From contig VGXC01000001.1 in NCBI GenBank assembly GCA_016873495.1, positions 1 through 64,000 of the forward strand: a DNA stretch of 64,000 nt. The letters run 5' to 3'. Of the stretch, positions 1 to 64,000 are shown one piece after another (position 1 is the first letter of the stretch; each line of letters begins with the position of its first letter). This DNA comes from Nitrospira sp. GTDB lineage: Bacteria > Nitrospirota > Nitrospiria > Nitrospirales > Nitrospiraceae. The translations under genes and the position numbers were made by a program. The notes beneath the pieces were generated by a model. The model worked only from the letters and a program-made list of their open reading frames with translations, searched no databases and was not told the origin of the DNA.

Positions 1-150
1 AAGACCAAACTGCGGCGGTACTACGGCATCCGACGGAGTCATTTTGTCCTCTACCTGAAGGAGATGGAATTTCGGTTCAACCATCGACGCGAGGATTTGC
101 CGCGTCTGATCGAGCGAATCTTGAAAAGGGCTCGTCCAAAACTAGACTAG
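1..150 (+). CDS. IS1595-family transposase, C-terminal end (cut by window edge)
   Basis: Frame 1 is open from the first base to a TAG at 148-150 and encodes 49 residues. The peptide contains RRYYGIRRSHFVLYLKEMEF followed by RFNHR, which resembles the C-terminal end of IS1595/IS1016-type DDE transposases (pattern KRRL.KFNG....F.LHLKE.EFRFNHR). The rest of the gene lies outside the window, so I cannot tell whether the element is complete. No terminal inverted repeat is obvious in the following 70 bases. The family call rests on this short motif only. Confidence 0.6.
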   Translation, partial: KTKLRRYYGIRRSHFVLYLKEMEFRFNHRREDLPRLIERILKRARPKLD

Positions 151-217
151 CTCCTTTAAAATTTCCAATGTCAACGTTAGATGTGTAAACAGTGACAATT
201 CCAATGTCTCACTAGAC

Positions 218-478
218 GTGATAGTGCTCACGGATTTGCAAGGTGCCTACGAGAATCTTTCCGACATGAGGAGAGATGAACACGGCGGACTAGATGCTAG
301 ATATCCCAACGGTAGCGTAATGTCTACCAATGAATGTAGATACTTCGCGATAAAAGCATGGGCTAAGCAGCCATGGTCTGGCTATCTCAGCTTTAGGGCA
401 ACGGATGAACATGGGCTTCGTTCCATCGGGCGGCATAAGTTAAGAATAGTCGCCACTACAATCCCAGCCAATCTTTGA
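218..478 (+). CDS. Small hypothetical ORF beside the IS end
   Basis: An 86-codon ORF with a GTG start, clearly more AT-rich than the neighbouring genes, lies just downstream of the transposase end. It has no signal peptide, membrane segment or motif I recognise, and no convincing ribosome binding site. Base composition and position suggest accessory DNA or a remnant of a longer gene. It may not be expressed. Confidence 0.25.
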   Translation: MIVLTDLQGAYENLSDMRRDEHGGLDARYPNGSVMSTNECRYFAIKAWAKQPWSGYLSFRATDEHGLRSIGRHKLRIVATTIPANL

Positions 479-505
479 TACTCCCAATTCGTTGTCGAAA
501 TTTAA

Positions 506-536
506 GCGGGACAGGTCCCTCAACGACCTGTCCCGC
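506..536 (-). terminator. Intrinsic terminator of the membrane-protein operon
   Basis: A perfect 12-bp inverted repeat (GCGGGACAGGTC / GACCTGTCCCGC) surrounds a 7-nt loop. On the minus strand it is followed by TTAAATTT, and it lies 60 bp beyond the stop of the minus-strand gene ending at 596. It is a good end point for the carbamoyltransferase / membrane protein transcript. Confidence 0.7.
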
Positions 537-595
537 CCACTTCTCTCCTCCCCTCAGGGCGAAGCCTATCCTTGCACCTGAGGCAGCCAAAACTC

Positions 596-2161
596 TCACT
601 CCTGCTGCTTCACATAAATCGCCACCTTGGCGTCCAGATAGACCTCGCGCCAGGTAAGCTGTTTCGCCAGCGTCTGGCTAAGCGGCGTGCCGACCGACAC
701 GATGGCCCAGTCCACACGATATTTCTCCAGCACCGACAGATCAGACTGGCTCCCATTCGCCAGTGCCATGTAATCTTTGAAGATCCAGCGGTCGCCGATC
801 CGGAAGGCCGGCATGCGCCCGTCGATGAAAATCTTCTCCCCCGGTAGCCACCAGAGGAGAAACCCGCCGAATCCGTAGTCGTTGTACATGCGCTGGCCGA
901 GCTGTGTTCGATGTCCCTTGATCCACTCGACCGCCTCAATCGGATATTCGGTATGTCGAAAATACTCCTGTGGCGCCAAGCCTGACTGGACGACGTGCCG
1001 GAGATGGTCGGCTCCGAGCGACCCGACCCATAGAGCCATGACCAGGGTCGCTGTAAACAGCCACCGCTTCTGCCAAGCCAGGCTCAACCGAAGCCGCGCA
1101 CAAAGTTTCCCCCAAGCCCCATCCAACAGTTCGGCCCAGAGGGGCACGCTCAGCAAGAGAAAGAACAGGACGTTGCGCCAGTGGCGCAAGGACAGGACCA
1201 GAAAGACGAACAGGATCGTCCAGCGGACCGGCTCACGCCGGCGATAACCGTCCAGGACCGCCAGCCCCAACGCACCCAGGTAGACCACATACGTCAGGCC
1301 CGCTTGCTTCTCCAGCGAGACCGGATGCCACTCGTCCAGGGTCTGGATCATAAAGGTATCGTTCAGCGAGGCGATGATTTCCCCATAGAGATGCCAGCCA
1401 TAGGGATTCAGGATCGTGGCGCAGACAGCCAGCAGCAGCACCAGCCCCACATGGCCGATCTGTTGCCAGGTCAGCGCCGGCTCATCCAGACGATCGGTGA
1501 AGGGCAGCCGGCGATCTTTGGCCAAACGCACTAGTGTTGAGGTCGCGAGCAGCAACCCCAGGACGAACAGCCCGGCTGTGAACCCTCCGTGCAGGTTGGC
1601 CCAGAGGAGGAACAGCACCGGCACCAGCCAGAGATGGGCCAGCCTCCCTGCCCGATACAGACCGAACCAGCGGAGCAGCAGGGCCAGCCCCATCAGCGAG
1701 ACCAGTTGGGTTCTCGCGCCCAGGAACGGCAACGCCACCCAGAGGGAGCCGGAGAGGGCCAGCAGCTTGCACGTCCGGCCTGCCTGCGCCTGACCGGCGA
1801 TCATCCAGAAGGCCCCCAGTGTCACCGCCGCAAACAGAGCAATCACGGCCAGCGGGCCGACAGGACCCAGCCCCCGATAGAGCAACCCGAGCATCCCGTC
1901 CGTCAGCCAGGCATGGTCCACCCAGGGCCAGTCGGGCATCGTATGGGAATAGGGATCGGTGGCCGGCATCCGCCAGCCGTTCTGCAAGAGATCGAGACCG
2001 GTCCGCAGGTGCCAGCCGAAATCCGGCTCGACCAACGGTTGCAGCGCCAGGTTCAGGAGGAAAAACGCTAGGAGGGCATCGAGGGCAGAAGAGGTGACGT
2101 GAGGGGTAAGGCATGAGGGGCGACGCACATCGCGCGCCTCGTCCTGCGCTTCACGCTTCAC
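596..2161 (-). CDS. Multi-pass membrane protein, possible GT-C type glycosyltransferase
   Basis: A 521-residue protein with about ten hydrophobic segments between residues 25 and 390 and a hydrophilic C-terminal domain of roughly 120 residues. The first loop carries PDFGWHLRTG and TDPYSH, and the C-terminal part has YNDYGFGGFLLW. This layout (acidic first loop, many helices, soluble tail) is common in lipid-linked-sugar GT-C enzymes and their uncharacterised relatives, so the activity is inferred. Its GTG start overlaps the TGA of the upstream carbamoyltransferase (GTGA), which supports this start and translational coupling. The first residues (KREA) are encoded by a tandem heptamer repeat. 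Confidence 0.6.
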   Translation of the reverse strand: MKREAQDEARDVRRPSCLTPHVTSSALDALLAFFLLNLALQPLVEPDFGWHLRTGLDLLQNGWRMPATDPYSHTMPDWPWVDHAWLTDGMLGLLYRGLGPVGPLAVIALFAAVTLGAFWMIAGQAQAGRTCKLLALSGSLWVALPFLGARTQLVSLMGLALLLRWFGLYRAGRLAHLWLVPVLFLLWANLHGGFTAGLFVLGLLLATSTLVRLAKDRRLPFTDRLDEPALTWQQIGHVGLVLLLAVCATILNPYGWHLYGEIIASLNDTFMIQTLDEWHPVSLEKQAGLTYVVYLGALGLAVLDGYRRREPVRWTILFVFLVLSLRHWRNVLFFLLLSVPLWAELLDGAWGKLCARLRLSLAWQKRWLFTATLVMALWVGSLGADHLRHVVQSGLAPQEYFRHTEYPIEAVEWIKGHRTQLGQRMYNDYGFGGFLLWWLPGEKIFIDGRMPAFRIGDRWIFKDYMALANGSQSDLSVLEKYRVDWAIVSVGTPLSQTLAKQLTWREVYLDAKVAIYVKQQE

Positions 2162-2174
2162 GCTTCACGCTTCA
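2147..2174. repeat. Four tandem CGCTTCA heptamers at a gene junction
   Basis: Four exact copies of CGCTTCA stand head to tail. On the coding (minus) strand this reads (TGAAGCG)n and holds both the carbamoyltransferase stop and the GTG start of the following gene. Two-copy versions of the same unit recur at 7661-7677, where it supplies the rodZ stop, and a degenerate form sits at 34259-34282 directly in front of nadD. Confidence 0.85.
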
Positions 2175-3864
2175 CGAGAAGGTTCCCCATTACCAGCCAG
2201 TCTACCTCGGTCCGGAGAAAGCACTGCACCGCCTCGTCCGGGGTGCAGACGATGGGTTCGTTCACATTGAAGGAGGTGTTTAGGAGCACCGGCACGCCAG
2301 TTTTTTTGGCAAAGGCCTCGATCAACCTGCGAAAGCAGGGGTTGGCCTCACGATCCACGGTCTGGATACGTGACGTCCCGTCCACATGGATCACAGCTGG
2401 GATCACGCCCTTCGCCGAAGGTCTGGCCTTGTGGGTGAACAGCATGAAGGGAGAAGGCTCGGTCAATTCAAAATAGTCTGCCGCCCGTTCTTCCAGCACC
2501 GAGGGGGCGAAGGGCCGGAAGGGCTGCCTGAGCTTCACCTTGCTGTTGATGAGTTCACGTATGTCTTCCCGGCGGGGATCGGCCAGGAGGCTGCGATTGC
2601 CCAGGGCCCGAGGCCCCCATTCCATTCGACCCTGGAACCAGAAGACCAGCCGGCCATGGGCCAGTTCCGCCGCCACCTTCTCGCAGAGGGCCTCCTCGGC
2701 CAAGACTTGAGCGGACAACCCGGCTCGTTCCACCGCCTGCCGACAGGCCACCTCGTCGAACTGAGGGCCAAGGTAGGAACTGGTCATGACCTCCCGCTGC
2801 CGCAGGTCGCCGCGGCGGGTCGCAAGCCAGAGGGCGGAGCCAAGCGCCGCGCCTGCATCGCCTGCCGCCGGCTGCACATAGACCTGCCGGAAGCCGGCCT
2901 CCTGCCGGAGGCGGCTGTTGGCCACGCAGTTGAAGGCCACGCCCCCGGCCAGACACAAGTTCTCCGCTCCGGTCGCCTGTTTGAGGTGCCGGGCCAGGTG
3001 CAGCAAGGTTTCCTCCAGCACCAGTTGGGCGCTAGCGGCGATATCGCGATGACGCTGGATCATCTCTTCGTCGGACTTCCGGTTCGGCCCCAGAAGATTG
3101 AGCAGCTCGGGCACAAAGAGTCCGACCCGAGCCAAGTGAAAATCCAGCAGTTTCGTATTTAGGTGGAACTCTCCCTCCGGCGCGAGCGTGAGAATCTTCC
3201 GGCGCAGCGGCTCGGCATAGCGAGGCTCCCCGTAAGCGGCCAGGCCCATGACGATGTATTCGTCCTGGTCCGGCGTGAATCCGAGATAGGCCGTGATCGC
3301 GGCATAGAACTGGCCGAGCGAGTGGGGCAGGTTGGTGCGCTTCAGGACGGTGATCTCCCGCCCCTCGCCCAATCCCAGCATCGAGGTATGGGCTTCGGAC
3401 GCCCCGTCCACGACCAGGATCGCCGCCCGTTCGAAGGGCGAGACAAGAAACGTGCTGGCTGCATGGCAGAGATGATGGTCCAGGAAAACCGGCTTCGTCC
3501 GGAAGGGTCCGAATGCAGTTTGGAGCTTGGATGTGAGGAAGAGCTGCTCCGTCCATTCCTGACTGAGTCGTTCAGCGCTCCGTCGGCCTTTGACCCGAAA
3601 CAACGCAGGCGAACGGACCATGGAACCGAGGGCCAGCGAGGCGCGGCGCCCCACGACCCAGTACTTCCAGGGCACGGCGATTGCGTCGATATCATTCAGC
3701 CCGGCGCCGGCTTCCTGCAAACAGTAGCGGATGGCCCGGAGGGGCAGCGCCGTCACATGCTTGGTGCGGACGAACCGTTCTTCCTCGGCCGCCGCCAGAA
3801 TGGTTCCATCCTGGAGCAGCGCCGCCGCCGCATCCCGCAAATTCAACAGGCCCAGGACCAACAT
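2158..3864 (-). CDS. Carbamoyltransferase (NodU/CmcH family)
   Basis: A 568-residue enzyme expected to transfer carbamoyl from carbamoyl phosphate to a hydroxyl group, typically of a sugar or secondary metabolite. The N-terminus MLVLGLLNLRDAAAALLQDG followed by AAAEEERFVRTKH is the Kae1-like ASKHA start of this family. DHHLCHAAS carries the metal-binding histidines, and the C-terminal half has GRMEWGPRALGNRSLLADPR and LLNTSFNVNEPIV. The frame stays open 48 codons upstream to 4008, but the family start matches the ATG at 3864, which has an AGGG element 8 nt before it. Overlap with the membrane-protein gene suggests both act on the same cell-surface glycan, which is inference. Confidence 0.88.
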   Translation of the reverse strand: MLVLGLLNLRDAAAALLQDGTILAAAEEERFVRTKHVTALPLRAIRYCLQEAGAGLNDIDAIAVPWKYWVVGRRASLALGSMVRSPALFRVKGRRSAERLSQEWTEQLFLTSKLQTAFGPFRTKPVFLDHHLCHAASTFLVSPFERAAILVVDGASEAHTSMLGLGEGREITVLKRTNLPHSLGQFYAAITAYLGFTPDQDEYIVMGLAAYGEPRYAEPLRRKILTLAPEGEFHLNTKLLDFHLARVGLFVPELLNLLGPNRKSDEEMIQRHRDIAASAQLVLEETLLHLARHLKQATGAENLCLAGGVAFNCVANSRLRQEAGFRQVYVQPAAGDAGAALGSALWLATRRGDLRQREVMTSSYLGPQFDEVACRQAVERAGLSAQVLAEEALCEKVAAELAHGRLVFWFQGRMEWGPRALGNRSLLADPRREDIRELINSKVKLRQPFRPFAPSVLEERAADYFELTEPSPFMLFTHKARPSAKGVIPAVIHVDGTSRIQTVDREANPCFRRLIEAFAKKTGVPVLLNTSFNVNEPIVCTPDEAVQCFLRTEVDWLVMGNLLVKREA

Positions 3865-4037
3865 ACCAAGCCCTGCTTGAGCGCTGGCTTCGATCAGATG
3901 CAGGCGGATAAGTACCTTCCCGCCAGTACGCCTAGATGAGTCGCCGCTAGAATAGACGAGACGGAGGGGACTGGCAAGCGTCTCCACCTTCATGATCTCC
4001 TGTTGCATTTCGGCCTAGGTTTCGGTACGGTGACCCG

Positions 4038-5960
4038 ATGCCTACGTCCCAGCAGTCCGACCGGCTTTGCCCTATCGCCTCGTGGGTTGTGTTGGCCCTG
4101 CTTCCCTGCCTGGCCCTGGCCGCCGCCGGATGCGAAAAAATCACCAAAGCCTTCACCCGCTCCACCATTCCCAGCCTGGGCCCCCCCTTGCCCTATACGG
4201 TCAAGTTGGAGTTCGACCCGGTCTTGACAAAAAGCCGGCTGCAATACACCAATGCCTGCAACTCGCCCCAGGAATTGCGGGTGGGGGAAGATTTGGAGTC
4301 CACCTTCCTCCAGGCCGCCCATCAGACCTTCAAAGCGGTGTACTTCGACGCCAAAACCACTCCAGCCGGAACCAAGCCGGATTTGGAGGTACGCATCGGG
4401 CTGTTGCAGTCCGGCTTGGAAATTCAAACCGATGGGGTGTATGACCGCTTGCCGGCCGATTTGACCTTGGAATTGGGCACGGTCTTCCGCGATGCGACCG
4501 GCAAAGTTGTGTCGGAGAAGAACTTCCCGATCCGCCGGCAAGAAAGACTTTTCCTGGAGCCGACCCAGCACCGCTGCCTCTACGTCAACTCCGATTCCCT
4601 GGTTCACGACGCCTCCGTGTCTCTCGCGATCCAGTTCATCAAGCATGCGCGGACCATTCTGGACCCGGACGGTCAGTACTCCGTTGCGGCTGCGCCGGAC
4701 GCGCAACCGATAGCCGCGCCGGAAGCGATGCCGGCTTCTGCTCCGGCTGCGCCGGGCGCCCCTCCAGCGATGCCCACAGGCCTGTCTTTTAAAGCCACGG
4801 TCCTGGACGAGAACAGCAACGCCGTCCTGGAAGGCGGAGAGCGGGTGAAGGTGCGGGTGGACCTGGTTAATGCGGGACGGGTGCCGACGCGAGACGTGGC
4901 GGTCACCTTGACCGGAACTCCGGTCTTACTCGGACAGTTTCCGGCCACAACCCTGCCGGCCGGCCCCCTTCAGCCGGGCGAGTCCCGCTCGATCGAATTC
5001 GTGGCGACGATTCCTCCCTCGCTGCCGGCGCAGCAGGCCCAGTTGCAGGTTTTAGTCGCGGACGCAACCGGCGTCGGCCCCCCGCCCCAGTCCTTCACGA
5101 CCACCTTGCGCTCGGGAGGCGCGGGCGTCGCAGCAGGAGCCGCCGCGACCGCCGGCGCCGGAGTGATTTTTACCAATGTGGACCAGGTGCCCGGCGCGGT
5201 AGCAGGCTTCCAACGGCCCCAGACCCACCTGCTCGCGGTCGGAATCAGCGATTACCGGGATCCGCTGGTCCCGACCAGAAAATTCGCCGCGCAGGACGCC
5301 GAGCTGGTCGCCTCGTATTTCAAGACGATCGGCGGGGTGCCGGCCGCCAATGTTCGGGTCTTACAAGACCGCAAGGCCCTGCGGCCGGATATCGAGGAAG
5401 CCATTCTGGATTGGCTGCCGCCTCGGCTGACGCCGGACTCCATCGTGATCGTCTACTTTGCCGGCCAGGCCCTCGTGTCGCCCACCGGCGAGACCTTCCT
5501 GCTCCCCTATGAAGGCAGTACGACATCCCGCGCCAGACTCTATCCGCTCAAGGATCTGCAGGCCGCCCTGGCCAAGCTGAACGCCCAGCAGGTGGTATTG
5601 ATTTTCGACGGGGCTCTGTTGCGGCTCGGCAAGGACGCCAAGGCGCCCCAATGGGATGTCGGAGGCGGGACGTTAGTACGCCTGATCGGCACCACCGGCC
5701 TGCAGTCCGGCCTCGAACCGGACCAGATCAAGCACGGCCTGTTCACCTATTATTTGCTGCGTGGGCTGAAAGGCGACGCCGATGCCAACCATGACGGCGA
5801 GGTCACGCTGGGCGAATTGGCGGCCTTCGTGCGCCAGACGGTTCCATCCACAGCCAAGTCCCAATTCAAGCAGGATCAACGTCCGTCCGTCTTCCCCACC
5901 CTGACGCCGACCAGCAAGGCTGCATCGCTGCCATTGGCCAGAACCGCCGCTCGTCCCTAA
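4038..5960 (+). CDS. Lipoprotein with a catalytically dead caspase-like domain
   Basis: A 640-residue protein. A signal peptide ends in a lipobox (AAAGC, Cys32), followed by an uncharacterised N-terminal domain (about 40-210), an Ala/Pro linker, a CARDB-like beta domain (about 250-350) and a C-terminal peptidase C14-type domain (about 395-620). The caspase fold is recognisable from THLLAVGISDYRDP, DAELVASYF and VIVYFAGQA. The catalytic His of the usual YFAGHG is Gln477, and the Cys of the usual DxCHSG is Ala526 (FDGALL), so proteolysis is not expected. A calcium-loop-like DADANHDGEV sits at 580-589. It is divergent from the carbamoyltransferase gene. Likely role: periplasmic or outer-membrane scaffold or binding protein. 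Confidence 0.85.
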   Translation: MPTSQQSDRLCPIASWVVLALLPCLALAAAGCEKITKAFTRSTIPSLGPPLPYTVKLEFDPVLTKSRLQYTNACNSPQELRVGEDLESTFLQAAHQTFKAVYFDAKTTPAGTKPDLEVRIGLLQSGLEIQTDGVYDRLPADLTLELGTVFRDATGKVVSEKNFPIRRQERLFLEPTQHRCLYVNSDSLVHDASVSLAIQFIKHARTILDPDGQYSVAAAPDAQPIAAPEAMPASAPAAPGAPPAMPTGLSFKATVLDENSNAVLEGGERVKVRVDLVNAGRVPTRDVAVTLTGTPVLLGQFPATTLPAGPLQPGESRSIEFVATIPPSLPAQQAQLQVLVADATGVGPPPQSFTTTLRSGGAGVAAGAAATAGAGVIFTNVDQVPGAVAGFQRPQTHLLAVGISDYRDPLVPTRKFAAQDAELVASYFKTIGGVPAANVRVLQDRKALRPDIEEAILDWLPPRLTPDSIVIVYFAGQALVSPTGETFLLPYEGSTTSRARLYPLKDLQAALAKLNAQQVVLIFDGALLRLGKDAKAPQWDVGGGTLVRLIGTTGLQSGLEPDQIKHGLFTYYLLRGLKGDADANHDGEVTLGELAAFVRQTVPSTAKSQFKQDQRPSVFPTLTPTSKAASLPLARTAARP

Positions 5961-5992
5961 CGCCCTTGGGGACCACGATAGTATCCGCCCAA

Positions 5993-6159
5993 CAGGATGC
6001 TCAAAAAGACCACCATCTCACCCGCCCACCCCAGGCGCGCCAAGGCGCGCCCCTTCCACAGGTTCGGCCGCAGCGAGCGAGGCCTTGAGGCATATTGAAG
6101 CAAAACGATGAGAGGCCGAGCGAGCGAGAACAAAGCTGGCGGTATTTTTCAGCGTCCTG
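5993..6159. mobile_element. MITE-like intergenic element, copy 1 (167 bp)
   Basis: The segment begins CAGGATGCTCAAAAAG and ends with the inverted counterpart (reverse complement CAGGACGCTGAAAAAT), giving imperfect terminal inverted repeats of about 16-19 bp. Inside are a hairpin GGCGCG-CCAAGG-CGCGCC (6034-6051) and the conserved string GAGAACAAAGCTGGCGG near the right end. A diverged, longer copy with the same ends lies at 26265-26501. No coding capacity. No clear target-site duplication was found. Confidence 0.7.
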
Positions 6160-6166
6160 AATAAAA

Positions 6167-6194
6167 AAGGGCGGAGGGGATCCCCTCCGCCCTT
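6167..6194 (-). terminator. Intrinsic terminator of the cytochrome c gene
   Basis: A perfect 28-bp palindrome (AAGGGCGGAGGGGA and its complement) is followed on the minus strand by TTTTTTATT, 23 bp after the stop codon of the cytochrome gene. It looks like a strong rho-independent terminator. Confidence 0.88.
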
Positions 6195-6217
6195 CTACTC
6201 ACGCCCCGCCGAAAAAC

Positions 6218-6670
6218 TTATTCAGCGTCTTTCTTGCAGAAGCTCCGCTCGTAATTGATGATCGTCCAGGCTTCTTCTTCGTTGATCGCGGCCGGGATCA
6301 AAGGCACCATGCCGGTTCCCGCGCTCCCATTCTTGATCACCCAGAAGAGCTCCCCGTCTTTCCGCTTCTTGTGGAACTTGCAGTTCGTGAAGTTCCGCGG
6401 GCTCGGGTTCAGGATCGCGCCGGCCGGGCCATCGCCCTTGCCCTCCTTGCCATGGCAGTTGAAGCAAGTGCCCTTGCCCTCGAACAGTGCCTTCCCCTTG
6501 GCGATATTTTCCGGCGTGTTCGCCACCGGATTCTTCAAGCCCTTCGCTTCGGCGATTTGATCCGCCGGTACCCGAGGCTTCAGCGGATCCCGCTCCTCGG
6601 CCACAGCCGCCGTGGCGGCGACAAACATCAGAGCAGTCAACAGACCCAGAGACTTCGACACATACCGCAT
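6218..6670 (-). CDS. Small secreted c-type cytochrome (monohaem)
   Basis: A 150-residue protein with a Sec signal peptide (residues 1-24, cleavage after AVA), so it acts in the periplasm. One haem-binding motif CFNCH lies at 69-73 and a likely Met axial ligand in GTGMVPL. This is a class I cytochrome c fold of normal size, presumably an electron carrier; its redox partner cannot be read from the context. The frame is open to 6769, but the ATG at 6670 has an excellent AAAGGAGGAG ribosome site and starts the signal peptide. It is a single-gene unit with its own promoter and terminator. Confidence 0.9.
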   Translation of the reverse strand: MRYVSKSLGLLTALMFVAATAAVAEERDPLKPRVPADQIAEAKGLKNPVANTPENIAKGKALFEGKGTCFNCHGKEGKGDGPAGAILNPSPRNFTNCKFHKKRKDGELFWVIKNGSAGTGMVPLIPAAINEEEAWTIINYERSFCKKDAE

Positions 6671-6740
6671 CTCGACTCCTCCTTTTGTTGAATCACCCAC
6701 AAGTCCGAATGAAGACTGTGGCCCCCGGCAAAACGGGCGA

Positions 6741-6769
6741 AATATAGCAATGCGTCCCCTGGTTGTCAA
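6741..6769 (-). promoter_or_regulatory. Sigma-70 promoter of the cytochrome c gene
   Basis: The minus strand reads TTGACA (6764-6769), a 17-nt spacer and TATATT (6741-6746). The match is near consensus, about 70 bp upstream of the ATG at 6670. Confidence 0.85.
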
Positions 6770-6795
6770 GCGATAGCAGTCTGATGAGGACCGTG

Positions 6796-7626
6796 CTACA
6801 ACCCGTCCAGGACCCCATCCAGCCAGGTTCCGACGGCCGCTGCCTTCCTGGTCGCCATGGCCACCACCTGACGGTGCCCAATCTGGCGGTCCAACGGGGC
6901 TCCGGCCCGGTTGGTAATCAGCGCCAGCCCCAGGACCCGCAGGCCCAACGCTCGCGCGACGATGACTTCGGGGACGGTGGACATGCTGACCGCCTGAGCC
7001 CCCAACCGCCCGAGCATCGCCGCCTCCGCTGCCGTTTCGTAGGTCGGCCCGGTCACCGCCGCCAACACGCCCCGCCTGATCGACAAGCCGGAAGCCAGGG
7101 CGACACGCTCGGCCATGGCCAGCAAGGCCCGGTCATAGGCCCCCGCCATTTCGACAAACCCGCCGAACCCTCCCCCGCCGGGAGCCGCCCCCTGCAGAGG
7201 ATTATCGCCCATGAGATTAAGATGGTCCTCGATCAACATGCATGTGCCGGGAGGCGCATCGTCCAACGCCCCGGCTGCGCAGGTTACGATCAGCGTCTGC
7301 ACACCCAAAGCTGCCAGTACCCGTACGGGGCAGGTGACCGCATCGAGCGCATAGCCCTCGTAGCGATGGGCCCGGCCTTGCAGAATGACGACGCAGATTC
7401 CGCCGCGCTCCGTGAGGACCAGACGACCCGCATGGCCTTCGACCGCACAACGAGGGAAGCCAGGTATCTCCTGATACGGAATTGCGGCCAAGACCTTCGC
7501 CTGGTCGGCATAGGCCCCCAATCCGGACCCGAGGATGATGCCGACGGAGGGCCGACCGGATAAGCGGGCATGGAGGAACTCGACCGCCTGCCGAACGGGA
7601 GAGGAGACAGGATCGTCAACCGTCAT
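6796..7626 (-). CDS. Purine nucleoside phosphorylase (trimeric PNP-I type)
   Basis: A 276-residue cytoplasmic enzyme that splits purine nucleosides with phosphate to free base and (deoxy)ribose 1-phosphate. Visible features are GIILGSGLG near the N-terminus (phosphate site), GRAHRYEGY (His), GPTYETAAEAAML (substrate Glu) and LALITNRAG, where the Asn is the residue typical of 6-oxopurine-specific enzymes. Length is as expected. It is the last gene of the long minus-strand block and lies 46 bp after rodZ. It is a paralogue of mtnP at 10203. Confidence 0.88.
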   Translation of the reverse strand: MTVDDPVSSPVRQAVEFLHARLSGRPSVGIILGSGLGAYADQAKVLAAIPYQEIPGFPRCAVEGHAGRLVLTERGGICVVILQGRAHRYEGYALDAVTCPVRVLAALGVQTLIVTCAAGALDDAPPGTCMLIEDHLNLMGDNPLQGAAPGGGGFGGFVEMAGAYDRALLAMAERVALASGLSIRRGVLAAVTGPTYETAAEAAMLGRLGAQAVSMSTVPEVIVARALGLRVLGLALITNRAGAPLDRQIGHRQVVAMATRKAAAVGTWLDGVLDGL

Positions 7627-7672
7627 GAGAACCGTCGTGCATGCCGCGTCGAATCATCTCGCGCTTCACGCT

Positions 7673-8599
7673 TCACGGTCGTTTGAGCACGATATCCCGG
7701 GCCACGCGGCCGCGAGGGCCGAAGGGATCCAGTGGTTTGCCGTTGAGTGAGCCGCGGACGCCGCCGGCGTTGCCCAGAGTCAGGGTAAACCGGTCGGACG
7801 CCTTCCATTGCACCCGGTCGCCGGGGCGCATCAAGGCCTCGTGGGGGCTAGCCCCGTCTATTTGCACCACGACCCAACTGAGCTCCAGCGCCTCCAAATC
7901 CAGGACCAGCGCCCCCGATCGTGCCGGCTCAGTCTGGCCCGGCAATCCGGCCAGGGGCGAGGTCGGCACCGTCGGTAGGGACAACGACGCCTCCTGGGAC
8001 ACGGTCGGCGCGCCGAGCACGGGCGCCGCCTCCTGGGGCTTCGGCTCGGTCGCGGCAGGGGGCCCGGCCTCGGTCCGCTCCGGCCCCCGGCGAACCGGTG
8101 CGCTGTCGGAGGGCTTGCGCTCGGATTGGCCGCGGAGCGCGCCCGTCGCCGGCCCCGCAGGGCCCGCGGGGGCGGCAGGCGGTTCAGCCTCGACGGCCGG
8201 TCGGTGCCTGGTCATGGTGGACTGCTCGCGTCCGAGCAACAGGATCAGCGCCAGCACCGCCACGGCGGCGGCGGCAAAGATCACCTTGCGGTTCGCCTGC
8301 CGCTGACGCTCATCCGCCACCTGCCGCACCCGCAGCAGCTCGAGCTCCGACTGCTTGCTGTAGAAGGATCCCGCGGAATCGGCGAACCGCCGCATGGCCT
8401 CCTCCTCGTCCAGTCCCAGGGACCGGGCATAGGATCGGACGAACCCCTTGGCAAAGACCTGATCCGGCAACCGGGCATAATTGCCCTCTTCGAGCGCCAT
8501 CAGGAATTCAGGATGAATGCGGGTCTTCGAGGCGACATCGTCGAGCGTCAACCCCTTGGTTTCGCGAACTTGTCTGAAAAAATCCCCGATCGATTCCAT
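7673..8599 (-). CDS. rodZ: RodZ-like cell-shape protein
   Basis: A 308-residue bitopic inner-membrane protein. Residues 4-70 form a cytoplasmic HTH_25 domain (LTLDDVASKTRIHPEFLMAL, then FAKGFVRSYARSLGLDEEEA), residues 106-123 a single transmembrane helix, then a long Pro/Ala-rich periplasmic linker and a C-terminal DUF4115-type beta domain (about 225-305). RodZ links MreB filaments to the cell-wall elongation machinery. No mreB lies nearby. The stop codon is supplied by a two-unit CGCTTCA repeat. Confidence 0.82.
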   Translation of the reverse strand: MESIGDFFRQVRETKGLTLDDVASKTRIHPEFLMALEEGNYARLPDQVFAKGFVRSYARSLGLDEEEAMRRFADSAGSFYSKQSELELLRVRQVADERQRQANRKVIFAAAAVAVLALILLLGREQSTMTRHRPAVEAEPPAAPAGPAGPATGALRGQSERKPSDSAPVRRGPERTEAGPPAATEPKPQEAAPVLGAPTVSQEASLSLPTVPTSPLAGLPGQTEPARSGALVLDLEALELSWVVVQIDGASPHEALMRPGDRVQWKASDRFTLTLGNAGGVRGSLNGKPLDPFGPRGRVARDIVLKRP

Positions 8600-8615
8600 A
8601 TGACTCCGTCGTCGG

Positions 8616-9290
8616 CTATGGCCTGAGCCGCTCCAGTAATTGGTTCGCTTCGGCGGCGAACCGTCCGCCCTTATCCAACGTGGCCACGCGTAGCAACGAC
8701 TCGCGGGCCTTCATATCATAGCCGAGACGATAGTATGCCCGCCCCAATTCCAAATGCACCTGCGCCGTGGGGACGTTCGGAGGCGTCACCAGCAGGGCGT
8801 CTTCGAAGGCCTGCGCCGCCCCCGGCATATCGCCTTCATGGGCCAGGGCCAGTCCCAGATTGTACCAGGCCACGTCCGGCGTCGCGTACAAGGGATTGCT
8901 CAACGCGCGGCGATAGGCGCTGATCGCCTCCTGCCAGCGGTCCTGGCTGGCCAGGACCGTGCCTAGGTAGGTATAGGCCTCCGAGTTCTCCGGCGTGATC
9001 CGCAGCACCGTCCGGAACTCCTCCTCGGCCTGCGGATATTTCCGCTGTTCGGCGTAGATATGCCCGATGGAGTAATGTGCGTCCCGGTGCAGGGGATTTT
9101 CCTGGATCGCCTTTTGGAACGAGACAAACGCCTTCTGGCGATCGCTCTCCAGATTGGCTATCCCTTCTTTGTAATAGCCGTCGGCCCGCTTGACCGCTTC
9201 CTCCGAGCCGCAACCCAGCCATCCGCTCATCCAGCAGAGGAGGCAGGTCAGAAGGGTTCTGCATACACGCTGAAACAATGGCGCCCTCAC
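8616..9290 (-). CDS. TPR lipoprotein
   Basis: A 224-residue protein with a hydrophobic N-terminus ending at Cys27 (WLGC, a poor lipobox) and then at least four TPR units, for example DAHYSIGHIYAEQRKYPQAE and EAYTYLGTVLASQDRWQEAI. The GTG start overlaps the TGA of the upstream kinase gene (GTGA), so the two are coupled. It resembles PilW/PilF-type or NlpI-type periplasmic TPR proteins in layout, but nothing identifies a partner. rodZ follows 16 bp downstream, which makes an envelope role plausible. Confidence 0.75.
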   Translation of the reverse strand: MRAPLFQRVCRTLLTCLLCWMSGWLGCGSEEAVKRADGYYKEGIANLESDRQKAFVSFQKAIQENPLHRDAHYSIGHIYAEQRKYPQAEEEFRTVLRITPENSEAYTYLGTVLASQDRWQEAISAYRRALSNPLYATPDVAWYNLGLALAHEGDMPGAAQAFEDALLVTPPNVPTAQVHLELGRAYYRLGYDMKARESLLRVATLDKGGRFAAEANQLLERLRP

Positions 9291-10201
9291 GGCAGATCGT
9301 CAAAATGGGTGAGCCGCTTGAATTCCCGGAACCGGGCCTCGATCTCTTTGTAATCCAGCGCGCGCAATCGGTCAAGGCTGAAGGCCTCGACCGTAAAGGA
9401 AGCCATCACGCTGCCGAAGATAATCGCCTGCCGGATGGCGTCCTCGGACAAGTTGCCCGTCGCGGCCAGGTACCCCATGAAGCCTCCCGCAAACGTGTCC
9501 CCTGCCCCGGTCGGATCGCGGACCTGTTCGAGCGGATAGGCGGGGGCTCCGAACATCTGCTTTTGGTTGAAGCACAGGACCCCATACTCCCCCCGCTTGA
9601 TGATCAGGTGTTTGGGCCCCTTGGCCAGAATCTTTTGCGCCACTTGGACCAAATTCGGCGACTCGCCCAACGCCCTGGCCTCGCCGTCGTTGATCACCAG
9701 CACGTCCACCTGGGCCAACGTGCGCCAGAGCGCCTCCCGCTTGCCGTTGATCCAAAAATTCATCGTATCGCAGGCCACCAGTTTGGGCCGCGTGACCTGT
9801 TGCAGGACGTCCAACTGGAGTTCCGGGTCGATATTGCCGAGAAATAGCAAGTCCGGCGACCGGTACGCCTCAGGAATCTTGGGCCGGAACGTTTCGAAGA
9901 CGTTCAGCTTGGTGTCCAGCGTATGGGCTTCGTTCAGCTGATGCGTGTACTCGCCCTTCCAGCGAAAGGTCTGGCCCGGCCGCCGTTCCAATCCCGCCAG
10001 GTCGATGCCGCGGCTCTTGAGGAACTTCAGGTGGGCCTCCGGAAAATCCTCCCCCACCACGGCGATGAGATCCACGCCGGTGAAATAACTGGCCGCAGTC
10101 GCAAAATAGGTCGCCGACCCGCCCAACACCTCGGTGCCTTCGCCGAACGGAGTCCGGACCGTATCCAGCGCGACCGATCCGACGACCAACAGCTTGCCCA
10201 T
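9287..10201 (-). CDS. PfkB-family sugar/nucleoside kinase
   Basis: A 304-residue ribokinase-like enzyme. The N-terminus KLLVVGSVALDTV and GGSATYFATAASYF form the substrate side, and DPTGAGDTFAGGFMGYLA is the PfkB signature with the catalytic Asp and anion hole. The ATG at 10201 has AAAGGAGG 8 nt upstream and is preferred over the upstream in-frame start at 10228. It begins one base after the mtnP stop, so its substrate may be adenosine or a product of methylthioadenosine salvage; that is inference from context. Confidence 0.82.
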   Translation of the reverse strand: MGKLLVVGSVALDTVRTPFGEGTEVLGGSATYFATAASYFTGVDLIAVVGEDFPEAHLKFLKSRGIDLAGLERRPGQTFRWKGEYTHQLNEAHTLDTKLNVFETFRPKIPEAYRSPDLLFLGNIDPELQLDVLQQVTRPKLVACDTMNFWINGKREALWRTLAQVDVLVINDGEARALGESPNLVQVAQKILAKGPKHLIIKRGEYGVLCFNQKQMFGAPAYPLEQVRDPTGAGDTFAGGFMGYLAATGNLSEDAIRQAIIFGSVMASFTVEAFSLDRLRALDYKEIEARFREFKRLTHFDDLP

Positions 10202-10202
10202 C

Positions 10203-11105
10203 TCAGCGGCCTCCTTTCGCCGGCGCATAGCGCCGGGCCAGCAATACGCGCAGGCGCTTGCGCGCCTCCTTGGTGATCTTGTCCGGCGCCGTCAACACGG
10301 CGTATTCCAAGGCCGTCCCGCAAGCGCAGGTACGCGGCTCCTCGGCAACCGGCAGCGTGGCGCGCAGGATGCGCTTGGCCATCGCCACGTTCTTGTGGAG
10401 GGTCGCCAGGATCGCCTCGACCGTCACGGATTCCTCGCTGGAATGCCAGCAATCATAGTCGGTCGGCAGCGCCAGCGTGGCGTAGCAGATCTCGGCTTCC
10501 CGGGCCAGCTTGGCTTCGGGCAAGTTGGTCATCCCGATCACGTCCACGCCCCACTGCCGGTAGAGGAAGGACTCGCCTCGCGTGGAAAACTGGGGCCCTT
10601 CGATGCAGAGATAGGTCCCCCCGCGGTGCACGGCGGCGCCGGCCCCGTGGGCGGCCTCGGCCAGCGCGCCCGAGAGATGCAGGCAGATCGGATCGGCGAA
10701 GGCCACGTGGGCCACGATGCCCCGATCGAAAAAGGTGCCGATGCGGCGTTTCGTGAAGTCGATGAACTGATCCGGCAGCAGCACGTCGCCCGGCCGCACC
10801 GATTCCTTCATGCTCCCCACCGCGCTGACAGCGATCACCCGGGTGACCCCCAGCGACTTCATGGCATAGATGTTGGCACGGTAGTTGATCTCGCTCGGGC
10901 TGATACGGTGCCCCCGTCCATGGCGGGAGAGAAAGGCCACGGAGCGCCCGTCGATCCGGCCGATGATGATGGCGTCGGAGGGCTTGCCGAACGGCGTTTT
11001 GACCTTCACCTCGCGTACTTGCTCCAACCCGTCCATTTCGTACAGCCCGCTGCCGCCGATAATGCCGATGCTCGCTCTCGCTTGTGCTGCCTGCTTGCGT
11101 GCCAC
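10203..11105 (-). CDS. mtnP: S-methyl-5'-thioadenosine phosphorylase
   Basis: A 300-residue cytoplasmic enzyme that cleaves methylthioadenosine with phosphate to adenine and 5-methylthioribose 1-phosphate (methionine/polyamine salvage). Key signs are IGIIGGSGLYEM at the N-terminus, SRHGRGHRISPSEINYRANI, the family signature MTNLPEAKLAREAEICYA, and TDYDCWH with the Asp residues that recognise the adenine amino group. The C-terminal 20 residues are Lys/Arg-rich. It lies directly downstream of miaA, whose prenylation and methylthiolation pathway also draws on SAM; that link is only suggestive. Confidence 0.92.
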   Translation of the reverse strand: MARKQAAQARASIGIIGGSGLYEMDGLEQVREVKVKTPFGKPSDAIIIGRIDGRSVAFLSRHGRGHRISPSEINYRANIYAMKSLGVTRVIAVSAVGSMKESVRPGDVLLPDQFIDFTKRRIGTFFDRGIVAHVAFADPICLHLSGALAEAAHGAGAAVHRGGTYLCIEGPQFSTRGESFLYRQWGVDVIGMTNLPEAKLAREAEICYATLALPTDYDCWHSSEESVTVEAILATLHKNVAMAKRILRATLPVAEEPRTCACGTALEYAVLTAPDKITKEARKRLRVLLARRYAPAKGGR

Positions 11106-11119
11106 TCTGTGCTCTCCTC

Positions 11120-12151
11120 CTAGGTTGCCGCGACCGTATTGTGGGCCTCTTTGCTCGTGACCGCGGGCGGGTCGGCCAGGAACCGGTGGACCAACTCGAC
11201 GATGCGGGCCGTCACGTCTTCGAACGTATCCCGTTCGTCGATCCTCAACCAGATCAGCCCCGGCTCTTTGCGGAACCAGGTCAGTTGCCGTTTGGCGAAA
11301 TGGCGTGTGTCCCGCTTGAGCAGGCGCACCGCCTCGTCATAGGGATATTCGCCGGCCAGATTTCCGGCCATCTGCCGGTACCCCAGGCCCTTCATAGACC
11401 CGAGCTGCCGGTCATACCCCTTAGCCAGGAGGCCACGTGTTTCCTCCAGCAGCCCCTTGGCCAATTGCTCATCCACCCTGGCGTCAATCCTTCGATAGAG
11501 CGCTTCTCGGTCCCGCATCAGGCCGATCACAAGCGTCGAGAACGGCGACTCGCCGAAAGCATGCTCGTGAATGGCCTCGGAGAGCGGACGTCCGGACAAC
11601 CGGTAGACCTCCAGCGCCCGGATGATCTTCACCTGATCGTGCGGATGCAGCCGCTTCGCCGAGGCCGGGTCCACGCGGGACAGTTCCTCGTAGAGCGCCC
11701 CGATCCCCCGATCGAGCGCCTCGGCATCCAGCCTGCCCCGCAAAGCCCAATCGGCCGCCGGTCCGTCCCACAGACCCCGCAGCAGCGCGCGCACATAGAG
11801 ACCGGTGCCACCGACGAGCAAAGGGAGCTTCCCCACACTATGCAGACGCCTGATTTCCTCCAGCGCGTGCCGGCGATAGAGACCCACGTTGAACGGCTGG
11901 TCCGGCTCGACCAAATCGATCAGCCGGTGCGGCACCCCCTGCCGCTCCGCCACCGTCGGTTTGTCCATCCCGATATCCATACCGCGAAAGACCTGGCGCG
12001 AATCGGCCGTGAGGACCTCGGTGTCCAATGCCTTGGCCAACAGAATTCCGACCCGGCTCTTGCCCACAGCGGTCGGCCCGACCAGGGCGACGAGAGGCTT
12101 TGCCTTCAGAGAAGACTCAATGTTCAATGGTGGATGTTGAATGGAAGTCAT
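11120..12151 (-). CDS. miaA: tRNA dimethylallyltransferase
   Basis: A 343-residue enzyme that transfers dimethylallyl from DMAPP to N6 of A37 in tRNAs reading UNN codons. The P-loop VGPTAVGKS lies near residue 25, DSRQVFRGMDIGMDKPT is the tRNA/DMAPP-binding signature, and HDQVKIIRALEVYRLSG and RQLTWFRKE follow. The start at 12151 adds about 18 residues that contain microrepeat-derived sequence, so the true start could be a little further in. It lies between mutL and mtnP; the miaA-mutL pairing is common in bacteria. Confidence 0.93.
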   Translation of the reverse strand: MTSIQHPPLNIESSLKAKPLVALVGPTAVGKSRVGILLAKALDTEVLTADSRQVFRGMDIGMDKPTVAERQGVPHRLIDLVEPDQPFNVGLYRRHALEEIRRLHSVGKLPLLVGGTGLYVRALLRGLWDGPAADWALRGRLDAEALDRGIGALYEELSRVDPASAKRLHPHDQVKIIRALEVYRLSGRPLSEAIHEHAFGESPFSTLVIGLMRDREALYRRIDARVDEQLAKGLLEETRGLLAKGYDRQLGSMKGLGYRQMAGNLAGEYPYDEAVRLLKRDTRHFAKRQLTWFRKEPGLIWLRIDERDTFEDVTARIVELVHRFLADPPAVTSKEAHNTVAAT

Positions 12152-12200
12152 AGCCTGTTTTCAATTGAAAATTAACAATTCAACATTGAGAATTGTCTCG

Positions 12201-14036
12201 TTAGGCGCGGCCAAAGATTTTACCCAACTCCTCTGCAGGTAACCGGAGCGCCACCCGTCGCCCGTGCGGGCAGGTCATCGGCAACCCCTCGCGCACCCAG
12301 TCTTCGATCAGCTGTTTGCTCTCGGACAATGCCATCGCCCGGCCGGCCCGCACCGCGCTGTGACAGGCCAGCGTCGCCAGGATGGGCCGCACTTTGGCCT
12401 CCAGCGACAAGGCGGCGTTCCATTCCGACAGGTCCTCGACCAAGTCCTGCACGAGCGCTACGTAGTCCAAATGCGCCAGCTGGGCCGGGACCGATCGCAC
12501 CACGAAGGCTCCGGCCCCGAAGGGCTCGATGGAAAGCCCTAACTTGTCCAAATCCGGCAGGTGGCGCGTGAGCAGCGTGGCGCCCTGAAGCGGCACCTCG
12601 ATCGGCTCCGAAATGAGCAAGGGCTGGGACGGCACGCGCTGTTCCAGCCAGGCGCGCCACAAACGTTCGAATAATACCCGCTCATGCGCCGTATGCTGAT
12701 CGATCACCTGCAGCTCCGTGCCGACCTGGGCGACCAAATAAGTTCGGCCGACCTGGCCCAGCGGAATGACCTCGCTCGCCGCCTCGAGCCGATAGCCGGG
12801 CGAGGCCTCCCCGATGCCCGGGACAGCCAGTTGCTCGGCTCCCGACAAGAAAGGGGCGACATTCTGTCCGGCTGGGTTCGCCCGGCCTGCCTCCGTCTGC
12901 AGACCATCCCTTCGCCTGAACAGGGACGGCTGAGTCTGCCACCCGGCGGACGTTCCAGGCCAGCCGGCATATCCGCCCGCGGCCCGGTCGGTCGTCTGCT
13001 GGGACTGCCCGTCAAGCTGGATGCCCTGCGGACTGCCGCCTAGAGCCGTCCGGACCGCACGCCGAACTGTTTGATGGACCAGGTCTTGATCGGCAAACCG
13101 CACCTCGCGCTTTGCCGGATGCACGTTCACATCCACCCGCGCCGGCTCCACCTCCAGGAACAAGACATATTGAGGATATCGGCCCTTGGCCAGGAAGGAG
13201 CCATACCCCTCGGCAATCGCATGGGCCATGGTCGGACTCTTGACGGCGCGCCGATTGACGAACAGCTCCTGCGGGGTGCGTCCGGCGCGCGCCTGAGCTC
13301 CGTGCACGGTCACGCCGGTCAGGCGCAGGCCGGGCCCCTCGCCCCGCACGTCCACCACCTGCTCCAGCCAGCGCTGACCGTAGAGTTGCAGCAGCCTGTC
13401 GCGCAGGGAGGAAGCGGCCGGATAGTCCAGCACCTCCTGCCCGTTGTGGAGTAACCGGAATCGAACCTTCGGCCAGGCCAACGCCGCTTGTTGTATCACC
13501 TGGCAGATGTGCGAGAACTCCGTCGGCGTAGCCTTCAAGAACTTTTTTCTTGCCGGCGTGTTGAAAAACAGATCTGCCGCCTCGATTTGGGTGCCGGGGG
13601 ACGCGGCCACCTCTTCCCGCTGCTCCGTTACCCCGCCCGTGAGGACCAATCTGGTGCCGACCGGCTCATCCCGCCGAGCCGTGATCAACGTCAGCCGGGA
13701 CACGGAGGCGATGCTGGGCAAGGCCTCTCCCCGAAACCCCAGGGTGTGGATGGACCAGAGATCTTGCTCCGAGCGAACCTTGCTGGTCGCATGGCGTTCA
13801 AGAGCCAGCGGAGCGTCCTCCTGGCCCATTCCCTCCCCGTCGTCGGTCACCTTGATCAGCGCACGCCCGCCGTCCCGCACCTCCACCGTAATTTTCGTCG
13901 CGCCGGCATCCAGGCTATTATCCACCAACTCCCGCACGACGGAGGCCGGCCGTTCCACCACTTCGCCGGCAGCGATCTTGCTGACCACGTCGCCGGGCAG
14001 CACCTGGATCTTGCCGGTGCGGCTCGCGAGATTCAC
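12201..14036 (-). CDS. mutL: DNA mismatch repair protein MutL (endonuclease-type)
   Basis: A 611-residue GHKL ATPase. N-terminal motifs: VSKIAAGEVVERPASVVREL, DDGEGM and GFRGEALPSI. After a Gln/Gly-rich linker the C-terminal domain carries DQHTAHERVLFE, a close match to the DQHA(X)2E(X)4E nicking-endonuclease motif, plus ACHSAVRAG and CPHGRR for metal binding, so it should nick DNA itself (a MutH-independent type). The GTG at 14036 is preferred over the upstream start at 14111 because AGAGGAGG lies 8 nt before it and the conserved domain begins there. Confidence 0.94.
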   Translation of the reverse strand: MNLASRTGKIQVLPGDVVSKIAAGEVVERPASVVRELVDNSLDAGATKITVEVRDGGRALIKVTDDGEGMGQEDAPLALERHATSKVRSEQDLWSIHTLGFRGEALPSIASVSRLTLITARRDEPVGTRLVLTGGVTEQREEVAASPGTQIEAADLFFNTPARKKFLKATPTEFSHICQVIQQAALAWPKVRFRLLHNGQEVLDYPAASSLRDRLLQLYGQRWLEQVVDVRGEGPGLRLTGVTVHGAQARAGRTPQELFVNRRAVKSPTMAHAIAEGYGSFLAKGRYPQYVLFLEVEPARVDVNVHPAKREVRFADQDLVHQTVRRAVRTALGGSPQGIQLDGQSQQTTDRAAGGYAGWPGTSAGWQTQPSLFRRRDGLQTEAGRANPAGQNVAPFLSGAEQLAVPGIGEASPGYRLEAASEVIPLGQVGRTYLVAQVGTELQVIDQHTAHERVLFERLWRAWLEQRVPSQPLLISEPIEVPLQGATLLTRHLPDLDKLGLSIEPFGAGAFVVRSVPAQLAHLDYVALVQDLVEDLSEWNAALSLEAKVRPILATLACHSAVRAGRAMALSESKQLIEDWVREGLPMTCPHGRRVALRLPAEELGKIFGRA

Positions 14037-14142
14037 CGGTTCCGCCTCCTCTGACTGCCAAAATCGCGGCAGTCGGCGGACGCACGGCTTGCAGCGCGAG
14101 CCGGACGGCACCGCGGCGGCGGGATGGACTGTAGGGGGCGAA

Positions 14143-14982
14143 TCATCGGATTTCGGCCAGTTTGTTCTTGGCCAGCTTGGCTTCGTTGGAGGTTGAAAAT
14201 TCTTCCAGCACCCGCTTCAGGTAACTGCGCGCCTTCAAAGGATCGCCGGTCTCCGCCGACGAGAGCCCCAGCTTGAACAGCGCGGGAGGCACTTTTTCGC
14301 TCTTCGGATATTCCTGGACGACTAGGTCGAAGGCTTGCATCGCACGCGGGTAGTCTTTCAGGCTGTAGTACGATTCACCGATGAAATAATGGGCATCGGG
14401 TGTTTTCGATGTCGAGGGAAAATCTTTCAAGAACCGCTCGAAGCCCCGGATGGCCAACTCATACCGCCCGTTGAGATAGTCGTTCTGCGCCAAATTGAAC
14501 GCGCTGGTGGGTGATATGTCCGGGGTGCCCGGCAAAACCGCCGGCGCCTCCGGCAACTTGGCCGGCTTGGACTGTCTGGACGGTTCGCCGGACGGCGCAG
14601 CGGGCATGACATCCGGCTTGGCCGGGGCCGGTGCGGCGTACTGGCCGTCTTGCAGCCGGGCGACCCGGCGGTCCAGGTCGTTCAACCGGTCCGTCAGTTC
14701 TTCCAGCTGCTGCCGGAGCGCCTCTACGTCCTTCGGCAGCCCCTTGACCGCCTGGTCCGCCGATGGAGTCTTGCCGCCTTTCGCCTCCAGAGCCTGGAGC
14801 CGTTTCTGGATCTCTTCGTCGCGTTGCCGGTCCTGCTCTTGCAATTTGGCGACGGCCCGGACCTGCTCCTGGGTCTTCACGAAGTCGGCATGGCTGGCAC
14901 AGCCGGCGAGGAGGATTCCGCCCCAGGCCATGACGGCCAGAAATCTCATGGCTTGTCCGGACGGCACATGACACATTCGCAT
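14143..14982 (-). CDS. cpoB: Tol-Pal cell division coordinator CpoB/YbgF
   Basis: A 279-residue periplasmic lipoprotein. The signal sequence ends in LLAGC, a coiled coil (about 35-110) follows, then a Pro/Ala linker and a C-terminal TPR region (about 160-275: FNLAQNDYLNGRYELAIRGF, DAHYFIGESYYSLKDYPRAM). CpoB couples Tol-Pal constriction with PBP1B-dependent wall synthesis. The start at 14982 lies 5 nt after the previous stop; an internal ATG at 14949 would give a more compact signal peptide. This is the last tol-pal gene before mutL. Confidence 0.88.
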   Translation of the reverse strand: MRMCHVPSGQAMRFLAVMAWGGILLAGCASHADFVKTQEQVRAVAKLQEQDRQRDEEIQKRLQALEAKGGKTPSADQAVKGLPKDVEALRQQLEELTDRLNDLDRRVARLQDGQYAAPAPAKPDVMPAAPSGEPSRQSKPAKLPEAPAVLPGTPDISPTSAFNLAQNDYLNGRYELAIRGFERFLKDFPSTSKTPDAHYFIGESYYSLKDYPRAMQAFDLVVQEYPKSEKVPPALFKLGLSSAETGDPLKARSYLKRVLEEFSTSNEAKLAKNKLAEIR

Positions 14983-14986
14983 AATG

Positions 14987-16489
14987 TTATCGGCCTTGGT
15001 TGAGTTGGACTAACCGTTCGCGGGCCTTGCCCGCTTCAGGACTCTTGGGAAACACCTCGACCACTTGCGTCAATGCCACCGACGCTTTCTTGCGATCCTT
15101 GAGCGCGAGGTAGGCCAACCCCTTCTTGAACAGCGCGGCGGGCACTTTCTCGCTGGCCGGATCGATGGCTTTCACTTGTTCATAGGCGGCAATGGCCCGG
15201 ACGTATTCATTCTTGCCGAAGTAACATTCTCCGATCCAGTATTGGGCGTTCGGCGCCAACTTGTTCGTCGGGTACTGGGTCAGAAATTCCGAAAACTGTT
15301 CCAGTGCCCCGTCAAAATCTTTTTGCTTGAACCGCTGGAACGACCGGTCATAGGCCGCTTTGGCACCGCCGGTCCGGTCTCCGTCACTTGTCGGAGACGC
15401 CTCGCCGGACGGCGATCCGGCGACCGATTCAGCGCTGTCTTCGGCTGCAGCCGAAGTTGCCGCCGCCCCGGCATTGGCCGGTTCGTCAGCCGATGCAACT
15501 TGCGCGGGTTGCGATGCCCCTGCGTCCGCCTCGGACATCACCGGGGCCGGCTGAGGCTCGGATTTGGGTTCCGCACCAACGGGAGCCTGGCCGGTCGCCG
15601 GGTGACTTGCCTTGCCGTCCGGTTTCGCCTTGACGCTTTTCCCTTGGAGTCTGGCAAGCGACTTGGCCATGTCGTTCAAGCGGCGATCCTGCGCCTCTTC
15701 CTGCGCCACGAATTTGGCGCCGACCGCCTCCAGCGTTTTGGCCACGGTGCCCACGCTCTTGGTCACCTTGTCCAAATGGTCGTTCGTGGCCTTGGCATCG
15801 GCTTGGAGCCTGGCCGACAGGTCGTTGGTCCGTTGCTCCTGGTGGACCAGCTTGTCGCCCAATCCTGACAGTGCCTGTCGAAAATCGGTCAAGGCCCGGT
15901 TCAACTGAGTGATCTGCTCGCTCAGCGCGCGGGCCTGCGCCTGCGCCTGCGCTGCCGCCTTGTCGTGCTCTTCCAGCCGCCCATCGACCGTCTTGGCCAT
16001 GGCAGCCAGCGCCACCGTTTGATCGTGCACGGTCTTTTCCAACGCAGCGGCGCGATTCTCCGATTCGGCGTCGCGTTTTTCCAATTCGGCGGTTCGTTTG
16101 GCGATCAATTGCTCGATCTTGGCGGCCCGGTCTTCTACCCGCGCTTCCAGAGCTTTGACTTTGTGATCGTTCTCGTCGATCTTGCCCTGGATTTTCGGCT
16201 GATCCTCCTCGCGGATTTCACGGATCGCGCTGAGGGCCCTCGCCCGGGCCTCATTGATAAGGGTGCCAGCCTGGGCGATCTGCTCGTCGAGCTTCTTGAT
16301 CGCCGCCTCGATGTCTTTTTCTCGCTGATCCAGCCGAGAAATCTTCTTGTCCAAGTCCTGGCTGACCTGGAGCAGCTCGGCCTTCTGCGCGAGGCAGCCG
16401 GTCAGCAACAAGCACAGGCCGGCGCAGGCCACAGCGGCCCTGCCCGCCCGACCAGACCGGAACCGTCTGCTCTGGACCGGTTTCCTCAC
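14987..16489 (-). CDS. Second CpoB/YbgF-like lipoprotein with a long coiled coil
   Basis: A 500-residue paralogue of the next gene. The lipobox LLTGC ends the signal peptide, then come about 250 residues of heptad-rich coiled coil (for example EARVEDRAAKIEQLIAKRTA), a low-complexity Ala/Pro/Ser linker (about 295-385) and a YbgF-type TPR domain (about 385-495: YDRSFQRFKQKDFDGALEQF, NAQYWIGECYFGKNEYVRAI). The coil is several times longer than in ordinary CpoB and could span much of the periplasm. The start codon is GTG with no strong ribosome site, so the exact N-terminus is uncertain. Confidence 0.82.
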   Translation of the reverse strand: MRKPVQSRRFRSGRAGRAAVACAGLCLLLTGCLAQKAELLQVSQDLDKKISRLDQREKDIEAAIKKLDEQIAQAGTLINEARARALSAIREIREEDQPKIQGKIDENDHKVKALEARVEDRAAKIEQLIAKRTAELEKRDAESENRAAALEKTVHDQTVALAAMAKTVDGRLEEHDKAAAQAQAQARALSEQITQLNRALTDFRQALSGLGDKLVHQEQRTNDLSARLQADAKATNDHLDKVTKSVGTVAKTLEAVGAKFVAQEEAQDRRLNDMAKSLARLQGKSVKAKPDGKASHPATGQAPVGAEPKSEPQPAPVMSEADAGASQPAQVASADEPANAGAAATSAAAEDSAESVAGSPSGEASPTSDGDRTGGAKAAYDRSFQRFKQKDFDGALEQFSEFLTQYPTNKLAPNAQYWIGECYFGKNEYVRAIAAYEQVKAIDPASEKVPAALFKKGLAYLALKDRKKASVALTQVVEVFPKSPEAGKARERLVQLNQGR

Positions 16490-16531
16490 CGCCGGACCCC
16501 AGCCGCGCGTGGCGCGGACTGGGCGCGCCGA

Positions 16532-17203
16532 TTACTTGTCGCTGACGACCAAATGGCCGCGCCGGTTTTGCTGATAACAAGACTCATTGGACTCCCTGCA
16601 GAATGGCCGGTCCTTGCCATACGACACGACCGTGATGCGATTGCCGGCCACGCCGAGTTCGACCAAGTAATTACGGACCGCTTTGGCCCGCTTCTGTCCC
16701 AGGACCAGATTGTACGCCTGGGTGCCGCGCTCGTCGCAATGACCTTCGACGGCCAGCTTCTGCGAACCGTTGGCCTTGAGCCACTCCGCGGCCTTGGACA
16801 GCGCGCGCTGGCCGTCCTCGCTCAGTTTCCACGAATCGTAGGCAAAGTACACGTCGTCAAGTCCTGCCGCGGCCGTCGCCACCTGCTCCTGCTGCATCTC
16901 CTGTTGCCTGGACGATCCGGAAGGCTCCGCCTTGGCGACGGCAACCCCTTCCGACACCCGTTCTTCCCCGGATCCCTTCCCTGCAGGCTTTCCATTGTTG
17001 TCGCCGGGCAGCGAGCCGAACTGACTGACGGGCGCCTCCTGTCCGGCACCGGAACCGGCCCCACCCGGCTTCGCCTGGCTGGGCGCCGGCTCGAACGATT
17101 TGGAACCGGCATCCGCTTGGATGGACTTGCTGCAGCCGGCACCGACCAATGCCACCAGCCCCAGCCAACCCACCACCGTCACGGTTCGCATGCATGTATG
17201 CAT
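16532..17203 (-). CDS. pal: Peptidoglycan-associated lipoprotein Pal
   Basis: A 223-residue outer-membrane lipoprotein (lipobox VGAGC) with a Gly/Ser/Pro linker and a C-terminal OmpA domain. VYFAYDSWKLSEDG, EGHCDERGTQAYNLVLGQKR and RAKAVRNYLVELGV are the peptidoglycan-binding hallmarks of Pal. The frame is open to 17488, but the ATG at 17203 has CAGGAGGAG 8 nt upstream and starts the signal peptide. It follows tolB in the operon, as usual. The C-terminal tail has two extra Cys residues (CRESNESCY) that could form a disulfide. Confidence 0.95.
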   Translation of the reverse strand: MHTCMRTVTVVGWLGLVALVGAGCSKSIQADAGSKSFEPAPSQAKPGGAGSGAGQEAPVSQFGSLPGDNNGKPAGKGSGEERVSEGVAVAKAEPSGSSRQQEMQQEQVATAAAGLDDVYFAYDSWKLSEDGQRALSKAAEWLKANGSQKLAVEGHCDERGTQAYNLVLGQKRAKAVRNYLVELGVAGNRITVVSYGKDRPFCRESNESCYQQNRRGHLVVSDK

Positions 17204-17268
17204 ATGTCTGTCTCCTCCTGAGGTTAACACCGTCTCTGCTTCTTTGGCATGAGCCGATCCCCCATCCT

Positions 17269-18570
17269 CTACGCCGGCGACCAGGCCGGCGCGCTGTGGT
17301 GGACGCCGCCGGACGTCAGCCGCTCGAGATCGGTTCCGTCGCTGTTGATCATGTAGATGTGGCTCTTCCCTTCCGCGGTTGAGCTGAACACTAGGTGCCG
17401 TCCGTCCGGCGACCAGGAAGGCGAGTCGTCCACTCCCTGGCCGGACGTGATCTGAATCCGCTTCTGCCCGTCCGGACTGATCAGGCACAGCTTATACTGC
17501 CGGTCCTGGCCGCGGCAAACGTAGGCGATCCAATTGCCGCGCGGGGACCAGGCCGGGGCGGCATTGTGGTCCCCTTCGAAGGTCAGACGGCGCACGTTGG
17601 AGCCGTCGGCGCTCATCAAATAGATCTGCGGGCTGCCGCCTCGGTCGGATACAAAGGCCAGTTCACGGCCGGACGGCGCCCAGGCTGGCGATAAGTCTCC
17701 GCCGTTGTTGACCGTCAACCGGGTCAGTGTCTTAGTGCCCAAACTCATCTTGTAGATCTCGGCATTTCCTTCGTTGCTGGAGGCAAAGACCAGATCCGTC
17801 CCGTCCGGCGAGAAGGCCGGGGTGATGTTCAGCCCGGGCATGGACACCAGGGTCGCCCGTTTCCCCGTAGCCAGTTCGATCGCGTCGATATCCTGTTTGG
17901 TCCGGCTCCGGTAGGTGGTAAAGACGAGGTGCCGCCGATCCGGCGACCAGCGCGGCATGAGGCTCAGGAACCCATCGGCCGTCACCTGACGCGGACCGTA
18001 TCCGTCGTAGTCCATGACGTAGAGTTCGCGGCTGCCCCCCTGCTCCGACACGAACGCGATCTTGGTCTTGGCAATCCCCGGCTCTCCCGTATAGCGGTAG
18101 ACCAGTTCATCGGCCAGCCGGTGCGCCATCTGGCGCAACACCGGCGGCGCTCCGACATAGCGTTTGCTGGCGATGGCTTCCTGCTTGACGCCGTCGTAGA
18201 TCAGCCCATCCAGCACCAAATCCGGTTGGCGGGCCGCAACCTGCCCCCACACCAACACTGCAATCCCATTGTCCGCCGCCTGCTTGAACAGCACGTTTTG
18301 GGCCCCGTAGGCCCCGTCCAGCGTCAGACCCAGCTTCGCCTGATCCGTCACCGAAAAAATCAGCGAGCGGCGGAGGTCGTCCTTGAGCACTTGCGTCAGC
18401 CTCGACCCGGGATTGTCCGGCAGCTGTCCGTCGCGGAACCCGAGCACGGCGATCGGAATTTTCTGAAAGTCCGGCCGCGTCGCCTCCAGAAACACATCCG
18501 CCGCGCCGGATTCCAGGATCGCCCAGAACCCGGCCCCCAGGAACAGCATCGTTATCAGCAGGTATCGCAT
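17269..18570 (-). CDS. tolB: Tol-Pal system beta-propeller protein TolB
   Basis: A 433-residue periplasmic protein with a signal peptide, an N-terminal alpha/beta domain (PIAVLGFRDGQLPDNPGSRL) and a C-terminal six-bladed propeller built from repeats such as LMPRWSPDRRHLVFTTYRS, PAWAPSGRELAFVSDRGG and PSWSPDGRHLVFSS. The ATG at 18570 starts 4 nt after the tolA stop, and GGAGG within the tolA end can serve as its ribosome site. A TTG at 18582 would overlap tolA but has no spacer. Confidence 0.95.
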   Translation of the reverse strand: MRYLLITMLFLGAGFWAILESGAADVFLEATRPDFQKIPIAVLGFRDGQLPDNPGSRLTQVLKDDLRRSLIFSVTDQAKLGLTLDGAYGAQNVLFKQAADNGIAVLVWGQVAARQPDLVLDGLIYDGVKQEAIASKRYVGAPPVLRQMAHRLADELVYRYTGEPGIAKTKIAFVSEQGGSRELYVMDYDGYGPRQVTADGFLSLMPRWSPDRRHLVFTTYRSRTKQDIDAIELATGKRATLVSMPGLNITPAFSPDGTDLVFASSNEGNAEIYKMSLGTKTLTRLTVNNGGDLSPAWAPSGRELAFVSDRGGSPQIYLMSADGSNVRRLTFEGDHNAAPAWSPRGNWIAYVCRGQDRQYKLCLISPDGQKRIQITSGQGVDDSPSWSPDGRHLVFSSTAEGKSHIYMINSDGTDLERLTSGGVHHSAPAWSPA

Positions 18571-18574
18571 CCGC

Positions 18575-19624
18575 CTACCCAACCTCCTCGCCCACCACGA
18601 AACTGAAATGCGCGTCCAAAGACGACTCGGCCAAATCCTTCGGGAACGGCGGCAACGGGTCGGCCTTCAGCACCGCGCGGGTGGCCGCATCGTCGAAGTA
18701 GCCGTTGCCGGACGACGTTTCGACCGCCACGGCGCTCACGCCCCCGGACTGGTCCAGCCGGAACTTGATCACGACCTTGTAGGTCTTACCGGCCAGGTCC
18801 ACGGGCGGCGCGACCCACTGCGCGCTGATCAACCGCTGAACTTGCGCGAGATACCAGTTGAATCCCGTTGCGACACCGAGCACCTGCATCTTGGTGGCGG
18901 GAATCTTTGCCGCCGCCTTGGCCTGCGGTATCGGCGCCGGCCGCTTCAGAATCGCTTCTTCCGGAGCGGGTTTTAACGTCTGCGGCTCCAGATTTTGCAC
19001 CTGCTGCGTTAAGGTCTGCTTGGCCTGGTTCTCCTTGGGCATGACGGGCCCGACGGCCGGCGGCTGGGACTCGGGTACCGCAACGTTTTTCAGTAGGTCG
19101 TCGATCTCCCGCTTGAACTTCTGCTGCGACGCGTCGGTCTTGGCCGGTTGCACCCGCTGAACGGGCGCCGATTTCGGCGCAGGCGCTACATCTCCCAATG
19201 CGGGCGCCTGCGGCGGCAACTTGATCCCGCGCAAGAGATCCTTGAGCTGTGCCTCCGACTTGGAGGGCGCAGGCGCCGGCGGCGGTGTGGGCACCGCGAC
19301 GGACGGCGTGACCGTCGGTTTGACCACTTGGGGCACCGGAGCCGGCGGCGGCGCGGCGGGCGCCGGCGGCGGGGCAACCGGAACCTCCGCCTCCACAGTC
19401 CGTTGCACCGGGGACAGCACCGGCGCTGGAGGCAAGGTGACCAGCGAAACCTGGTACGAAGCCATCGGCCGGTCCATTTTAGTCGGCAACCTGAGTCCGC
19501 CGGCAACAATCAGCACCGCCAGATGCAGCAGCAGCGACAGGGCCAGCATCGCGCCCAGACGCGACGGCTGCGGCGCCGTCCCTTGCCACCAGAGCGCCGA
19601 ATCTGAACAGGCGTCCGCCGTCAT
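18575..19624 (-). CDS. tolA: TolA/TonB-type energy-transducing protein
   Basis: A 349-residue bitopic protein. One transmembrane helix (about residues 25-44) with a short cytoplasmic N-terminus, a long Pro/Ala- and Lys/Gln-rich periplasmic span, and a C-terminal TonB/TolA domain (about 255-345: YLAQVQRLISAQWVAPPVDL, ATRAVLKADPLPPFPKDL). It should carry proton-motive energy from TolQR to TolB/Pal. The middle is Pro-rich rather than the long Ala/Lys helix of E. coli TolA, so it looks TonB-like; its place between tolR and tolB makes TolA the better name. Confidence 0.9.
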   Translation of the reverse strand: MTADACSDSALWWQGTAPQPSRLGAMLALSLLLHLAVLIVAGGLRLPTKMDRPMASYQVSLVTLPPAPVLSPVQRTVEAEVPVAPPPAPAAPPPAPVPQVVKPTVTPSVAVPTPPPAPAPSKSEAQLKDLLRGIKLPPQAPALGDVAPAPKSAPVQRVQPAKTDASQQKFKREIDDLLKNVAVPESQPPAVGPVMPKENQAKQTLTQQVQNLEPQTLKPAPEEAILKRPAPIPQAKAAAKIPATKMQVLGVATGFNWYLAQVQRLISAQWVAPPVDLAGKTYKVVIKFRLDQSGGVSAVAVETSSGNGYFDDAATRAVLKADPLPPFPKDLAESSLDAHFSFVVGEEVG

Positions 19625-19670
19625 GTCCGTCGTCGCGCACCCTCGGATGCGCGCGCGCCCTCCTCGACGC

Positions 19671-20117
19671 TCACGGCCTGCCCGACTCCTTCACGAGTCC
19701 ATCCGTCACACGCTCCGGCCCGACCGGGTCCGTGACCATGCCCAGTTTGTCGATCCCCGCCTGCTTGACCCCATCCATCACTTGCACGACGATGCCGTAA
19801 GGCACCTCGCTGTCGGCCCGCAGGAACACCGACACTTCGCGGTTCCGCTGCTTCGCCGCCCGCAGACGGGACTCCAGCTGAGCCGGAGAGACCCGGTCCT
19901 TGTCGAGATAGAGCTTCTGATCCCGTTCGATCGTGAGCACGAGCCGTTCCTCTGGCTTGATCGTATTGCTGGCGGAGGTCGGGAGCTTGATGTCCATGCC
20001 GCGGTAGAGCATCGGCGCCGTGACCATGAAAATGATCAGCAGCACGAGCACCACGTCCACGAGCGGGACCACGTTGATCTCCGCCATGAACCGGCGGCGC
20101 CGGCTCTCGAAGATCAC
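19671..20117 (-). CDS. tolR: TolR (ExbD/TolR family)
   Basis: A 148-residue inner-membrane protein. [20 protein letters not shown] includes the single transmembrane helix with the conserved pore Asp (PLVD) of ExbD/TolR. The periplasmic part ends in the typical [20 protein letters not shown] segment. The GTG start overlaps the tolQ stop (GTGA), so translation is coupled. Confidence 0.94.
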
Positions 20118-20833
20118 CCGCGCACCCCCGCAGCCTTGAGCTTGGTCTGCAGCTGGTGCACCAATTCGATGCTGAACGCTTCCGCCCGGAAGGCGGACTT
20201 GCGGATCCGATTCAGGAAGTAATTGTAGGCGATGACCGCCGGAATCGCCGTAAAAAGACCGGCGGCGGTGGCGACCAAGGCTTCCGCCACGCCGGGAGCC
20301 ACCGCCGAGATGCTGGCGGTCCCCTGCTTGCCGATTTCTCCGAAGGCGTCGATAATCCCCATCACGGTGCCCAACAACCCGATGAACGGCGTGATGTTAC
20401 CGGTCGTGGCCAGGAACGGCAGGTACGTCTCCTGCTTGGCAATCTGGTCTTGCACCAGATGCGCCACGACTCGATCCATATATTGGCGATCCGCAGGCGA
20501 CGGCGCCTCGATCGGCTCGGCGGAGCCTGCCGTCAGTCCTCCTCGGCCATCCCGGGCCTCCTCTTGCAGTCGATCCGTGGCGCCCAGAAAGAGCATGGCG
20601 GTCGGACTGGCCGGCAACCGGTGCGCCTGCCGGCGCAGCTCCTCCTGGTCCTTCGTCTTGGCGAAGGCGTTCATGAAGCGCCGGTCGTCCCGGTCTCCGG
20701 CGCGGAAGGTCCGCGATTTGAGCAGGATAATGGTCCAGGAAACGACGGAGAAGAGGAAGAGCACCAGCAGAACGACTTTCGATACCGTCCCAAGCGAACC
20801 GACGAGCCCAAGAGGACCGGTCTGAGACATCAT
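20114..20833 (-). CDS. tolQ: TolQ (MotA/TolQ/ExbB proton channel)
   Basis: A 239-residue protein with an N-terminal helix ([20 protein letters not shown]) and two C-terminal helices around [20 protein letters not shown] and [20 protein letters not shown], the classic MotA/TolQ/ExbB core. With TolR it forms the proton channel of the Tol-Pal complex. It is the first gene of the operon. GGAGGAG lies 14 nt before the ATG, a longer gap than usual, and an adjacent second ATG at 20830 is possible. Confidence 0.94.
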
Positions 20834-20906
20834 CAGGCTAGTACATCTCCTCCCGCATCATGCAGGGCTTACAATCACCGATACCACTCAACCCATTGGG
20901 GAAAAT

Positions 20907-20934
20907 TGGCGGGGCCGACGGGATTTGAACCGCG
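20907..20934 (-). pseudogene. 3' fragment of tRNA-Asp (CCA, acceptor and T-arm only)
   Basis: The first 24 bases, from the CCA end (20907) through the TTC of the T-loop, are identical to the 3' end of the intact tRNA-Asp at 21078. The match then continues with one C deleted and stops before the anticodon arm. The rest is replaced by GC-rich hairpin sequence, so this is not a working tRNA. It could be a duplication scar, an att-like remnant or a source of a tRNA-derived RNA. Confidence 0.75.
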
Positions 20935-21060
20935 CTCCCTCGCCGGCTCAGGCAGCCCCGCTTCGCCGGCTCTTACAGAGGGGGCCAGCCCCCTCGTAGG
21001 CTCCCCACGAAGGGGTCGCGCCCCCTTCGGAACCCCCGGTCGCGGTTTCATAATCCCACG
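20935..21060. repeat. GC-rich hairpin array between tRNA-Asp and its fragment
   Basis: Contains two perfect stem-loops, GAGGGGGC-CA-GCCCCCTC (20978-20995) and CGAAGGGG-TCGCGC-CCCCTTCG (21008-21029), and a pair of GCCGGC half-sites near 20943-20970. None has a T-run typical of an intrinsic terminator. It may help end or process the tRNA transcript. No credible gene is present in this stretch. Confidence 0.6.
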
Positions 21061-21077
21061 ACAGCACACTGAGAACA

Positions 21078-21156
21078 TGGCGGGGCCGACGGGATTTGAA
21101 CCCGCGACCTCCAGATTGACAATCTGGCGTCCTAAACCAGGCTGAACGACGGCCCC
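21078..21156 (-). tRNA. tRNA-Asp (anticodon GTC)
   Basis: The minus strand folds into a full cloverleaf: acceptor GGGGCCG/CGGCCCC, D-stem GTTC/GGAC, anticodon stem CCAGA/TCTGG around loop TTGTCAA (anticodon GTC), T-arm with TTCAAAT, discriminator G and an encoded CCA. It is 79 nt long because of a slightly enlarged D-loop. It lies downstream of tRNA-Val under the same promoter. Confidence 0.95.
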
Positions 21157-21258
21157 ATAGTTCGGAAAGATGATGTGCAGATAAAATTATGCGTCCAGGC
21201 ACCTCGATACTACCATTCGACTCCGTGAGATGCCCACTCTCTGACCGCGTCACAGGTT

Positions 21259-21334
21259 TGGTAGGCGGAACAGGGATCGAACCTGTGACCTCTGCCTTGT
21301 AAGGGCAGCGCTCTCCCAACTGAGCTATCCGCCC
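21259..21334 (-). tRNA. tRNA-Val (anticodon TAC)
   Basis: 76 nt with encoded CCA. Acceptor GGGCGGA/TCCGCCT (one G-U pair), D-arm AGCTCAGTTGGGAGAGC, anticodon stem CTGCC/GGCAG around CTTACAA (anticodon TAC), and T-loop TTCGATC. All conserved positions are present. Confidence 0.96.
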
Positions 21335-21375
21335 GAATTCTCAAGCTTGCCGAGCAGTTGCGCGAGAGTTTTCGG

Positions 21376-21404
21376 ATGTTATCAAGTCTGCCGCTGGTTG
21401 TCAA
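21376..21404 (-). promoter_or_regulatory. Sigma-70 promoter of the tRNA-Val/tRNA-Asp unit
   Basis: The minus strand has TTGACA (21399-21404), a 17-nt spacer and TAACAT (21376-21381), about 42 bp before the tRNA-Val 5' end. Confidence 0.8.
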
Positions 21405-21502
21405 CCGCGCCATAAGCAACGATGAAGTATAAATGATGAACGACCTGGCCGCGGAGTTGCGCTGAATGTCCCGTCATCCGTTCATCATTCAGAATTTCGC
21501 AT

Positions 21503-22426
21503 TCAGCGTTGTGTCTTGGCGCCGCGCCGTTGTTTTCGCGGAAACAAATTCGTGTGCACACGCTTCAAACGCTCGCGCTCGACGTGCGTATAAATCTGGG
21601 TCGTAGTGATCCGGGCGTGGCCCAGCATCGTCTGGACCGAGCGCAGATCGGCCCCGCGATCCAACAAGTGGGTCGCGAAGGAGTGCCGGAGCATGTGCGG
21701 TGAGATAGGCTTGGCAATCCCGGCGCGGCGCGCCCGCGCCCGGAGGGCTTTCCAAAACCCCTGGCGCGTGAGTTTGCCGCCGCGCCGGGTCACGAACAGG
21801 TGCCGCGCCGGACGGCCCTTGACCAAGGCCGAACGGGCCTGCTCCAAATAGGCCTCCAGCCTCTGCCTGGCTACTTCGCCGATCGGCACAACCCTTTGCT
21901 TCGCCCCCTTGCCTGACGCCAGCACATACCCGACGCCCATATTCAGATGGGCCACTTCCAGATTCACCAATTCCGAAACCCGCAATCCCGTCGCGTACAA
22001 TAATTCCACCATCGCCGCATCGCGCTTGCCCTCCGGCTGCGTCTCCGCCGGGAGCTCCAGCAACTTGGAGACTTCGGCTTGCGAGAGCACCTTGGGCAGC
22101 CTCGCCCAGGGGCGTGGAGTTTTGAGGTTCAGCAGGGGATTCTCGTGGACCAACCGCTCGCGGCACAGGAACCGGAAGAAACCCCGCAACGCGGCCATAC
22201 ATCTGGCGGTGGACGCAGGCGAGAGATTCGTGCGCCGCAAATGCGCGAGGAATTCGGACATGACCGGACGGGTCGCGCCAGCCGGATCACGGATCGCACG
22301 GGCGGCTAAAAAATCTTGCAGCTTTTGCAGATCGCGCCGGTAGGCTTCGAGGGTGTTGCCGGCCAATCCCGCTTCGACCCGCAAATCGGCGAGGTAGCGA
22401 TCGACTAATCCATCCAGTCTTTCCAT
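21503..22426 (-). CDS. xerD: Tyrosine recombinase XerC/XerD
   Basis: A 307-residue site-specific recombinase with a SAM-like N-terminal core-binding domain (about 3-95) and a catalytic domain. The full catalytic set is present: Arg149 (TGLRVSEL), Lys173, His244 and Arg247 (HMLRHSFATHLL), His270 (LGHARITTTQIY) and Tyr279. Length and motifs fit the housekeeping XerC/D pair that resolves chromosome dimers better than a phage integrase. AAGGGTGG precedes the ATG. I cannot decide between XerC and XerD. Confidence 0.9.
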   Translation of the reverse strand: MERLDGLVDRYLADLRVEAGLAGNTLEAYRRDLQKLQDFLAARAIRDPAGATRPVMSEFLAHLRRTNLSPASTARCMAALRGFFRFLCRERLVHENPLLNLKTPRPWARLPKVLSQAEVSKLLELPAETQPEGKRDAAMVELLYATGLRVSELVNLEVAHLNMGVGYVLASGKGAKQRVVPIGEVARQRLEAYLEQARSALVKGRPARHLFVTRRGGKLTRQGFWKALRARARRAGIAKPISPHMLRHSFATHLLDRGADLRSVQTMLGHARITTTQIYTHVERERLKRVHTNLFPRKQRRGAKTQR

Positions 22427-22452
22427 TAGACCACCCTTTTAGACATTTTCAG

Positions 22453-22481
22453 ACTATACGCACGAACAGCAGTGAAAACAA
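22453..22481 (-). promoter_or_regulatory. Probable promoter of xerD
   Basis: The minus strand has TTGTTT (22476-22481), a 17-nt spacer and TATAGT (22453-22458), 27 bp before the xerD ATG. Confidence 0.6.
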
Positions 22482-22502
22482 CATGATACGCTTCGTCGCG
22501 CC

Positions 22503-22531
22503 TTGACAGCCCCGCACCCGACCCCTATAGT
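22503..22531 (+). promoter_or_regulatory. Sigma-70 promoter of the binding protein / trpS unit
   Basis: TTGACA (22503-22508), a 17-nt spacer and TATAGT (22526-22531), near consensus, 43 bp before the ATG at 22574. Confidence 0.85.
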
Positions 22532-22573
22532 ACAAAAGTCCTTAGGTACGAGCATGCGCAATGTCGGGAGCCG

Positions 22574-24577
22574 ATGGTCGTTTCAATCTCTTCACAGCAG
22601 CCCTCCTTTTCCTCCAAGTGCCCCTTGGTCCGTGCCCACGCTGTGCGTGGTCTGGCCGCCGGCCTGTCGCTGTCCATTCTGATGCTCGCCTCGCTGAGCC
22701 ACCCCCCGACCCTTTACGGCGCCGACGCCGACGCTCCGCCGCCCCCCCAGATCAAGAACGCTCCTCCGCAGAAGCCGGATGACGGGCCCCTAGCAAAAAC
22801 CAAAGCCCTGCTCGACGCCCAACAAGACGACGAGGCCATCGAAACCCTCAAACCGCTCCTGGCCTCGGCCAAGGGCGACTCGCTGGCTCAGGTCTATTTC
22901 TTCATGGCCAGCGCGCTCAACGACAAGAAAGACTATGCCGCGGCGGCCGATTACTTAGACCGCCTCCTGACCGAATTCCCGAATGCCGCGGTGGCCGTCC
23001 GAAGCCGCATGCTGTTCGGCACCGTGCAGGCCCGCCTGGGCAAGACGGACCAAGCGCTCTCCCTCCTGTCCGACGTGCGCGCGCAGGCCGAGGACATCGA
23101 GACCAAGCGCGACGTCCTCAAGGCGATCGGGGAAGTTCAGGCCCTCAAGAGGGATTACGTTCGGGCCATTCAAACCTGGTTGGAGGAGATGTCCATCGGC
23201 CCCTCCGAACGCCCAGCCGAGGCGCGCGAACGCATCAGGCGCCTCGTACAAGAACAAGCCGATCGCACGGCGCTAGTGCTTCTGCGTGACGCGTATCCGA
23301 CGACATTTCCCGGCGACCTCGTGTTGATTCGCCTGGTCGAGATGCACCAGGCGCGGGGGGAAGAGCACTTGGCCGAGCGTAACCTACGCCTCTTCCTCAC
23401 GCATTTTCCTTCCCACGAGTATGCGCAGTCCGCCGCGGAGCAATTGCGCGCGCACAAGACGAAGCTCAAGACCAGCCAATACATACTGGCGGCGGCAGTC
23501 CCGACTTCGGGCCGCCTGAGTCCCTTTGGAACCGAGGCGTTGAACGGCATCCGGCTGGCTATCGAGAAAGCCAAGGAGGCGGGGGTGACCTCCGTCGGGC
23601 TCGTCGTCAAGGACACCGCCGGTCTGGAAAAGGCGACGCTCCGCGCGGAACTGCTCGAGTTGGTCTCGGAATATCGCCCGCAAGCGGTGATCGGCCCCCT
23701 CCTCTCGCGCCACCTGCCGACGGCCGCCGCCGTGGCCGAAGAAACCGACACGCCCTTTCTGACCCCCGCGGCGACGACGTCCGACGTACGTCGCCTCGGG
23801 ACCTATCTGTTCACAACCGCACTTACCTACCCGCAGCAAGCCCGCCGCCTGGCGGACTATGCGGTCGGACGACTGGGATACAAACGCATTTGCATCCTCC
23901 ACCCGGAGACCGCGTACGGACAGGAATTGGCCCGCCTGTTCGGCCAGGAAGTCCGTCAGCGCGGCGGCGAGATCATCGCCGTCGAATCCTATCCGGAAAA
24001 CGCCACGGACTTCGGCCCGCAGATCAAGCATCTGAAAGCCGAAGACCTAAAACGACACGGGACCGCCACGACGAGCCAGACGAGCAAAGGCGCCACCAAA
24101 ATCACCTACACGGCCGGCTTCGACGCCCTCTTCCTGCCGGGCAGCGCCGGTCAGGCGTCCCTGCTGGCCCCGCAACTGCGCTTCTACGACATCAAGGTCC
24201 CGCTGCTGGGCAGCAATGCCTGGAATACGCCGGACTTGCTGCGCCTGGCGGACCGCTCGATCGACGGCAGCGTCTTCGTGGACGGCTGGTTTCAAGAGAG
24301 CCAGGACCAGGGGATGCGTGACTTCGTGGAGCAGTACCGGCGGAAGTACCAGAACAATCCGACCCTGTTCGCCGCCCAGGCCTATGACGCGGCGCGGCTG
24401 GCCCTGGAGGCCATCCGCAGAGGGGCCACGAACGGGAAAGGCCTGCGCGAGCAACTCTTGAAAGGCCAGGACCTGCCGTCGCTGGGCGGGCTGGCGTCCT
24501 TCGGTCCCGGCGGCACGCTGGAGCGGCGGATTTTTGTCATTCAGGTCAAGCAGGGCAAACTGATCCAGCTCGAATAA
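22574..24577 (+). CDS. Periplasmic TPR plus type 1 substrate-binding protein (LpoA/PBP-activator-like)
   Basis: A 667-residue exported protein. The long signal sequence has a hydrophobic core around residues 26-42. TPR-like helices cover about 75-290 (LAQVYFFMASALNDKKDYAA, VYF-type units), and a Peripla_BP_6 domain covers about 300-660 (GRLSPFGTEALNGIRLAIEK, FLTPAATTSDVRRLGTYLF, ILHPETAYGQELARLFGQEV). The combination of N-terminal TPR and C-terminal Leu/Ile/Val-binding fold matches LpoA-type penicillin-binding-protein activators, but a solute-binding role is possible. No lipobox is clear and no permease genes are adjacent. Confidence 0.78.
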   Translation: MVVSISSQQPSFSSKCPLVRAHAVRGLAAGLSLSILMLASLSHPPTLYGADADAPPPPQIKNAPPQKPDDGPLAKTKALLDAQQDDEAIETLKPLLASAKGDSLAQVYFFMASALNDKKDYAAAADYLDRLLTEFPNAAVAVRSRMLFGTVQARLGKTDQALSLLSDVRAQAEDIETKRDVLKAIGEVQALKRDYVRAIQTWLEEMSIGPSERPAEARERIRRLVQEQADRTALVLLRDAYPTTFPGDLVLIRLVEMHQARGEEHLAERNLRLFLTHFPSHEYAQSAAEQLRAHKTKLKTSQYILAAAVPTSGRLSPFGTEALNGIRLAIEKAKEAGVTSVGLVVKDTAGLEKATLRAELLELVSEYRPQAVIGPLLSRHLPTAAAVAEETDTPFLTPAATTSDVRRLGTYLFTTALTYPQQARRLADYAVGRLGYKRICILHPETAYGQELARLFGQEVRQRGGEIIAVESYPENATDFGPQIKHLKAEDLKRHGTATTSQTSKGATKITYTAGFDALFLPGSAGQASLLAPQLRFYDIKVPLLGSNAWNTPDLLRLADRSIDGSVFVDGWFQESQDQGMRDFVEQYRRKYQNNPTLFAAQAYDAARLALEAIRRGATNGKGLREQLLKGQDLPSLGGLASFGPGGTLERRIFVIQVKQGKLIQLE

Positions 24578-24587
24578 CAGGAGCACG

Positions 24588-25583
24588 ATGACGACCCACC
24601 ACGCAAAAAAACGAGTGTTGAGCGGCATGCAGCCCAGCGGGCTCCTCCACCTGGGCAATTGGCTCGGCGCATTGGACAACTGGAAGACGCTGCAAGAGCA
24701 GTACGACTGCTTCTTTTTCGTCGCCGACTGGCACGCCCTCTCCACCAACTATGCCGACACCAGCCGCATCAAGGAATTCTCGCGCGAGCTGCTCATCGAC
24801 TGGCTCGCCGCCGGCATCGATCCACAGCGCGCCACCGTCTTCATCCAGTCGCGCATCCCCGAGCACGCGATCCTGCACCTGCTGTTCTCGATGATGGTGC
24901 CGATTCCCTGGCTGGAACGGAACCCCACCTACAAGGAGAAGCAGGACGAGATCAAGGAGAAGGACCTCTCCACCTACGGCTTCCTCGGCTATCCGGTGCT
25001 CCAGGCCGCGGATATCCTGATCTACAAGCCGGACTTCGTTCCCGTGGGCAAAGACCAGCTCCCGCACCTGGAGCTGACCCGCGAGATCGCGCGACGCTTC
25101 AACAGCCTCTACAAGCCGGTGTTTCCGGAGCCGATGGAACACCTGACCAAGTTTCCCAAAGTCCTCGGCACCGACGGGCGAAAAATGAGCAAGAGCTACG
25201 GGAACACCATCAACCTCTCCGACGCGGAGCCGGTGGTCCGTCAGAAGCTCAAGACCATGGTGACGGACCCGGCGCGGGTCAAGCGCACGGACAAGGGCAA
25301 TCCCGACATCTGCCCCGTCTACGACTTCCACAAAATCTATTCGGCCAAAGCGGTGCAGGACCGCATCAATACCGAATGCCGCACGGCGGCCATCGGCTGC
25401 ATCGACTGCAAGAAACTTGTCGCCGACGCAATGGTGGAACGGCTCGTGCCGATCTGGGAGAACCGGGCCAAGCTGACCGCCAAGCCGGATCAAGTAGAAG
25501 AGATCGCGCAGGAAGGCAGTCACCGCGCCGCCAAGGTCGCTCAGAAGACGCTGGATGAAGTGAAAGAAGCCATGAAAATTTGA
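24588..25583 (+). CDS. trpS: Tryptophanyl-tRNA synthetase
   Basis: A 331-residue class I synthetase that charges tRNA-Trp. The N-terminal RVLSGMQPSGLLHLGNWLGA has the HIGH-type motif, GKDQLPHLELTREIARRFN follows, and GRKMSKSYGNTINL is the KMSKS loop. AGGAG lies just before the ATG, 10 bp after the upstream stop, so the two genes are probably cotranscribed. Confidence 0.95.
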   Translation: MTTHHAKKRVLSGMQPSGLLHLGNWLGALDNWKTLQEQYDCFFFVADWHALSTNYADTSRIKEFSRELLIDWLAAGIDPQRATVFIQSRIPEHAILHLLFSMMVPIPWLERNPTYKEKQDEIKEKDLSTYGFLGYPVLQAADILIYKPDFVPVGKDQLPHLELTREIARRFNSLYKPVFPEPMEHLTKFPKVLGTDGRKMSKSYGNTINLSDAEPVVRQKLKTMVTDPARVKRTDKGNPDICPVYDFHKIYSAKAVQDRINTECRTAAIGCIDCKKLVADAMVERLVPIWENRAKLTAKPDQVEEIAQEGSHRAAKVAQKTLDEVKEAMKI

Positions 25584-25629
25584 TCCGTATCAGGCCGCCC
25601 TCGACATTTCATTTCTCTTATTTTTCTTG

Positions 25630-26138
25630 ATGGACATGCCTAGCTCACCGAGAACCCTCACGCTCGACACAAACCTCCTACTCGATAAAGCTACAAATCG
25701 CACAGGCGCAGACCTTTTTAATCGGCTCATCGATCTGACAAAATTGGGATATTTCAAGCTCTACTATGCAGGCACCACTGATTTTGAAGATAAGACAGGG
25801 GAAGTAATGCGGCTAGTAATAAAATTGGAGGGCGAGGGCTTAATTCAAGAAGATCCCAACGTAGGCACTGGACTGGACTTTATCCCTGGCAACCCAGGCT
25901 TGCATCGTGTTGAGGATAAAGACATCGACGATCTAGTGGAAACGATTTGGCCAAACGCGCAGCTACTTGGACACAGCTATGAAAGCAAGCGAGGGGATGC
26001 CTGCCATCTGATGGCGCACAAACTCAATAAACGCGATGTTTTTTGACCAATGACTCGGAATTATTGCGAAAAAGAAAAATCATTTCAGACAAGTTAGGCG
26101 TGACGGTCATGCGTCCACGGGAAATCTTAACCATCTAG
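25630..26138 (+). pseudogene. PIN-domain protein gene with a frameshift at a T6 run
   Basis: The zero frame starts LTLDTNLLLDKATN (PIN Asp14 with Asn16 in the 139-residue reading from 25627) and contains KRGDACHLMAHKLNKRDVF, then meets TGA at 26044-26046 right after six Ts (26039-26044). The -1 frame continues as FLTNDSELLRKRKIISDKLG and VTVMRPREIL to TAG at 26136-26138, which is the normal PIN C-terminus with its last acidic residue. One extra T would restore a 169-residue gene. Lower GC than its neighbours, no visible ribosome site and no antitoxin gene beside it suggest transferred, decayed DNA; slippage or a sequence error is possible. Confidence 0.8.
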
Positions 26139-26264
26139 CTCTCTTTCTCATTGCATTTTCTCTCCCCTCCTCCCCCGCGAAGACTGGGCAGGAGCCTGAG
26201 CCGTCGATCACTGGAGGGGCAGGGCACAACTTGCCGCAGGCCGCGCCCCAAGTTCATCGCCCTA

Positions 26265-26501
26265 CAGGCTGCTCAAAATGGCCCCTTCACACCCACCCAA
26301 CCCCAGGCACGCCAAGACGTGCCTTTCTACCCATGGCGAGGCCGCAGGGCACGAGGACCCCGAGGAGGTACATACCAAGCTTCGCTTGATCCGCTCGCTT
26401 CGATCACATGCGAGCGGATAGGTACTTTGCCTCCAGCTTTGCTATTTGTTGAGGGGTTCGAGCGCCCGAGAACAAAGTTGGGGGACATTTTCAGCAGCCT
26501 G
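26265..26501. mobile_element. MITE-like intergenic element, copy 2 (237 bp)
   Basis: Begins CAGGCTGCTCAAAATG and ends with its inverted copy (reverse complement CAGGCTGCTGAAAATG, one mismatch in 16). It shares with copy 1 at 5993 the hairpin position (26306-26323, GGCACG/CGTGCC), the string GAGAACAAAG near the right end and the overall order, but has about 70 extra bases in the middle. With the broken PIN gene it fills the gene-poor stretch 26047-26600; the 126 bp between the PIN end and this element hold nothing I recognise. Confidence 0.72.
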
Positions 26502-26508
26502 AAACGGC

Positions 26509-27605
<1,097 letters not shown>

Positions 27606-27640
27606 GGGGCCGCGCCCCACGCAAGGATGCACCGCACGCC

Positions 27641-28840
27641 ATGAACCTGCACAAACAGACGATCGACGACCTGGTTCTGCACAACAAGCGGGTGATCATC
27701 CGCGCCGACTTCAACGTCCCGCTCGACGACTCGCACCAGATCACCGACGACACGCGCATCCGCTCCACCCTACCGACGATCAACCATGCCGTAGACGAAG
27801 GCGCTAAAGTGATCCTCTGCTCTCACTTGGGCCGGCCCAAAGCCAAACCGGACCCTCGCTACAGCTTGGCCCCGGTCGTCAAGCGGTTGCAGCGGCTCCT
27901 CGGCAAGGACGTCCTCTTCGCTCCGGATTGCATCGGTCCGGAGGTCGAGAAGATGGTCGCCAAGATGAAGCCGGGGGATGTCCTGCTCCTGGAAAACCTG
28001 CGGTTCAACCCGGGGGAAGAAACCAACGACGTGGCGTTTTCCAAAGCCTTGTCTTCGCTGGGCGACGTCTTCATCAACGACGCCTTCGGCGCCGCTCATC
28101 GCGCCCATGCGTCGACGGTCGGCATTACGAAGTTCATCAAGGAATCTGCGGCCGGCTACCTCCTGAAAAAGGAAATCGAATACCTGGAAGGCGCGGTGGC
28201 CAATCCGATGCGGCCCTTTGTGGCGATCCTGGGCGGAGCCAAAGTGTCCGGCAAGATCGGCGTGATCGAGAACCTCGGCAAGCGCGTGGACAAGGTCATC
28301 ATCGGCGGCGGCATGGCCTTCACCTTCATCAAGGCCATGGGCTACGAGATCGGCAACTCGCTGGTCGAGAACGACATGCTGGACTTCGCCCGCGGCGTAC
28401 AGGAACATGCCTTCTCGCGGGGCGTCAAGTTCTACCTTCCGGTAGACTGCGTCGTGGCGGCCAGCCTGGAGCCGGGCGCCGAGACCAAGCTGGTCCCCGT
28501 GCAAGAGATCCCCAAGAACTGGTGCGGGCTGGACATCGGCCCCGCCTCGGTGAAACTGTTCAGCGAAGCGGTCCAGAACGCGAAGACGATTCTCTGGAAC
28601 GGCCCGATGGGCATGTTCGAAACCGATGCCTTCGCCCGCGGCACTCTGTCGATGGCGCACGCCGTGGCCAACGCCTATGCCTTGACGATTGTGGGCGGCG
28701 GCGACACGGCCCTGGCGGTCCACCGGGCCGGCGAATCCGAGAGCATGTCGTTCATCTCCACCGGCGGCGGCGCGGCGCTGCAGTTGTTGGAAGGCAAAGA
28801 GTTGCCGGGCCTCACCGCATTGCCGGAGCGTGCCGACTAG
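27641..28840 (+). CDS. pgk: Phosphoglycerate kinase
   Basis: A 399-residue two-domain kinase. RVIIRADFNVPLDD is the substrate-binding signature near the N-terminus, LCSHLGRPK and GAAHRAHASTVG follow, and the C-terminal nucleotide site has WNGPMGMFE and VGGGDTALAV. The start is the ATG at 27641, 36 bp after gap; the longer open frame upstream merely runs antiparallel in sense to gap coding sequence in another frame and is not real. Confidence 0.97.
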   Translation: MNLHKQTIDDLVLHNKRVIIRADFNVPLDDSHQITDDTRIRSTLPTINHAVDEGAKVILCSHLGRPKAKPDPRYSLAPVVKRLQRLLGKDVLFAPDCIGPEVEKMVAKMKPGDVLLLENLRFNPGEETNDVAFSKALSSLGDVFINDAFGAAHRAHASTVGITKFIKESAAGYLLKKEIEYLEGAVANPMRPFVAILGGAKVSGKIGVIENLGKRVDKVIIGGGMAFTFIKAMGYEIGNSLVENDMLDFARGVQEHAFSRGVKFYLPVDCVVAASLEPGAETKLVPVQEIPKNWCGLDIGPASVKLFSEAVQNAKTILWNGPMGMFETDAFARGTLSMAHAVANAYALTIVGGGDTALAVHRAGESESMSFISTGGGAALQLLEGKELPGLTALPERAD

Positions 28841-28888
28841 CCCGCCGCTCTGGCATCCGACACACCTACGCCCTTCCACGAGGAGATC

Positions 28889-29659
28889 GTGCGCAAACGC
28901 CTGATCGTGGGCAACTGGAAGCTGCACAAGACCGCCTCCGAAGCGGTGGCCTTCGTGTATCGCTTATCCGCGCTGGCCCAGGCCACCGACGATGTGGAAG
29001 TCGTGTTGGCCCCTCCCTTTACGGCTCTCCAGGCAGCGGCGCAAGCCGAGTTACCCGCCTTTCCCTTCGCGCTGGGCGCGCAAAACCTGTTCTGGGAAGA
29101 CAAGGGCGCCTTCACCGGCGAGGTCTCGGCGCCGATGTTGAAGGAACTCGGCTGTCGTTACGTGATCCTGGGCCATTCCGAGCGCCGGCGCATCTTCGGC
29201 GAGCAGGACGAGGGGATCAACAAGAAGGTGCAGGCCGCGCTCAGGCACGTGTTGCGCCCAATCCTATGCATAGGGGAGACGCTGACGGAGCGGGAGGCGG
29301 GACAAACCGACCGGATCGTGACCCATCAGCTTCTTCGGGGACTGGAGGGGGTGGCAGGCGAAAGCCTGGCCGCCGTCGCCATCGCCTACGAGCCGGTCTG
29401 GGCGATCGGCACCGGACAGGCTGCGTCCGCCGACCAGGCGACGGCCGTCCATCGCACGCTGCGCAAGGTCTTGGCCGAACGATGGAACGCCCGGGACGCC
29501 GAGCCGGTTCGCATTCTCTACGGCGGCAGCGTGACGCCGGAGAATGCCGGGCAGTTCCTGGCTGCGCCTGAAATCGACGGGGCTCTGGTGGGAGGGGCTT
29601 GTCTGGACCCTCAGTCGTTTGCTACAATCATCACCTCCGCGCGGGCCCGACAAGGCTAG
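28889..29659 (+). CDS. tpiA: Triosephosphate isomerase
   Basis: A 256-residue TIM barrel. GNWKLHKT carries the active-site Asn and Lys, LGHSERRRIFGE the catalytic His, IAYEPVWAIGTGQ the catalytic Glu, and LYGGSVTPENA plus GALVGGACL the phosphate loop. The start is GTG at 28889 right after AGGAG (3-nt spacer, tight). Third gene of the triose-phosphate operon. Confidence 0.96.
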   Translation: MRKRLIVGNWKLHKTASEAVAFVYRLSALAQATDDVEVVLAPPFTALQAAAQAELPAFPFALGAQNLFWEDKGAFTGEVSAPMLKELGCRYVILGHSERRRIFGEQDEGINKKVQAALRHVLRPILCIGETLTEREAGQTDRIVTHQLLRGLEGVAGESLAAVAIAYEPVWAIGTGQAASADQATAVHRTLRKVLAERWNARDAEPVRILYGGSVTPENAGQFLAAPEIDGALVGGACLDPQSFATIITSARARQG

Positions 29660-29691
29660 CACCGCGCTGCGATGGGGAAAAAAGGAGTCCT

Positions 29692-30057
29692 ATGTACACC
29701 CTGGCCGTGATCCTGCATGTGATCGTCTGCTTCCTGATGATCGGCGCCATCCTGCTGCAAGCCGGGAAGGGGGCCGAGATCGGGGCCGCGTTCGGCGGAT
29801 CGAGCCAGACGGTGTTCGGCAGTCGCGGGCCGGGGACGTTCCTCAGCAAAGTAACCGTCGCCGCCGCGATCATCTTCATGCTGACCTCGCTCAGCCTCGC
29901 TGTGCTGTCGAAGGAACGAACCTTCTCCTCCACCGTCATCGACCTCAACAAGAAAAACACCACGACTGCCGCCCCCGCGCAGGACGCCAAGCCCAAGGAT
30001 TCGTCGCAGGCTCCGACAGGCGGCGAAGCCGCACCCGCCGCTCCGACCGCGCCGTAA
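29692..30057 (+). CDS. secG: Preprotein translocase subunit SecG
   Basis: A 121-residue membrane protein with two helices (about 3-22 and 52-72) joined by a Gly-rich loop (LLQAGKGAEIGAAFGGSSQT), the SecG pattern, and an unusually long Ala/Pro/Lys-rich C-terminal tail of about 45 residues. AAAGGAG lies 4-5 nt before the ATG. tpiA-secG order is common in bacteria. Confidence 0.92.
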   Translation: MYTLAVILHVIVCFLMIGAILLQAGKGAEIGAAFGGSSQTVFGSRGPGTFLSKVTVAAAIIFMLTSLSLAVLSKERTFSSTVIDLNKKNTTTAAPAQDAKPKDSSQAPTGGEAAPAAPTAP

Positions 30058-30073
30058 AACAGCCCTCAACTTT

Positions 30074-30137
30074 CAGCAGTCGGCCAGGAGCAAGTTCGGG
30101 GGAGCGGACGAAGTCCACCCCTCGCTTCCGATTGCTG
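30074..30137. repeat. Long inverted repeat between convergent secG and ilvE
   Basis: CAGCAGTCGG (30074-30083) and CCGATTGCTG (30128-30137) pair with one mismatch across a 44-nt loop, followed by echoing words such as GCTGACAGCTGAATGCTGAC. It may act as a bidirectional terminator, but no clean T-tract is present. It belongs to the word-like microrepeats seen at other gene borders. Confidence 0.45.
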
Positions 30138-30167
30138 ACAGCTGAATGCTGACGTTTGAAAACGAAT

Positions 30168-31082
30168 TTAGACGGGCGTCCGCCAGGAGGCGTGGGCGGT
30201 TTCTTCGCCGCGGACGATTTCGAAGAAGGTTTTCTGCAAGTCTTTGGTAATCGGGCCAGGCACACCGGCTCCGATCCGGCGCCCATCCATTTCCCGGACC
30301 GGCGTGACTTCCGCCGCCGTGCCGGTCAGGAAAATCTCATCGGCCACGTACATGGCGTCGCGGGTAAAGCGTTCCTCGACCACGGGGATGTTTCGTTCGC
30401 GAGCCAACTGCATGATCGAATTGCGCGTCACACCCTCCAGGATCGACGTGAGCGGCGTCGTCTTCAGCACCCCGTTGCGGACCAGGAAAATGTTTTCGCC
30501 CGTGCCTTCCGCCACATACCCGTCCGGATCGAGCAGGACGGCTTCGTCATACCCGTCCGTCTTGGCTTCCTGCTTGGCGAGGATGGAATTGACATAGTAG
30601 CCGGAAACCTTGGCCCTGGTCATGGTGACGTTGACGTGATGGCGCGTGAACGAGGACACCTTGGCCCTGATGCCCTTGGCCAGCGCGTCCTCACCCAGAT
30701 ACGAACCCCAGCGCCAGGCAGCGATCGCCACGCGGATCGGGTTGTCGCCGGGATAGACTCCCATCGCTCCATACCCGATGAAGACCAAGGGACGGATGTA
30801 GCAGGCGTCAAGCCGATTGATCCGCACTGTTTCCACGATCGCGTCGAATAGCTGCTTGTTGTCGTAGGGAATCTTCATCATCGCGATATGAGCCGACTCG
30901 TACAGCCGGTCCACGTGCTCTTTGAGGCGGAAGATCGACGACCCCTGCCGTCCTTTGTAGCAGCGGATCCCTTCGAACGCCGCAAGTCCATAATGGAGCG
31001 AGTGGGTCAACACGTGGATGGAGGCGTCCGCCCAGTTCACGAAGGCCCCGTCCATCCAGATTTTTTCGCTCGGTTGCAGCAC
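30168..31082 (-). CDS. ilvE: Branched-chain amino acid aminotransferase
   Basis: A 304-residue fold-type IV PLP enzyme for the last step of Val/Leu/Ile synthesis. SIHVLTHSLHYGLAAFEGIR is the N-terminal signature, RPLVFIGYGAMGV and SGYYVNSILAKQEAKTDGYD (with the PLP Lys) follow, then YVAEGTGENIFLV and LTGTAAEVTPVREMDGR. The GTG start at 31082 has a GGGTGG element upstream. Confidence 0.94.
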   Translation of the reverse strand: MLQPSEKIWMDGAFVNWADASIHVLTHSLHYGLAAFEGIRCYKGRQGSSIFRLKEHVDRLYESAHIAMMKIPYDNKQLFDAIVETVRINRLDACYIRPLVFIGYGAMGVYPGDNPIRVAIAAWRWGSYLGEDALAKGIRAKVSSFTRHHVNVTMTRAKVSGYYVNSILAKQEAKTDGYDEAVLLDPDGYVAEGTGENIFLVRNGVLKTTPLTSILEGVTRNSIMQLARERNIPVVEERFTRDAMYVADEIFLTGTAAEVTPVREMDGRRIGAGVPGPITKDLQKTFFEIVRGEETAHASWRTPV

Positions 31083-31142
31083 GACCGCCCACCCCGTTCA
31101 GCGTTCAGATGGCATTTTGCGGCTTCGGCACGTCGTCGGCGC

Positions 31143-31171
31143 ACTATAGCAGCGGGTCCTGGGCCTGTCAA
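31143..31171 (-). promoter_or_regulatory. Sigma-70 promoter of ilvE
   Basis: The minus strand has TTGACA (31166-31171), a 17-nt spacer and TATAGT (31143-31148), 61 bp before the ilvE start. Divergent from the rplU promoter. Confidence 0.85.
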
Positions 31172-31246
31172 CGAAGCCAGGCCAGGCCGAATTGCAGCTT
31201 AGGTGCGCTTCAATCGCCTTCGACGGTCGTGCGGCACGATCATCGC

Positions 31247-31276
31247 TTGACACCTCCAAAACCTCTATGTTACAAA
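31247..31276 (+). promoter_or_regulatory. Probable promoter of rplU-rpmA
   Basis: TTGACA (31247-31252), an 18-nt spacer and TACAAA (31271-31276), 32 bp before the rplU ATG. The short leader leaves little room for autoregulatory RNA structure. Confidence 0.65.
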
Positions 31277-31307
31277 GCAAGGTCTTGTACACGTAAGGAG
31301 ACGAGTC

Positions 31308-31622
31308 ATGTACGCAATCGTGGAGACCGGGGGGAAGCAGTATCGGGTCCAACCCGGCGAAATCTTGAAGGTCGAAAAACTCGCCGGCGACGTCGGGGGC
31401 ACCGTCGAACTCACGCAGGTGCGCTTGATCCAGGGCGACACGGGCTTGTTGGTCGGTAAGCCGTGGGTCGAGCGGGGCCGCGTCACAGCCAAGATTATCG
31501 CACAGGGCCGGACCCGTTCCATGATGGTGTTCAAGAAGAAGCGGCGCAAGAACTATCGGCGCACCAAGGGCCACCGGCAATGTTTCACCGAGGTCCGCAT
31601 CACCGGAATCGAGACGGCATAA
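31308..31622 (+). CDS. rplU: 50S ribosomal protein bL21
   Basis: A 104-residue ribosomal protein. [20 protein letters not shown] is the canonical start and [16 protein letters not shown] the rRNA-binding basic segment. TAAGGAG lies 8 nt before the ATG. Followed by rpmA and obgE in the conserved order. Confidence 0.98.
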
Positions 31623-31644
31623 GGGAAGGCACGGGGAAGAAGCC

Positions 31645-31899
31645 ATGGCAACAAATAAAGGCGGCGGATCATCCAGGAACGGTCGTGACAGCAACCCCCA
31701 GTATCTTGGGGTCAAGGCTTACGGCGGGGAACTGATCAAGGCCGGGAGCATCATCATCCGGCAGCGAGGCACCAAGTTCTTTCCCGGCTTCAATGTCGGC
31801 CTGGGTCGGGACCATACCCTGTTCGCCAAAGTCACCGGCGTCGTCAAGTTCGAAGGCGGTCGCGCCCGTCAGAAGGTCAGCGTCTACCCGCCCACCTAA
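31645..31899 (+). CDS. rpmA: 50S ribosomal protein bL27
   Basis: An 84-residue protein starting [20 protein letters not shown] without the cleavable extension of Firmicutes. [19 protein letters not shown] is diagnostic. Its N-terminus reaches the peptidyl transferase centre. Located between rplU and obgE. Confidence 0.98.
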
Positions 31900-32062
31900 G
31901 CCGCGGGTTCGCTCGCGACGCCTCATCTGACCACTCCGCTCTCGTCCCCTTCTTTTTTTCCAGTTTGATCATCCAGGCACGCGGGTGCGCCGGCAGACCG
32001 GGAACGAACACTGTCGCGGTGCCCGCGCCTCATGCATTGCCATTGCGAAGGACTGGAACACC

Positions 32063-33088
32063 ATGTTGTTCGTCGATCAAGTCAGGATTTTCGTCAAAGC
32101 CGGCCGCGGCGGGAACGGGGTTTGTAGTTTCCGGCGGGAGAAGTATGTCCCCCAAGGCGGACCGGACGGAGGAGACGGGGGCAACGGAGGCAGCATCGTC
32201 ATGATCGCCTCGCAGCGCCTGACTACACTGTTGGACCTCCGCTATCAGCAACTGTATGAGGCCAAGGCCGGCGGGCCGGGGGGAGGGTCAAACTGCCACG
32301 GCCGCACGGCGGACGACGTGACAATCACCGTCCCGATCGGGACCATCGTCGCGGACGAGGCCACCGGCGAGATCCTGGCCGATTTAACGGCCGACGGCCA
32401 GAGACAGGTCATCGCCCGCGGGGGCAGGGGCGGCCGTGGCAACCAACACTTCGCGACCTCTACCAACCGGGTTCCCACCCGATTTGACCTGGGGACCCCC
32501 GGCGAGGAACGCTGGCTCTCGCTTGAACTGAAGCTTCTGGCCGATGTCGGGCTAGTGGGGTTTCCTAACGCCGGCAAGTCCACCCTGATCGCCTCGATTA
32601 CGGCGGCACACCCCAAGATCGCGGATTATCCCTTTACCACGCTGACCCCCAACCTCGGCGTCGTGGCCTGGAAGGACGACCGCAGCTTCGTGGTGGCCGA
32701 CATTCCCGGCCTCATCGAAGGGGCCCATGCAGGCAAGGGGTTGGGGCTCCAGTTCCTGCGGCACATCGAGCGCACCACGTTTCTGCTCCACTTGATCGAC
32801 GTCTCCGAATGGGCCACGGAGGATCCCGTCGCCAGCCTGGCGATCCTCCGCAAGGAACTTGCGGCCTACGACGAGCGGTTGCCCTCCAAACCCTTCGCGG
32901 TCGTCGGCACGAAACTCGACATCAAAGGCAATGAGCAGCACCTGCGTCGGCTCCAGACCTCCTGCAAACGGCGCAAGATCCCCTTCTTTGCGATTTCGGC
33001 GGCAACCCGGGAGGGTCTCGAAGCCTTGATCACGTATGTCGGGCAGCAGGTCGAATCTCTGAGAGCACCATGCGCGACCATCTCCTAA
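32063..33088 (+). CDS. obgE: GTPase Obg/CgtA
   Basis: A 341-residue ribosome-associated GTPase. The Gly-rich Obg fold occupies about 1-158 (FVKAGRGGNGVCSFRREKYV, GGPDGGDGGNGG), followed by a G domain with GFPNAGKSTL (G1), DIPGLIEG (G3) and GTKLD (G4). It lacks a long C-terminal OCT domain. The ATG at 32063 is the family start; the frame is open to 31985. It overlaps proB by 19 nt. Confidence 0.96.
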   Translation: MLFVDQVRIFVKAGRGGNGVCSFRREKYVPQGGPDGGDGGNGGSIVMIASQRLTTLLDLRYQQLYEAKAGGPGGGSNCHGRTADDVTITVPIGTIVADEATGEILADLTADGQRQVIARGGRGGRGNQHFATSTNRVPTRFDLGTPGEERWLSLELKLLADVGLVGFPNAGKSTLIASITAAHPKIADYPFTTLTPNLGVVAWKDDRSFVVADIPGLIEGAHAGKGLGLQFLRHIERTTFLLHLIDVSEWATEDPVASLAILRKELAAYDERLPSKPFAVVGTKLDIKGNEQHLRRLQTSCKRRKIPFFAISAATREGLEALITYVGQQVESLRAPCATIS

Positions 33089-34191
33089 AGCGGGCCAAAC
33101 GCATTGTCGTCAAGATCGGGAGCAGCCTCGTCGCGTCCCAGGGCGTCGGGCTGCGGCCGGAGCGCATCGAACGCCTGGCCGGCGAGATCGCGGCGATCAA
33201 GGCGGACGGACGCGAGGCGCTCCTGGTTTCGTCGGGCGCCATCGTGTCGGGACTCCAAAAGTTGGGGCTGACCACCCGCCCCAAGAGTTTGCCCGTGAAA
33301 CAGGCCGCCGCCGCCGTGGGCCAAAGCCGGCTGATGTGGGCCTATGAAAAGGCCTTTGAACCGTTGCAGCAGCGGGTCGCCCAGGTGTTGCTCACGCACC
33401 AGGACCTGACGGACCGGCGACGGTTCCTGAACGCCCGACACACCCTGACCACTCTGATTGACTTCGAGGTGATTCCGATCATCAACGAGAACGACACGGT
33501 GGCTGTGGACGAGATCCGCTTCGGCGACAACGACTCCCTGGCGGCCCAGGTGGCGCACCTCGTGGACGCCGATCTTCTGGTCATTCTGTCCGATGTGGAT
33601 GGACTGTTCTCGGAAGACCCGCGTCGGAACGCCTCCGCGACCCTGATTCCCCTCGTGACGGACATCACCAAGGAAGTGGAACGTCGCGCCGGGGTTTCCA
33701 GCAGCTTCGAAGGGACCGGCGGCATGGCCACCAAGATCCAGGCGGCCAAGAAGGTGGCGGAATACGGCGTACCGACGCTGATCCTCAACGGGGACAAGCC
33801 AGGGTTGCTCGGCACGACCTTGCGAGGCGGGCCCGGCGGGACCTTTTTCCTGCCCCGGCATCGCCGTCTGACCAACCGGAAGCACTGGATCGCCTTCACC
33901 CTGCGGGGCAAAGGCCAGATCACGGTGGACGAGGGGGCTGAAGAGGCCCTCGTGCGCCGAGGGAAAAGCCTCCTGGCGTCGGGCATCCTCGCTGTGGCAG
34001 GCGAGTTCGGCCAGGGCGACGCGGTTACGTGTCTCACCCGTCACGGCAAAGAGTTTGCCAAGGGGTTGGTGAATTTTTCCGCCGAGACGCTGGACCAGAT
34101 CAAGGGCCTGAAAACCGCCGAGATACAAAAGACGCTCGGCCGGCAGGAGTATGGCGAAGTGATTCACAGGGACAATCTCGTAATATTGTGA
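33070..34191 (+). CDS. proB: Glutamate 5-kinase
   Basis: A 373-residue enzyme for the first step of proline synthesis. The amino acid kinase domain (RIVVKIGSSLVASQG, LLVSSGAIVSGLQKLG, INENDTVAVDEIRFGDNDSL, GTGGMATKIQAAK) is followed by a C-terminal PUA domain (about 275-370). The ATG lies inside the 3' end of obgE. proA is not in the window. Confidence 0.96.
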   Translation: MRDHLLKRAKRIVVKIGSSLVASQGVGLRPERIERLAGEIAAIKADGREALLVSSGAIVSGLQKLGLTTRPKSLPVKQAAAAVGQSRLMWAYEKAFEPLQQRVAQVLLTHQDLTDRRRFLNARHTLTTLIDFEVIPIINENDTVAVDEIRFGDNDSLAAQVAHLVDADLLVILSDVDGLFSEDPRRNASATLIPLVTDITKEVERRAGVSSSFEGTGGMATKIQAAKKVAEYGVPTLILNGDKPGLLGTTLRGGPGGTFFLPRHRRLTNRKHWIAFTLRGKGQITVDEGAEEALVRRGKSLLASGILAVAGEFGQGDAVTCLTRHGKEFAKGLVNFSAETLDQIKGLKTAEIQKTLGRQEYGEVIHRDNLVIL

Positions 34192-34258
34192 GTGGTGATC
34201 GAGTGATTGGGCAATTTGCGCTTGACGTAACTTTGGCTAGATATCCGCTTGCGTTTCC

Positions 34259-34282
34259 CGGTTCACGGTTCACGCTTCACGC
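34259..34282. repeat. Degenerate GGTTCAC/GCTTCAC heptamers in front of nadD
   Basis: GGTTCAC-GGTTCAC-GCTTCAC runs up to 3 nt before the nadD ATG, where a ribosome site would be expected. It is the same heptamer family as at 2147 and 7661. Confidence 0.7.
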
Positions 34283-34285
34283 CCT

Positions 34286-34978
34286 ATGAAGATCGGTTTG
34301 TTCGGCGGAACGTTCGATCCGGTTCACCGCTGCCATGTCGCCGTGGCCACGCAGGTGCGGGACCGGCTGGACCTGGACCGCGTGCTGCTCATTCCCTCGG
34401 GCGATCCGCCGCATAAACCCCTGGGCACCCTGGCGCCGGCCGTCCACCGTCTCGAGATGGTCCGACTGGCCATCGCCGGCGAGTCTTTTCTGGAGGCGTC
34501 AGAGCTGGAGATCCGGCGTCCCGCCAAGTCCTACAGCATCGAAACCGTCCGCACCCTGAAGGAACAGTACGGCCCCGGAGCCGAGCTCTTCTTCCTAATC
34601 GGGCTCGATGCGTTTCTCGAACTCCACACCTGGAAAGATGCCCCGAGCCTGCTGAGCCTCTGCCATTTCGTCGTCGTGTCGCGTCCCCTCTGCCGTTTTG
34701 CCGCGCTGCGGACCCTGCCGGTACTCCCCCCCCTCGACCCTATCGCCCTCGCACACATCGATTCCCAAGGCCAGGACCGTCTCGATTTTCCCCTGACTGG
34801 GGGAACCAGCCTCATCCTCCTCGCCCTGCCACCCTGCGAGGCCTCCGCCACGGACATTCGGCGCCGGCTTCGAGCGCGCCTGCCCCTGTCAAACCTGTTG
34901 CCCGCCTCGGTGGAATCCTATATAATTCAACACCGACTGTATCAGGAGGCATCAGATCGCACCAGAGTCGAAGGCTAA
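34286..34978 (+). CDS. nadD: Nicotinate-nucleotide adenylyltransferase
   Basis: A 230-residue enzyme of NAD synthesis that joins NaMN and ATP. MKIGLFGGTFDPVHRCHVAV is the nucleotidyltransferase GGTFDPxHxGH-type motif (Gly replaced by Cys in HRCH), DRVLLIPSGDPPHKP and the ISATDIRRR-like ASATDIRRRLR segment follow. No Shine-Dalgarno sequence is visible because a heptamer repeat occupies that space. Its 3' end overlaps rsfS. Confidence 0.95.
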   Translation: MKIGLFGGTFDPVHRCHVAVATQVRDRLDLDRVLLIPSGDPPHKPLGTLAPAVHRLEMVRLAIAGESFLEASELEIRRPAKSYSIETVRTLKEQYGPGAELFFLIGLDAFLELHTWKDAPSLLSLCHFVVVSRPLCRFAALRTLPVLPPLDPIALAHIDSQGQDRLDFPLTGGTSLILLALPPCEASATDIRRRLRARLPLSNLLPASVESYIIQHRLYQEASDRTRVEG

Positions 34979-35378
34979 CGCTCTCGCCATTGCTCAAGCC
35001 GCCCTCGAGAAGAAGGCCGACGACGTCCTTGTCCTTGATGTCGCCAAGCTGACTTCCGTGGCCGACTACTTGATTCTCTGCTCAGGGGAGACGGAGCGCC
35101 ACGTACGAGCCATCGCGGATCACATTGACCAGTCCTTGTCCGACCGACGCCACCCTCCGCTCAGCATGGAAGGCGCGTCGACGTCACAGTGGATTCTGAT
35201 CGATTTCGGGGATGTCGTGGCCCACATCTTTCGCTCCGACATCCGCGCGCACTACGGACTGGAGCATTTGTGGGCTGACGCCAGGCAGGTTCGACTGCCT
35301 GCCACGCTCCAGACGCCGGCGGTCAGCCCCCTGCCGACGGCTAAGCCACGCACGCGCCGCGTGCGCAAACAAGGATAG
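34956..35378 (+). CDS. rsfS: Ribosomal silencing factor RsfS, probable ATC start
   Basis: A 140-residue protein that binds bL14 and blocks subunit joining. The conserved part begins NALAIAQAALEKKADDVLVL and continues DVAKLTSVADYLILCSGETE and WILIDFGDVVAHIF. The frame opens after a TAA at 34923 and has no ATG, GTG or TTG before 35058; starting at that GTG would delete the first 34 residues, including conserved ones. A perfect AGGAGG (34944-34949) lies 6 nt before ATC at 34956, so I propose an ATC start overlapping nadD by 23 nt. nadD-rsfS order is widespread. Confidence 0.85.
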   Translation: MAPESKANALAIAQAALEKKADDVLVLDVAKLTSVADYLILCSGETERHVRAIADHIDQSLSDRRHPPLSMEGASTSQWILIDFGDVVAHIFRSDIRAHYGLEHLWADARQVRLPATLQTPAVSPLPTAKPRTRRVRKQG

Positions 35379-35381
35379 CGC

Positions 35382-36782
35382 ATGTTCCGGCTCCTCTTGA
35401 CAGTCTTCTTCATCATCAGCGCCGCCCTGATCTACGGGTACTTCCAAGAGCTCAATCCCGGCTTCGTCACCATTAGGATCAGTCCGACGGAGGCCCTGGA
35501 CCTCAATCCGATCACCCTGATGCTCCTGTCCATGGCGGCCGGCTCCCTGATCGTCACCCTGATGGTCGGGGTCCGGGAGACCAAACATTTGATTCTGAGC
35601 TGGAAAACCTCGCGCCTGCGCCGACGCGAGGAGAAAGTGGACGCCCTGCATCGGGAAGGCATGCACGCCTTCCTGTCGAAACGCACCGCCGAAGCCATCG
35701 GCCTGTTTGAAAAAACGCTGGCGCTCGACCCCAACCACGCCGACTCCCTGCTCTGGCTGGGCAACCTCTACCGGACAGAACGTAACTATCCGGAGGCCAT
35801 CCGCCTGCATCGCAAGGCGCGCAGCATCGACGAACGCAACGCGGAGGTCCTCCTCGCACTCGCCATGGACATGGAAGGGGCCAAGCGATTCGAGGAAGCC
35901 CTGCAGGTTCTGCACGACATCCTCAAGCTCGACCCGGGACACCTCAGCGCGCTCATGCGCAAGCGGGACCTCTACATTCGCCTCGAACAGTGGAGCGACG
36001 CGCTGGAGATTCAACAGCAGCTGGTGAAAGCCCATCTCTCGGAACAGGATCAGCGGGCCGAAACCAGACTTTTGGTCGGCATGACCTACGAGGTAGGCCG
36101 GCAATGGCTGGAGCGCGGCCACCCCGAGAAGGCCCGCCACTCGTTTCGCGCCGCCATCAAACGGGACAAGACCTTCCTGCCGGCTTACATCGGCCTCGGC
36201 GAAATTCTCGTCCGTGAGGGCAAGACCAGGAATGCCGCCGAAATCCTGGAGAAAGTGTACGTGAAAACCGGAAACCTCATCATCCTGCACCGACTGGAAG
36301 AGCTGTATCTGGAGATCGGCGAACCGGGCGAGATCATTCGGGTCTATCAGGAAGCCTGCCAGCGCGATCCCCAGAATCCGGCTTTGCGGTTTTATCTCGG
36401 GAAATTATATTATCGGCTGGAGATGATCGATGAGGCGTTCGACCTCCTCTCGACCCTGGAGGGACCCCAGGATCAAATGGCCGACTTTCACAAGATCATG
36501 GCGAACCTCTACCTGCGGAAGCAACAGATGGACCACGCGGTCGAGGAATTGAAAAAAGCCCTGGGATTCAAGAAACGCGTGGTGGTCCCCTATCTCTGCA
36601 GCTCCTGCCGTCACGAATCATCCGACTGGTCCGGACGCTGCAGCCGCTGCGGCCAATGGAATACCTATACAGCGCTGCCTTGGGTGGACGCGTCCGCGAC
36701 GGCGTTTCCCCGCGAGGGCCATGAGATAGAATCCCGCGCCATGTCCTACCGAGGCCTCACGTCGCCGTTTGAGACCGTGTAG
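35382..36782 (+). CDS. lapB: LapA-like membrane anchor fused to a LapB-type TPR/zinc protein
   Basis: A 466-residue protein. Two N-terminal transmembrane helices (about 4-22 and 46-68) with ELNPGFVTIRI between them look like a DUF1049/LapA domain. TPR units fill about 90-400 (EAIGLFEKTLALDPNHADSL, YIGLGEILVREGKTRNAAEI). The end carries the LapB rubredoxin-type metal site, Cys406-X2-Cys409 and Cys420-X2-Cys423 (WSGRCSRCGQWNTY). LapB tunes LpxC proteolysis and LPS assembly in proteobacteria. Three bases separate it from rsfS. The LPS role here is inferred. Confidence 0.85.
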   Translation: MFRLLLTVFFIISAALIYGYFQELNPGFVTIRISPTEALDLNPITLMLLSMAAGSLIVTLMVGVRETKHLILSWKTSRLRRREEKVDALHREGMHAFLSKRTAEAIGLFEKTLALDPNHADSLLWLGNLYRTERNYPEAIRLHRKARSIDERNAEVLLALAMDMEGAKRFEEALQVLHDILKLDPGHLSALMRKRDLYIRLEQWSDALEIQQQLVKAHLSEQDQRAETRLLVGMTYEVGRQWLERGHPEKARHSFRAAIKRDKTFLPAYIGLGEILVREGKTRNAAEILEKVYVKTGNLIILHRLEELYLEIGEPGEIIRVYQEACQRDPQNPALRFYLGKLYYRLEMIDEAFDLLSTLEGPQDQMADFHKIMANLYLRKQQMDHAVEELKKALGFKKRVVVPYLCSSCRHESSDWSGRCSRCGQWNTYTALPWVDASATAFPREGHEIESRAMSYRGLTSPFETV

Positions 36783-36859
36783 CCGGCGCATTCCGATCGA
36801 ATTCTTGCCCGGAACCGACGACCGAGACGGGTCCGGCGTTGACCATGCGGAGAGGAACC

Positions 36860-37918
36860 ATGTCTGACTTTCATCTACTGGCCGAGAAAGCGTTGCGCGA
36901 CGAAGCCCTCACCCGTGACGAATGCTTGGCCGTACTGGCTACCCCGGACGAACGTCTACTGGACCTGCTGGATGCGGCTTTCCTCGTGCGCGAACGGTAC
37001 TTCGGCCGAAAAGTCCGGTTGCAGATGCTGCTGAACGCCAAAAGCGGCGCCTGCCAGGAAGACTGCCACTATTGCTCCCAGTCCGCCGTCTCCACAGCCG
37101 ACATCGAACAGTACGGCCTCCTCCCCAAACAGGAAATGGTGGAGGGCGCCAGGCGGGCCGCCCAGGCCAAGGCCCAGCGGTATTGCGTGGTCATCAGCGG
37201 GCGAAGCCCGTTGGATCGCGAAATCGCCGCGATCGCCGACGCCGTGCGGGACATCAAGCGTGAAATTCCCATCCAGGTCTGCTGCTCCCTGGGGCTCCTG
37301 AACAAGGAACAGGCCCAGACTCTCAAAACCGCCGGCGTCGACCGGATCAATCACAACCTGAATACGAGCGAGGCCTACCACGAGGCCATCTGCACGACGC
37401 ACAGCTATCGGGATCGGTTGACGACTATCGATGCCGCCCGGCACGCGGGGCTAGAAATCTGTTCGGGCGGAATTATCGGCATGGGGGAACGGGACGAGGA
37501 CATCGTGGATCTGGCGTTCGCGCTGCGCGAGGTGAAGCCGGACTCCATTCCTCTCAATACGTTGCACCCGGTCCCCGGCACGCCCCTGGCCGGGACTCAG
37601 ACTCTCACCCCCCAGCGCTGTCTGAAAGTGCTGTGCCTGTTCCGGTTCCTCCACCCGAAAACGGAGATCCGCGTCGCGGGCGGGCGAGAGTTCAACTTGC
37701 GGACGCTCCAACCGCTCGCCCTCTACCCGGCCGACTCCCTCTTCGTCGGCGGCTATCTCACGACGCCGGGACAGCCTGCCCCGGAAGCCTGGCGCATGAT
37801 CTCCGATCTGGGGTTCGAAGTTGAAACGAACTACCTGACGCCCGTCGGGGACCAGCCGCCTGCCTTAGCACAGCGCACACCGCCGGCAACCCCGCTTCCC
37901 ATGTTCCTGGCCCGGTGA
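36860..37918 (+). CDS. bioB: Biotin synthase
   Basis: A 352-residue radical SAM enzyme that inserts sulfur into dethiobiotin. CQEDCHYCSQS holds the CxxxCxxC for the [4Fe-4S] cluster, and GLLNKEQAQTLKTAGVDRIN, NLNTSEAYHE, CSGGIIGMGE and VAGGREFNLR are family blocks including the Arg ligand region of the auxiliary cluster. The ATG at 36860 follows AGAGGA. No other biotin genes are nearby. Confidence 0.95.
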   Translation: MSDFHLLAEKALRDEALTRDECLAVLATPDERLLDLLDAAFLVRERYFGRKVRLQMLLNAKSGACQEDCHYCSQSAVSTADIEQYGLLPKQEMVEGARRAAQAKAQRYCVVISGRSPLDREIAAIADAVRDIKREIPIQVCCSLGLLNKEQAQTLKTAGVDRINHNLNTSEAYHEAICTTHSYRDRLTTIDAARHAGLEICSGGIIGMGERDEDIVDLAFALREVKPDSIPLNTLHPVPGTPLAGTQTLTPQRCLKVLCLFRFLHPKTEIRVAGGREFNLRTLQPLALYPADSLFVGGYLTTPGQPAPEAWRMISDLGFEVETNYLTPVGDQPPALAQRTPPATPLPMFLAR

Positions 37919-37943
37919 GGATTTCCAGGCCATCCCTGTCTGA

Positions 37944-40616
37944 CTACTCATACCGCAACCCCTCGACCAGCGATTGTCGGCCGGCCCAACGGGCCGGCGC
38001 ATAGCCGGCCAACAACGCCACGACCAGGGCCAATCCGACCGCTTCCACGAGGAGACCGACCGGAAGGGTCCATTGAATCGTCCATCCGAACGACTGGGTA
38101 TTAATCACGTTGATCAGCAACACCGAGAGGAGCCCGCCTCCAATCAGCCCGAGCAGAGCGCCCAGCAGCGCCAGATAGCAGGACTCCCCGAGAATCAGCC
38201 CTTCGACCTGCCGTCTGCCTGCGCCGATCGCCCGCAGCGTCGCCAGTTCTTTCTGCCGTTCCAGCACCGATGTCAGCAGTGTATTGACAATGCCCAGCAA
38301 CGCGATGATCACGACGATGAGCTCCAGCGCATAGGTGACCCGGAACGTCCGATCGAAGATCGCCAGAATGTCCGCCTTCAGCTCGGCGTTCGGAATCACG
38401 GCGATCGCGCTGTCTTCCTCCGCAAGCCCTGCCGCCTGGTTCTGCACCCGTTGGCGAACAAGCGCAGCATCCTGCCGCCGATCGAGATACAGGGCGAAGA
38501 CCGTCGCCGTGTCGTCCGGCCAGAACCGCCGATAGAGGGCTCCGTCCATCACCACCTTGCCGCCATCCGTGGCATAGTCATAGAAGACCCCCAGGATAGG
38601 GAAGGATCGCTCGCCCGTCGGTGTCATCATTCGGAGTACATCGCCGGTTCCAACCGTCAAGGTGCGGGCCAGCACTTCCGACAAGATCACGCCCTGACCG
38701 GACACAGTTCGGTTGAGCGTTTCCACCGGGTCGCCGGCCAGGAAAAGATAGCGGCTCCGCTCCCCATGCAGCCGCAAGTCACGGGCCACCAACGAAGCCG
38801 GTCGGCCTTGGATTTCCATTCGTACCTGCCGATAGGGATCCACGGCGACCACACCAGGCACCGCCGCCAATCTCTCGGCCCATGACAAGGGCAGACGTTT
38901 GGCCGGCATCCCTGCCTCATCGGCGTCCAGCCAGGAGGCAGGCGCCACGATCAGATCGGCCATCACCGTTTGGTTGATCCAGATTTCGACCGTCGAGCGG
39001 AAACTCCGGACCATGGTCCCGACTCCCACCATGATGGCAATCGCCACCATGAGGGCCGAGATCGTCACCGCACTGCGTCCCGGAGCCTGCGCCACCTGCC
39101 CGATCGCGAGTCGGCCGATCGCCCCGATCCGCGCGATCCATCCGCTCCGGACTTGAGCCGCACCGCCATTAATGACCCGACGCATCAGCAGCCATCCGAT
39201 CAGGCCGACGATCCCCGGGGAAAAACAGGAGAGGCTGAGCAGGAGGCAGAAGGCGGAGGCATAACCGAACAGCGGAAGTCCGTCGATCGGGCCAGGAAGC
39301 CCCAGCAACAAAGCCAGCAAGAGCCCCCCCACCCCAACCCACGCCAGCCGGCCCGCGCGGAGATGCTGCTCGACTTCATACGAACCTGGGGCCAAGGCCC
39401 TGGAGGGAACCGTCCGCCCCGCCTCCAGGCTCGGCAAGAAGGCTCCCGCCATTGAAACCAGCAAACCCACCAGCAGCCCCTGACATAATCGCGCAGGCGA
39501 CACAATCAACAGGGCATCGCCCGCCCCCGACACCGGTGCGTAAAGGTCCGTGACCGTCCTCGACAGGATCGCCACCAGCCCACGCGCCAGCACCACACCC
39601 AATCCGCTTCCCAACACACCGCCCATCAGCCCCATCAACGCCGCCTGGACCAGGAACAACCCCACCACTCCTTGCCTCGACATCCCGACGGCGCGCAGAA
39701 TGCCGATCTCTCGCCGTTTACGAACCACCGTAAAGGACACGGTGTTGTAGACAATGAGGAGCCCGACGAGCAGCCCCACCGCGCTCAACGTCGCCAAATT
39801 GAGCTGAAACGCCCGGACCATCCGTTCCACTTGCTCGTTCCGCCTGGCAGGACGGCTCACCGTCAGGGACGGAGGCAACATCGCTTGGATGTTTCGGGCC
39901 ACCTCCGCCACCGGCTTGCCCGGATCGGTGACCAGATCGATGCGGTCCAACCGGCCGACGAGTCCGAACTGGACCTGTGCCGAGGCAATGTCCATGACCG
40001 CCATTTGGCTCCAGGCCGAAACACCGCCGCTCGACGATTCGACCACCCCCCTGACCACAAGGTGATGGACCCGGGTTCCCACCAGCAGATCGAGGGGCGA
40101 ACCGGTGTGCAACGCCCAGTCGTCGGCCAGCCGCCGCCCGATAAAGATCGCGTCCGGAGCCAGCAGCGCGTCGATCCGTTCGGCCGCTTCCCCCAACTCT
40201 GAGTCGGTCCGCACCGTGATCCCCTTCAGATCGGGCGCATCCAGCAAGTCCAGGCCCATCACCATCAGTGGTTGTCCGCGATGGGCGCCGGCCACAAGCC
40301 TTCCCCCCTGCGACAGGACCGGGCTGGCCGACGTGACGGCCGGATGAGCGAGGAGAATCGGGATTACGCCTTCGTCCAGACCTAACTCCCCCCCGGACAC
40401 TTGGAGGGTGGCCCGCCCGGCGACGGCAGTGACCGTGTCCTGAAACGATTTCAGAACTTCCTCGTTGGCCGTCGGGATCGCAATCGCCACCGAGACCCCG
40501 AGCGCGATGCCTGCGACCGTCAGGATCGATCGAACCGGCCGCTCGAACGCCTGTCGACTCGCGATCCAGCACACCGCCCTCAACATGCTGCCAGCATCTT
40601 TAGGTTGGGTTCCCAT
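37944..40616 (-). CDS. ABC-type exporter permease with two FtsX domains
   Basis: An 890-residue inner-membrane protein. An N-terminal helix (ILTVAGIALGVSVAIAIPTA) precedes a MacB-type periplasmic domain, a block of helices around 270-420, a second core with periplasmic region (about 500-740) and a final FtsX block (about 760-890: ALELIVVIIALLGIVNTLLT, ATLRAIGAGRRQVEGLILGE). This is the large double-FtsX permease type linked to lipoprotein or lipid transport. An ATPase gene on the same strand lies 1.4 kb upstream, separated by pyrD and a LuxR-type gene; they may form one transporter. Confidence 0.85.
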   Translation of the reverse strand: MGTQPKDAGSMLRAVCWIASRQAFERPVRSILTVAGIALGVSVAIAIPTANEEVLKSFQDTVTAVAGRATLQVSGGELGLDEGVIPILLAHPAVTSASPVLSQGGRLVAGAHRGQPLMVMGLDLLDAPDLKGITVRTDSELGEAAERIDALLAPDAIFIGRRLADDWALHTGSPLDLLVGTRVHHLVVRGVVESSSGGVSAWSQMAVMDIASAQVQFGLVGRLDRIDLVTDPGKPVAEVARNIQAMLPPSLTVSRPARRNEQVERMVRAFQLNLATLSAVGLLVGLLIVYNTVSFTVVRKRREIGILRAVGMSRQGVVGLFLVQAALMGLMGGVLGSGLGVVLARGLVAILSRTVTDLYAPVSGAGDALLIVSPARLCQGLLVGLLVSMAGAFLPSLEAGRTVPSRALAPGSYEVEQHLRAGRLAWVGVGGLLLALLLGLPGPIDGLPLFGYASAFCLLLSLSCFSPGIVGLIGWLLMRRVINGGAAQVRSGWIARIGAIGRLAIGQVAQAPGRSAVTISALMVAIAIMVGVGTMVRSFRSTVEIWINQTVMADLIVAPASWLDADEAGMPAKRLPLSWAERLAAVPGVVAVDPYRQVRMEIQGRPASLVARDLRLHGERSRYLFLAGDPVETLNRTVSGQGVILSEVLARTLTVGTGDVLRMMTPTGERSFPILGVFYDYATDGGKVVMDGALYRRFWPDDTATVFALYLDRRQDAALVRQRVQNQAAGLAEEDSAIAVIPNAELKADILAIFDRTFRVTYALELIVVIIALLGIVNTLLTSVLERQKELATLRAIGAGRRQVEGLILGESCYLALLGALLGLIGGGLLSVLLINVINTQSFGWTIQWTLPVGLLVEAVGLALVVALLAGYAPARWAGRQSLVEGLRYE

Positions 40617-40846
40617 GAAGAACCTGGTGAAGCTACGAAGGAGCCCATGGAGAAACGGAGATTACTGTAACCATATGGGGCTTGTACGCAATTGATGAAA
40701 ACGCATGAAGACATTGGTTGCTATATGATTCCCGGCTCGGAGTGTCCTATTTAATTCATTCTCGGCTCTTGCATGAGCCCAACAGATTTGCTAAATTGAA
40801 ATCGTTGCGTCTGTAGGAAAATTCTTACTTAAGAAACGAGGGTGTC

Positions 40847-41119
40847 ATGCGCAGGGCAGCGAAAAAGACGAGCAAGCCGAAAGTCCGATCCTCAGCCAAA
40901 GCCGGTCGGACGTTGACACCGCGTCAAAAAGAAATTCTTCGCTTGGTTGCGCAGGGCCTGACCAACCGCGAAGTGGCCGAGCACCTAGGGATCAGCGTGA
41001 GGACCGTCGAGGTCCACCGGTTCAATCTGATGCGCCGCTTGAAGGTCCGCAATGTCGCGCAGCTGTTGCGACAAGCGCTGATTCAGGGCTTGTTGCCGAA
41101 GAGCTTCGGCTCTCGCTAG
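40847..41119 (+). CDS. Stand-alone LuxR/GerE-type HTH regulator
   Basis: A 90-residue protein with a basic N-terminal tail (about 1-22) and one GerE-type helix-turn-helix (LTPRQKEILRLVAQGLTNRE then VAEHLGISVRTVEVHRFNLM). No receiver or sensor domain is present, so it is either constitutive or regulated by expression. It converges on pyrD with 2 bp between stop codons. The 230-bp region upstream is AT-rich and contains no other gene I can support. Confidence 0.85.
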   Translation: MRRAAKKTSKPKVRSSAKAGRTLTPRQKEILRLVAQGLTNREVAEHLGISVRTVEVHRFNLMRRLKVRNVAQLLRQALIQGLLPKSFGSR

Positions 41120-41121
41120 CC

Positions 41122-42066
41122 CTAGAGTTCCTTCAACTTCCCCCGGCACACTTCCAGAGACCCATAGCCTTTCTGCTTCAGGACAGCAGCCAGTTCCTGC
41201 TCCAGCCGTTCGAAGGCTCCGAGCCCTTCCTCCATCAGCACCGTCCCGACCTGAACGGCAGACGCCCCGCACAGGACATGTTCGAAAATATCCGTGCCGG
41301 TGACGACACCGCCGGTCCCAATAATGGGCAGCCGACCGCCGAACAGTTTCCAAAAGGCCCGGACGTTGGCCAGGGCCACCGGCTTGATCAGCGGCCCGCC
41401 CAGCCCTCCGAATCCCCCCTTCGGTTTGATCACGACTGCCTCACTGACCGGGTCCACTACCAACCCGTTCCCGACCGAATTGATCAGTGAGAGAAATTGC
41501 ACCCCGGTGCGTTCCAACACCGGCAGCATCTGTTCCTGGTGGACCGGATCGAAATAGGGGGGCAACTTGACGCCCATAGGCACGGTCAGGATCTTCCGCA
41601 CCCGAGCCAGCACCCGTTCCGAGGCTTCCGCGTCATAGCCTATCTGAGGCTTTCCAGGAATGTTCGGGCAGGAGAGGTTTACTTCGACCAGGTCCGGCCG
41701 GCTCTCGTTGATGAGCGTGGCGATCGAGACAAAATCTTCTTCGCACAGGCCCGCCACGCTCGCGATCACCGGTTTCCCGAACCGCTTGAGATCGGGAATC
41801 AGCTTCGCATAGGCGCGGTACCCCAGATTGGGCAGGCCCATCGAATTGATGGAGCCGCTCGGAAATCCATAATACCGAGGTTCGGGGTTCCCTTGGCGAG
41901 GCTCCAGCGTCATGGACTTGGTTACGATGGCGCAGGCCCGCGAGCGGCCCAAGGATTCCAGCTCGTTCTGCGTCACGCAGCGCGCCCCAGCCGCGTTCAT
42001 GATGCAGCCGGCAAACCGCACGCCCGCGATGGTCGTCGACAGGTCCGCCTGATAGGCCTTCGTCAC
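41122..42066 (-). CDS. pyrD: Dihydroorotate dehydrogenase, class 1A-like
   Basis: A 314-residue FMN enzyme of pyrimidine synthesis. GSINSMGLPNLGY, NLSCPNIPGKPQIGYD with catalytic base Cys133, LPPYFDPVH, VIKPKGGFGGLGGPLIKPVA and IIGTGGVVTG closely follow the fumarate-linked class 1A enzymes (for example Lactococcus PyrDA), rather than the NAD-linked 1B or membrane-bound class 2. No pyrK gene is beside it, which agrees. Its start overlaps the ATPase stop by 4 bp. Confidence 0.88.
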   Translation of the reverse strand: MTKAYQADLSTTIAGVRFAGCIMNAAGARCVTQNELESLGRSRACAIVTKSMTLEPRQGNPEPRYYGFPSGSINSMGLPNLGYRAYAKLIPDLKRFGKPVIASVAGLCEEDFVSIATLINESRPDLVEVNLSCPNIPGKPQIGYDAEASERVLARVRKILTVPMGVKLPPYFDPVHQEQMLPVLERTGVQFLSLINSVGNGLVVDPVSEAVVIKPKGGFGGLGGPLIKPVALANVRAFWKLFGGRLPIIGTGGVVTGTDIFEHVLCGASAVQVGTVLMEEGLGAFERLEQELAAVLKQKGYGSLEVCRGKLKEL

Positions 42067-42779
42067 AGCGTTGCGCTCCCCGCTCCCGACTCAAGACAAC
42101 CGTCCCGAAGACCATGCACGGTATCCGCCTGCTGCGCCGCCTCTCGGCTGTGCGTCGCCACGATCACAGTCGTGCCGAATCGCCGGGGCAGGGAACGGAG
42201 GAGGGCGATGATCTCGGCGCCCTGCGTGGAGTCCAAGTTGCCAGTCGGCTCGTCCGCCAGCAACAGTTTCGGCTGATGGACCAGCGCCCTCGCGATCGCG
42301 ACCCGCTGCTGCTCGCCTCCGGACAGCTCGCCGGGCCGATGATGCGCCCGCCTGCGCATGCCCACGGCATCGAGACAGTCGACAACCCGCTGGCCCGTTC
42401 GACGTCCGCCATGGCCGCTTAACAACAAGGGGAGCGCCACATTCTCCGCGGCGCTGAGACCGGGCAGTAAATGAAACGCCTGAAACACCAAGCCGATGCA
42501 TTCCCGTCTCAGCTTGGTCCAGTCCGCGTCCGAGAAATCAGCGGTGGAGCGTCCGTCGAGCGCCAGAGTCCCCTCCGTCGGGTGATCCAGCCCGCCGATC
42601 AGATTGAGCAACGTGCTCTTGCCGCAGCCGCTAGGGCCCATGAGTGCACAAAACTCACCGGGACCGACCTCCAGACATACGTCCCGAAGCGCCGTCACAA
42701 TCGCACGCCCTTGCGCATACTGCTTATAAATATGGTCGAGCTTGACCACGCCCCTACTGGTTTCATCGGCATATGGCAT
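42063..42779 (-). CDS. ABC transporter ATP-binding protein (LolD/MacB type)
   Basis: A 238-residue ATPase. Walker A GPSGCGKSTLL, Q-loop VFQAFHLLPGLSA, signature LSGGEQQRVAIARAL, Walker B LLLADEPTGNLDS and the switch His (VATHSREA) are all intact. The ATG at 42779 is preferred to a GTG at 42824 because family proteins begin about there; neither has a clear ribosome site. The stop overlaps the pyrD start (ATGA). The double-FtsX permease at 37944 is its most likely partner. Confidence 0.88.
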   Translation of the reverse strand: MPYADETSRGVVKLDHIYKQYAQGRAIVTALRDVCLEVGPGEFCALMGPSGCGKSTLLNLIGGLDHPTEGTLALDGRSTADFSDADWTKLRRECIGLVFQAFHLLPGLSAAENVALPLLLSGHGGRRTGQRVVDCLDAVGMRRRAHHRPGELSGGEQQRVAIARALVHQPKLLLADEPTGNLDSTQGAEIIALLRSLPRRFGTTVIVATHSREAAQQADTVHGLRDGCLESGAGSATL

Positions 42780-42934
42780 CGGCACCAATGCGTCACTCGT
42801 ATACCACAACCCGCCGTGGCTCACAAGGACGTGGCCCTCGGACTTGACAGCGCCGGCGTCAATGCCTACAAGAAGACGAGGCGATCGAGAGGGTTGCCTG
42901 CACCGCGGACGAATCTTCTCTTGGTGGAGACTCG

Positions 42935-43666
42935 ATGCAAGGCCTGACCGAAGCTTTCAGGCGTCTCCTGAACATCGTGCTGCCGGTGGAGTGCGCAGGC
43001 TGTGGCGCCGCTCTCTCTGGTGACCCGGTCCCCTTCTTTTGCCGATCCTGCTGGGCCGACATCAGTCCGATCGACGGGCCTGTGTGCCCCCGCTGCGGCC
43101 GCCCCTTCGCCTCCCCCATGGCGCTGACCTTCAGCCCTGACCACATCTGCGGTTCGTGCCGAAAGAAGCCACCGGCATACACCAAAGCCTGGTCCCTCTA
43201 TCCCTATACCCCGCCGCTCCGGGACGCGCTCCGTCTCTTCAAGTATCGCGGCAAGGTAGCGCTGGCTGAGGCATTAGGCAACCTTTGGCACACCTCGTCC
43301 ATGCCGGAACATCTCGATCTCGTGATACCGGTGCCGATCCATCCCTCCCGCTTGCGCGAGCGCGAATTCAACCAAGCCCTCCTGCTGGCCGACCGGCTGA
43401 ACCGGACCCTCCGGCGCCCTCTGTCGTTCGACAATCTGATCCGGTTGCGCCCGACCGTCCCCCAAACGGACCTGAGCCGGTCGGCGCGACTGAAAAACCT
43501 CCGCCGGGCTTTCGCCGTGCAGCGGCCCAACGACGTGCGCGAGAAACGGATTCTCCTGATCGACGACGTCTTCACCACCGGCACGACCGTCAACGAATGT
43601 GCCAAGGCCTTGAGGAAGGCCGGCGCAGCCGATGTCTACGTCTGCACTCTGGCACGGACGATCTGA
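42935..43666 (+). CDS. comF: ComF-family phosphoribosyltransferase-like protein
   Basis: A 243-residue protein. The N-terminal zinc-binding region has CAGCGAAL, CRSCWADI, CPRCGRPF and CGSCRKKP pairs (about 18-76). The C-terminal PRTase-like domain has LRLFKYRGKVALA, PVPIHPSRLREREFNQALLL and the PRPP loop LLIDDVFTTGTTVNECAKAL. ComF proteins are needed for natural transformation in some bacteria, but many genomes carry one without competence genes. GGAGA lies before the ATG. Confidence 0.9.
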   Translation: MQGLTEAFRRLLNIVLPVECAGCGAALSGDPVPFFCRSCWADISPIDGPVCPRCGRPFASPMALTFSPDHICGSCRKKPPAYTKAWSLYPYTPPLRDALRLFKYRGKVALAEALGNLWHTSSMPEHLDLVIPVPIHPSRLREREFNQALLLADRLNRTLRRPLSFDNLIRLRPTVPQTDLSRSARLKNLRRAFAVQRPNDVREKRILLIDDVFTTGTTVNECAKALRKAGAADVYVCTLARTI

Positions 43667-43670
43667 CTCC

Positions 43671-43764
43671 AAGAGCCTATGGCGTATAGCTGTTGGCTGA
43701 TGCTATAAACCAACAGGCAGCGCCAATTCGGGACAATTCGCCATCGGCCATTAGCTATAAGCTC
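43671..43764. repeat. Word-like microrepeat region, copy A
   Basis: Contains TATGGCGTATAGCTGTTGGC and CGCCATCGGCCATTAGCTAT ending AAGCTC. The reverse complement of the right part (GAGCTTATAGCT..ATGGC) reappears at 59159. No coding potential. It sits between comF and fmdB. Confidence 0.5.
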
Positions 43765-43783
43765 CCCGCGTGTGAGGAGAATC

Positions 43784-44128
43784 ATGCCGATCTATGAATA
43801 CCGATGCCAGGACTGTGACAAGCGGAGCAGCCTGCTGGTTCTGAGCATCAGCCACCCCCCGCCCCTCGCCTGCAACTACTGTCACAGCGCCAAACTGGAA
43901 CGGGTCCTGTCCCGGTTCGCCTCGCCCAAGTCGGAGGAGGCCAGGCTGGAATCTTTGGCGGACCCAAGCCACCTCGGCGGCCTGGACGATAACGACCCCA
44001 AAAGCATGGCCCGCTTCATGAAGAAAATGGGTGAGGAGATGGGCGAAGACGTCGGCGACGATGTGGAGGCGGCACTGGACGAGGCAGGGGCGGAGGGGGA
44101 GGCATCGTCAACCACTGACATAGACTGA
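43784..44128 (+). CDS. FmdB-family zinc-ribbon protein
   Basis: A 114-residue protein. MPIYEYRCQDCDKRSSLLVL and CNYCHSAKLERVLSRF form the FmdB zinc ribbon with two CxxC pairs, followed by an acidic, helical tail (about 50-114). FmdB proteins are of unknown or regulatory function. TGTGAGGAG precedes the ATG at 43784. The last codons overlap a 10-bp-period repeat that precedes the next promoter. Confidence 0.88.
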   Translation: MPIYEYRCQDCDKRSSLLVLSISHPPPLACNYCHSAKLERVLSRFASPKSEEARLESLADPSHLGGLDDNDPKSMARFMKKMGEEMGEDVGDDVEAALDEAGAEGEASSTTDID

Positions 44129-44143
44129 CATGTACTGACTTGG
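44114..44143 (+). promoter_or_regulatory. Three 10-bp-spaced direct repeats, candidate operator
   Basis: ACTGACATAG, ACTGACATGT and ACTGACTTGG stand head to tail with exact 10-bp periodicity, so all lie on one face of the DNA, 8 bp upstream of the -35 box of the HTH-mraZ-rusA operon. Known MraZ operators are also runs of short direct repeats with 10-bp period (TGGGN in E. coli), although the sequence here differs. Could alternatively be a chance microrepeat. Confidence 0.45.
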
Positions 44144-44151
44144 CCGATTGC

Positions 44152-44179
44152 TTGACAATTTTCCGACCTTGTCTATACT
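44152..44179 (+). promoter_or_regulatory. Sigma-70 promoter of the HTH-mraZ-rusA operon
   Basis: TTGACA (44152-44157), a 16-nt spacer and TATACT (44174-44179), near consensus, 49 bp before the HTH start. Confidence 0.82.
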
Positions 44180-44228
44180 GGCACCTTGTGAGACCGTTGA
44201 CTCCCATGCTGGATCGGCACAAGGCGCC

Positions 44229-44447
44229 ATGGCACCATCATCCAAACCGGCCAAGAACGAACTGCTTACGGCGGAAGAAACCTGCCGGTACCTTAAGATC
44301 ACGCCCAGGACTCTGTATCGGTACATCCAAGACCGCCACATGCCGGCCTTCAAGCTCGGCAAGGAATGGCGGTTTGCGCGCACCGATCTGGAACAGTGGC
44401 TGCAAGGACGTGCCACATCGGCGCCTCGACGGACCGGCAGGGCTTAA
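44229..44447 (+). CDS. Excisionase/MerR-type HTH DNA-binding protein
   Basis: A 72-residue protein whose whole body is one winged-helix unit of the excisionase/BldC type (LLTAEETCRYLKITPRTLYR then YIQDRHMPAFKLGKEWRFAR, DLEQWL). The ATG at 44229 has AAGG just upstream and lies properly behind the promoter; the frame is open to 44148, but that would place the start before the -10 box. mraZ follows 26 bp downstream, so the two regulators are probably cotranscribed. Confidence 0.85.
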   Translation: MAPSSKPAKNELLTAEETCRYLKITPRTLYRYIQDRHMPAFKLGKEWRFARTDLEQWLQGRATSAPRRTGRA

Positions 44448-44473
44448 TCACATGTCGACAAGGGAGCGCACAG

Positions 44474-44920
44474 ATGTTTGCGGGTGAGTACCTCTGCAAG
44501 CTGGATGAAAAAGGCCGCTTTATCATCCCCTCTCCTATCAGGGAGCTGGTACAGGCCCAGGGGAACGGAGTGGTCTTTCTCAAGGGCGAGCACTCGGTGC
44601 TGATTTATTCCTCGGCCGAGTGGGCCAAACTCCTGGACAAGACCAAGGACAAGCTGGACGACGACCAGCAACGGCTGTTCATGCACTTCGTCGTCTCGGA
44701 GATCGGCACGTCCGACGTGGACAAGGCAGGCCGCGTGCTGATCCCCGGCCGCTTCCGCAAACTCGTGCCGGTGGAAGACGATCTGGAAATCACCCTGGTG
44801 GGACTCTACAACCACATGGAAGCGTGGAATCCCTCCACTTGGCGCCGGTATCTGAGCCAGACGGAAGACAAGAACGAGCAGAACCTTAATAAGATTTACG
44901 ATTTGCTGTCATCGAACTAA
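44474..44920 (+). CDS. mraZ: MraZ transcriptional regulator outside a dcw cluster
   Basis: A 148-residue protein with two SpoVT/AbrB-like repeats: FAGEYLCKLDEKGRFIIPSP (about 2-45) and IGTSDVDKAGRVLIPGRFRK (about 75-125). MraZ is a ring-forming DNA-binding protein that normally opens the division and cell-wall cluster and represses it. Here no rsmH, ftsL or other dcw gene follows; rusA does. AGGGAG lies 7 nt before the ATG. Confidence 0.9.
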   Translation: MFAGEYLCKLDEKGRFIIPSPIRELVQAQGNGVVFLKGEHSVLIYSSAEWAKLLDKTKDKLDDDQQRLFMHFVVSEIGTSDVDKAGRVLIPGRFRKLVPVEDDLEITLVGLYNHMEAWNPSTWRRYLSQTEDKNEQNLNKIYDLLSSN

Positions 44921-44921
44921 G

Positions 44922-45509
44922 GTGCCACGCGCGTCACGAAAACCTGCATCCCGCCGAACCGCCGTTCCGTTGCGCCTCACCTCCTATCGGCAAACACAAT
45001 CCAGCTCCGCTGATCCGTCCCAACTGGCATACGCCATCCTGTCGGCCTCGTTCCCGACATCGAGACGCAGATCGAGGCCGGTCCTGCTGCGCGTCGCCCA
45101 ACCGCTCGGCCAAGCCACCGTTTCAGAGTCCAGTCTCTCGGTCACCCTGCCCGTTCCTCCGAGCATCAACCATCAATATGCCACGGTCAACGGTCGGCGC
45201 GTCCTCTCGGCCATGGGACGAGGCTACAAGGGCCAGGTGGCCCAGCTTGTCCTCCTAGCCCTGGCCCAATCCCCCCACAAAGCTTCATTGCGCCAAAGCC
45301 TCGGATCCGGCCCTCTGGCCCTCTCCATCCGCTTCCATTTCGTCTCCCCGCTCCGTCGCGACGTGGACGGAGGGCTTAAGATCGCCCAGGATGCTCTCTG
45401 CGAAGCCCTCGGCCTCAACGACAACCGAATCGTGGAGATTCACCTTTACAAGGAACAAGACTCCACCAATCCCCGCATGGACGTGTCACTCCGCGTCCTG
45501 TCTCGCTGA
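44922..45509 (+). CDS. RusA-family Holliday-junction resolvase
   Basis: A 195-residue protein with a basic, poorly conserved N-terminal extension of about 65 residues and a RusA domain (about 70-195). VTLPVPPSINHQYATVNGRR is the family start and RRDVDGGLKIAQDAL with Asp147, Asp149 and Lys153, plus LNDNRIVEIHLYK with Asp167, supplies the metal-binding active site. The GTG start is one base after the mraZ stop. RusA genes are usually of prophage origin, but no other phage gene is nearby. Confidence 0.85.
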   Translation: MPRASRKPASRRTAVPLRLTSYRQTQSSSADPSQLAYAILSASFPTSRRRSRPVLLRVAQPLGQATVSESSLSVTLPVPPSINHQYATVNGRRVLSAMGRGYKGQVAQLVLLALAQSPHKASLRQSLGSGPLALSIRFHFVSPLRRDVDGGLKIAQDALCEALGLNDNRIVEIHLYKEQDSTNPRMDVSLRVLSR

Positions 45510-45578
45510 ATCTTGCTTCATAGCATGCCCGTTCGCTTCCGCACCTCTCGGAGCAATTCGCCCTTCGTCAGCCACCGA

Positions 45579-46814
45579 TTATTCGTATCTCAACGCTTCG
45601 ATCGGATTCAGCCGGGAGGCCTTATTGGCGGGATAGAGGCCGAAGAAGAGGCCGACGGCCAGGGAGAAGAAGAACGCGACCAGGATGGATTCGGCCGAAA
45701 TGATCGTCGGCCAGCCGGCCACCACCGTCGTGATCTGCGCGCCGATCACGCCGAACACGATGCCGAGCAGGCCCCCGACCAGGCTCAGGGTCATGGCCTC
45801 GATCAGAAACTGCATCAGGATGTGCCGCCGCTTGGCGCCCACCGCCATCCGCACGCCGATTTCCCTCGTCCGCTCGGTCACCGACACCAGCAGGATGTTC
45901 ATGATCCCGATCCCGCCCACCAGCAGCGAAATCGAAGCCACGGAAAACATCATGAGCGTGAGGGTCTGGCTGGTCCCTTCCTGCACCAGACCGATATCCA
46001 CCTGGGTGCGGATCGTAAAATCGTCCTGCTGCTCCGGCTGAAGACGGTGTCGCGCTCGCAGGACCTCGCGAATACCTTCCACCGCCGCCGGTAAGTCATC
46101 CGGATGGTCGGTGGAGGCGAACAGGGCGCCGACCGAGCCGAGAAACTGGGTGCCGAGAACCTTGCGCTCCGCCGTGCTGAAGGGGATGAAAATGATATCG
46201 TCCTGGTCCGACCCCTGGGCCGACTGCCCCTTGGGCGCCAGCACGCCGATCACCCGGAAGGGCACGTTCTTGATCCTGATGACGGAGCCCACCGGCTCCT
46301 CGCCCACGTCGTACAGATTTTCGACCACGGTCTGACCGATCAGGGCCACGCGGGCCCCTGCCTCCATATCGGCCTGGGTAAAGGGGCCTCCGCTGGAATA
46401 GGACCAGTCCCGGATCGTCAGATAACTCGGGGAAATGCCGTTGACGGGGGTGTTCCAGTTCTTGTTTCCATAGACGATCTGCATCACGTCTCGCTTGGAC
46501 CAGCCCGTTTCGCTCAGGAGCGGGACACGCTTCTTCAATTCCAGCGCATCCGAGAGGGTCAGGGTCACACCGCTTCCCTGACTACCCCGCACCCCGCCGA
46601 CCGTGGTGGCGCCCGGCAGCACGATGATGACGTTGGTCCCCATGCTGGCCACCTGCGCCTGCACCACGGCCTTCGCCCCATGCCCGATGCTCACCATGGC
46701 GATCACCGCCCCGACCCCGATAATGATCCCCAGCATCGTCAGCCCGGCTCGCATCCGGTTCCGAAACAGGATGCGAAAGGCGGTCAAGACGGTCAGCCAG
46801 ATAAAGGCCCCCAT
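45579..46814 (-). CDS. macB: MacB-type ABC exporter permease
   Basis: A 411-residue inner-membrane protein with an N-terminal helix (RAGLTMLGIIIGVGAVIAMV), a MacB periplasmic core (about 45-270) and three C-terminal helices in an FtsX domain ending FFGLYPANKASRLNPIEALR-YE. Mechanotransmission-type exporters of this kind push substrates out of the periplasm. The ATG lies 3 bp after the ATPase stop. Here the ATPase is a separate gene, unlike E. coli MacB where both are fused. Confidence 0.92.
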   Translation of the reverse strand: MGAFIWLTVLTAFRILFRNRMRAGLTMLGIIIGVGAVIAMVSIGHGAKAVVQAQVASMGTNVIIVLPGATTVGGVRGSQGSGVTLTLSDALELKKRVPLLSETGWSKRDVMQIVYGNKNWNTPVNGISPSYLTIRDWSYSSGGPFTQADMEAGARVALIGQTVVENLYDVGEEPVGSVIRIKNVPFRVIGVLAPKGQSAQGSDQDDIIFIPFSTAERKVLGTQFLGSVGALFASTDHPDDLPAAVEGIREVLRARHRLQPEQQDDFTIRTQVDIGLVQEGTSQTLTLMMFSVASISLLVGGIGIMNILLVSVTERTREIGVRMAVGAKRRHILMQFLIEAMTLSLVGGLLGIVFGVIGAQITTVVAGWPTIISAESILVAFFFSLAVGLFFGLYPANKASRLNPIEALRYE

Positions 46815-46817
46815 CGC

Positions 46818-47528
46818 TCAATGGCCTCCTATGGGGGCCGGCTCGCCGCTCCGGTCGCTCTGGATCTGCCCGTCCTTGACCACGATTTGCCGCGCCGCAT
46901 AGTGCGCAATGTCCTGTTCGTGCGTGACCAAAATGATCGTGATCCCGTCGTCCCGGTTGAGGGAGTCCAAAATACCCATGATCTCGCGGCTGGATTCCGT
47001 ATCGAGGTTCCCGGTCGGCTCGTCCGCGAGCAGGATCGACGGTTGCGAGACCAGCGCCCGCGCGATGGCCACCCGCTGCTGCTGGCCGCCGGACAGTTGG
47101 GCCGGGGCATGGTGCTCGCGCCCGCTCAGCCCCACACGGGCCAACGCGGCCGCCGCCCGTTCCCGCTGCTGGCGCAGGGGCACCCCGCGGTAAAACAGCG
47201 GCAGCTGGGCGTTTTCCAAGGCGCTGGTTCTGGGAATGAGATTGAAACTCTGGAAGACGAACCCGATCTTCAGATTGCGGATCTCGGCCAGTTCATCCCG
47301 TCCGGCTTTGCCGATGTCGAGCCCATCCAACAGATAGGTTCCGCGCGTGGGCTGGTCCAGACAGCCGAGGATGTTCATGAGCGTGGACTTGCCGGATCCA
47401 GAGGCGCCCATGATCGCCACGAATCCGCCCCGCTCGATCGAGAGACTCACCCCGCGGAGCGCCTGCACCCCGATATCGCCCAGGCGGTACACCTTCCACA
47501 GGTCTTGGCAATGAATCAGCGCGCCCAT
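46818..47528 (-). CDS. MacB-type ABC exporter ATPase
   Basis: A 236-residue ATPase with Walker A GASGSGKSTLMN, Q-loop VFQSFNLIPRTSALEN, signature LSGGQQQRVAIARAL, Walker B ILLADEPTGNLDT and switch His in LVTHEQDIA. GAGGATGAG precedes the ATG. Middle gene of an adaptor-ATPase-permease operon. Confidence 0.93.
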   Translation of the reverse strand: MGALIHCQDLWKVYRLGDIGVQALRGVSLSIERGGFVAIMGASGSGKSTLMNILGCLDQPTRGTYLLDGLDIGKAGRDELAEIRNLKIGFVFQSFNLIPRTSALENAQLPLFYRGVPLRQQRERAAAALARVGLSGREHHAPAQLSGGQQQRVAIARALVSQPSILLADEPTGNLDTESSREIMGILDSLNRDDGITIILVTHEQDIAHYAARQIVVKDGQIQSDRSGEPAPIGGH

Positions 47529-47658
47529 CTCATCCTCAGCGTCTGTCTGCTCTCTAACAATACAAAGGGGAGGCCGGGGCTGGCCTCAACTGCGCGCGTC
47601 CAGCGAGCACCGCTTCATCGTGCGCGATGCGCGAGCACAGAGGCCGCCCCGGTCTCCC

Positions 47659-48933
47659 CTACAATCCCCTATCGCGCCCGCCCGGCCGACGTGGCTGTCC
47701 CGAACCGAAGCCCGGCGGGAGGGAGTCCTGCCTCTTGGCCCCGCGGGGCGTTTCGATGCCGATGATCACCTGATCCCCGTCCTTCAGCTCGCTGTCGACG
47801 ATCTCGGTCACGTTGCCGTCGGAAATGCCGGATTGGATGGCCAGGGCTTCCGGATCGCCGGTCGCCCCGATCCTCCATATTTTTTTCTCCGCCGGCCCGC
47901 GTCCCTTGGCGGAAGCCGCACGGGCCGGGGCTGCGCCTGGCTCGCCGCCCCCGGCAGGCTTGCCCTCGCCTCGCTCGGCCCTGGGCGGAGTGAACCGCAG
48001 CGCCGCATTGGGCGCGGTCAACACATTGTCCTTCCGGGCCACGACGATCGAGACGTTTGCCGTCATGCCCGGCTTGAGCCGCAGATCTTTGTTGTCCACC
48101 CCGATCACGACGTTGTAGGTCACCACGTTCTGCACGCTGATGGGCGCATTCCGGACCTGACGCACCTGGCCGCGGAACCGCTCGCCCGGATAGGCATCCA
48201 CCGTGAACGTCGCCTCCTTGCCTTCGGCGATACCACCGATGTCCGATTCGCTGACGTTGGTGTCCACTTGCATCTGGGTCAAATCGAGGGCGATTAAAAA
48301 CAAGTTCGGGGTCGCGAAGCTGGCGGCCACCGTCTGCCCCACTTCCACGTTGCGGGCGATGACAATGCCGTTGACCGGCGAGCGGATGACCGTGTACTTG
48401 AGGTCCAAGTCGGCCGAGCTCAAGGTCGCCTCGGCCTGCTTCACCTGCGCATCGGCGACATCCAATTGCGCCTGGGCGCCTTGATAGGCCGTCACTGCCA
48501 CATCAACGTCGTTTTGCGAAACGAACTGCCGGTCGATCAACGTTTTCAGACGGTCCAGCTCGCGCTTCCGCTGCGCGAGATCCGTCCTGGCCTTGGCGGC
48601 GCTGGCTTTCGTGATCTCCAGGTTCGCCGCAGCCTGGTCCCGCCGGGCCTTGAACGGCGAGGGATCGATGCGGGCCACGACATCTCCCGCCTTGACGATC
48701 GAATTGTAATCTGCGTGCAGGCTCAGGATCATGCCCGACACCTGACTGCCGACCTGGACCGACACGACCGGATTGATCGTGCCGGTGGCGGAGACCGCCG
48801 ACACCACCGTGCCCCGTTCCAGCGGAGCGGTCCGGTACCGGATCGGCACCTTGCGCTCCCCGCTGAAAAAGACGTAGCCCCCGACGGCCAGGCCCACCAG
48901 CAGCACGCTGAGAATCCAGACGGTGTTCCGCAC
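47659..48933 (-). CDS. macA: MacA-type periplasmic adaptor protein
   Basis: A 424-residue HlyD/RND-type membrane fusion protein. One N-terminal helix (VWILSVLLVGLAVGGYVFF), a split lipoyl domain (GTINPVVSVQVGSQVSGMIL and VIRSPVNGIVIARNVEVGQT), a helical hairpin between them (about 95-165), a beta-barrel and a membrane-proximal domain with a Pro/Gly/Ala-rich insertion near 345-370. The GTG at 48933 is preferred to the upstream start at 49005 because GAGG lies 6 nt before it. It should link the MacB-type pump to a TolC-type channel that is not in the window. Confidence 0.92.
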   Translation of the reverse strand: MRNTVWILSVLLVGLAVGGYVFFSGERKVPIRYRTAPLERGTVVSAVSATGTINPVVSVQVGSQVSGMILSLHADYNSIVKAGDVVARIDPSPFKARRDQAAANLEITKASAAKARTDLAQRKRELDRLKTLIDRQFVSQNDVDVAVTAYQGAQAQLDVADAQVKQAEATLSSADLDLKYTVIRSPVNGIVIARNVEVGQTVAASFATPNLFLIALDLTQMQVDTNVSESDIGGIAEGKEATFTVDAYPGERFRGQVRQVRNAPISVQNVVTYNVVIGVDNKDLRLKPGMTANVSIVVARKDNVLTAPNAALRFTPPRAERGEGKPAGGGEPGAAPARAASAKGRGPAEKKIWRIGATGDPEALAIQSGISDGNVTEIVDSELKDGDQVIIGIETPRGAKRQDSLPPGFGSGQPRRPGGRDRGL

Positions 48934-48976
48934 GACGTTCCTCTTTCGGCCGACGCAACGAGGGACAGCCTGGTTT

Positions 48977-49005
48977 ATTCTAGGGGGCCACAGGCAGAAA
49001 CACAA
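48977..49005 (-). promoter_or_regulatory. Probable promoter of the macA operon
   Basis: The minus strand has TTGTGT (49000-49005), a 17-nt spacer and TAGAAT (48977-48982), 44 bp before the GTG start of macA. The -35 match is only moderate. Confidence 0.5.
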
Positions 49006-49039
49006 CAGGCCATCCGCCCAACCTGCGCGAATGGCCTGT
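49005..49039 (-). terminator. Hairpin downstream of the HhH lipoprotein gene
   Basis: A perfect 9-bp stem ACAGGCCAT / ATGGCCTGT with a 17-nt loop, followed on the minus strand by TTGTGTTTCT. It lies 114 bp after the stop of the gene at 49153 and abuts the macA -35 box. The weak T-tract makes this a tentative terminator. Confidence 0.5.
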
Positions 49040-49152
49040 CACACCATCAAAATATCAGCAGGAGAGTCGGGGTTCTTTACACGAAGGCAGTCGCCGCAAG
49101 GAGGCAAAAGGTTACCGCCGGCATGGTCATCGGTCGTGGCAGGACCACTCGT

Positions 49153-49911
49153 TCAGGGCGCGACCGTGATCCGGTCCTTGATCACGTCGTACGTGGCCTT
49201 CGGCAAGACATTCTTGGCTACCAGTTCGCCGCGGACTTTATAGGGACGATTGGAGACGATCCGCTCGGCGACTTCCTTGGTCAAACCCAGGAACAGGACC
49301 ATGTCGTTAGACGAGGCCGTATTGACGTTCACCGGAGCCAGCGCCGCCGATTGTGGAGCCGGCGCGGGTGTCGGCGTCGCAGCCACCGGAGCCCTGGCCG
49401 GCGGAGCCGGCATCTTCGGCGCGGCGGTCGGGGGAGCCGGGGGAACCGGCATCATGGGGGCCTTGGGAAGAGCCAGGGCGCCTGGCGTGCCGATCTGCCG
49501 GTCCTTGAGCTCTTTCTGGTATCGATTCACCGCAGCGGTCAGAGTTTCGTTACGCTGCTTGGCCTCGTCGTAGTCCTGACGCAACGTCTTGTGCTGGGTC
49601 AACAGCTCTTTGATTTTTTGCTCCTGGTCCCGGACGCGGCCTTCGACGCCTTCCCGCTCCTTGTCCCGGCTGTCTTTGATCCGTTGCAATTCCGCCTGGG
49701 CCAATTCGGCCTCCGCGATGATCTTGCCGTTGCTGTCCTTGAGGGTCTTGACCTGCTGCTCCAGCGCGTTCTTTTGCTGCCGGACCCGCTCTAGTTCAGC
49801 TCTGGCGGTTTCCGTTTCCGCAACCGCCTGCTGGTACTTACCGCTGGACACACAGCCGCCTGATCCGACCGCGACCATAAGGGCCGCACCAAGCATGAGC
49901 GACTTCCTCAT
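49153..49911 (-). CDS. Coiled-coil lipoprotein with C-terminal helix-hairpin-helix domain
   Basis: A 252-residue exported protein. The signal sequence ends at SGGC (a loose lipobox), followed by a coiled coil (about 28-125), a Pro/Ala-rich linker (about 135-190) and a C-terminal ComEA-like helix-hairpin-helix unit (VNVNTASSNDMVLFLGLTKE, VAERIVSNRPYKVRGELV, KATYDVIKDRI). HhH domains usually bind DNA; in periplasmic proteins they may instead bind other ligands. The ATG at 49911 has GGGAGG upstream. It has its own promoter and is not part of a competence operon. Confidence 0.82.
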   Translation of the reverse strand: MRKSLMLGAALMVAVGSGGCVSSGKYQQAVAETETARAELERVRQQKNALEQQVKTLKDSNGKIIAEAELAQAELQRIKDSRDKEREGVEGRVRDQEQKIKELLTQHKTLRQDYDEAKQRNETLTAAVNRYQKELKDRQIGTPGALALPKAPMMPVPPAPPTAAPKMPAPPARAPVAATPTPAPAPQSAALAPVNVNTASSNDMVLFLGLTKEVAERIVSNRPYKVRGELVAKNVLPKATYDVIKDRITVAP

Positions 49912-50006
49912 TCCGTCCTCCCTCTCCTGAGCGCCAGGCGTTCCGCGCCGGTCTCTCCAGAACACTCGATTTCTTTGGGGTTCCCTCGCGACAATGGCGC
50001 TTGTGA

Positions 50007-50035
50007 TGTGTAGTCCATCAGGCCCGGTTTGTCAA
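50007..50035 (-). promoter_or_regulatory. Promoter of the HhH lipoprotein gene
   Basis: The minus strand has TTGACA (50030-50035), a 17-nt spacer and TACACA (50007-50012), about 95 bp before the ATG. Confidence 0.65.
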
Positions 50036-50169
50036 TAGGTCCGAGGGGTTGGCCACATCCCGCAGCCCCTGCCACAACCGGCCCCTCGCCTCATCCGCTC
50101 TTGACTCCCCGGACCCAGTCTGTGATCATGCGCCGTCCTCAATCGGATCACCCTAAGGGAATGCCACAC

Positions 50170-51066
50170 ATGACGGAATGGGGACCTGGGTTGGCGGTAG
50201 CATTGGGCGTGGTGGAGGGCTTGACCGAGTTTCTGCCGGTCTCATCCACCGGTCATTTGATCCTGGTCGGATACGGACTCGGCTTTACCGGCGCCGTCGC
50301 CATCAGCGTGGAGATTTCCATCCAGCTCGGCTCGATCCTGGCCATCATCGCCTACGAACGGCGCAAGCTCGCCCACATGATCGCCTGTGCATTCGAAGAG
50401 CAAGCCTCGTTCCGTGATCTGGTCCGAGCCTCCCGCGATTCGTCGGACCGGAATATGGAAGAGGGATGGGGCTATATCCTGTGGCGATCGGCCGACACCC
50501 ACCCGAACCTCTGGTTCCTCACGGGGCTCAGCCTGGCCTTTCTCCCGGCTGCCGCCCTCGGACTCCTGGCCCACCACTGGATTGAAACCTATCTGTTTTC
50601 CCCCTATACCGTGGCCGCTTCGCTGATCGTCGGGGGACTTGTCATTCTGGCGGTTGAAGCCTTCAAAACGCGACCGCAGATCAACCGTTTGGAACATGTC
50701 GGCGCGAGAGCGGCCCTCTGGGTCGGCCTGGCGCAATGCGTCTCGCTGATTCCCGGCGTATCCCGATCCGGCGCCACCATCGTCGGCGGTCTGCTGACCG
50801 GAATGGACAGGAAGGTGGCCACCGAATATTCGTTTTTCCTCGCCCTGCCGACCATGATCGCCGCCACCGGCTACAAGATGTTCAAGTCCCGCGATCTGCT
50901 GAACGGCCAGGATACCCTGGCCCTGGTCCTGGGGCTGCTGGTCGCGTTCTTTGTCGCCTGGGGCGTGATCGCCGCATTTCTGGCCTTCGTCAAGCAACAC
51001 AGCCTGCGCGTCTTCGCTTACTATCGGGTGGTGTTGGGCATCGTGGTGCTGTTGGTCCTGGGATGA
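50170..51066 (+). CDS. uppP: Undecaprenyl-diphosphatase
   Basis: A 298-residue multi-pass membrane enzyme that recycles undecaprenyl diphosphate for wall synthesis and gives bacitracin resistance. VEGLTEFLPVSSTGHLILVG and LIPGVSRSGATIVGGLL are the two catalytic motifs. An insertion of about 30 polar residues near 75-105 makes it longer than E. coli UppP (273). AAGGGA lies 9 nt before the ATG at 50170; an ATG at 50161 would leave no spacer. Confidence 0.95.
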   Translation: MTEWGPGLAVALGVVEGLTEFLPVSSTGHLILVGYGLGFTGAVAISVEISIQLGSILAIIAYERRKLAHMIACAFEEQASFRDLVRASRDSSDRNMEEGWGYILWRSADTHPNLWFLTGLSLAFLPAAALGLLAHHWIETYLFSPYTVAASLIVGGLVILAVEAFKTRPQINRLEHVGARAALWVGLAQCVSLIPGVSRSGATIVGGLLTGMDRKVATEYSFFLALPTMIAATGYKMFKSRDLLNGQDTLALVLGLLVAFFVAWGVIAAFLAFVKQHSLRVFAYYRVVLGIVVLLVLG

Positions 51067-51095
51067 CCCGGGTCGAGGACAAACGGGAGGCGCAC

Positions 51096-51365
51096 ATGGC
51101 GAAATCGACAATCGACACGGTGCAGGTATTCGATACCTGGGTGAACGGGCAGCAAGGCAGGCTGCACTTCGACGTGATGACGACCGATGAGGAAACGGCC
51201 CTGAGGCTGGCCAGGGAGTATCTCGCCAAGATCGGTGAAGCCGAGGCCACGATCACGACCCGCGAGTGCCGATTCTGCCACAGCGAGCCCCTCGTCATGT
51301 TCTCGGCGGAACAGCAGCGGCAGTTCATCGAGCAGGGGGGCTTTATTCTCGAGCTGCCGGCCTAG
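51096..51365 (+). CDS. DUF2024 family protein
   Basis: An 89-residue protein. VQVFDTWVNGQQGRLHFDVM, ALRLAREYLAKIGE and ECRFCHSEPL match the small DUF2024 family (function unknown), including its conserved CxxCH-like RFCHSE segment, which lacks a signal peptide and so is probably not a haem site. GGGAGG lies 6 nt before the ATG. It follows uppP by 29 bp and converges with lspA. Confidence 0.82.
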   Translation: MAKSTIDTVQVFDTWVNGQQGRLHFDVMTTDEETALRLAREYLAKIGEAEATITTRECRFCHSEPLVMFSAEQQRQFIEQGGFILELPA

Positions 51366-51374
51366 CCGGCGGGA

Positions 51375-51893
51375 TCAGGACGGATCTTGCTGTAGAGCGG
51401 TATTCGGTTCTTTTTTCTCGAACGCGAAGTGCACGATCAAGAAGCAGACGCCGACGCTGATCGCCGCATCCGCAACGTTGAAGGCCGGCCAGTGGTAGAC
51501 GTCAATGTAAAAATCCAGGAAGTCGATCACTTCGCCGAAGCGCAGCCGGTCCAGCAGGTTGCCCACCGCCCCCCCGAGTATCCCCGAGATAAAGACCTGC
51601 CCCAGCCGATCCCCCTGCGGCAGCCGGAAGAAGATCGTCAGGAGCAGCCCCAGGGCAAACAGGGACATGACACCGAAGAAGACCATGCGGAACAGTATCC
51701 CGCTGGAGGCGAGAATCCCGAAGGCGGCCCCCGGATTGCGGATGTAGGTCAGGCTGAAAAGGTTCGGGATGATCGGAATGGATTCGTGCAGCCGCATGGT
51801 CTGCATGATGTGGATCTTCGTGAGCTGGTCCACGATGATGGTGCCAAGCCCCACGATCGCCAGGATCACATAGCGGGTCGCGCCGCCCGTCAT
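51375..51893 (-). CDS. lspA: Lipoprotein signal peptidase (signal peptidase II)
   Basis: A 172-residue inner-membrane aspartic protease with four helices that matures prolipoproteins, many of which are encoded in this window. [29 protein letters not shown] and [11 protein letters not shown] contain the catalytic Asp pair. The ATG at 51893 overlaps the ileS stop (ATGA). ileS-lspA pairing is widely conserved. Confidence 0.96.
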
Positions 51894-54712
51894 CGGATCG
51901 CCTCGACACAACGGTCGCAGATCGTCGGATGCTCGGCCATCGACCCCACCGAGGCCCGATAGTTCCAGCAACGCGCGCACTTCTTGCCCTCGGCCTTCTG
52001 CACGACGACGAGGAAGTCCGGTGTCTGGGGCAGATTGTGCGCCTCTTCCAGTTCCACCTGCGACACGATCAAGAGGCCGGGCAAAGCCTGCTCGTATGGC
52101 TTCAGGAAGTTGTATCGTTCCTGGTTGGCTTTGATTACCACCTTCGCCTCAAGCGACGAGCCGATGACTTTGTCGCGACGTTGCGCTTCCAAGGCTGATT
52201 GCGCGGCAACCCTGACCTCCAGTAGCCGCTCCCACCGTTGAGCCAGCGCTTCATTGGCCCAGCGAGGATCGGCCGTTGGAAACGACGTCAGGTGGACACT
52301 CGAACCTCCGACGCTTTTCTGTGCGCTCGCCGGCAGCATCCGCCAAATCTCTTCCGCCGTAAAACTCAGCACCGGCGCCATCAGCTTCGTCAGCGCCGTC
52401 AGTATCTCAAACAGGACAGTCTGGGAACCACGACGCAAGGGAGAATCTTTGTGAAGGGTGTACAGCCGATCCTTCAGGATATCCAGGTAGACCGCGCTCA
52501 GGTCCACCGAGCAAAAGTTGTTCACCGCATGGAAGATCGTGTGGAACTCGAACTCTTCATAGCCCTTGGTGACTCGCGGGATCAACTCGCCCAGCCGCAT
52601 CAGTGCCCAGCGGTCCAATTCAGGCAGCCGATCGTAGGACACACGGTGCACCGCCGGGTCAAAATCATACAAATTGCTCAAGAGGAATCGGCAGGTGTTG
52701 CGAATCTTCCGGTAGGCCTCGACGAGATGGTTCAAAATTTCCGGCGAAATCCGCAGGTCTTCGCGATAGTCCTGGGCGGCCACCCAGAGACGGAGAATTT
52801 CCGCGCCCGACTGTTTGATCACGTCCTGCGGCGCCACGACGTTGCCGGCCGACTTGGACATCTTTCTCCCCGCCCCGTCGAGGACAAAGCCATGCGTCAA
52901 CACTGCGTCGTACGGAGCCCGTCCGTCCGTGGTCACTCCGGCCAGCAGCGCACTGTGAAACCAGCCCCGGTGTTGGTCGGAGCCCTCCAAATACAGGGCG
53001 GCGGGCCACCAGTGCCGCGGCTTGAGAACCGCCGCATAGCTGACGCCCGACTCGAACCAGACGTCTAGAATGTCTTTCTCTTTCTCGAAGACCGTCCCGC
53101 CGCATCGGCAGGCCGTTCCAACAGGCATCAGCTCAGCCGCGGATTTTTCAAACCAGCAGTCCGCTCCCTGCCGCTCGACCAACGAAGCCACATGTTCGAT
53201 CACGTTGGGATCGGCCAGCACCTTTTTGCACGCGGCACAGGTGAAACCGGGGATCGGCACGCCCCAGACCCGCTGGCGCGACAGGCACCAGTCCGGCCGG
53301 TTCTCGATCATCCCGTTGATGCGATCCTTCCCCCAAGCGGGAATCCATCGGACCTTGTCTCTGATCTGCTCGAGCGCCCGCTGACGCAGCGCATGGGTCT
53401 CCATCGAGACGAACCACTGTTCGGTCGCGCGGAAGATCACCGGGGTCTTGCAACGCCAGCAATGGGGATACGAATGAGCGAGGCTCCCCGCGCCAAGCAA
53501 CTTGCCGTTGGTCTTCAACCGCTCGACGATCGCCGGATTGGCCTTCAGCACCTGTTGCCCGGCAAATTCCTTGACCGACTCCTTGAATCGCCCCGCGTCG
53601 TCCACCGGCGCCAGAATCTCCAGCCGCTCACCGGGCGTCGCGTGCTGATTATGTTCCAGCACCAGCAGGTAGTCTTCCATGCCATGGCCCGGTGCGATAT
53701 GCACACAACCGGTTCCCTGCTCCAGTGTCACAAAGTCCCCGAGCAACATCGGCGAGAGTCCGTCGGTCAGGGGCCGTTGCGTTTCCAATCCCTCGAAGCC
53801 CTGCCTCCCTTTCCGTGTCCAAAGGACCGAGTACGGGGGAAAAGCGCAGGCTTTCGCGACGCCATCCACCAGTTTTTCGGCGATGACCAGCACTTCATCC
53901 CCGACTTTCACGAACGCATAGTCGATGTCCGGATGCAGACAGACGGCCTGGTTCGCCGGCAATGTCCAGGGCGTCGTCGTCCAGATCACGACGGAAACCG
54001 TTTTAATGTCCGCAGGCAACGCAACGCCCAGCTGGTTTTTCTTGCCCAGTACGTTGGGGGACGCCGCCAACGGAAACTTCACATAAACGGATGGCGAGGT
54101 ATGGTCCTCGTACTCGACCTCCGCCTCGGCCAGCGCGGTTTGATCCACGGTGCACCAGAGGACTGGCTTGAGGCCTTTATAGACGCCGCCCTTGGCGACG
54201 AACTTCCCGAACTCGCGCAGGATGGTCGCCTCATAGGCCGGAGTCATCGTGAGGTAGGGATGGTCCCAGTCCCCCAGCACGCCCAGACGTCGGAACTCCT
54301 CTCGCTGGAGGTTGACGTATTTCTCTGCATACTCGCGGCACAGTTTGCGGATGACGGGCACATCGAGGCCCTTTTTCTTGTCGCCCAGCTCCTTGAGCAC
54401 CTGATGTTCGATCGGCAATCCGTGGCAATCCCATCCCGGCACATAGGGCACGCGGAACCCGGCCATGGTCTTGGACTTGACGATGAGGTCCTTGAGGATC
54501 TTGTTCAGCGCGTGGCCGATGTGGATGCGGCCGTTCGCGTAAGGCGGGCCGTCGTGCAGCACATAGAGCGGCCGGTCTTTGCCTGCCTCCTGAATCCGCT
54601 CGTAGAGGCGCTCCTGCTCCCACTGCGCCAACAGCTCCGGCTCCCGCTGCGGCAGGTTCGCCTTCATCGGAAAGTCGGTCTGGGGCAGGTTGAGTGTGGC
54701 TTTATAGTCCAT
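51890..54712 (-). CDS. ileS: Isoleucyl-tRNA synthetase
   Basis: A 940-residue class I synthetase. [16 protein letters not shown] is the HIGH motif, [11 protein letters not shown] follows, an editing domain lies at about 200-400, [12 protein letters not shown] is the KMSKS loop, and the C-terminus has the zinc site KCARCWNY...CDRC of the bacterial (type 1) enzyme. Starts at ATG 54712. Confidence 0.97.
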
Positions 54713-54723
54713 GTAGTTTTGGG

Positions 54724-54810
54724 GAGGTTCAGGCTGAGGCTGAGGTTAAGATAAGGTTCAGTCTCTCTTAGCCAAACTCAAACTCAACCTAAACCTCAAC
54801 CTTAACCTAC
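54724..54810. repeat. Hexamer-like AGGTT/AACCT microrepeats between nadA and ileS
   Basis: The left arm is a run of GGTTCAGGCTGAGGCTGAGG type words, and the right arm (54774-54810) is a run of near-hexamers (AACTCA, ACCTAA, ACCTCA, ACCTTA, ACCTAC). The arms are loosely complementary and can pair. It fills nearly the whole gap between the two genes and may work as a terminator, but lacks a clean T-run. Confidence 0.6.
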
Positions 54811-54813
54811 TAT

Positions 54814-55917
54814 CTAACTTACCGCCATCATCCGGTCCAGCGCGACCTTGGCCCAGGCCTTGTCGTCCTCCGGCACGACGATCTGGTTCACAACGTGCCC
54901 GTCGGCCAAGTTCTCCATGGCCCAGCAGAGGTGGGGAGCATCGATGCGAAACATGGTGGCGCACTGGCAGACCGTGGAAGAAAGGAAAAACACCCGCTTG
55001 TCCTGCTGTTTCCGCTTCAACCGGTTGACCAGATTCAGCTCGGTCCCGACCGCCCAGGCGGTGCCGGCGGGGGCAGCGCTGACGGTCTTGATGATGAACT
55101 CCGTGGAACCCACCAAGTCGGCCTTATCCACGACGGTTTCGTGGCATTCCGGATGCACGATAACCTTGATACCGGGATACTGTTTGCGAAAATAATCCAC
55201 GTGGGCCGGCTGGAACATCTGGTGCACGCTGCAGTGGCCTTTCCAGAGGATCAGCCTGGCCTTGCGGATCGCCTCGACGCTGTTCCCGCCTCTCGGCTGG
55301 AACGGGTCCCAGACGATCATCTCCTCCCGCGGCATGCCCATCTTGTTCGCCGTGTTGCGCCCCAGGTGTTCATCGGGGAAAAACAGAATTTTCTCGCGCC
55401 TGGCCCAGGCCCACTGCATGACGGCCCAGGCGTTGGAGGAGGTGCAGGTAATGCCGCCGTGCTCGCCGCAGAAGGCCTTGAGCACCGCCGCGGAGTTCAC
55501 GTAGACGACCGGCGTGACCGATTCCTCCACGGGCAGCAGCCGGCCGAGCGATTCCCAACATTGATCCACTTGCTCGATGGCCGCCATGTCGGCCATGGAA
55601 CAGCCGGCGGCGAGATCGGGCAGGATCACGGTCTGCTTCGAACGGCTGAGGATATCCGCCGTCTCCGCCATGAAGTGGACGCCGCAAAAGACAATATAGG
55701 GCCGCTCCGAGCGCTCCGCAGCCAGCTTGGCCAGCAGCAAGGAGTCCCCACGGAAGTCGGCATGTTCGATGACTTCGTCGCGTTGATAGTTATGGCCCAG
55801 GATCATGACCTGGTCGCCCAACGCCCGTTTAGCCGCTGCTGTGCGCGCAAACAGCTCGTCCGGCGTCAACGCCTGATAGTCGGTGATCGGCCGAATAACG
55901 GTTTCGACAGCTTTCAC
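54814..55917 (-). CDS. nadA: Quinolinate synthase
   Basis: A 367-residue [4Fe-4S] enzyme that condenses iminoaspartate and DHAP to quinolinate for NAD synthesis. GDQVMILGHNYQRDEVIEHA, FCGVHFMAETADIL, CTSSNAWAVM, FFPDEHLGRNTA, HPECHETVV and the C-terminal CQCATMFRID with the cluster Cys are all present. The frame is open to 56031, but the GTG at 55917 has AGGGG 7 nt upstream and lies near the family start. nadD is at 34286; nadB and nadC are not seen. Confidence 0.93.
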   Translation of the reverse strand: MKAVETVIRPITDYQALTPDELFARTAAAKRALGDQVMILGHNYQRDEVIEHADFRGDSLLLAKLAAERSERPYIVFCGVHFMAETADILSRSKQTVILPDLAAGCSMADMAAIEQVDQCWESLGRLLPVEESVTPVVYVNSAAVLKAFCGEHGGITCTSSNAWAVMQWAWARREKILFFPDEHLGRNTANKMGMPREEMIVWDPFQPRGGNSVEAIRKARLILWKGHCSVHQMFQPAHVDYFRKQYPGIKVIVHPECHETVVDKADLVGSTEFIIKTVSAAPAGTAWAVGTELNLVNRLKRKQQDKRVFFLSSTVCQCATMFRIDAPHLCWAMENLADGHVVNQIVVPEDDKAWAKVALDRMMAVS

Positions 55918-56081
55918 TGTTTTCCCCTGCTCTCCTGTCGCGGGCGCTGCATCGGCGCGCACATGGGACTGCCCCTCACGACAAGTTGTACATTCTACGC
56001 TAGGCCATCGAGGACAATCAACGCCTTCCACGGAGCAACAACGGGCCGATCCGACTCGGCAGCACTAGGCCTAACGGCCGA

Positions 56082-56111
56082 TTGACAAGCTCGAAAACCG
56101 AGGTGTACGAT
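56082..56111 (+). promoter_or_regulatory. Promoter of the thiC leader
   Basis: TTGACA (56082-56087), an 18-nt spacer and TACGAT (56106-56111), just before the riboswitch. Divergent from nadA. Confidence 0.7.
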
Positions 56112-56117
56112 CTCGCC

Positions 56118-56224
56118 ACAGCTAGGGGAGCATCAGGAGCCAGACGAACGGCTCCGAGGCTGAGAGTCCGACCCAGCGGACGACCCTCAGAACCTGACCT
56201 GGATAATACCAGCGTAGGGAAGCG
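56118..56224 (+). ncRNA. TPP riboswitch (THI element)
   Basis: The aptamer core is recognisable: CTAGGGGAGC, GGCTGAGAGTCC, GACCCTCAGAACCTGACCTG, GATAATACCAGCGTAGGGAA and GC. It binds thiamine pyrophosphate and sits between a promoter and an intrinsic terminator in front of thiC, so high TPP should stop transcription. The exact ends are approximate. Confidence 0.95.
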
Positions 56225-56253
56225 GCAACAGTCGGTCGATTACGGCCTATCTA

Positions 56254-58249
<1,996 letters not shown>

Positions 58250-58250
58250 T

Positions 58251-58288
58251 CGAGTGGAGAATGGAGAATTGAGAGTGGTGAATTGAGG
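58251..58288. repeat. GAGAATGGAGAATTGAGAG-type microrepeat after thiC
   Basis: The run CGAGTGGAGAATGGAGAATT followed by GAGAGTGGTGAATTGAGG repeats words of the form GTGGAGAAT/GTGAATTGAG directly after the thiC stop. Similar ATTGAGAATTG words occur at 12160-12195 upstream of miaA. Non-coding. Confidence 0.55.
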
Positions 58289-58354
58289 AAGCCGATCATC
58301 ATCGTGGACAAGAGCTACGCGTTCGCATTGAATATCAACTAAAAGGCAGCGACT

Positions 58355-59155
58355 ATGAATAAGCCCAAACCAGCGCCACTGAGGGAAAGAGACATCACCC
58401 GCCAGATCGCGCGGGCCTACTATAAAGAGTTCGATCAGCTCATCGAGAGCGACGTGATCATCGTCGGCGCCGGGCCGTCCGGGTTGATTTGCGCGAAAGA
58501 CCTGGCCGCCATGGGGTTCCGCACGTTGATCGTCGAGCAGAGCCTGTCGCTCGGCGGCGGCTTCTGGTCCGGCGGCTACCTCATGAACAAGGCCACGATC
58601 TGCGCGCCGGCCCAGGACATCCTGGAAGAGATCGGCGTGCCTTGCAAACCGGTCAACGAATGCGAGGGCATGTATCTGGTGGACCCGCCGCACGCCACGG
58701 GCGCCTTGATCGCCTCCGCCTACAAGGCCGGCGCCAAGGTCCTGAACCTGACCCGAGTCGTGGACCTGATCCTGCGCCGCGACGGCATCCTGGAAGGCGT
58801 GGTCGTGAACAATACGACGGCCGAAACGGCGGGCCACGACGTGGTCCATGTGGACCCCATCGCCCTGGAGAGCAAGATCGTTGTGGACGCGACCGGACAT
58901 GATGCCATCGTGGTGGACCTGTTGCACAAGCGGGGCTTGTACAAGCCGGTGCCGGGAAACGGCGCCATGTGGGTCTCCCGCTCCGAGCAGGAAGTCATGG
59001 ACCGGACCGGCGAGGTTTACCCGAACTGTTTCGTGATCGGGCTGGCCGTGGCCGCCGTCTACGGCACGCCCCGCATGGGCCCGGCCTTCGGGTCCATGTT
59101 GTTGTCGGGCCGCTACGGGGCCGAGTTGATCAAAAAGAAACTGAAGCAGGAGTAG
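58355..59155 (+). CDS. thi4: Thiazole synthase Thi4 family, His-type (non-suicidal)
   Basis: A 266-residue FAD/NAD-binding protein. SDVIIVGAGPSGLICAKDLA (dinucleotide fold, GAGPSG at 38-43), GGGFWSGGYLMNK and YGTPRMGPAFGSMLLSG are Thi4 blocks. In suicidal eukaryotic Thi4 the sequence TGHDGPFGAFC donates the Cys sulfur; here TGHDAIVVDLLH has His191 at that place, as in archaeal enzymes that use sulfide catalytically. It makes the thiazole half of thiamine from NAD and glycine. It follows thiC by 105 bp and is probably under the same riboswitch. The annotation ribulose-1,5-biphosphate synthetase refers to the same archaeal family and seems less likely here. Confidence 0.9.
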   Translation: MNKPKPAPLRERDITRQIARAYYKEFDQLIESDVIIVGAGPSGLICAKDLAAMGFRTLIVEQSLSLGGGFWSGGYLMNKATICAPAQDILEEIGVPCKPVNECEGMYLVDPPHATGALIASAYKAGAKVLNLTRVVDLILRRDGILEGVVVNNTTAETAGHDVVHVDPIALESKIVVDATGHDAIVVDLLHKRGLYKPVPGNGAMWVSRSEQEVMDRTGEVYPNCFVIGLAVAAVYGTPRMGPAFGSMLLSGRYGAELIKKKLKQE

Positions 59156-59158
59156 AGG

Positions 59159-59249
59159 GAGCTTATAGCTGGTAGCATATGGCGAGAAAATGCCGGCGGG
59201 ATCGACTCCTGGTCCTCGCCATTGGCTATCTGCCATAGGCCATCAGCTC
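59159..59249. repeat. Word-like microrepeat region, copy B
   Basis: GAGCTTATAGCTGGTAGCAT followed by ATGGCGAG on the left and CTCGCCATTGGCTATCTGCC followed by ATAGGCCATCAGCTC on the right form an imperfect inverted repeat with about 25-35 nt arms around a 30-nt centre. Related to the region at 43671. It fills the gap between thi4 and the TPR gene. Confidence 0.6.
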
Positions 59250-59262
59250 TTTGTTGAAAGCT

Positions 59263-59778
59263 ATGGATCTGCAAGACTTTCTATTGCAAGGCGAAGGGCG
59301 CGAGGAAGACAAGAAAGACGCCTGGCATTATTTCCAGCAAGCCTATGAGCACCAGATGAAAGGCGAGTTGGAGGAAGCCGTCCGCCTCTACAAACGGTCC
59401 CTCGACCGCCACCCGACCGCCGAAGCCTATACGTTCCTCGGTTGGACCTACAGCTTCATGGGCAAGCTGGACGAGGCGATCGCCGAATGTCACCGGGCCA
59501 TCGAGATGGACCCGGAGTTCGGCAACCCCTACAACGACATCGGGGCCTATTTGATCGAAAAAGGCCAGTTCGACGAGGCCATCCCCTGGTTCGAACGGGC
59601 CTTGCAGGCCAGACGCTACGAAAGCCCGGCCTTCCCCCACCTGAACCTGGGGCGCGTCTTTGAACGGAAGGGCTTGTGGGACAAGGCGATCGATGCCTAC
59701 AAGCAGGCGCTGACCCTCAATCCCGACTATGCGCTGGCCAAGCGGGCGCTGGGCCGGCTCATTGGCATGCTGAATTGA
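59263..59778 (+). CDS. Cytoplasmic TPR protein
   Basis: A 171-residue protein without signal peptide, made of about four TPR units: AWHYFQQAYEHQMKGELEEA, EAYTFLGWTYSFMGKLDEAI, NPYNDIGAYLIEKGQFDEAI and HLNLGRVFERKGLWDKAIDA. The ATG at 59263 is taken as start; TTG codons at 59251 and 59254 are alternatives. Partner unknown. Confidence 0.82.
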   Translation: MDLQDFLLQGEGREEDKKDAWHYFQQAYEHQMKGELEEAVRLYKRSLDRHPTAEAYTFLGWTYSFMGKLDEAIAECHRAIEMDPEFGNPYNDIGAYLIEKGQFDEAIPWFERALQARRYESPAFPHLNLGRVFERKGLWDKAIDAYKQALTLNPDYALAKRALGRLIGMLN

Positions 59779-59831
59779 ACGGACAGCTCGAGGCAACCGG
59801 CCACGGCCATCAGCAGGAAAGAATCCCCGAC

Positions 59832-60242
59832 ATGGATCAGACGGCGGAGCGCAACGGCAAGACAGTGCTGGTGGCGGTTAACGATATCTTCTTTTATGCG
59901 AAGCTGCGGGACGCGCTGCGTGGCGGCGAGTATACGTTGGAGCGAGCGCGGACAGAGGAGGATGTCGCCGCGAAAGCCGACACGGCGGCGGCGCTGGTCA
60001 TCAATATGAACGACGATCGGCTGGATGCCTTCCGCGCCTTGGAAGGACTGAAACACCGCTCAACTCAGTCTCCCCTCCCGATCCTTGCCTTCGCCAACCA
60101 TGAAGAGGTGGACACCTGGCGGCGCGCAAAAGAATTGGGCGCGACCAAAGTCGTCTCGCGGAACGAGTTTTCGGCACGCACGAGAGAGTTGGTGGAAGAA
60201 GTGATCGCGGCCAGTAATCAGTCATCTGTTATCGGTACATGA
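59832..60242 (+). CDS. Degenerate receiver-like domain protein
   Basis: A 136-residue single domain with the alternating alpha/beta pattern of CheY: TVLVAVNDIFFYAKLRDALR, ALVINMNDDRLDAFRALEGL, LPILAFANHEEVDTWRRAKE and GATKVVSRNEF. The position of the phosphorylated Asp appears to be Asn (VINMN), and the conserved C-terminal Lys-Pro is Arg-Asn, so phosphorylation is not expected. The last residues (SNQSSVIGT) are encoded by microrepeat-like sequence. AGGAAAG lies upstream of the ATG. Confidence 0.7.
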   Translation: MDQTAERNGKTVLVAVNDIFFYAKLRDALRGGEYTLERARTEEDVAAKADTAAALVINMNDDRLDAFRALEGLKHRSTQSPLPILAFANHEEVDTWRRAKELGATKVVSRNEFSARTRELVEEVIAASNQSSVIGT

Positions 60243-60293
60243 AGGCTGTGACCCAAACGGAAAACTGACTACTGAAAACTCTCGTCTTGAAGC

Positions 60294-61385
60294 ATGAAAC
60301 ACTCCCGTCTGCATGACCAGCACCTCGCCGCCGGCGCCGTCATGGCCGAAGCCGCCGGCTGGGAGATGCCCGCCCATTACGGCAACCCGGAAGCCGAGCA
60401 CCGATCGGTCCGCCAAGGAGTCGGCCTGGCCGACCTGTCGCAGCGCGGCAAGCTGCGGGTGACCGGAGACGACCGGGTCAAATGGCTGCAAAGCGTCATC
60501 AGCAACGACATCCTCCCTCTCACGCAAGGCCACGGCCTCTACTCCAGTTTTCTGAACCATAAAGGCAAGATGCTGACCTATTTCCGCGTCTATGCCATGG
60601 CCGATGCGCTCATGCTGGAAGATGTCGGCGAGATCGGCGACGCGACCTTCCAAGCTTTCAGAAAGTTTCTCCTCTACGGCACCAAGGCCAAGATGGAGAA
60701 CTGTGCGGAGCCCTGGGGACATCTGCTCGTCAGCGGCCCACGCGCCGCCGACCTCATCAAGGCGGCCTTCGGCCTGGATGTGTCCGGCCTGAAGTCCCTG
60801 GATTTCATCGGACACGAGATTGACGGCCGCCAGGCCCTGCTGATTCGGACCGAAGAGACGGGAGAGATGGACATCGAAGTGCTGCTGCCGGTTGACGGTC
60901 TGGCCCCAGCCTGGAACAGTCTTATGAAAGCCGGCGCGCCGATGGGCCTCAGCTTGTTCGGCACCCAGGCCCGCGAATCCTTGCGCCTGGAAGCCGGCCT
61001 GGCCAGGGTTGGCAAGGACCTTACGGAAGAGATCGTCCCGCCGGAAGCCAACCTGGAAGGGATCGCGTTCAGCCTCAGCAAAGGCTGCTATCCCGGACAG
61101 GAAGTCGTGGCCCGGATGGACACCTACGGCAGCGTCCGCCGCCGCCTGGTCGGCCTGGCCCTTACCGGCTCTGCTGTCCCGCCCCACGGGGCCAAACTCT
61201 TTAGCGGCGACCGGGAAGTGGGCTGGGTCTCCAGCGCATCCCTGTCGCCGACGCTCGGCCTTCCGATCGCGCTGGGCTTCCCCTTGCGGGACTTCACCCA
61301 ACCAGGCACGGCCCTGGCCGTCGAATTCGACGGCCAGCGGCACGAGGCCACGATTCACCCCCTGCCCTTTTATTCTCGCGCCTAG
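60294..61385 (+). CDS. ygfZ: YgfZ/GcvT-domain folate-binding protein
   Basis: A 363-residue protein related to aminomethyltransferase. LADLSQRGKLRVTGDDRVKW and FLNHKGKMLTYFRVY form the GcvT fold, and KGCYPGQEVVARMDTYGSVR contains the YgfZ signature with Cys265. YgfZ/IBA57 proteins help assemble or repair certain [4Fe-4S] enzymes with folate, which fits neighbours thiC, nadA and bioB that need such clusters. The presence of the KGCYxGQE motif argues against true GcvT. Confidence 0.88.
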   Translation: MKHSRLHDQHLAAGAVMAEAAGWEMPAHYGNPEAEHRSVRQGVGLADLSQRGKLRVTGDDRVKWLQSVISNDILPLTQGHGLYSSFLNHKGKMLTYFRVYAMADALMLEDVGEIGDATFQAFRKFLLYGTKAKMENCAEPWGHLLVSGPRAADLIKAAFGLDVSGLKSLDFIGHEIDGRQALLIRTEETGEMDIEVLLPVDGLAPAWNSLMKAGAPMGLSLFGTQARESLRLEAGLARVGKDLTEEIVPPEANLEGIAFSLSKGCYPGQEVVARMDTYGSVRRRLVGLALTGSAVPPHGAKLFSGDREVGWVSSASLSPTLGLPIALGFPLRDFTQPGTALAVEFDGQRHEATIHPLPFYSRA

Positions 61386-61428
61386 CCATCCGGCTTCTTT
61401 TGCGACACCGATTTTCGATGCCGACCGT

Positions 61429-62688
61429 CTAGAAATATTGTGCAATGGCGGTCTGCACCAACCAGGCGTCGGTCGGAGCGAGTAGCCGGGCCACGTCCAC
61501 CCGGAGCAAGGTGGTCGTCAACCAGGTGGGGATGATCCTGATCCCGCCGCCGATATTGGCCGCGCCGGTCCAGCCACGAACGTTCCCATCCTGATTCATC
61601 CCCTGAAACAGGCCGAGATCGGAAAAGACGACGCCTTGGACGGCCCAGCGCGGTCCGATCGGCACGGCGTGGCGCAGTTCCGTGTTGAGGTAACTCTGGG
61701 CGCGGTTGCGATACAAATTATCGGCCAAGCCCCTGACGCCGGCCTGGCTGCCGATGAGGAGACTATGATTGACGTTTCCGGAATTGACGGCCTCTGCCAC
61801 GCCATTGAGCATCAAGACCGTCTGCCGACCGAGCGGCACCCCCTGGAGATACCGGAGCCGCCCTTCGTGGCGATTCTGATTCGGTCCGAGGAAATACCCG
61901 GGCCTGAGTTCCAGGGTCAGACGATAGCCGCTGGGCACCAAGTCATGCCAATGATACCGATCCCAAATCAGCTCGGGAGCGACGCCGATGAAATACCCGC
62001 TGGGCGGTGCCTGAGCGGAGGCATCCGTGAGGTACTCGCGGTAGACTCGGAGCACCATTTCATAGCGCAATGGAGAGCCGTACTGATAGGGGCTCTTCCA
62101 TTCGACTTCGCCGCCGAGCCGATCACGGTGCCACCCGGCCGATGAGTCTTGAAAACGAAACGCGGAGCTGGCGAGAAAGAGGTTGGCTTCCTTCGCCCAG
62201 CGGGTCGGATGGAAACTGTGCTGCGCCATCGCCAGCTCGAAGTTCGGACGCCGCTGGTTGTACCGGAAGATGGCCGCCAGTTTGGTGGCGTCCCCGCCGA
62301 TGTTGTATTCACCGGCGCCCGCCGTCACATCGACGTCCTGATTGGTTTTCCCGGTAGAGAAGTTCACGATCGGGGCCAACGTGAACTTTTCTCGAACGAC
62401 CACGACCAATACTTGATCGATAACCGAGACTTGCACCGCATCGAAGATGGCCAGGTTCCGCACGCGCCGCTCGAACTCCTGGATGTCCTCGTCGCTGAAA
62501 TGGTCCGGTACATGCCGAGGCAACAGCTCCAGAATCGTCTTGGGCTTGGTGTGGAGGACTCCCGTCACGTCGCTCCGGACAATGAAGTGCCCCTCGGTCG
62601 TCTGGGCCTCTGCCTGCTGGAGGCTGCCCCCGAGCCACAGACAGGCAACCGCAGCAAGACAGCGTAAGGCACAGGACATTTCCCGCAT
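61429..62688 (-). CDS. BamA/TamA-superfamily outer-membrane protein with one POTRA-like domain
   Basis: A 419-residue exported protein. Signal peptide (about 1-28, ending AEA), a short POTRA-like region (about 30-110: HTKPKTILELLPRHVPDHFS, FERRVRNLAIFDAVQVSVID) and an Omp85-type barrel that ends in a C-terminal Phe (LVQTAIAQYF) as outer-membrane barrels do. VPLGRQTVLMLNGVAEAVNS and YLNTELRHAVPIGPRWAVQG resemble the last strands of BamA/D15. True BamA has five POTRA domains, so this is a smaller relative. The start at 62688 is preferred over the open frame to 62838. Confidence 0.78.
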   Translation of the reverse strand: MREMSCALRCLAAVACLWLGGSLQQAEAQTTEGHFIVRSDVTGVLHTKPKTILELLPRHVPDHFSDEDIQEFERRVRNLAIFDAVQVSVIDQVLVVVVREKFTLAPIVNFSTGKTNQDVDVTAGAGEYNIGGDATKLAAIFRYNQRRPNFELAMAQHSFHPTRWAKEANLFLASSAFRFQDSSAGWHRDRLGGEVEWKSPYQYGSPLRYEMVLRVYREYLTDASAQAPPSGYFIGVAPELIWDRYHWHDLVPSGYRLTLELRPGYFLGPNQNRHEGRLRYLQGVPLGRQTVLMLNGVAEAVNSGNVNHSLLIGSQAGVRGLADNLYRNRAQSYLNTELRHAVPIGPRWAVQGVVFSDLGLFQGMNQDGNVRGWTGAANIGGGIRIIPTWLTTTLLRVDVARLLAPTDAWLVQTAIAQYF

Positions 62689-62776
62689 AGACGGCTCCCG
62701 CTCCCGGCCTTCATGGCGAGAGCGCATTGGATGGTTCACAATGGCGGACGGATAGCGTTGAAACGGGAGGATCGTC

Positions 62777-63133
62777 TCAGATGCGGAGCGGCAGAGAGAT
62801 TGAAACCGATCGACGGGGAGACGCCCAGGGAGGGCCATGGATCAGGGCCAACCCGAGCAAGAGGTTATCCAGTGGAAGTCCGATCGGGCCCAGGAAGGCC
62901 GTCTCATGGCTAAGCGGCAGGAGGGGATGGTCCGGCGACGTCGATCCGAGGAGGCGCGGAGCCGGAACGGCTACATCTGCGGCGGCTTCGTCCTGTATCG
63001 CCCCTTCGGCGGCGGATGCTTCATCGATCTCGAAGAGGGTATCCTCAACCAGATCGGCGGAAAGGCCGAGCGTCACCGCCACGGCAAGCCAGGTCACTGC
63101 TCGCAGAGTAGTCGACCATCGGGAATACCGCAT
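62777..63133 (-). CDS. Hypothetical secreted or membrane-anchored small protein
   Basis: A 118-residue ORF with a basic N-terminus and a hydrophobic stretch (TLRAVTWLAVAVTLGLSADL) that looks like a signal peptide, followed by an acidic Ala-rich part and a Pro/Leu-rich end. AGGA lies 9 nt before the ATG. No domain recognised. An overlapping ORF on the other strand (62837-63148) is the alternative, but has no signal or motif. Confidence 0.45.
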   Translation of the reverse strand: MRYSRWSTTLRAVTWLAVAVTLGLSADLVEDTLFEIDEASAAEGAIQDEAAADVAVPAPRLLGSTSPDHPLLPLSHETAFLGPIGLPLDNLLLGLALIHGPPWASPRRSVSISLPLRI

Positions 63134-63159
63134 CGCCAAGCGTCCTGAGATTCGGATCG

Positions 63160-63642
63160 TTACCGCTCCGGATTACGCGCCGCCGAGACCGCCGAGGCAA
63201 AGGCCAGCAGGCTCTTGCGCGCCTCGTCGTCCAGCGCCAGCAGCAGATGGGCTTCTTCCCCGTGCATGAGCCGGAGGCTCAGGAACGGCTCCTCCTGCCG
63301 CTTCTCCCGGTTATCCCAGACCGCATCGATCAACTGCACCTTGTCCAGGTCGCGGGCCGAGACGACGTCGTAGCGGAAGTAGGAGTCGCCGATGACCATG
63401 TCGTAGAGGACGTTTCCCGCCGTCAGGACCGCGAGGTTGAAGCGCCCCTGTTCCTCGTAGCCTTCCGGCAGATACTTGTTGATGTGCAGGAGGGCCACCT
63501 TGCGGTCGCCCAGCGCCGCCTGGATGTTTTTCTTGAGGGCATCGTAATCGAGCTGCAACGCCTTTTCATCCGGACCCGTCGCGTCCACTGCCGCCTGTTG
63601 CACCGCCTCAAAGACTCCTGCCGCCGTCGTCACACTGCTCAT
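63160..63642 (-). CDS. Uncharacterised cytoplasmic protein
   Basis: A 160-residue soluble protein with no signal peptide or membrane helix. Mixed alpha/beta composition: KALQLDYDALKKNIQAALGD, VALLHINKYLPEGYEEQGRF, NLAVLTAGNVLYDMVIGDSY. A good ribosome site (GGAG, 9 nt spacer) precedes the ATG. I do not recognise the family. Confidence 0.75.
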   Translation of the reverse strand: MSSVTTAAGVFEAVQQAAVDATGPDEKALQLDYDALKKNIQAALGDRKVALLHINKYLPEGYEEQGRFNLAVLTAGNVLYDMVIGDSYFRYDVVSARDLDKVQLIDAVWDNREKRQEEPFLSLRLMHGEEAHLLLALDDEARKSLLAFASAVSAARNPER

Positions 63643-63761
63643 ACAACCAATCTCCTTCCTTAACCAGAGGCCCCGTTGTCACTCAGGCCGACCTGCACCG
63701 CCGCTACCGATAAGCCGGCTACCGGTTACGGTACCCGGAGTGAGCCGGCTATTGCAAGGGC

Positions 63762-64000
63762 TCAGGGACCGACTGCCTGTAGACGATGAGAAAAATGGGA
63801 CCGTCCCGTCTGATCGAACACTTCGAGGAGGAGCGTTGATCCGTTGACGGTCACGTGGCAGAAATTCTGGAAGTCGCCTTCGGTAAACAGCGTGGAGGGG
63901 CTCAAGTCCCGATTGGGTTGGGTCGGCTTTCCGGGCGCCGCCGAGAGCGGCCCACAGATAAATTCATGAAAGTCCGGCTTCCCATCCCCGTTAGGGTCAT
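63762..64000 (-). CDS. C-terminus of a PhoD/phosphoesterase-like protein (cut by window edge)
   Basis: The minus strand is open from the window edge to a TGA at 63762-63764 and encodes 78 residues. DPNGDGKPDFHEFICGPLSA combines a calcium-loop-like DxNxDGxxD with the FHEFICGPL segment seen near the end of PhoD-type and related metallophosphoesterases; TVNGSTLLLEVFDQTG follows as a final beta unit. There is no start in the window. The family assignment is tentative. The 119 bp between this gene and the next hold an AGCCGGCT-flanked hairpin (about 63715-63752) that could terminate it. Confidence 0.6.
   Translation of the reverse strand, partial: DPNGDGKPDFHEFICGPLSAAPGKPTQPNRDLSPSTLFTEGDFQNFCHVTVNGSTLLLEVFDQTGRSHFSHRLQAVGP

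Follow-up and report, generated by a model that had tools for sequence, protein, structure and literature searches.

An AUC start codon of rsfS conserved across Nitrospiraceae, a candidate for control by IF3

Introduction

Initiation factor IF3 represses initiation when the codon is not AUG, GUG or UUG, and controls its own gene, infC, through such a codon: AUU in E. coli and AUC in Streptomyces (PMC5472188). Streptomyces sigR is also repressed by IF3, via a GUC start (PMC5472188). In discriminating between codons, IF3 responds to how strong the third base pair is (PMC10158994). In E. coli pcnB, an AUU start limits expression (Binns and Masters 2002, as cited in PMC1780047). E. coli RsfS binds uL14 and blocks subunit joining; in a rimM mutant, IF3 and RsfS rise together and jointly prevent premature subunit joining (PMC13246957). 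The E. coli rsfS gene has a UUG start (PMC10917681), seen as TTG in the K-12 sequence.

Here, we describe the rsfS gene in a 64,000-nucleotide stretch of a Nitrospira sp. genome (hereafter the window), with a predicted AUC start. Like infC of E. coli and Streptomyces, it encodes a ribosomal anti-association factor and has a conserved AUH start after a Shine-Dalgarno (SD) sequence. RsfS acts on the 50S subunit, however, and control by IF3 would here be a candidate case of cross-regulation rather than autoregulation. Streptomyces sigR provides a second gene with a non-canonical start, and its GUC codon also serves rsfS in relatives from the same class; but sigR encodes a stress sigma factor whose IF3 dependence was tested in vivo, whereas we infer that of rsfS. 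The pcnB gene shares the AUH start codon, although its product is not an anti-association factor; the rsfS codon, in turn, is kept throughout an entire family. E. coli rsfS is the same gene with a weak start, but UUG is canonical and keeps the third-base G, which AUC, UUA and AUA do not.

The rsfS locus

The features of the window referred to below are as follows.

34286..34978, + strand: nadD, nicotinate-nucleotide adenylyltransferase (TIGR00482 / NF000840 matches, ORF)
34898..34903, + strand: TTGCCC, -35 hexamer of a probable promoter for rsfS within nadD
34921..34926, + strand: -10 hexamer TATAAT of the same promoter, ending 29 nt before ATC
34923..34925, + strand: in-frame TAA, the upstream bound of the rsfS frame
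34944..34949, + strand: Shine-Dalgarno sequence AGGAGG, 6 nt 5' of ATC (AGG AGG or close variants across the family)
34956..34958, + strand: predicted rsfS start codon ATC (AUC), from family conservation
34956..35378, + strand: rsfS coding sequence of 140 codons, counted from ATC, and a stop codon (PF02410, TIGR00090, solved RsfS relatives)
35058..35060, + strand: GTG, the first canonical start in the rsfS frame, rejected as start

Following the TAA at 34923-34925, the rsfS frame runs open for 150 codons (34926-35378), and ATG, GTG and TTG are absent from it upstream of the GTG at 35058-35060. By domain score the product belongs to the RsfS / iojap family, exceeding the cut-offs of both PF02410 (6e-31, 106.9 bits against 21.6, matching from frame residue 21) and the equivalog TIGR00090 (110.9 bits against 56.9). 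A start at 35058 would mean the loss of 34 residues, of which about 21 can be aligned to solved RsfS structures. The SD sequence AGGAGG is followed by a 6-nt spacer (CATCAG) and then ATC; it lies within the last codons of nadD, the 3' end of which overlaps the rsfS start by 23 nt. The initial annotation had claimed that no ATG, GTG or TTG precedes 35058 and that 34 residues would otherwise be lost, that the conserved RsfS N-terminus is encoded upstream of this position, and that AGGAGG stands 6 nt before the ATC within the end of nadD. All of this is borne out by the frame scan, by the domain matches and structure alignment, and by the positions of the SD sequence and the nadD stop (34978). 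A search for Rfam families at 34000-35600 found none.

We ranked the 423 ORFs of a 464-kb genome sample by the coding signal lost at their best canonical start, using a simple codon model; rsfS came first. Odd starts do not seem general in this sample: on inspection the other top ORFs looked like antisense frames, fragments or poor boundary calls. The rplT gene, also flagged in the ranking, has a normal ATG. The gene following rsfS (35382-36782) encodes TPR repeats and a weak match to a LapB-type rubredoxin metal-binding domain near the C-terminus (PF18073, scoring under its cut-off), and may be a relative of lapB.

Conservation of the start codon

We collected 87 rsfS loci, which represent 22 genera of the family (Nitrospiraceae). 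The codon at the start position is ATC in 65 and AGC in 22. Where no GTG stands directly 5' of it, the codon is ATC in 63/63 loci and never ATT; the 24 loci with a directly adjacent GTG all belong to genus g14 and have AGC (22) or ATC (2). ATC is found at the same place in all four genomes of the window's genus, and each of the other family genera sampled has it too. The same codon in independent genomes excludes a sequencing error turning ATG into ATC, which the initial annotation had named as a possible refutation.

On an rsfS tree of 86 tips (length 11 substitutions per site), we counted parsimony steps per codon position. The start codon shows 0/3/0 steps at positions 1/2/3, all three of them within genus g14, while the flanking codons -1 and +1 show 31 and 28 steps. 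Third positions over the next 90 codons average 14.8 steps, and the sole codon without any change among these is Trp 78, a residue with a single codon. Other Ile columns of rsfS have 12-14 third-base changes, with mixtures of ATC and ATT such as 26:16 and 16:29. Codons 5-12, which precede every canonical start in most genera of the family, show 18/15/103 steps at positions 1/2/3, a pattern that indicates selection on the protein sequence encoded by the rsfS frame. In locus L070, this frame is open for just 21 nt 5' of ATC, so the start cannot lie much farther upstream.

The overlapping gene does not account for this conservation. The nadD residues encoded across the ATC vary (D/N/H/Y, then R/H/L/P) while ATC remains unchanged, and 13 loci have an interruption of the nadD frame upstream of an equally unchanged ATC; we therefore exclude nadD as its cause. 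What marks an infC-type start is thus found here: no ATG, GTG or TTG is compatible with the conserved RsfS N-terminus, the codon is a third-base variant of AUG at a proper distance from a strong SD sequence, and the triplet is kept beyond the constraint from the protein and the overlapping gene.

All 22 AGC loci lie in genus g14, each with GTG directly upstream. The order of events in this genus can be read off from its present-day sequences: ATC alone, then GTG ATC, then GTG AGC. Judging from these loci, ATC decays only once an adjacent canonical start has arisen. Loci with this stepwise replacement of ATC by an adjacent GTG are L042, L044-L047, L049, L087-L090 and L173-L189. Genus g14 is a natural experiment on the loss of a weak start; most of its species moved to GTG, indicating that the weak start is dispensable in this genus.

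Comparison with related genomes had been suggested in the initial annotation, and over the 87 loci it returns ATC, or AGC only beside GTG. Conservation across 22 genera, protein-level selection after ATC and decay in g14 only beside GTG agree with its proposal that rsfS starts at this codon. The agreement in these comparisons goes well beyond chance; the AUC at 34956 is almost certainly the rsfS start, and a weak start codon has very probably been maintained here by selection.

A promoter-like sequence inside nadD

The sequence TTGCCC-N17-TATAAT, of sigma-70 type, matches 10 of 12 consensus bases. Within the family, TATATA[AC]T occurs in 86/87 loci and TTGCC at the -35 spacing in 86/86, with a distance of mostly 29 nt between the -10 box and the rsfS start. 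The nadD Leu codon within the -35 element is TTG in 85/87 loci; elsewhere in nadD, TTG makes up 9.5% of Leu codons. Likewise, ATA accounts for 4% of Ile codons elsewhere in nadD, yet is used in the -10 region. As the promoter-like sequence is fixed by otherwise uncommon nadD codons, rsfS probably has its own transcript with a short leader, and the sequence at 34898-34926 probably drives it.

A different arrangement is seen in family f33 (loci L200, L216 and L220), where rsfS starts with ATG and the TATAAT box ends approximately 6-9 nt before it. The rsfS transcript of this family may be leaderless. Leaderless initiation favours AUG, and this preference might explain the exception.

Start codons of rsfS and infC in the phylum

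Outside the family, we read the rsfS start codons from SD spacing and alignment, so these are less certain than the ATC within it. In the same order, family f2 has ATA or ATC, genus g28 of family f4 has ATT, g36 has ATT or ATG, and g31 and g34 have ATC, while others (g30, g35, g37) have ATG or GTG. In other classes or orders, the codon is GTC or GTA (f8, f6) or ATA or ATT (f15, f27, f31). UUA is very frequent (f26, f32, f34-f37, f39-f41), as in GGAGGG...CCT TTA GAA AGT AAA GAA AAG GC, and CUA is also among the codons found at the start position after an SD sequence. These codons without a third-base G align with the AUG column of the families that have AUG. In 25 of 60 loci from other classes or orders, there is no ATG, GTG or TTG between the in-frame stop and the conserved RsfS domain. 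By comparison, in a partial control of 16 rsfS loci from other phyla, the open frame always contains a canonical codon close to the conserved N-terminus.

The infC gene of the window's genome (L121, outside the window) reads GAGAGG TGTCGT ATC GTC CCC AAA, and all 25 family genomes checked have ATC GTN at the infC start. Its neighbour rpmI was recognised in 33 loci and has a canonical start in each of them. In rplT, used as a further control, there were three apparent misses; the pattern matches there lie inside coding sequence and were excluded. Elsewhere in the phylum, infC starts mostly with ATA or ATC, among the loci that match our recognition pattern (some, such as L257 and L273, do not). 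In genus g28 of the sister family f4, rsfS keeps ATT though infC seems to have ATG available, indicating that the two starts do not always change together. The property common to the putative rsfS and infC starts of the phylum is a third base other than G.

Discussion

In the model we propose, rsfS translation would start at AUC with initiator tRNA, guided by the strong SD sequence, and probably on a short mRNA from a promoter inside nadD. The third-base mismatch would make initiation weak and sensitive to IF3, as IF3 rejects such codons, and IF3 would repress rsfS as well as infC, which also has AUC. A shortage of IF3 relative to 30S subunits would allow synthesis of both anti-association factors, RsfS acting on the 50S and IF3 on the 30S, whereas an abundance of IF3 would reduce the synthesis of both. 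We consider it likely that the rsfS AUC is a selected weak, IF3-sensitive start through which the IF3 level sets RsfS synthesis, and, by analogy with the known genes, we lean towards IF3 as the sensor. This link to IF3, already suggested in the initial annotation, gains weight from the ATC start of infC within the family and from the third-base variants that serve rsfS across the phylum. The shared AUC suggests that two subunit-separating proteins are under one translational brake.

The main rival is a true AUC start that simply keeps RsfS low, with a fixed output and no sensing of IF3. Weak rsfS starts do occur elsewhere (TTG in E. coli K-12), E. coli pcnB is limited by its AUU according to the work cited in PMC1780047, and the drift among AUC, AUA, AUU, UUA, GUA and GUC in the phylum is as expected if weakness alone matters. 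However, a strong, conserved SD sequence and a promoter-like sequence are an odd route to low output, and the exact conservation of AUC in one family, with infC sharing the codon, suggests more than a set level. We regard such a fixed start as quite possible, if somewhat doubtful; perturbation of IF3 would distinguish it from sensing by IF3.

Other explanations concern the overlap with nadD or the position of the start. Since the end of nadD overlaps rsfS here and in most of the family, ribosomes finishing nadD might restart at the nearby SD sequence and tolerate AUC, making the codon a by-product of the overlap. This is improbable, as 13 loci end the nadD frame before an intact ATC, the conserved promoter within nadD would yield rsfS transcripts without a translated nadD, and infC has the same start yet does not follow nadD. 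Besides overlapping nadD, rsfS lies in its +1 frame, as a NadD-RsfS fusion through +1 frameshifting near the nadD end would demand. But the nadD stop shifts between loci, in some to a position upstream of ATC, we saw no shared slippery site at the nadD stops, and it is the SD sequence and ATC that are conserved; a fusion is barely credible. Automatic annotation would instead pick a downstream codon (in the window GTG 35058, in some genera an ATG at codon 15) and leave the part before it untranslated. Most loci in genera g5, g15, g16 and g18 do have this ATG 15 codons downstream, and it is potentially usable as well. A downstream start is nevertheless highly improbable as the true one: substitutions in the upstream codons number 18/15/103 over the three codon positions, this part is covered by both the family profile and the solved structures, and in many genera it lacks a canonical start.

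Although IF3 is known to read non-canonical starts, we did not find rsfS described in the literature searched as carrying one, with conservation throughout a family and occurrence across a phylum. We found no report there of AUC, AUU or UUA starts for rsfS; one preprint on non-AUG starts lay outside the search. This preprint, by Gvozdjak and Samanta, reportedly names genes preferring non-AUG starts, infC for example, and suggests control by IF3; it may include rsfS.

Conclusion

Few bacterial genes have well supported starts outside AUG, GUG and UUG; those met here are infC, pcnB and sigR. That another anti-association factor besides IF3 has such a start suggests that IF3 reads start-codon identity as a regulatory signal in genes other than infC. 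In the genomes of this family, which includes the Nitrospira nitrite oxidisers, both rsfS and infC are likely truncated by automatic annotation. Returning to an IF3-sensitive rsfS start, we tentatively propose, with a little less than even confidence, that IF3 and RsfS form a regulon throughout Nitrospirota, defined by starts with a third base other than G, in which IF3 activity would set both. If so, a lack of IF3 would also raise the factor that holds back the 50S subunit.
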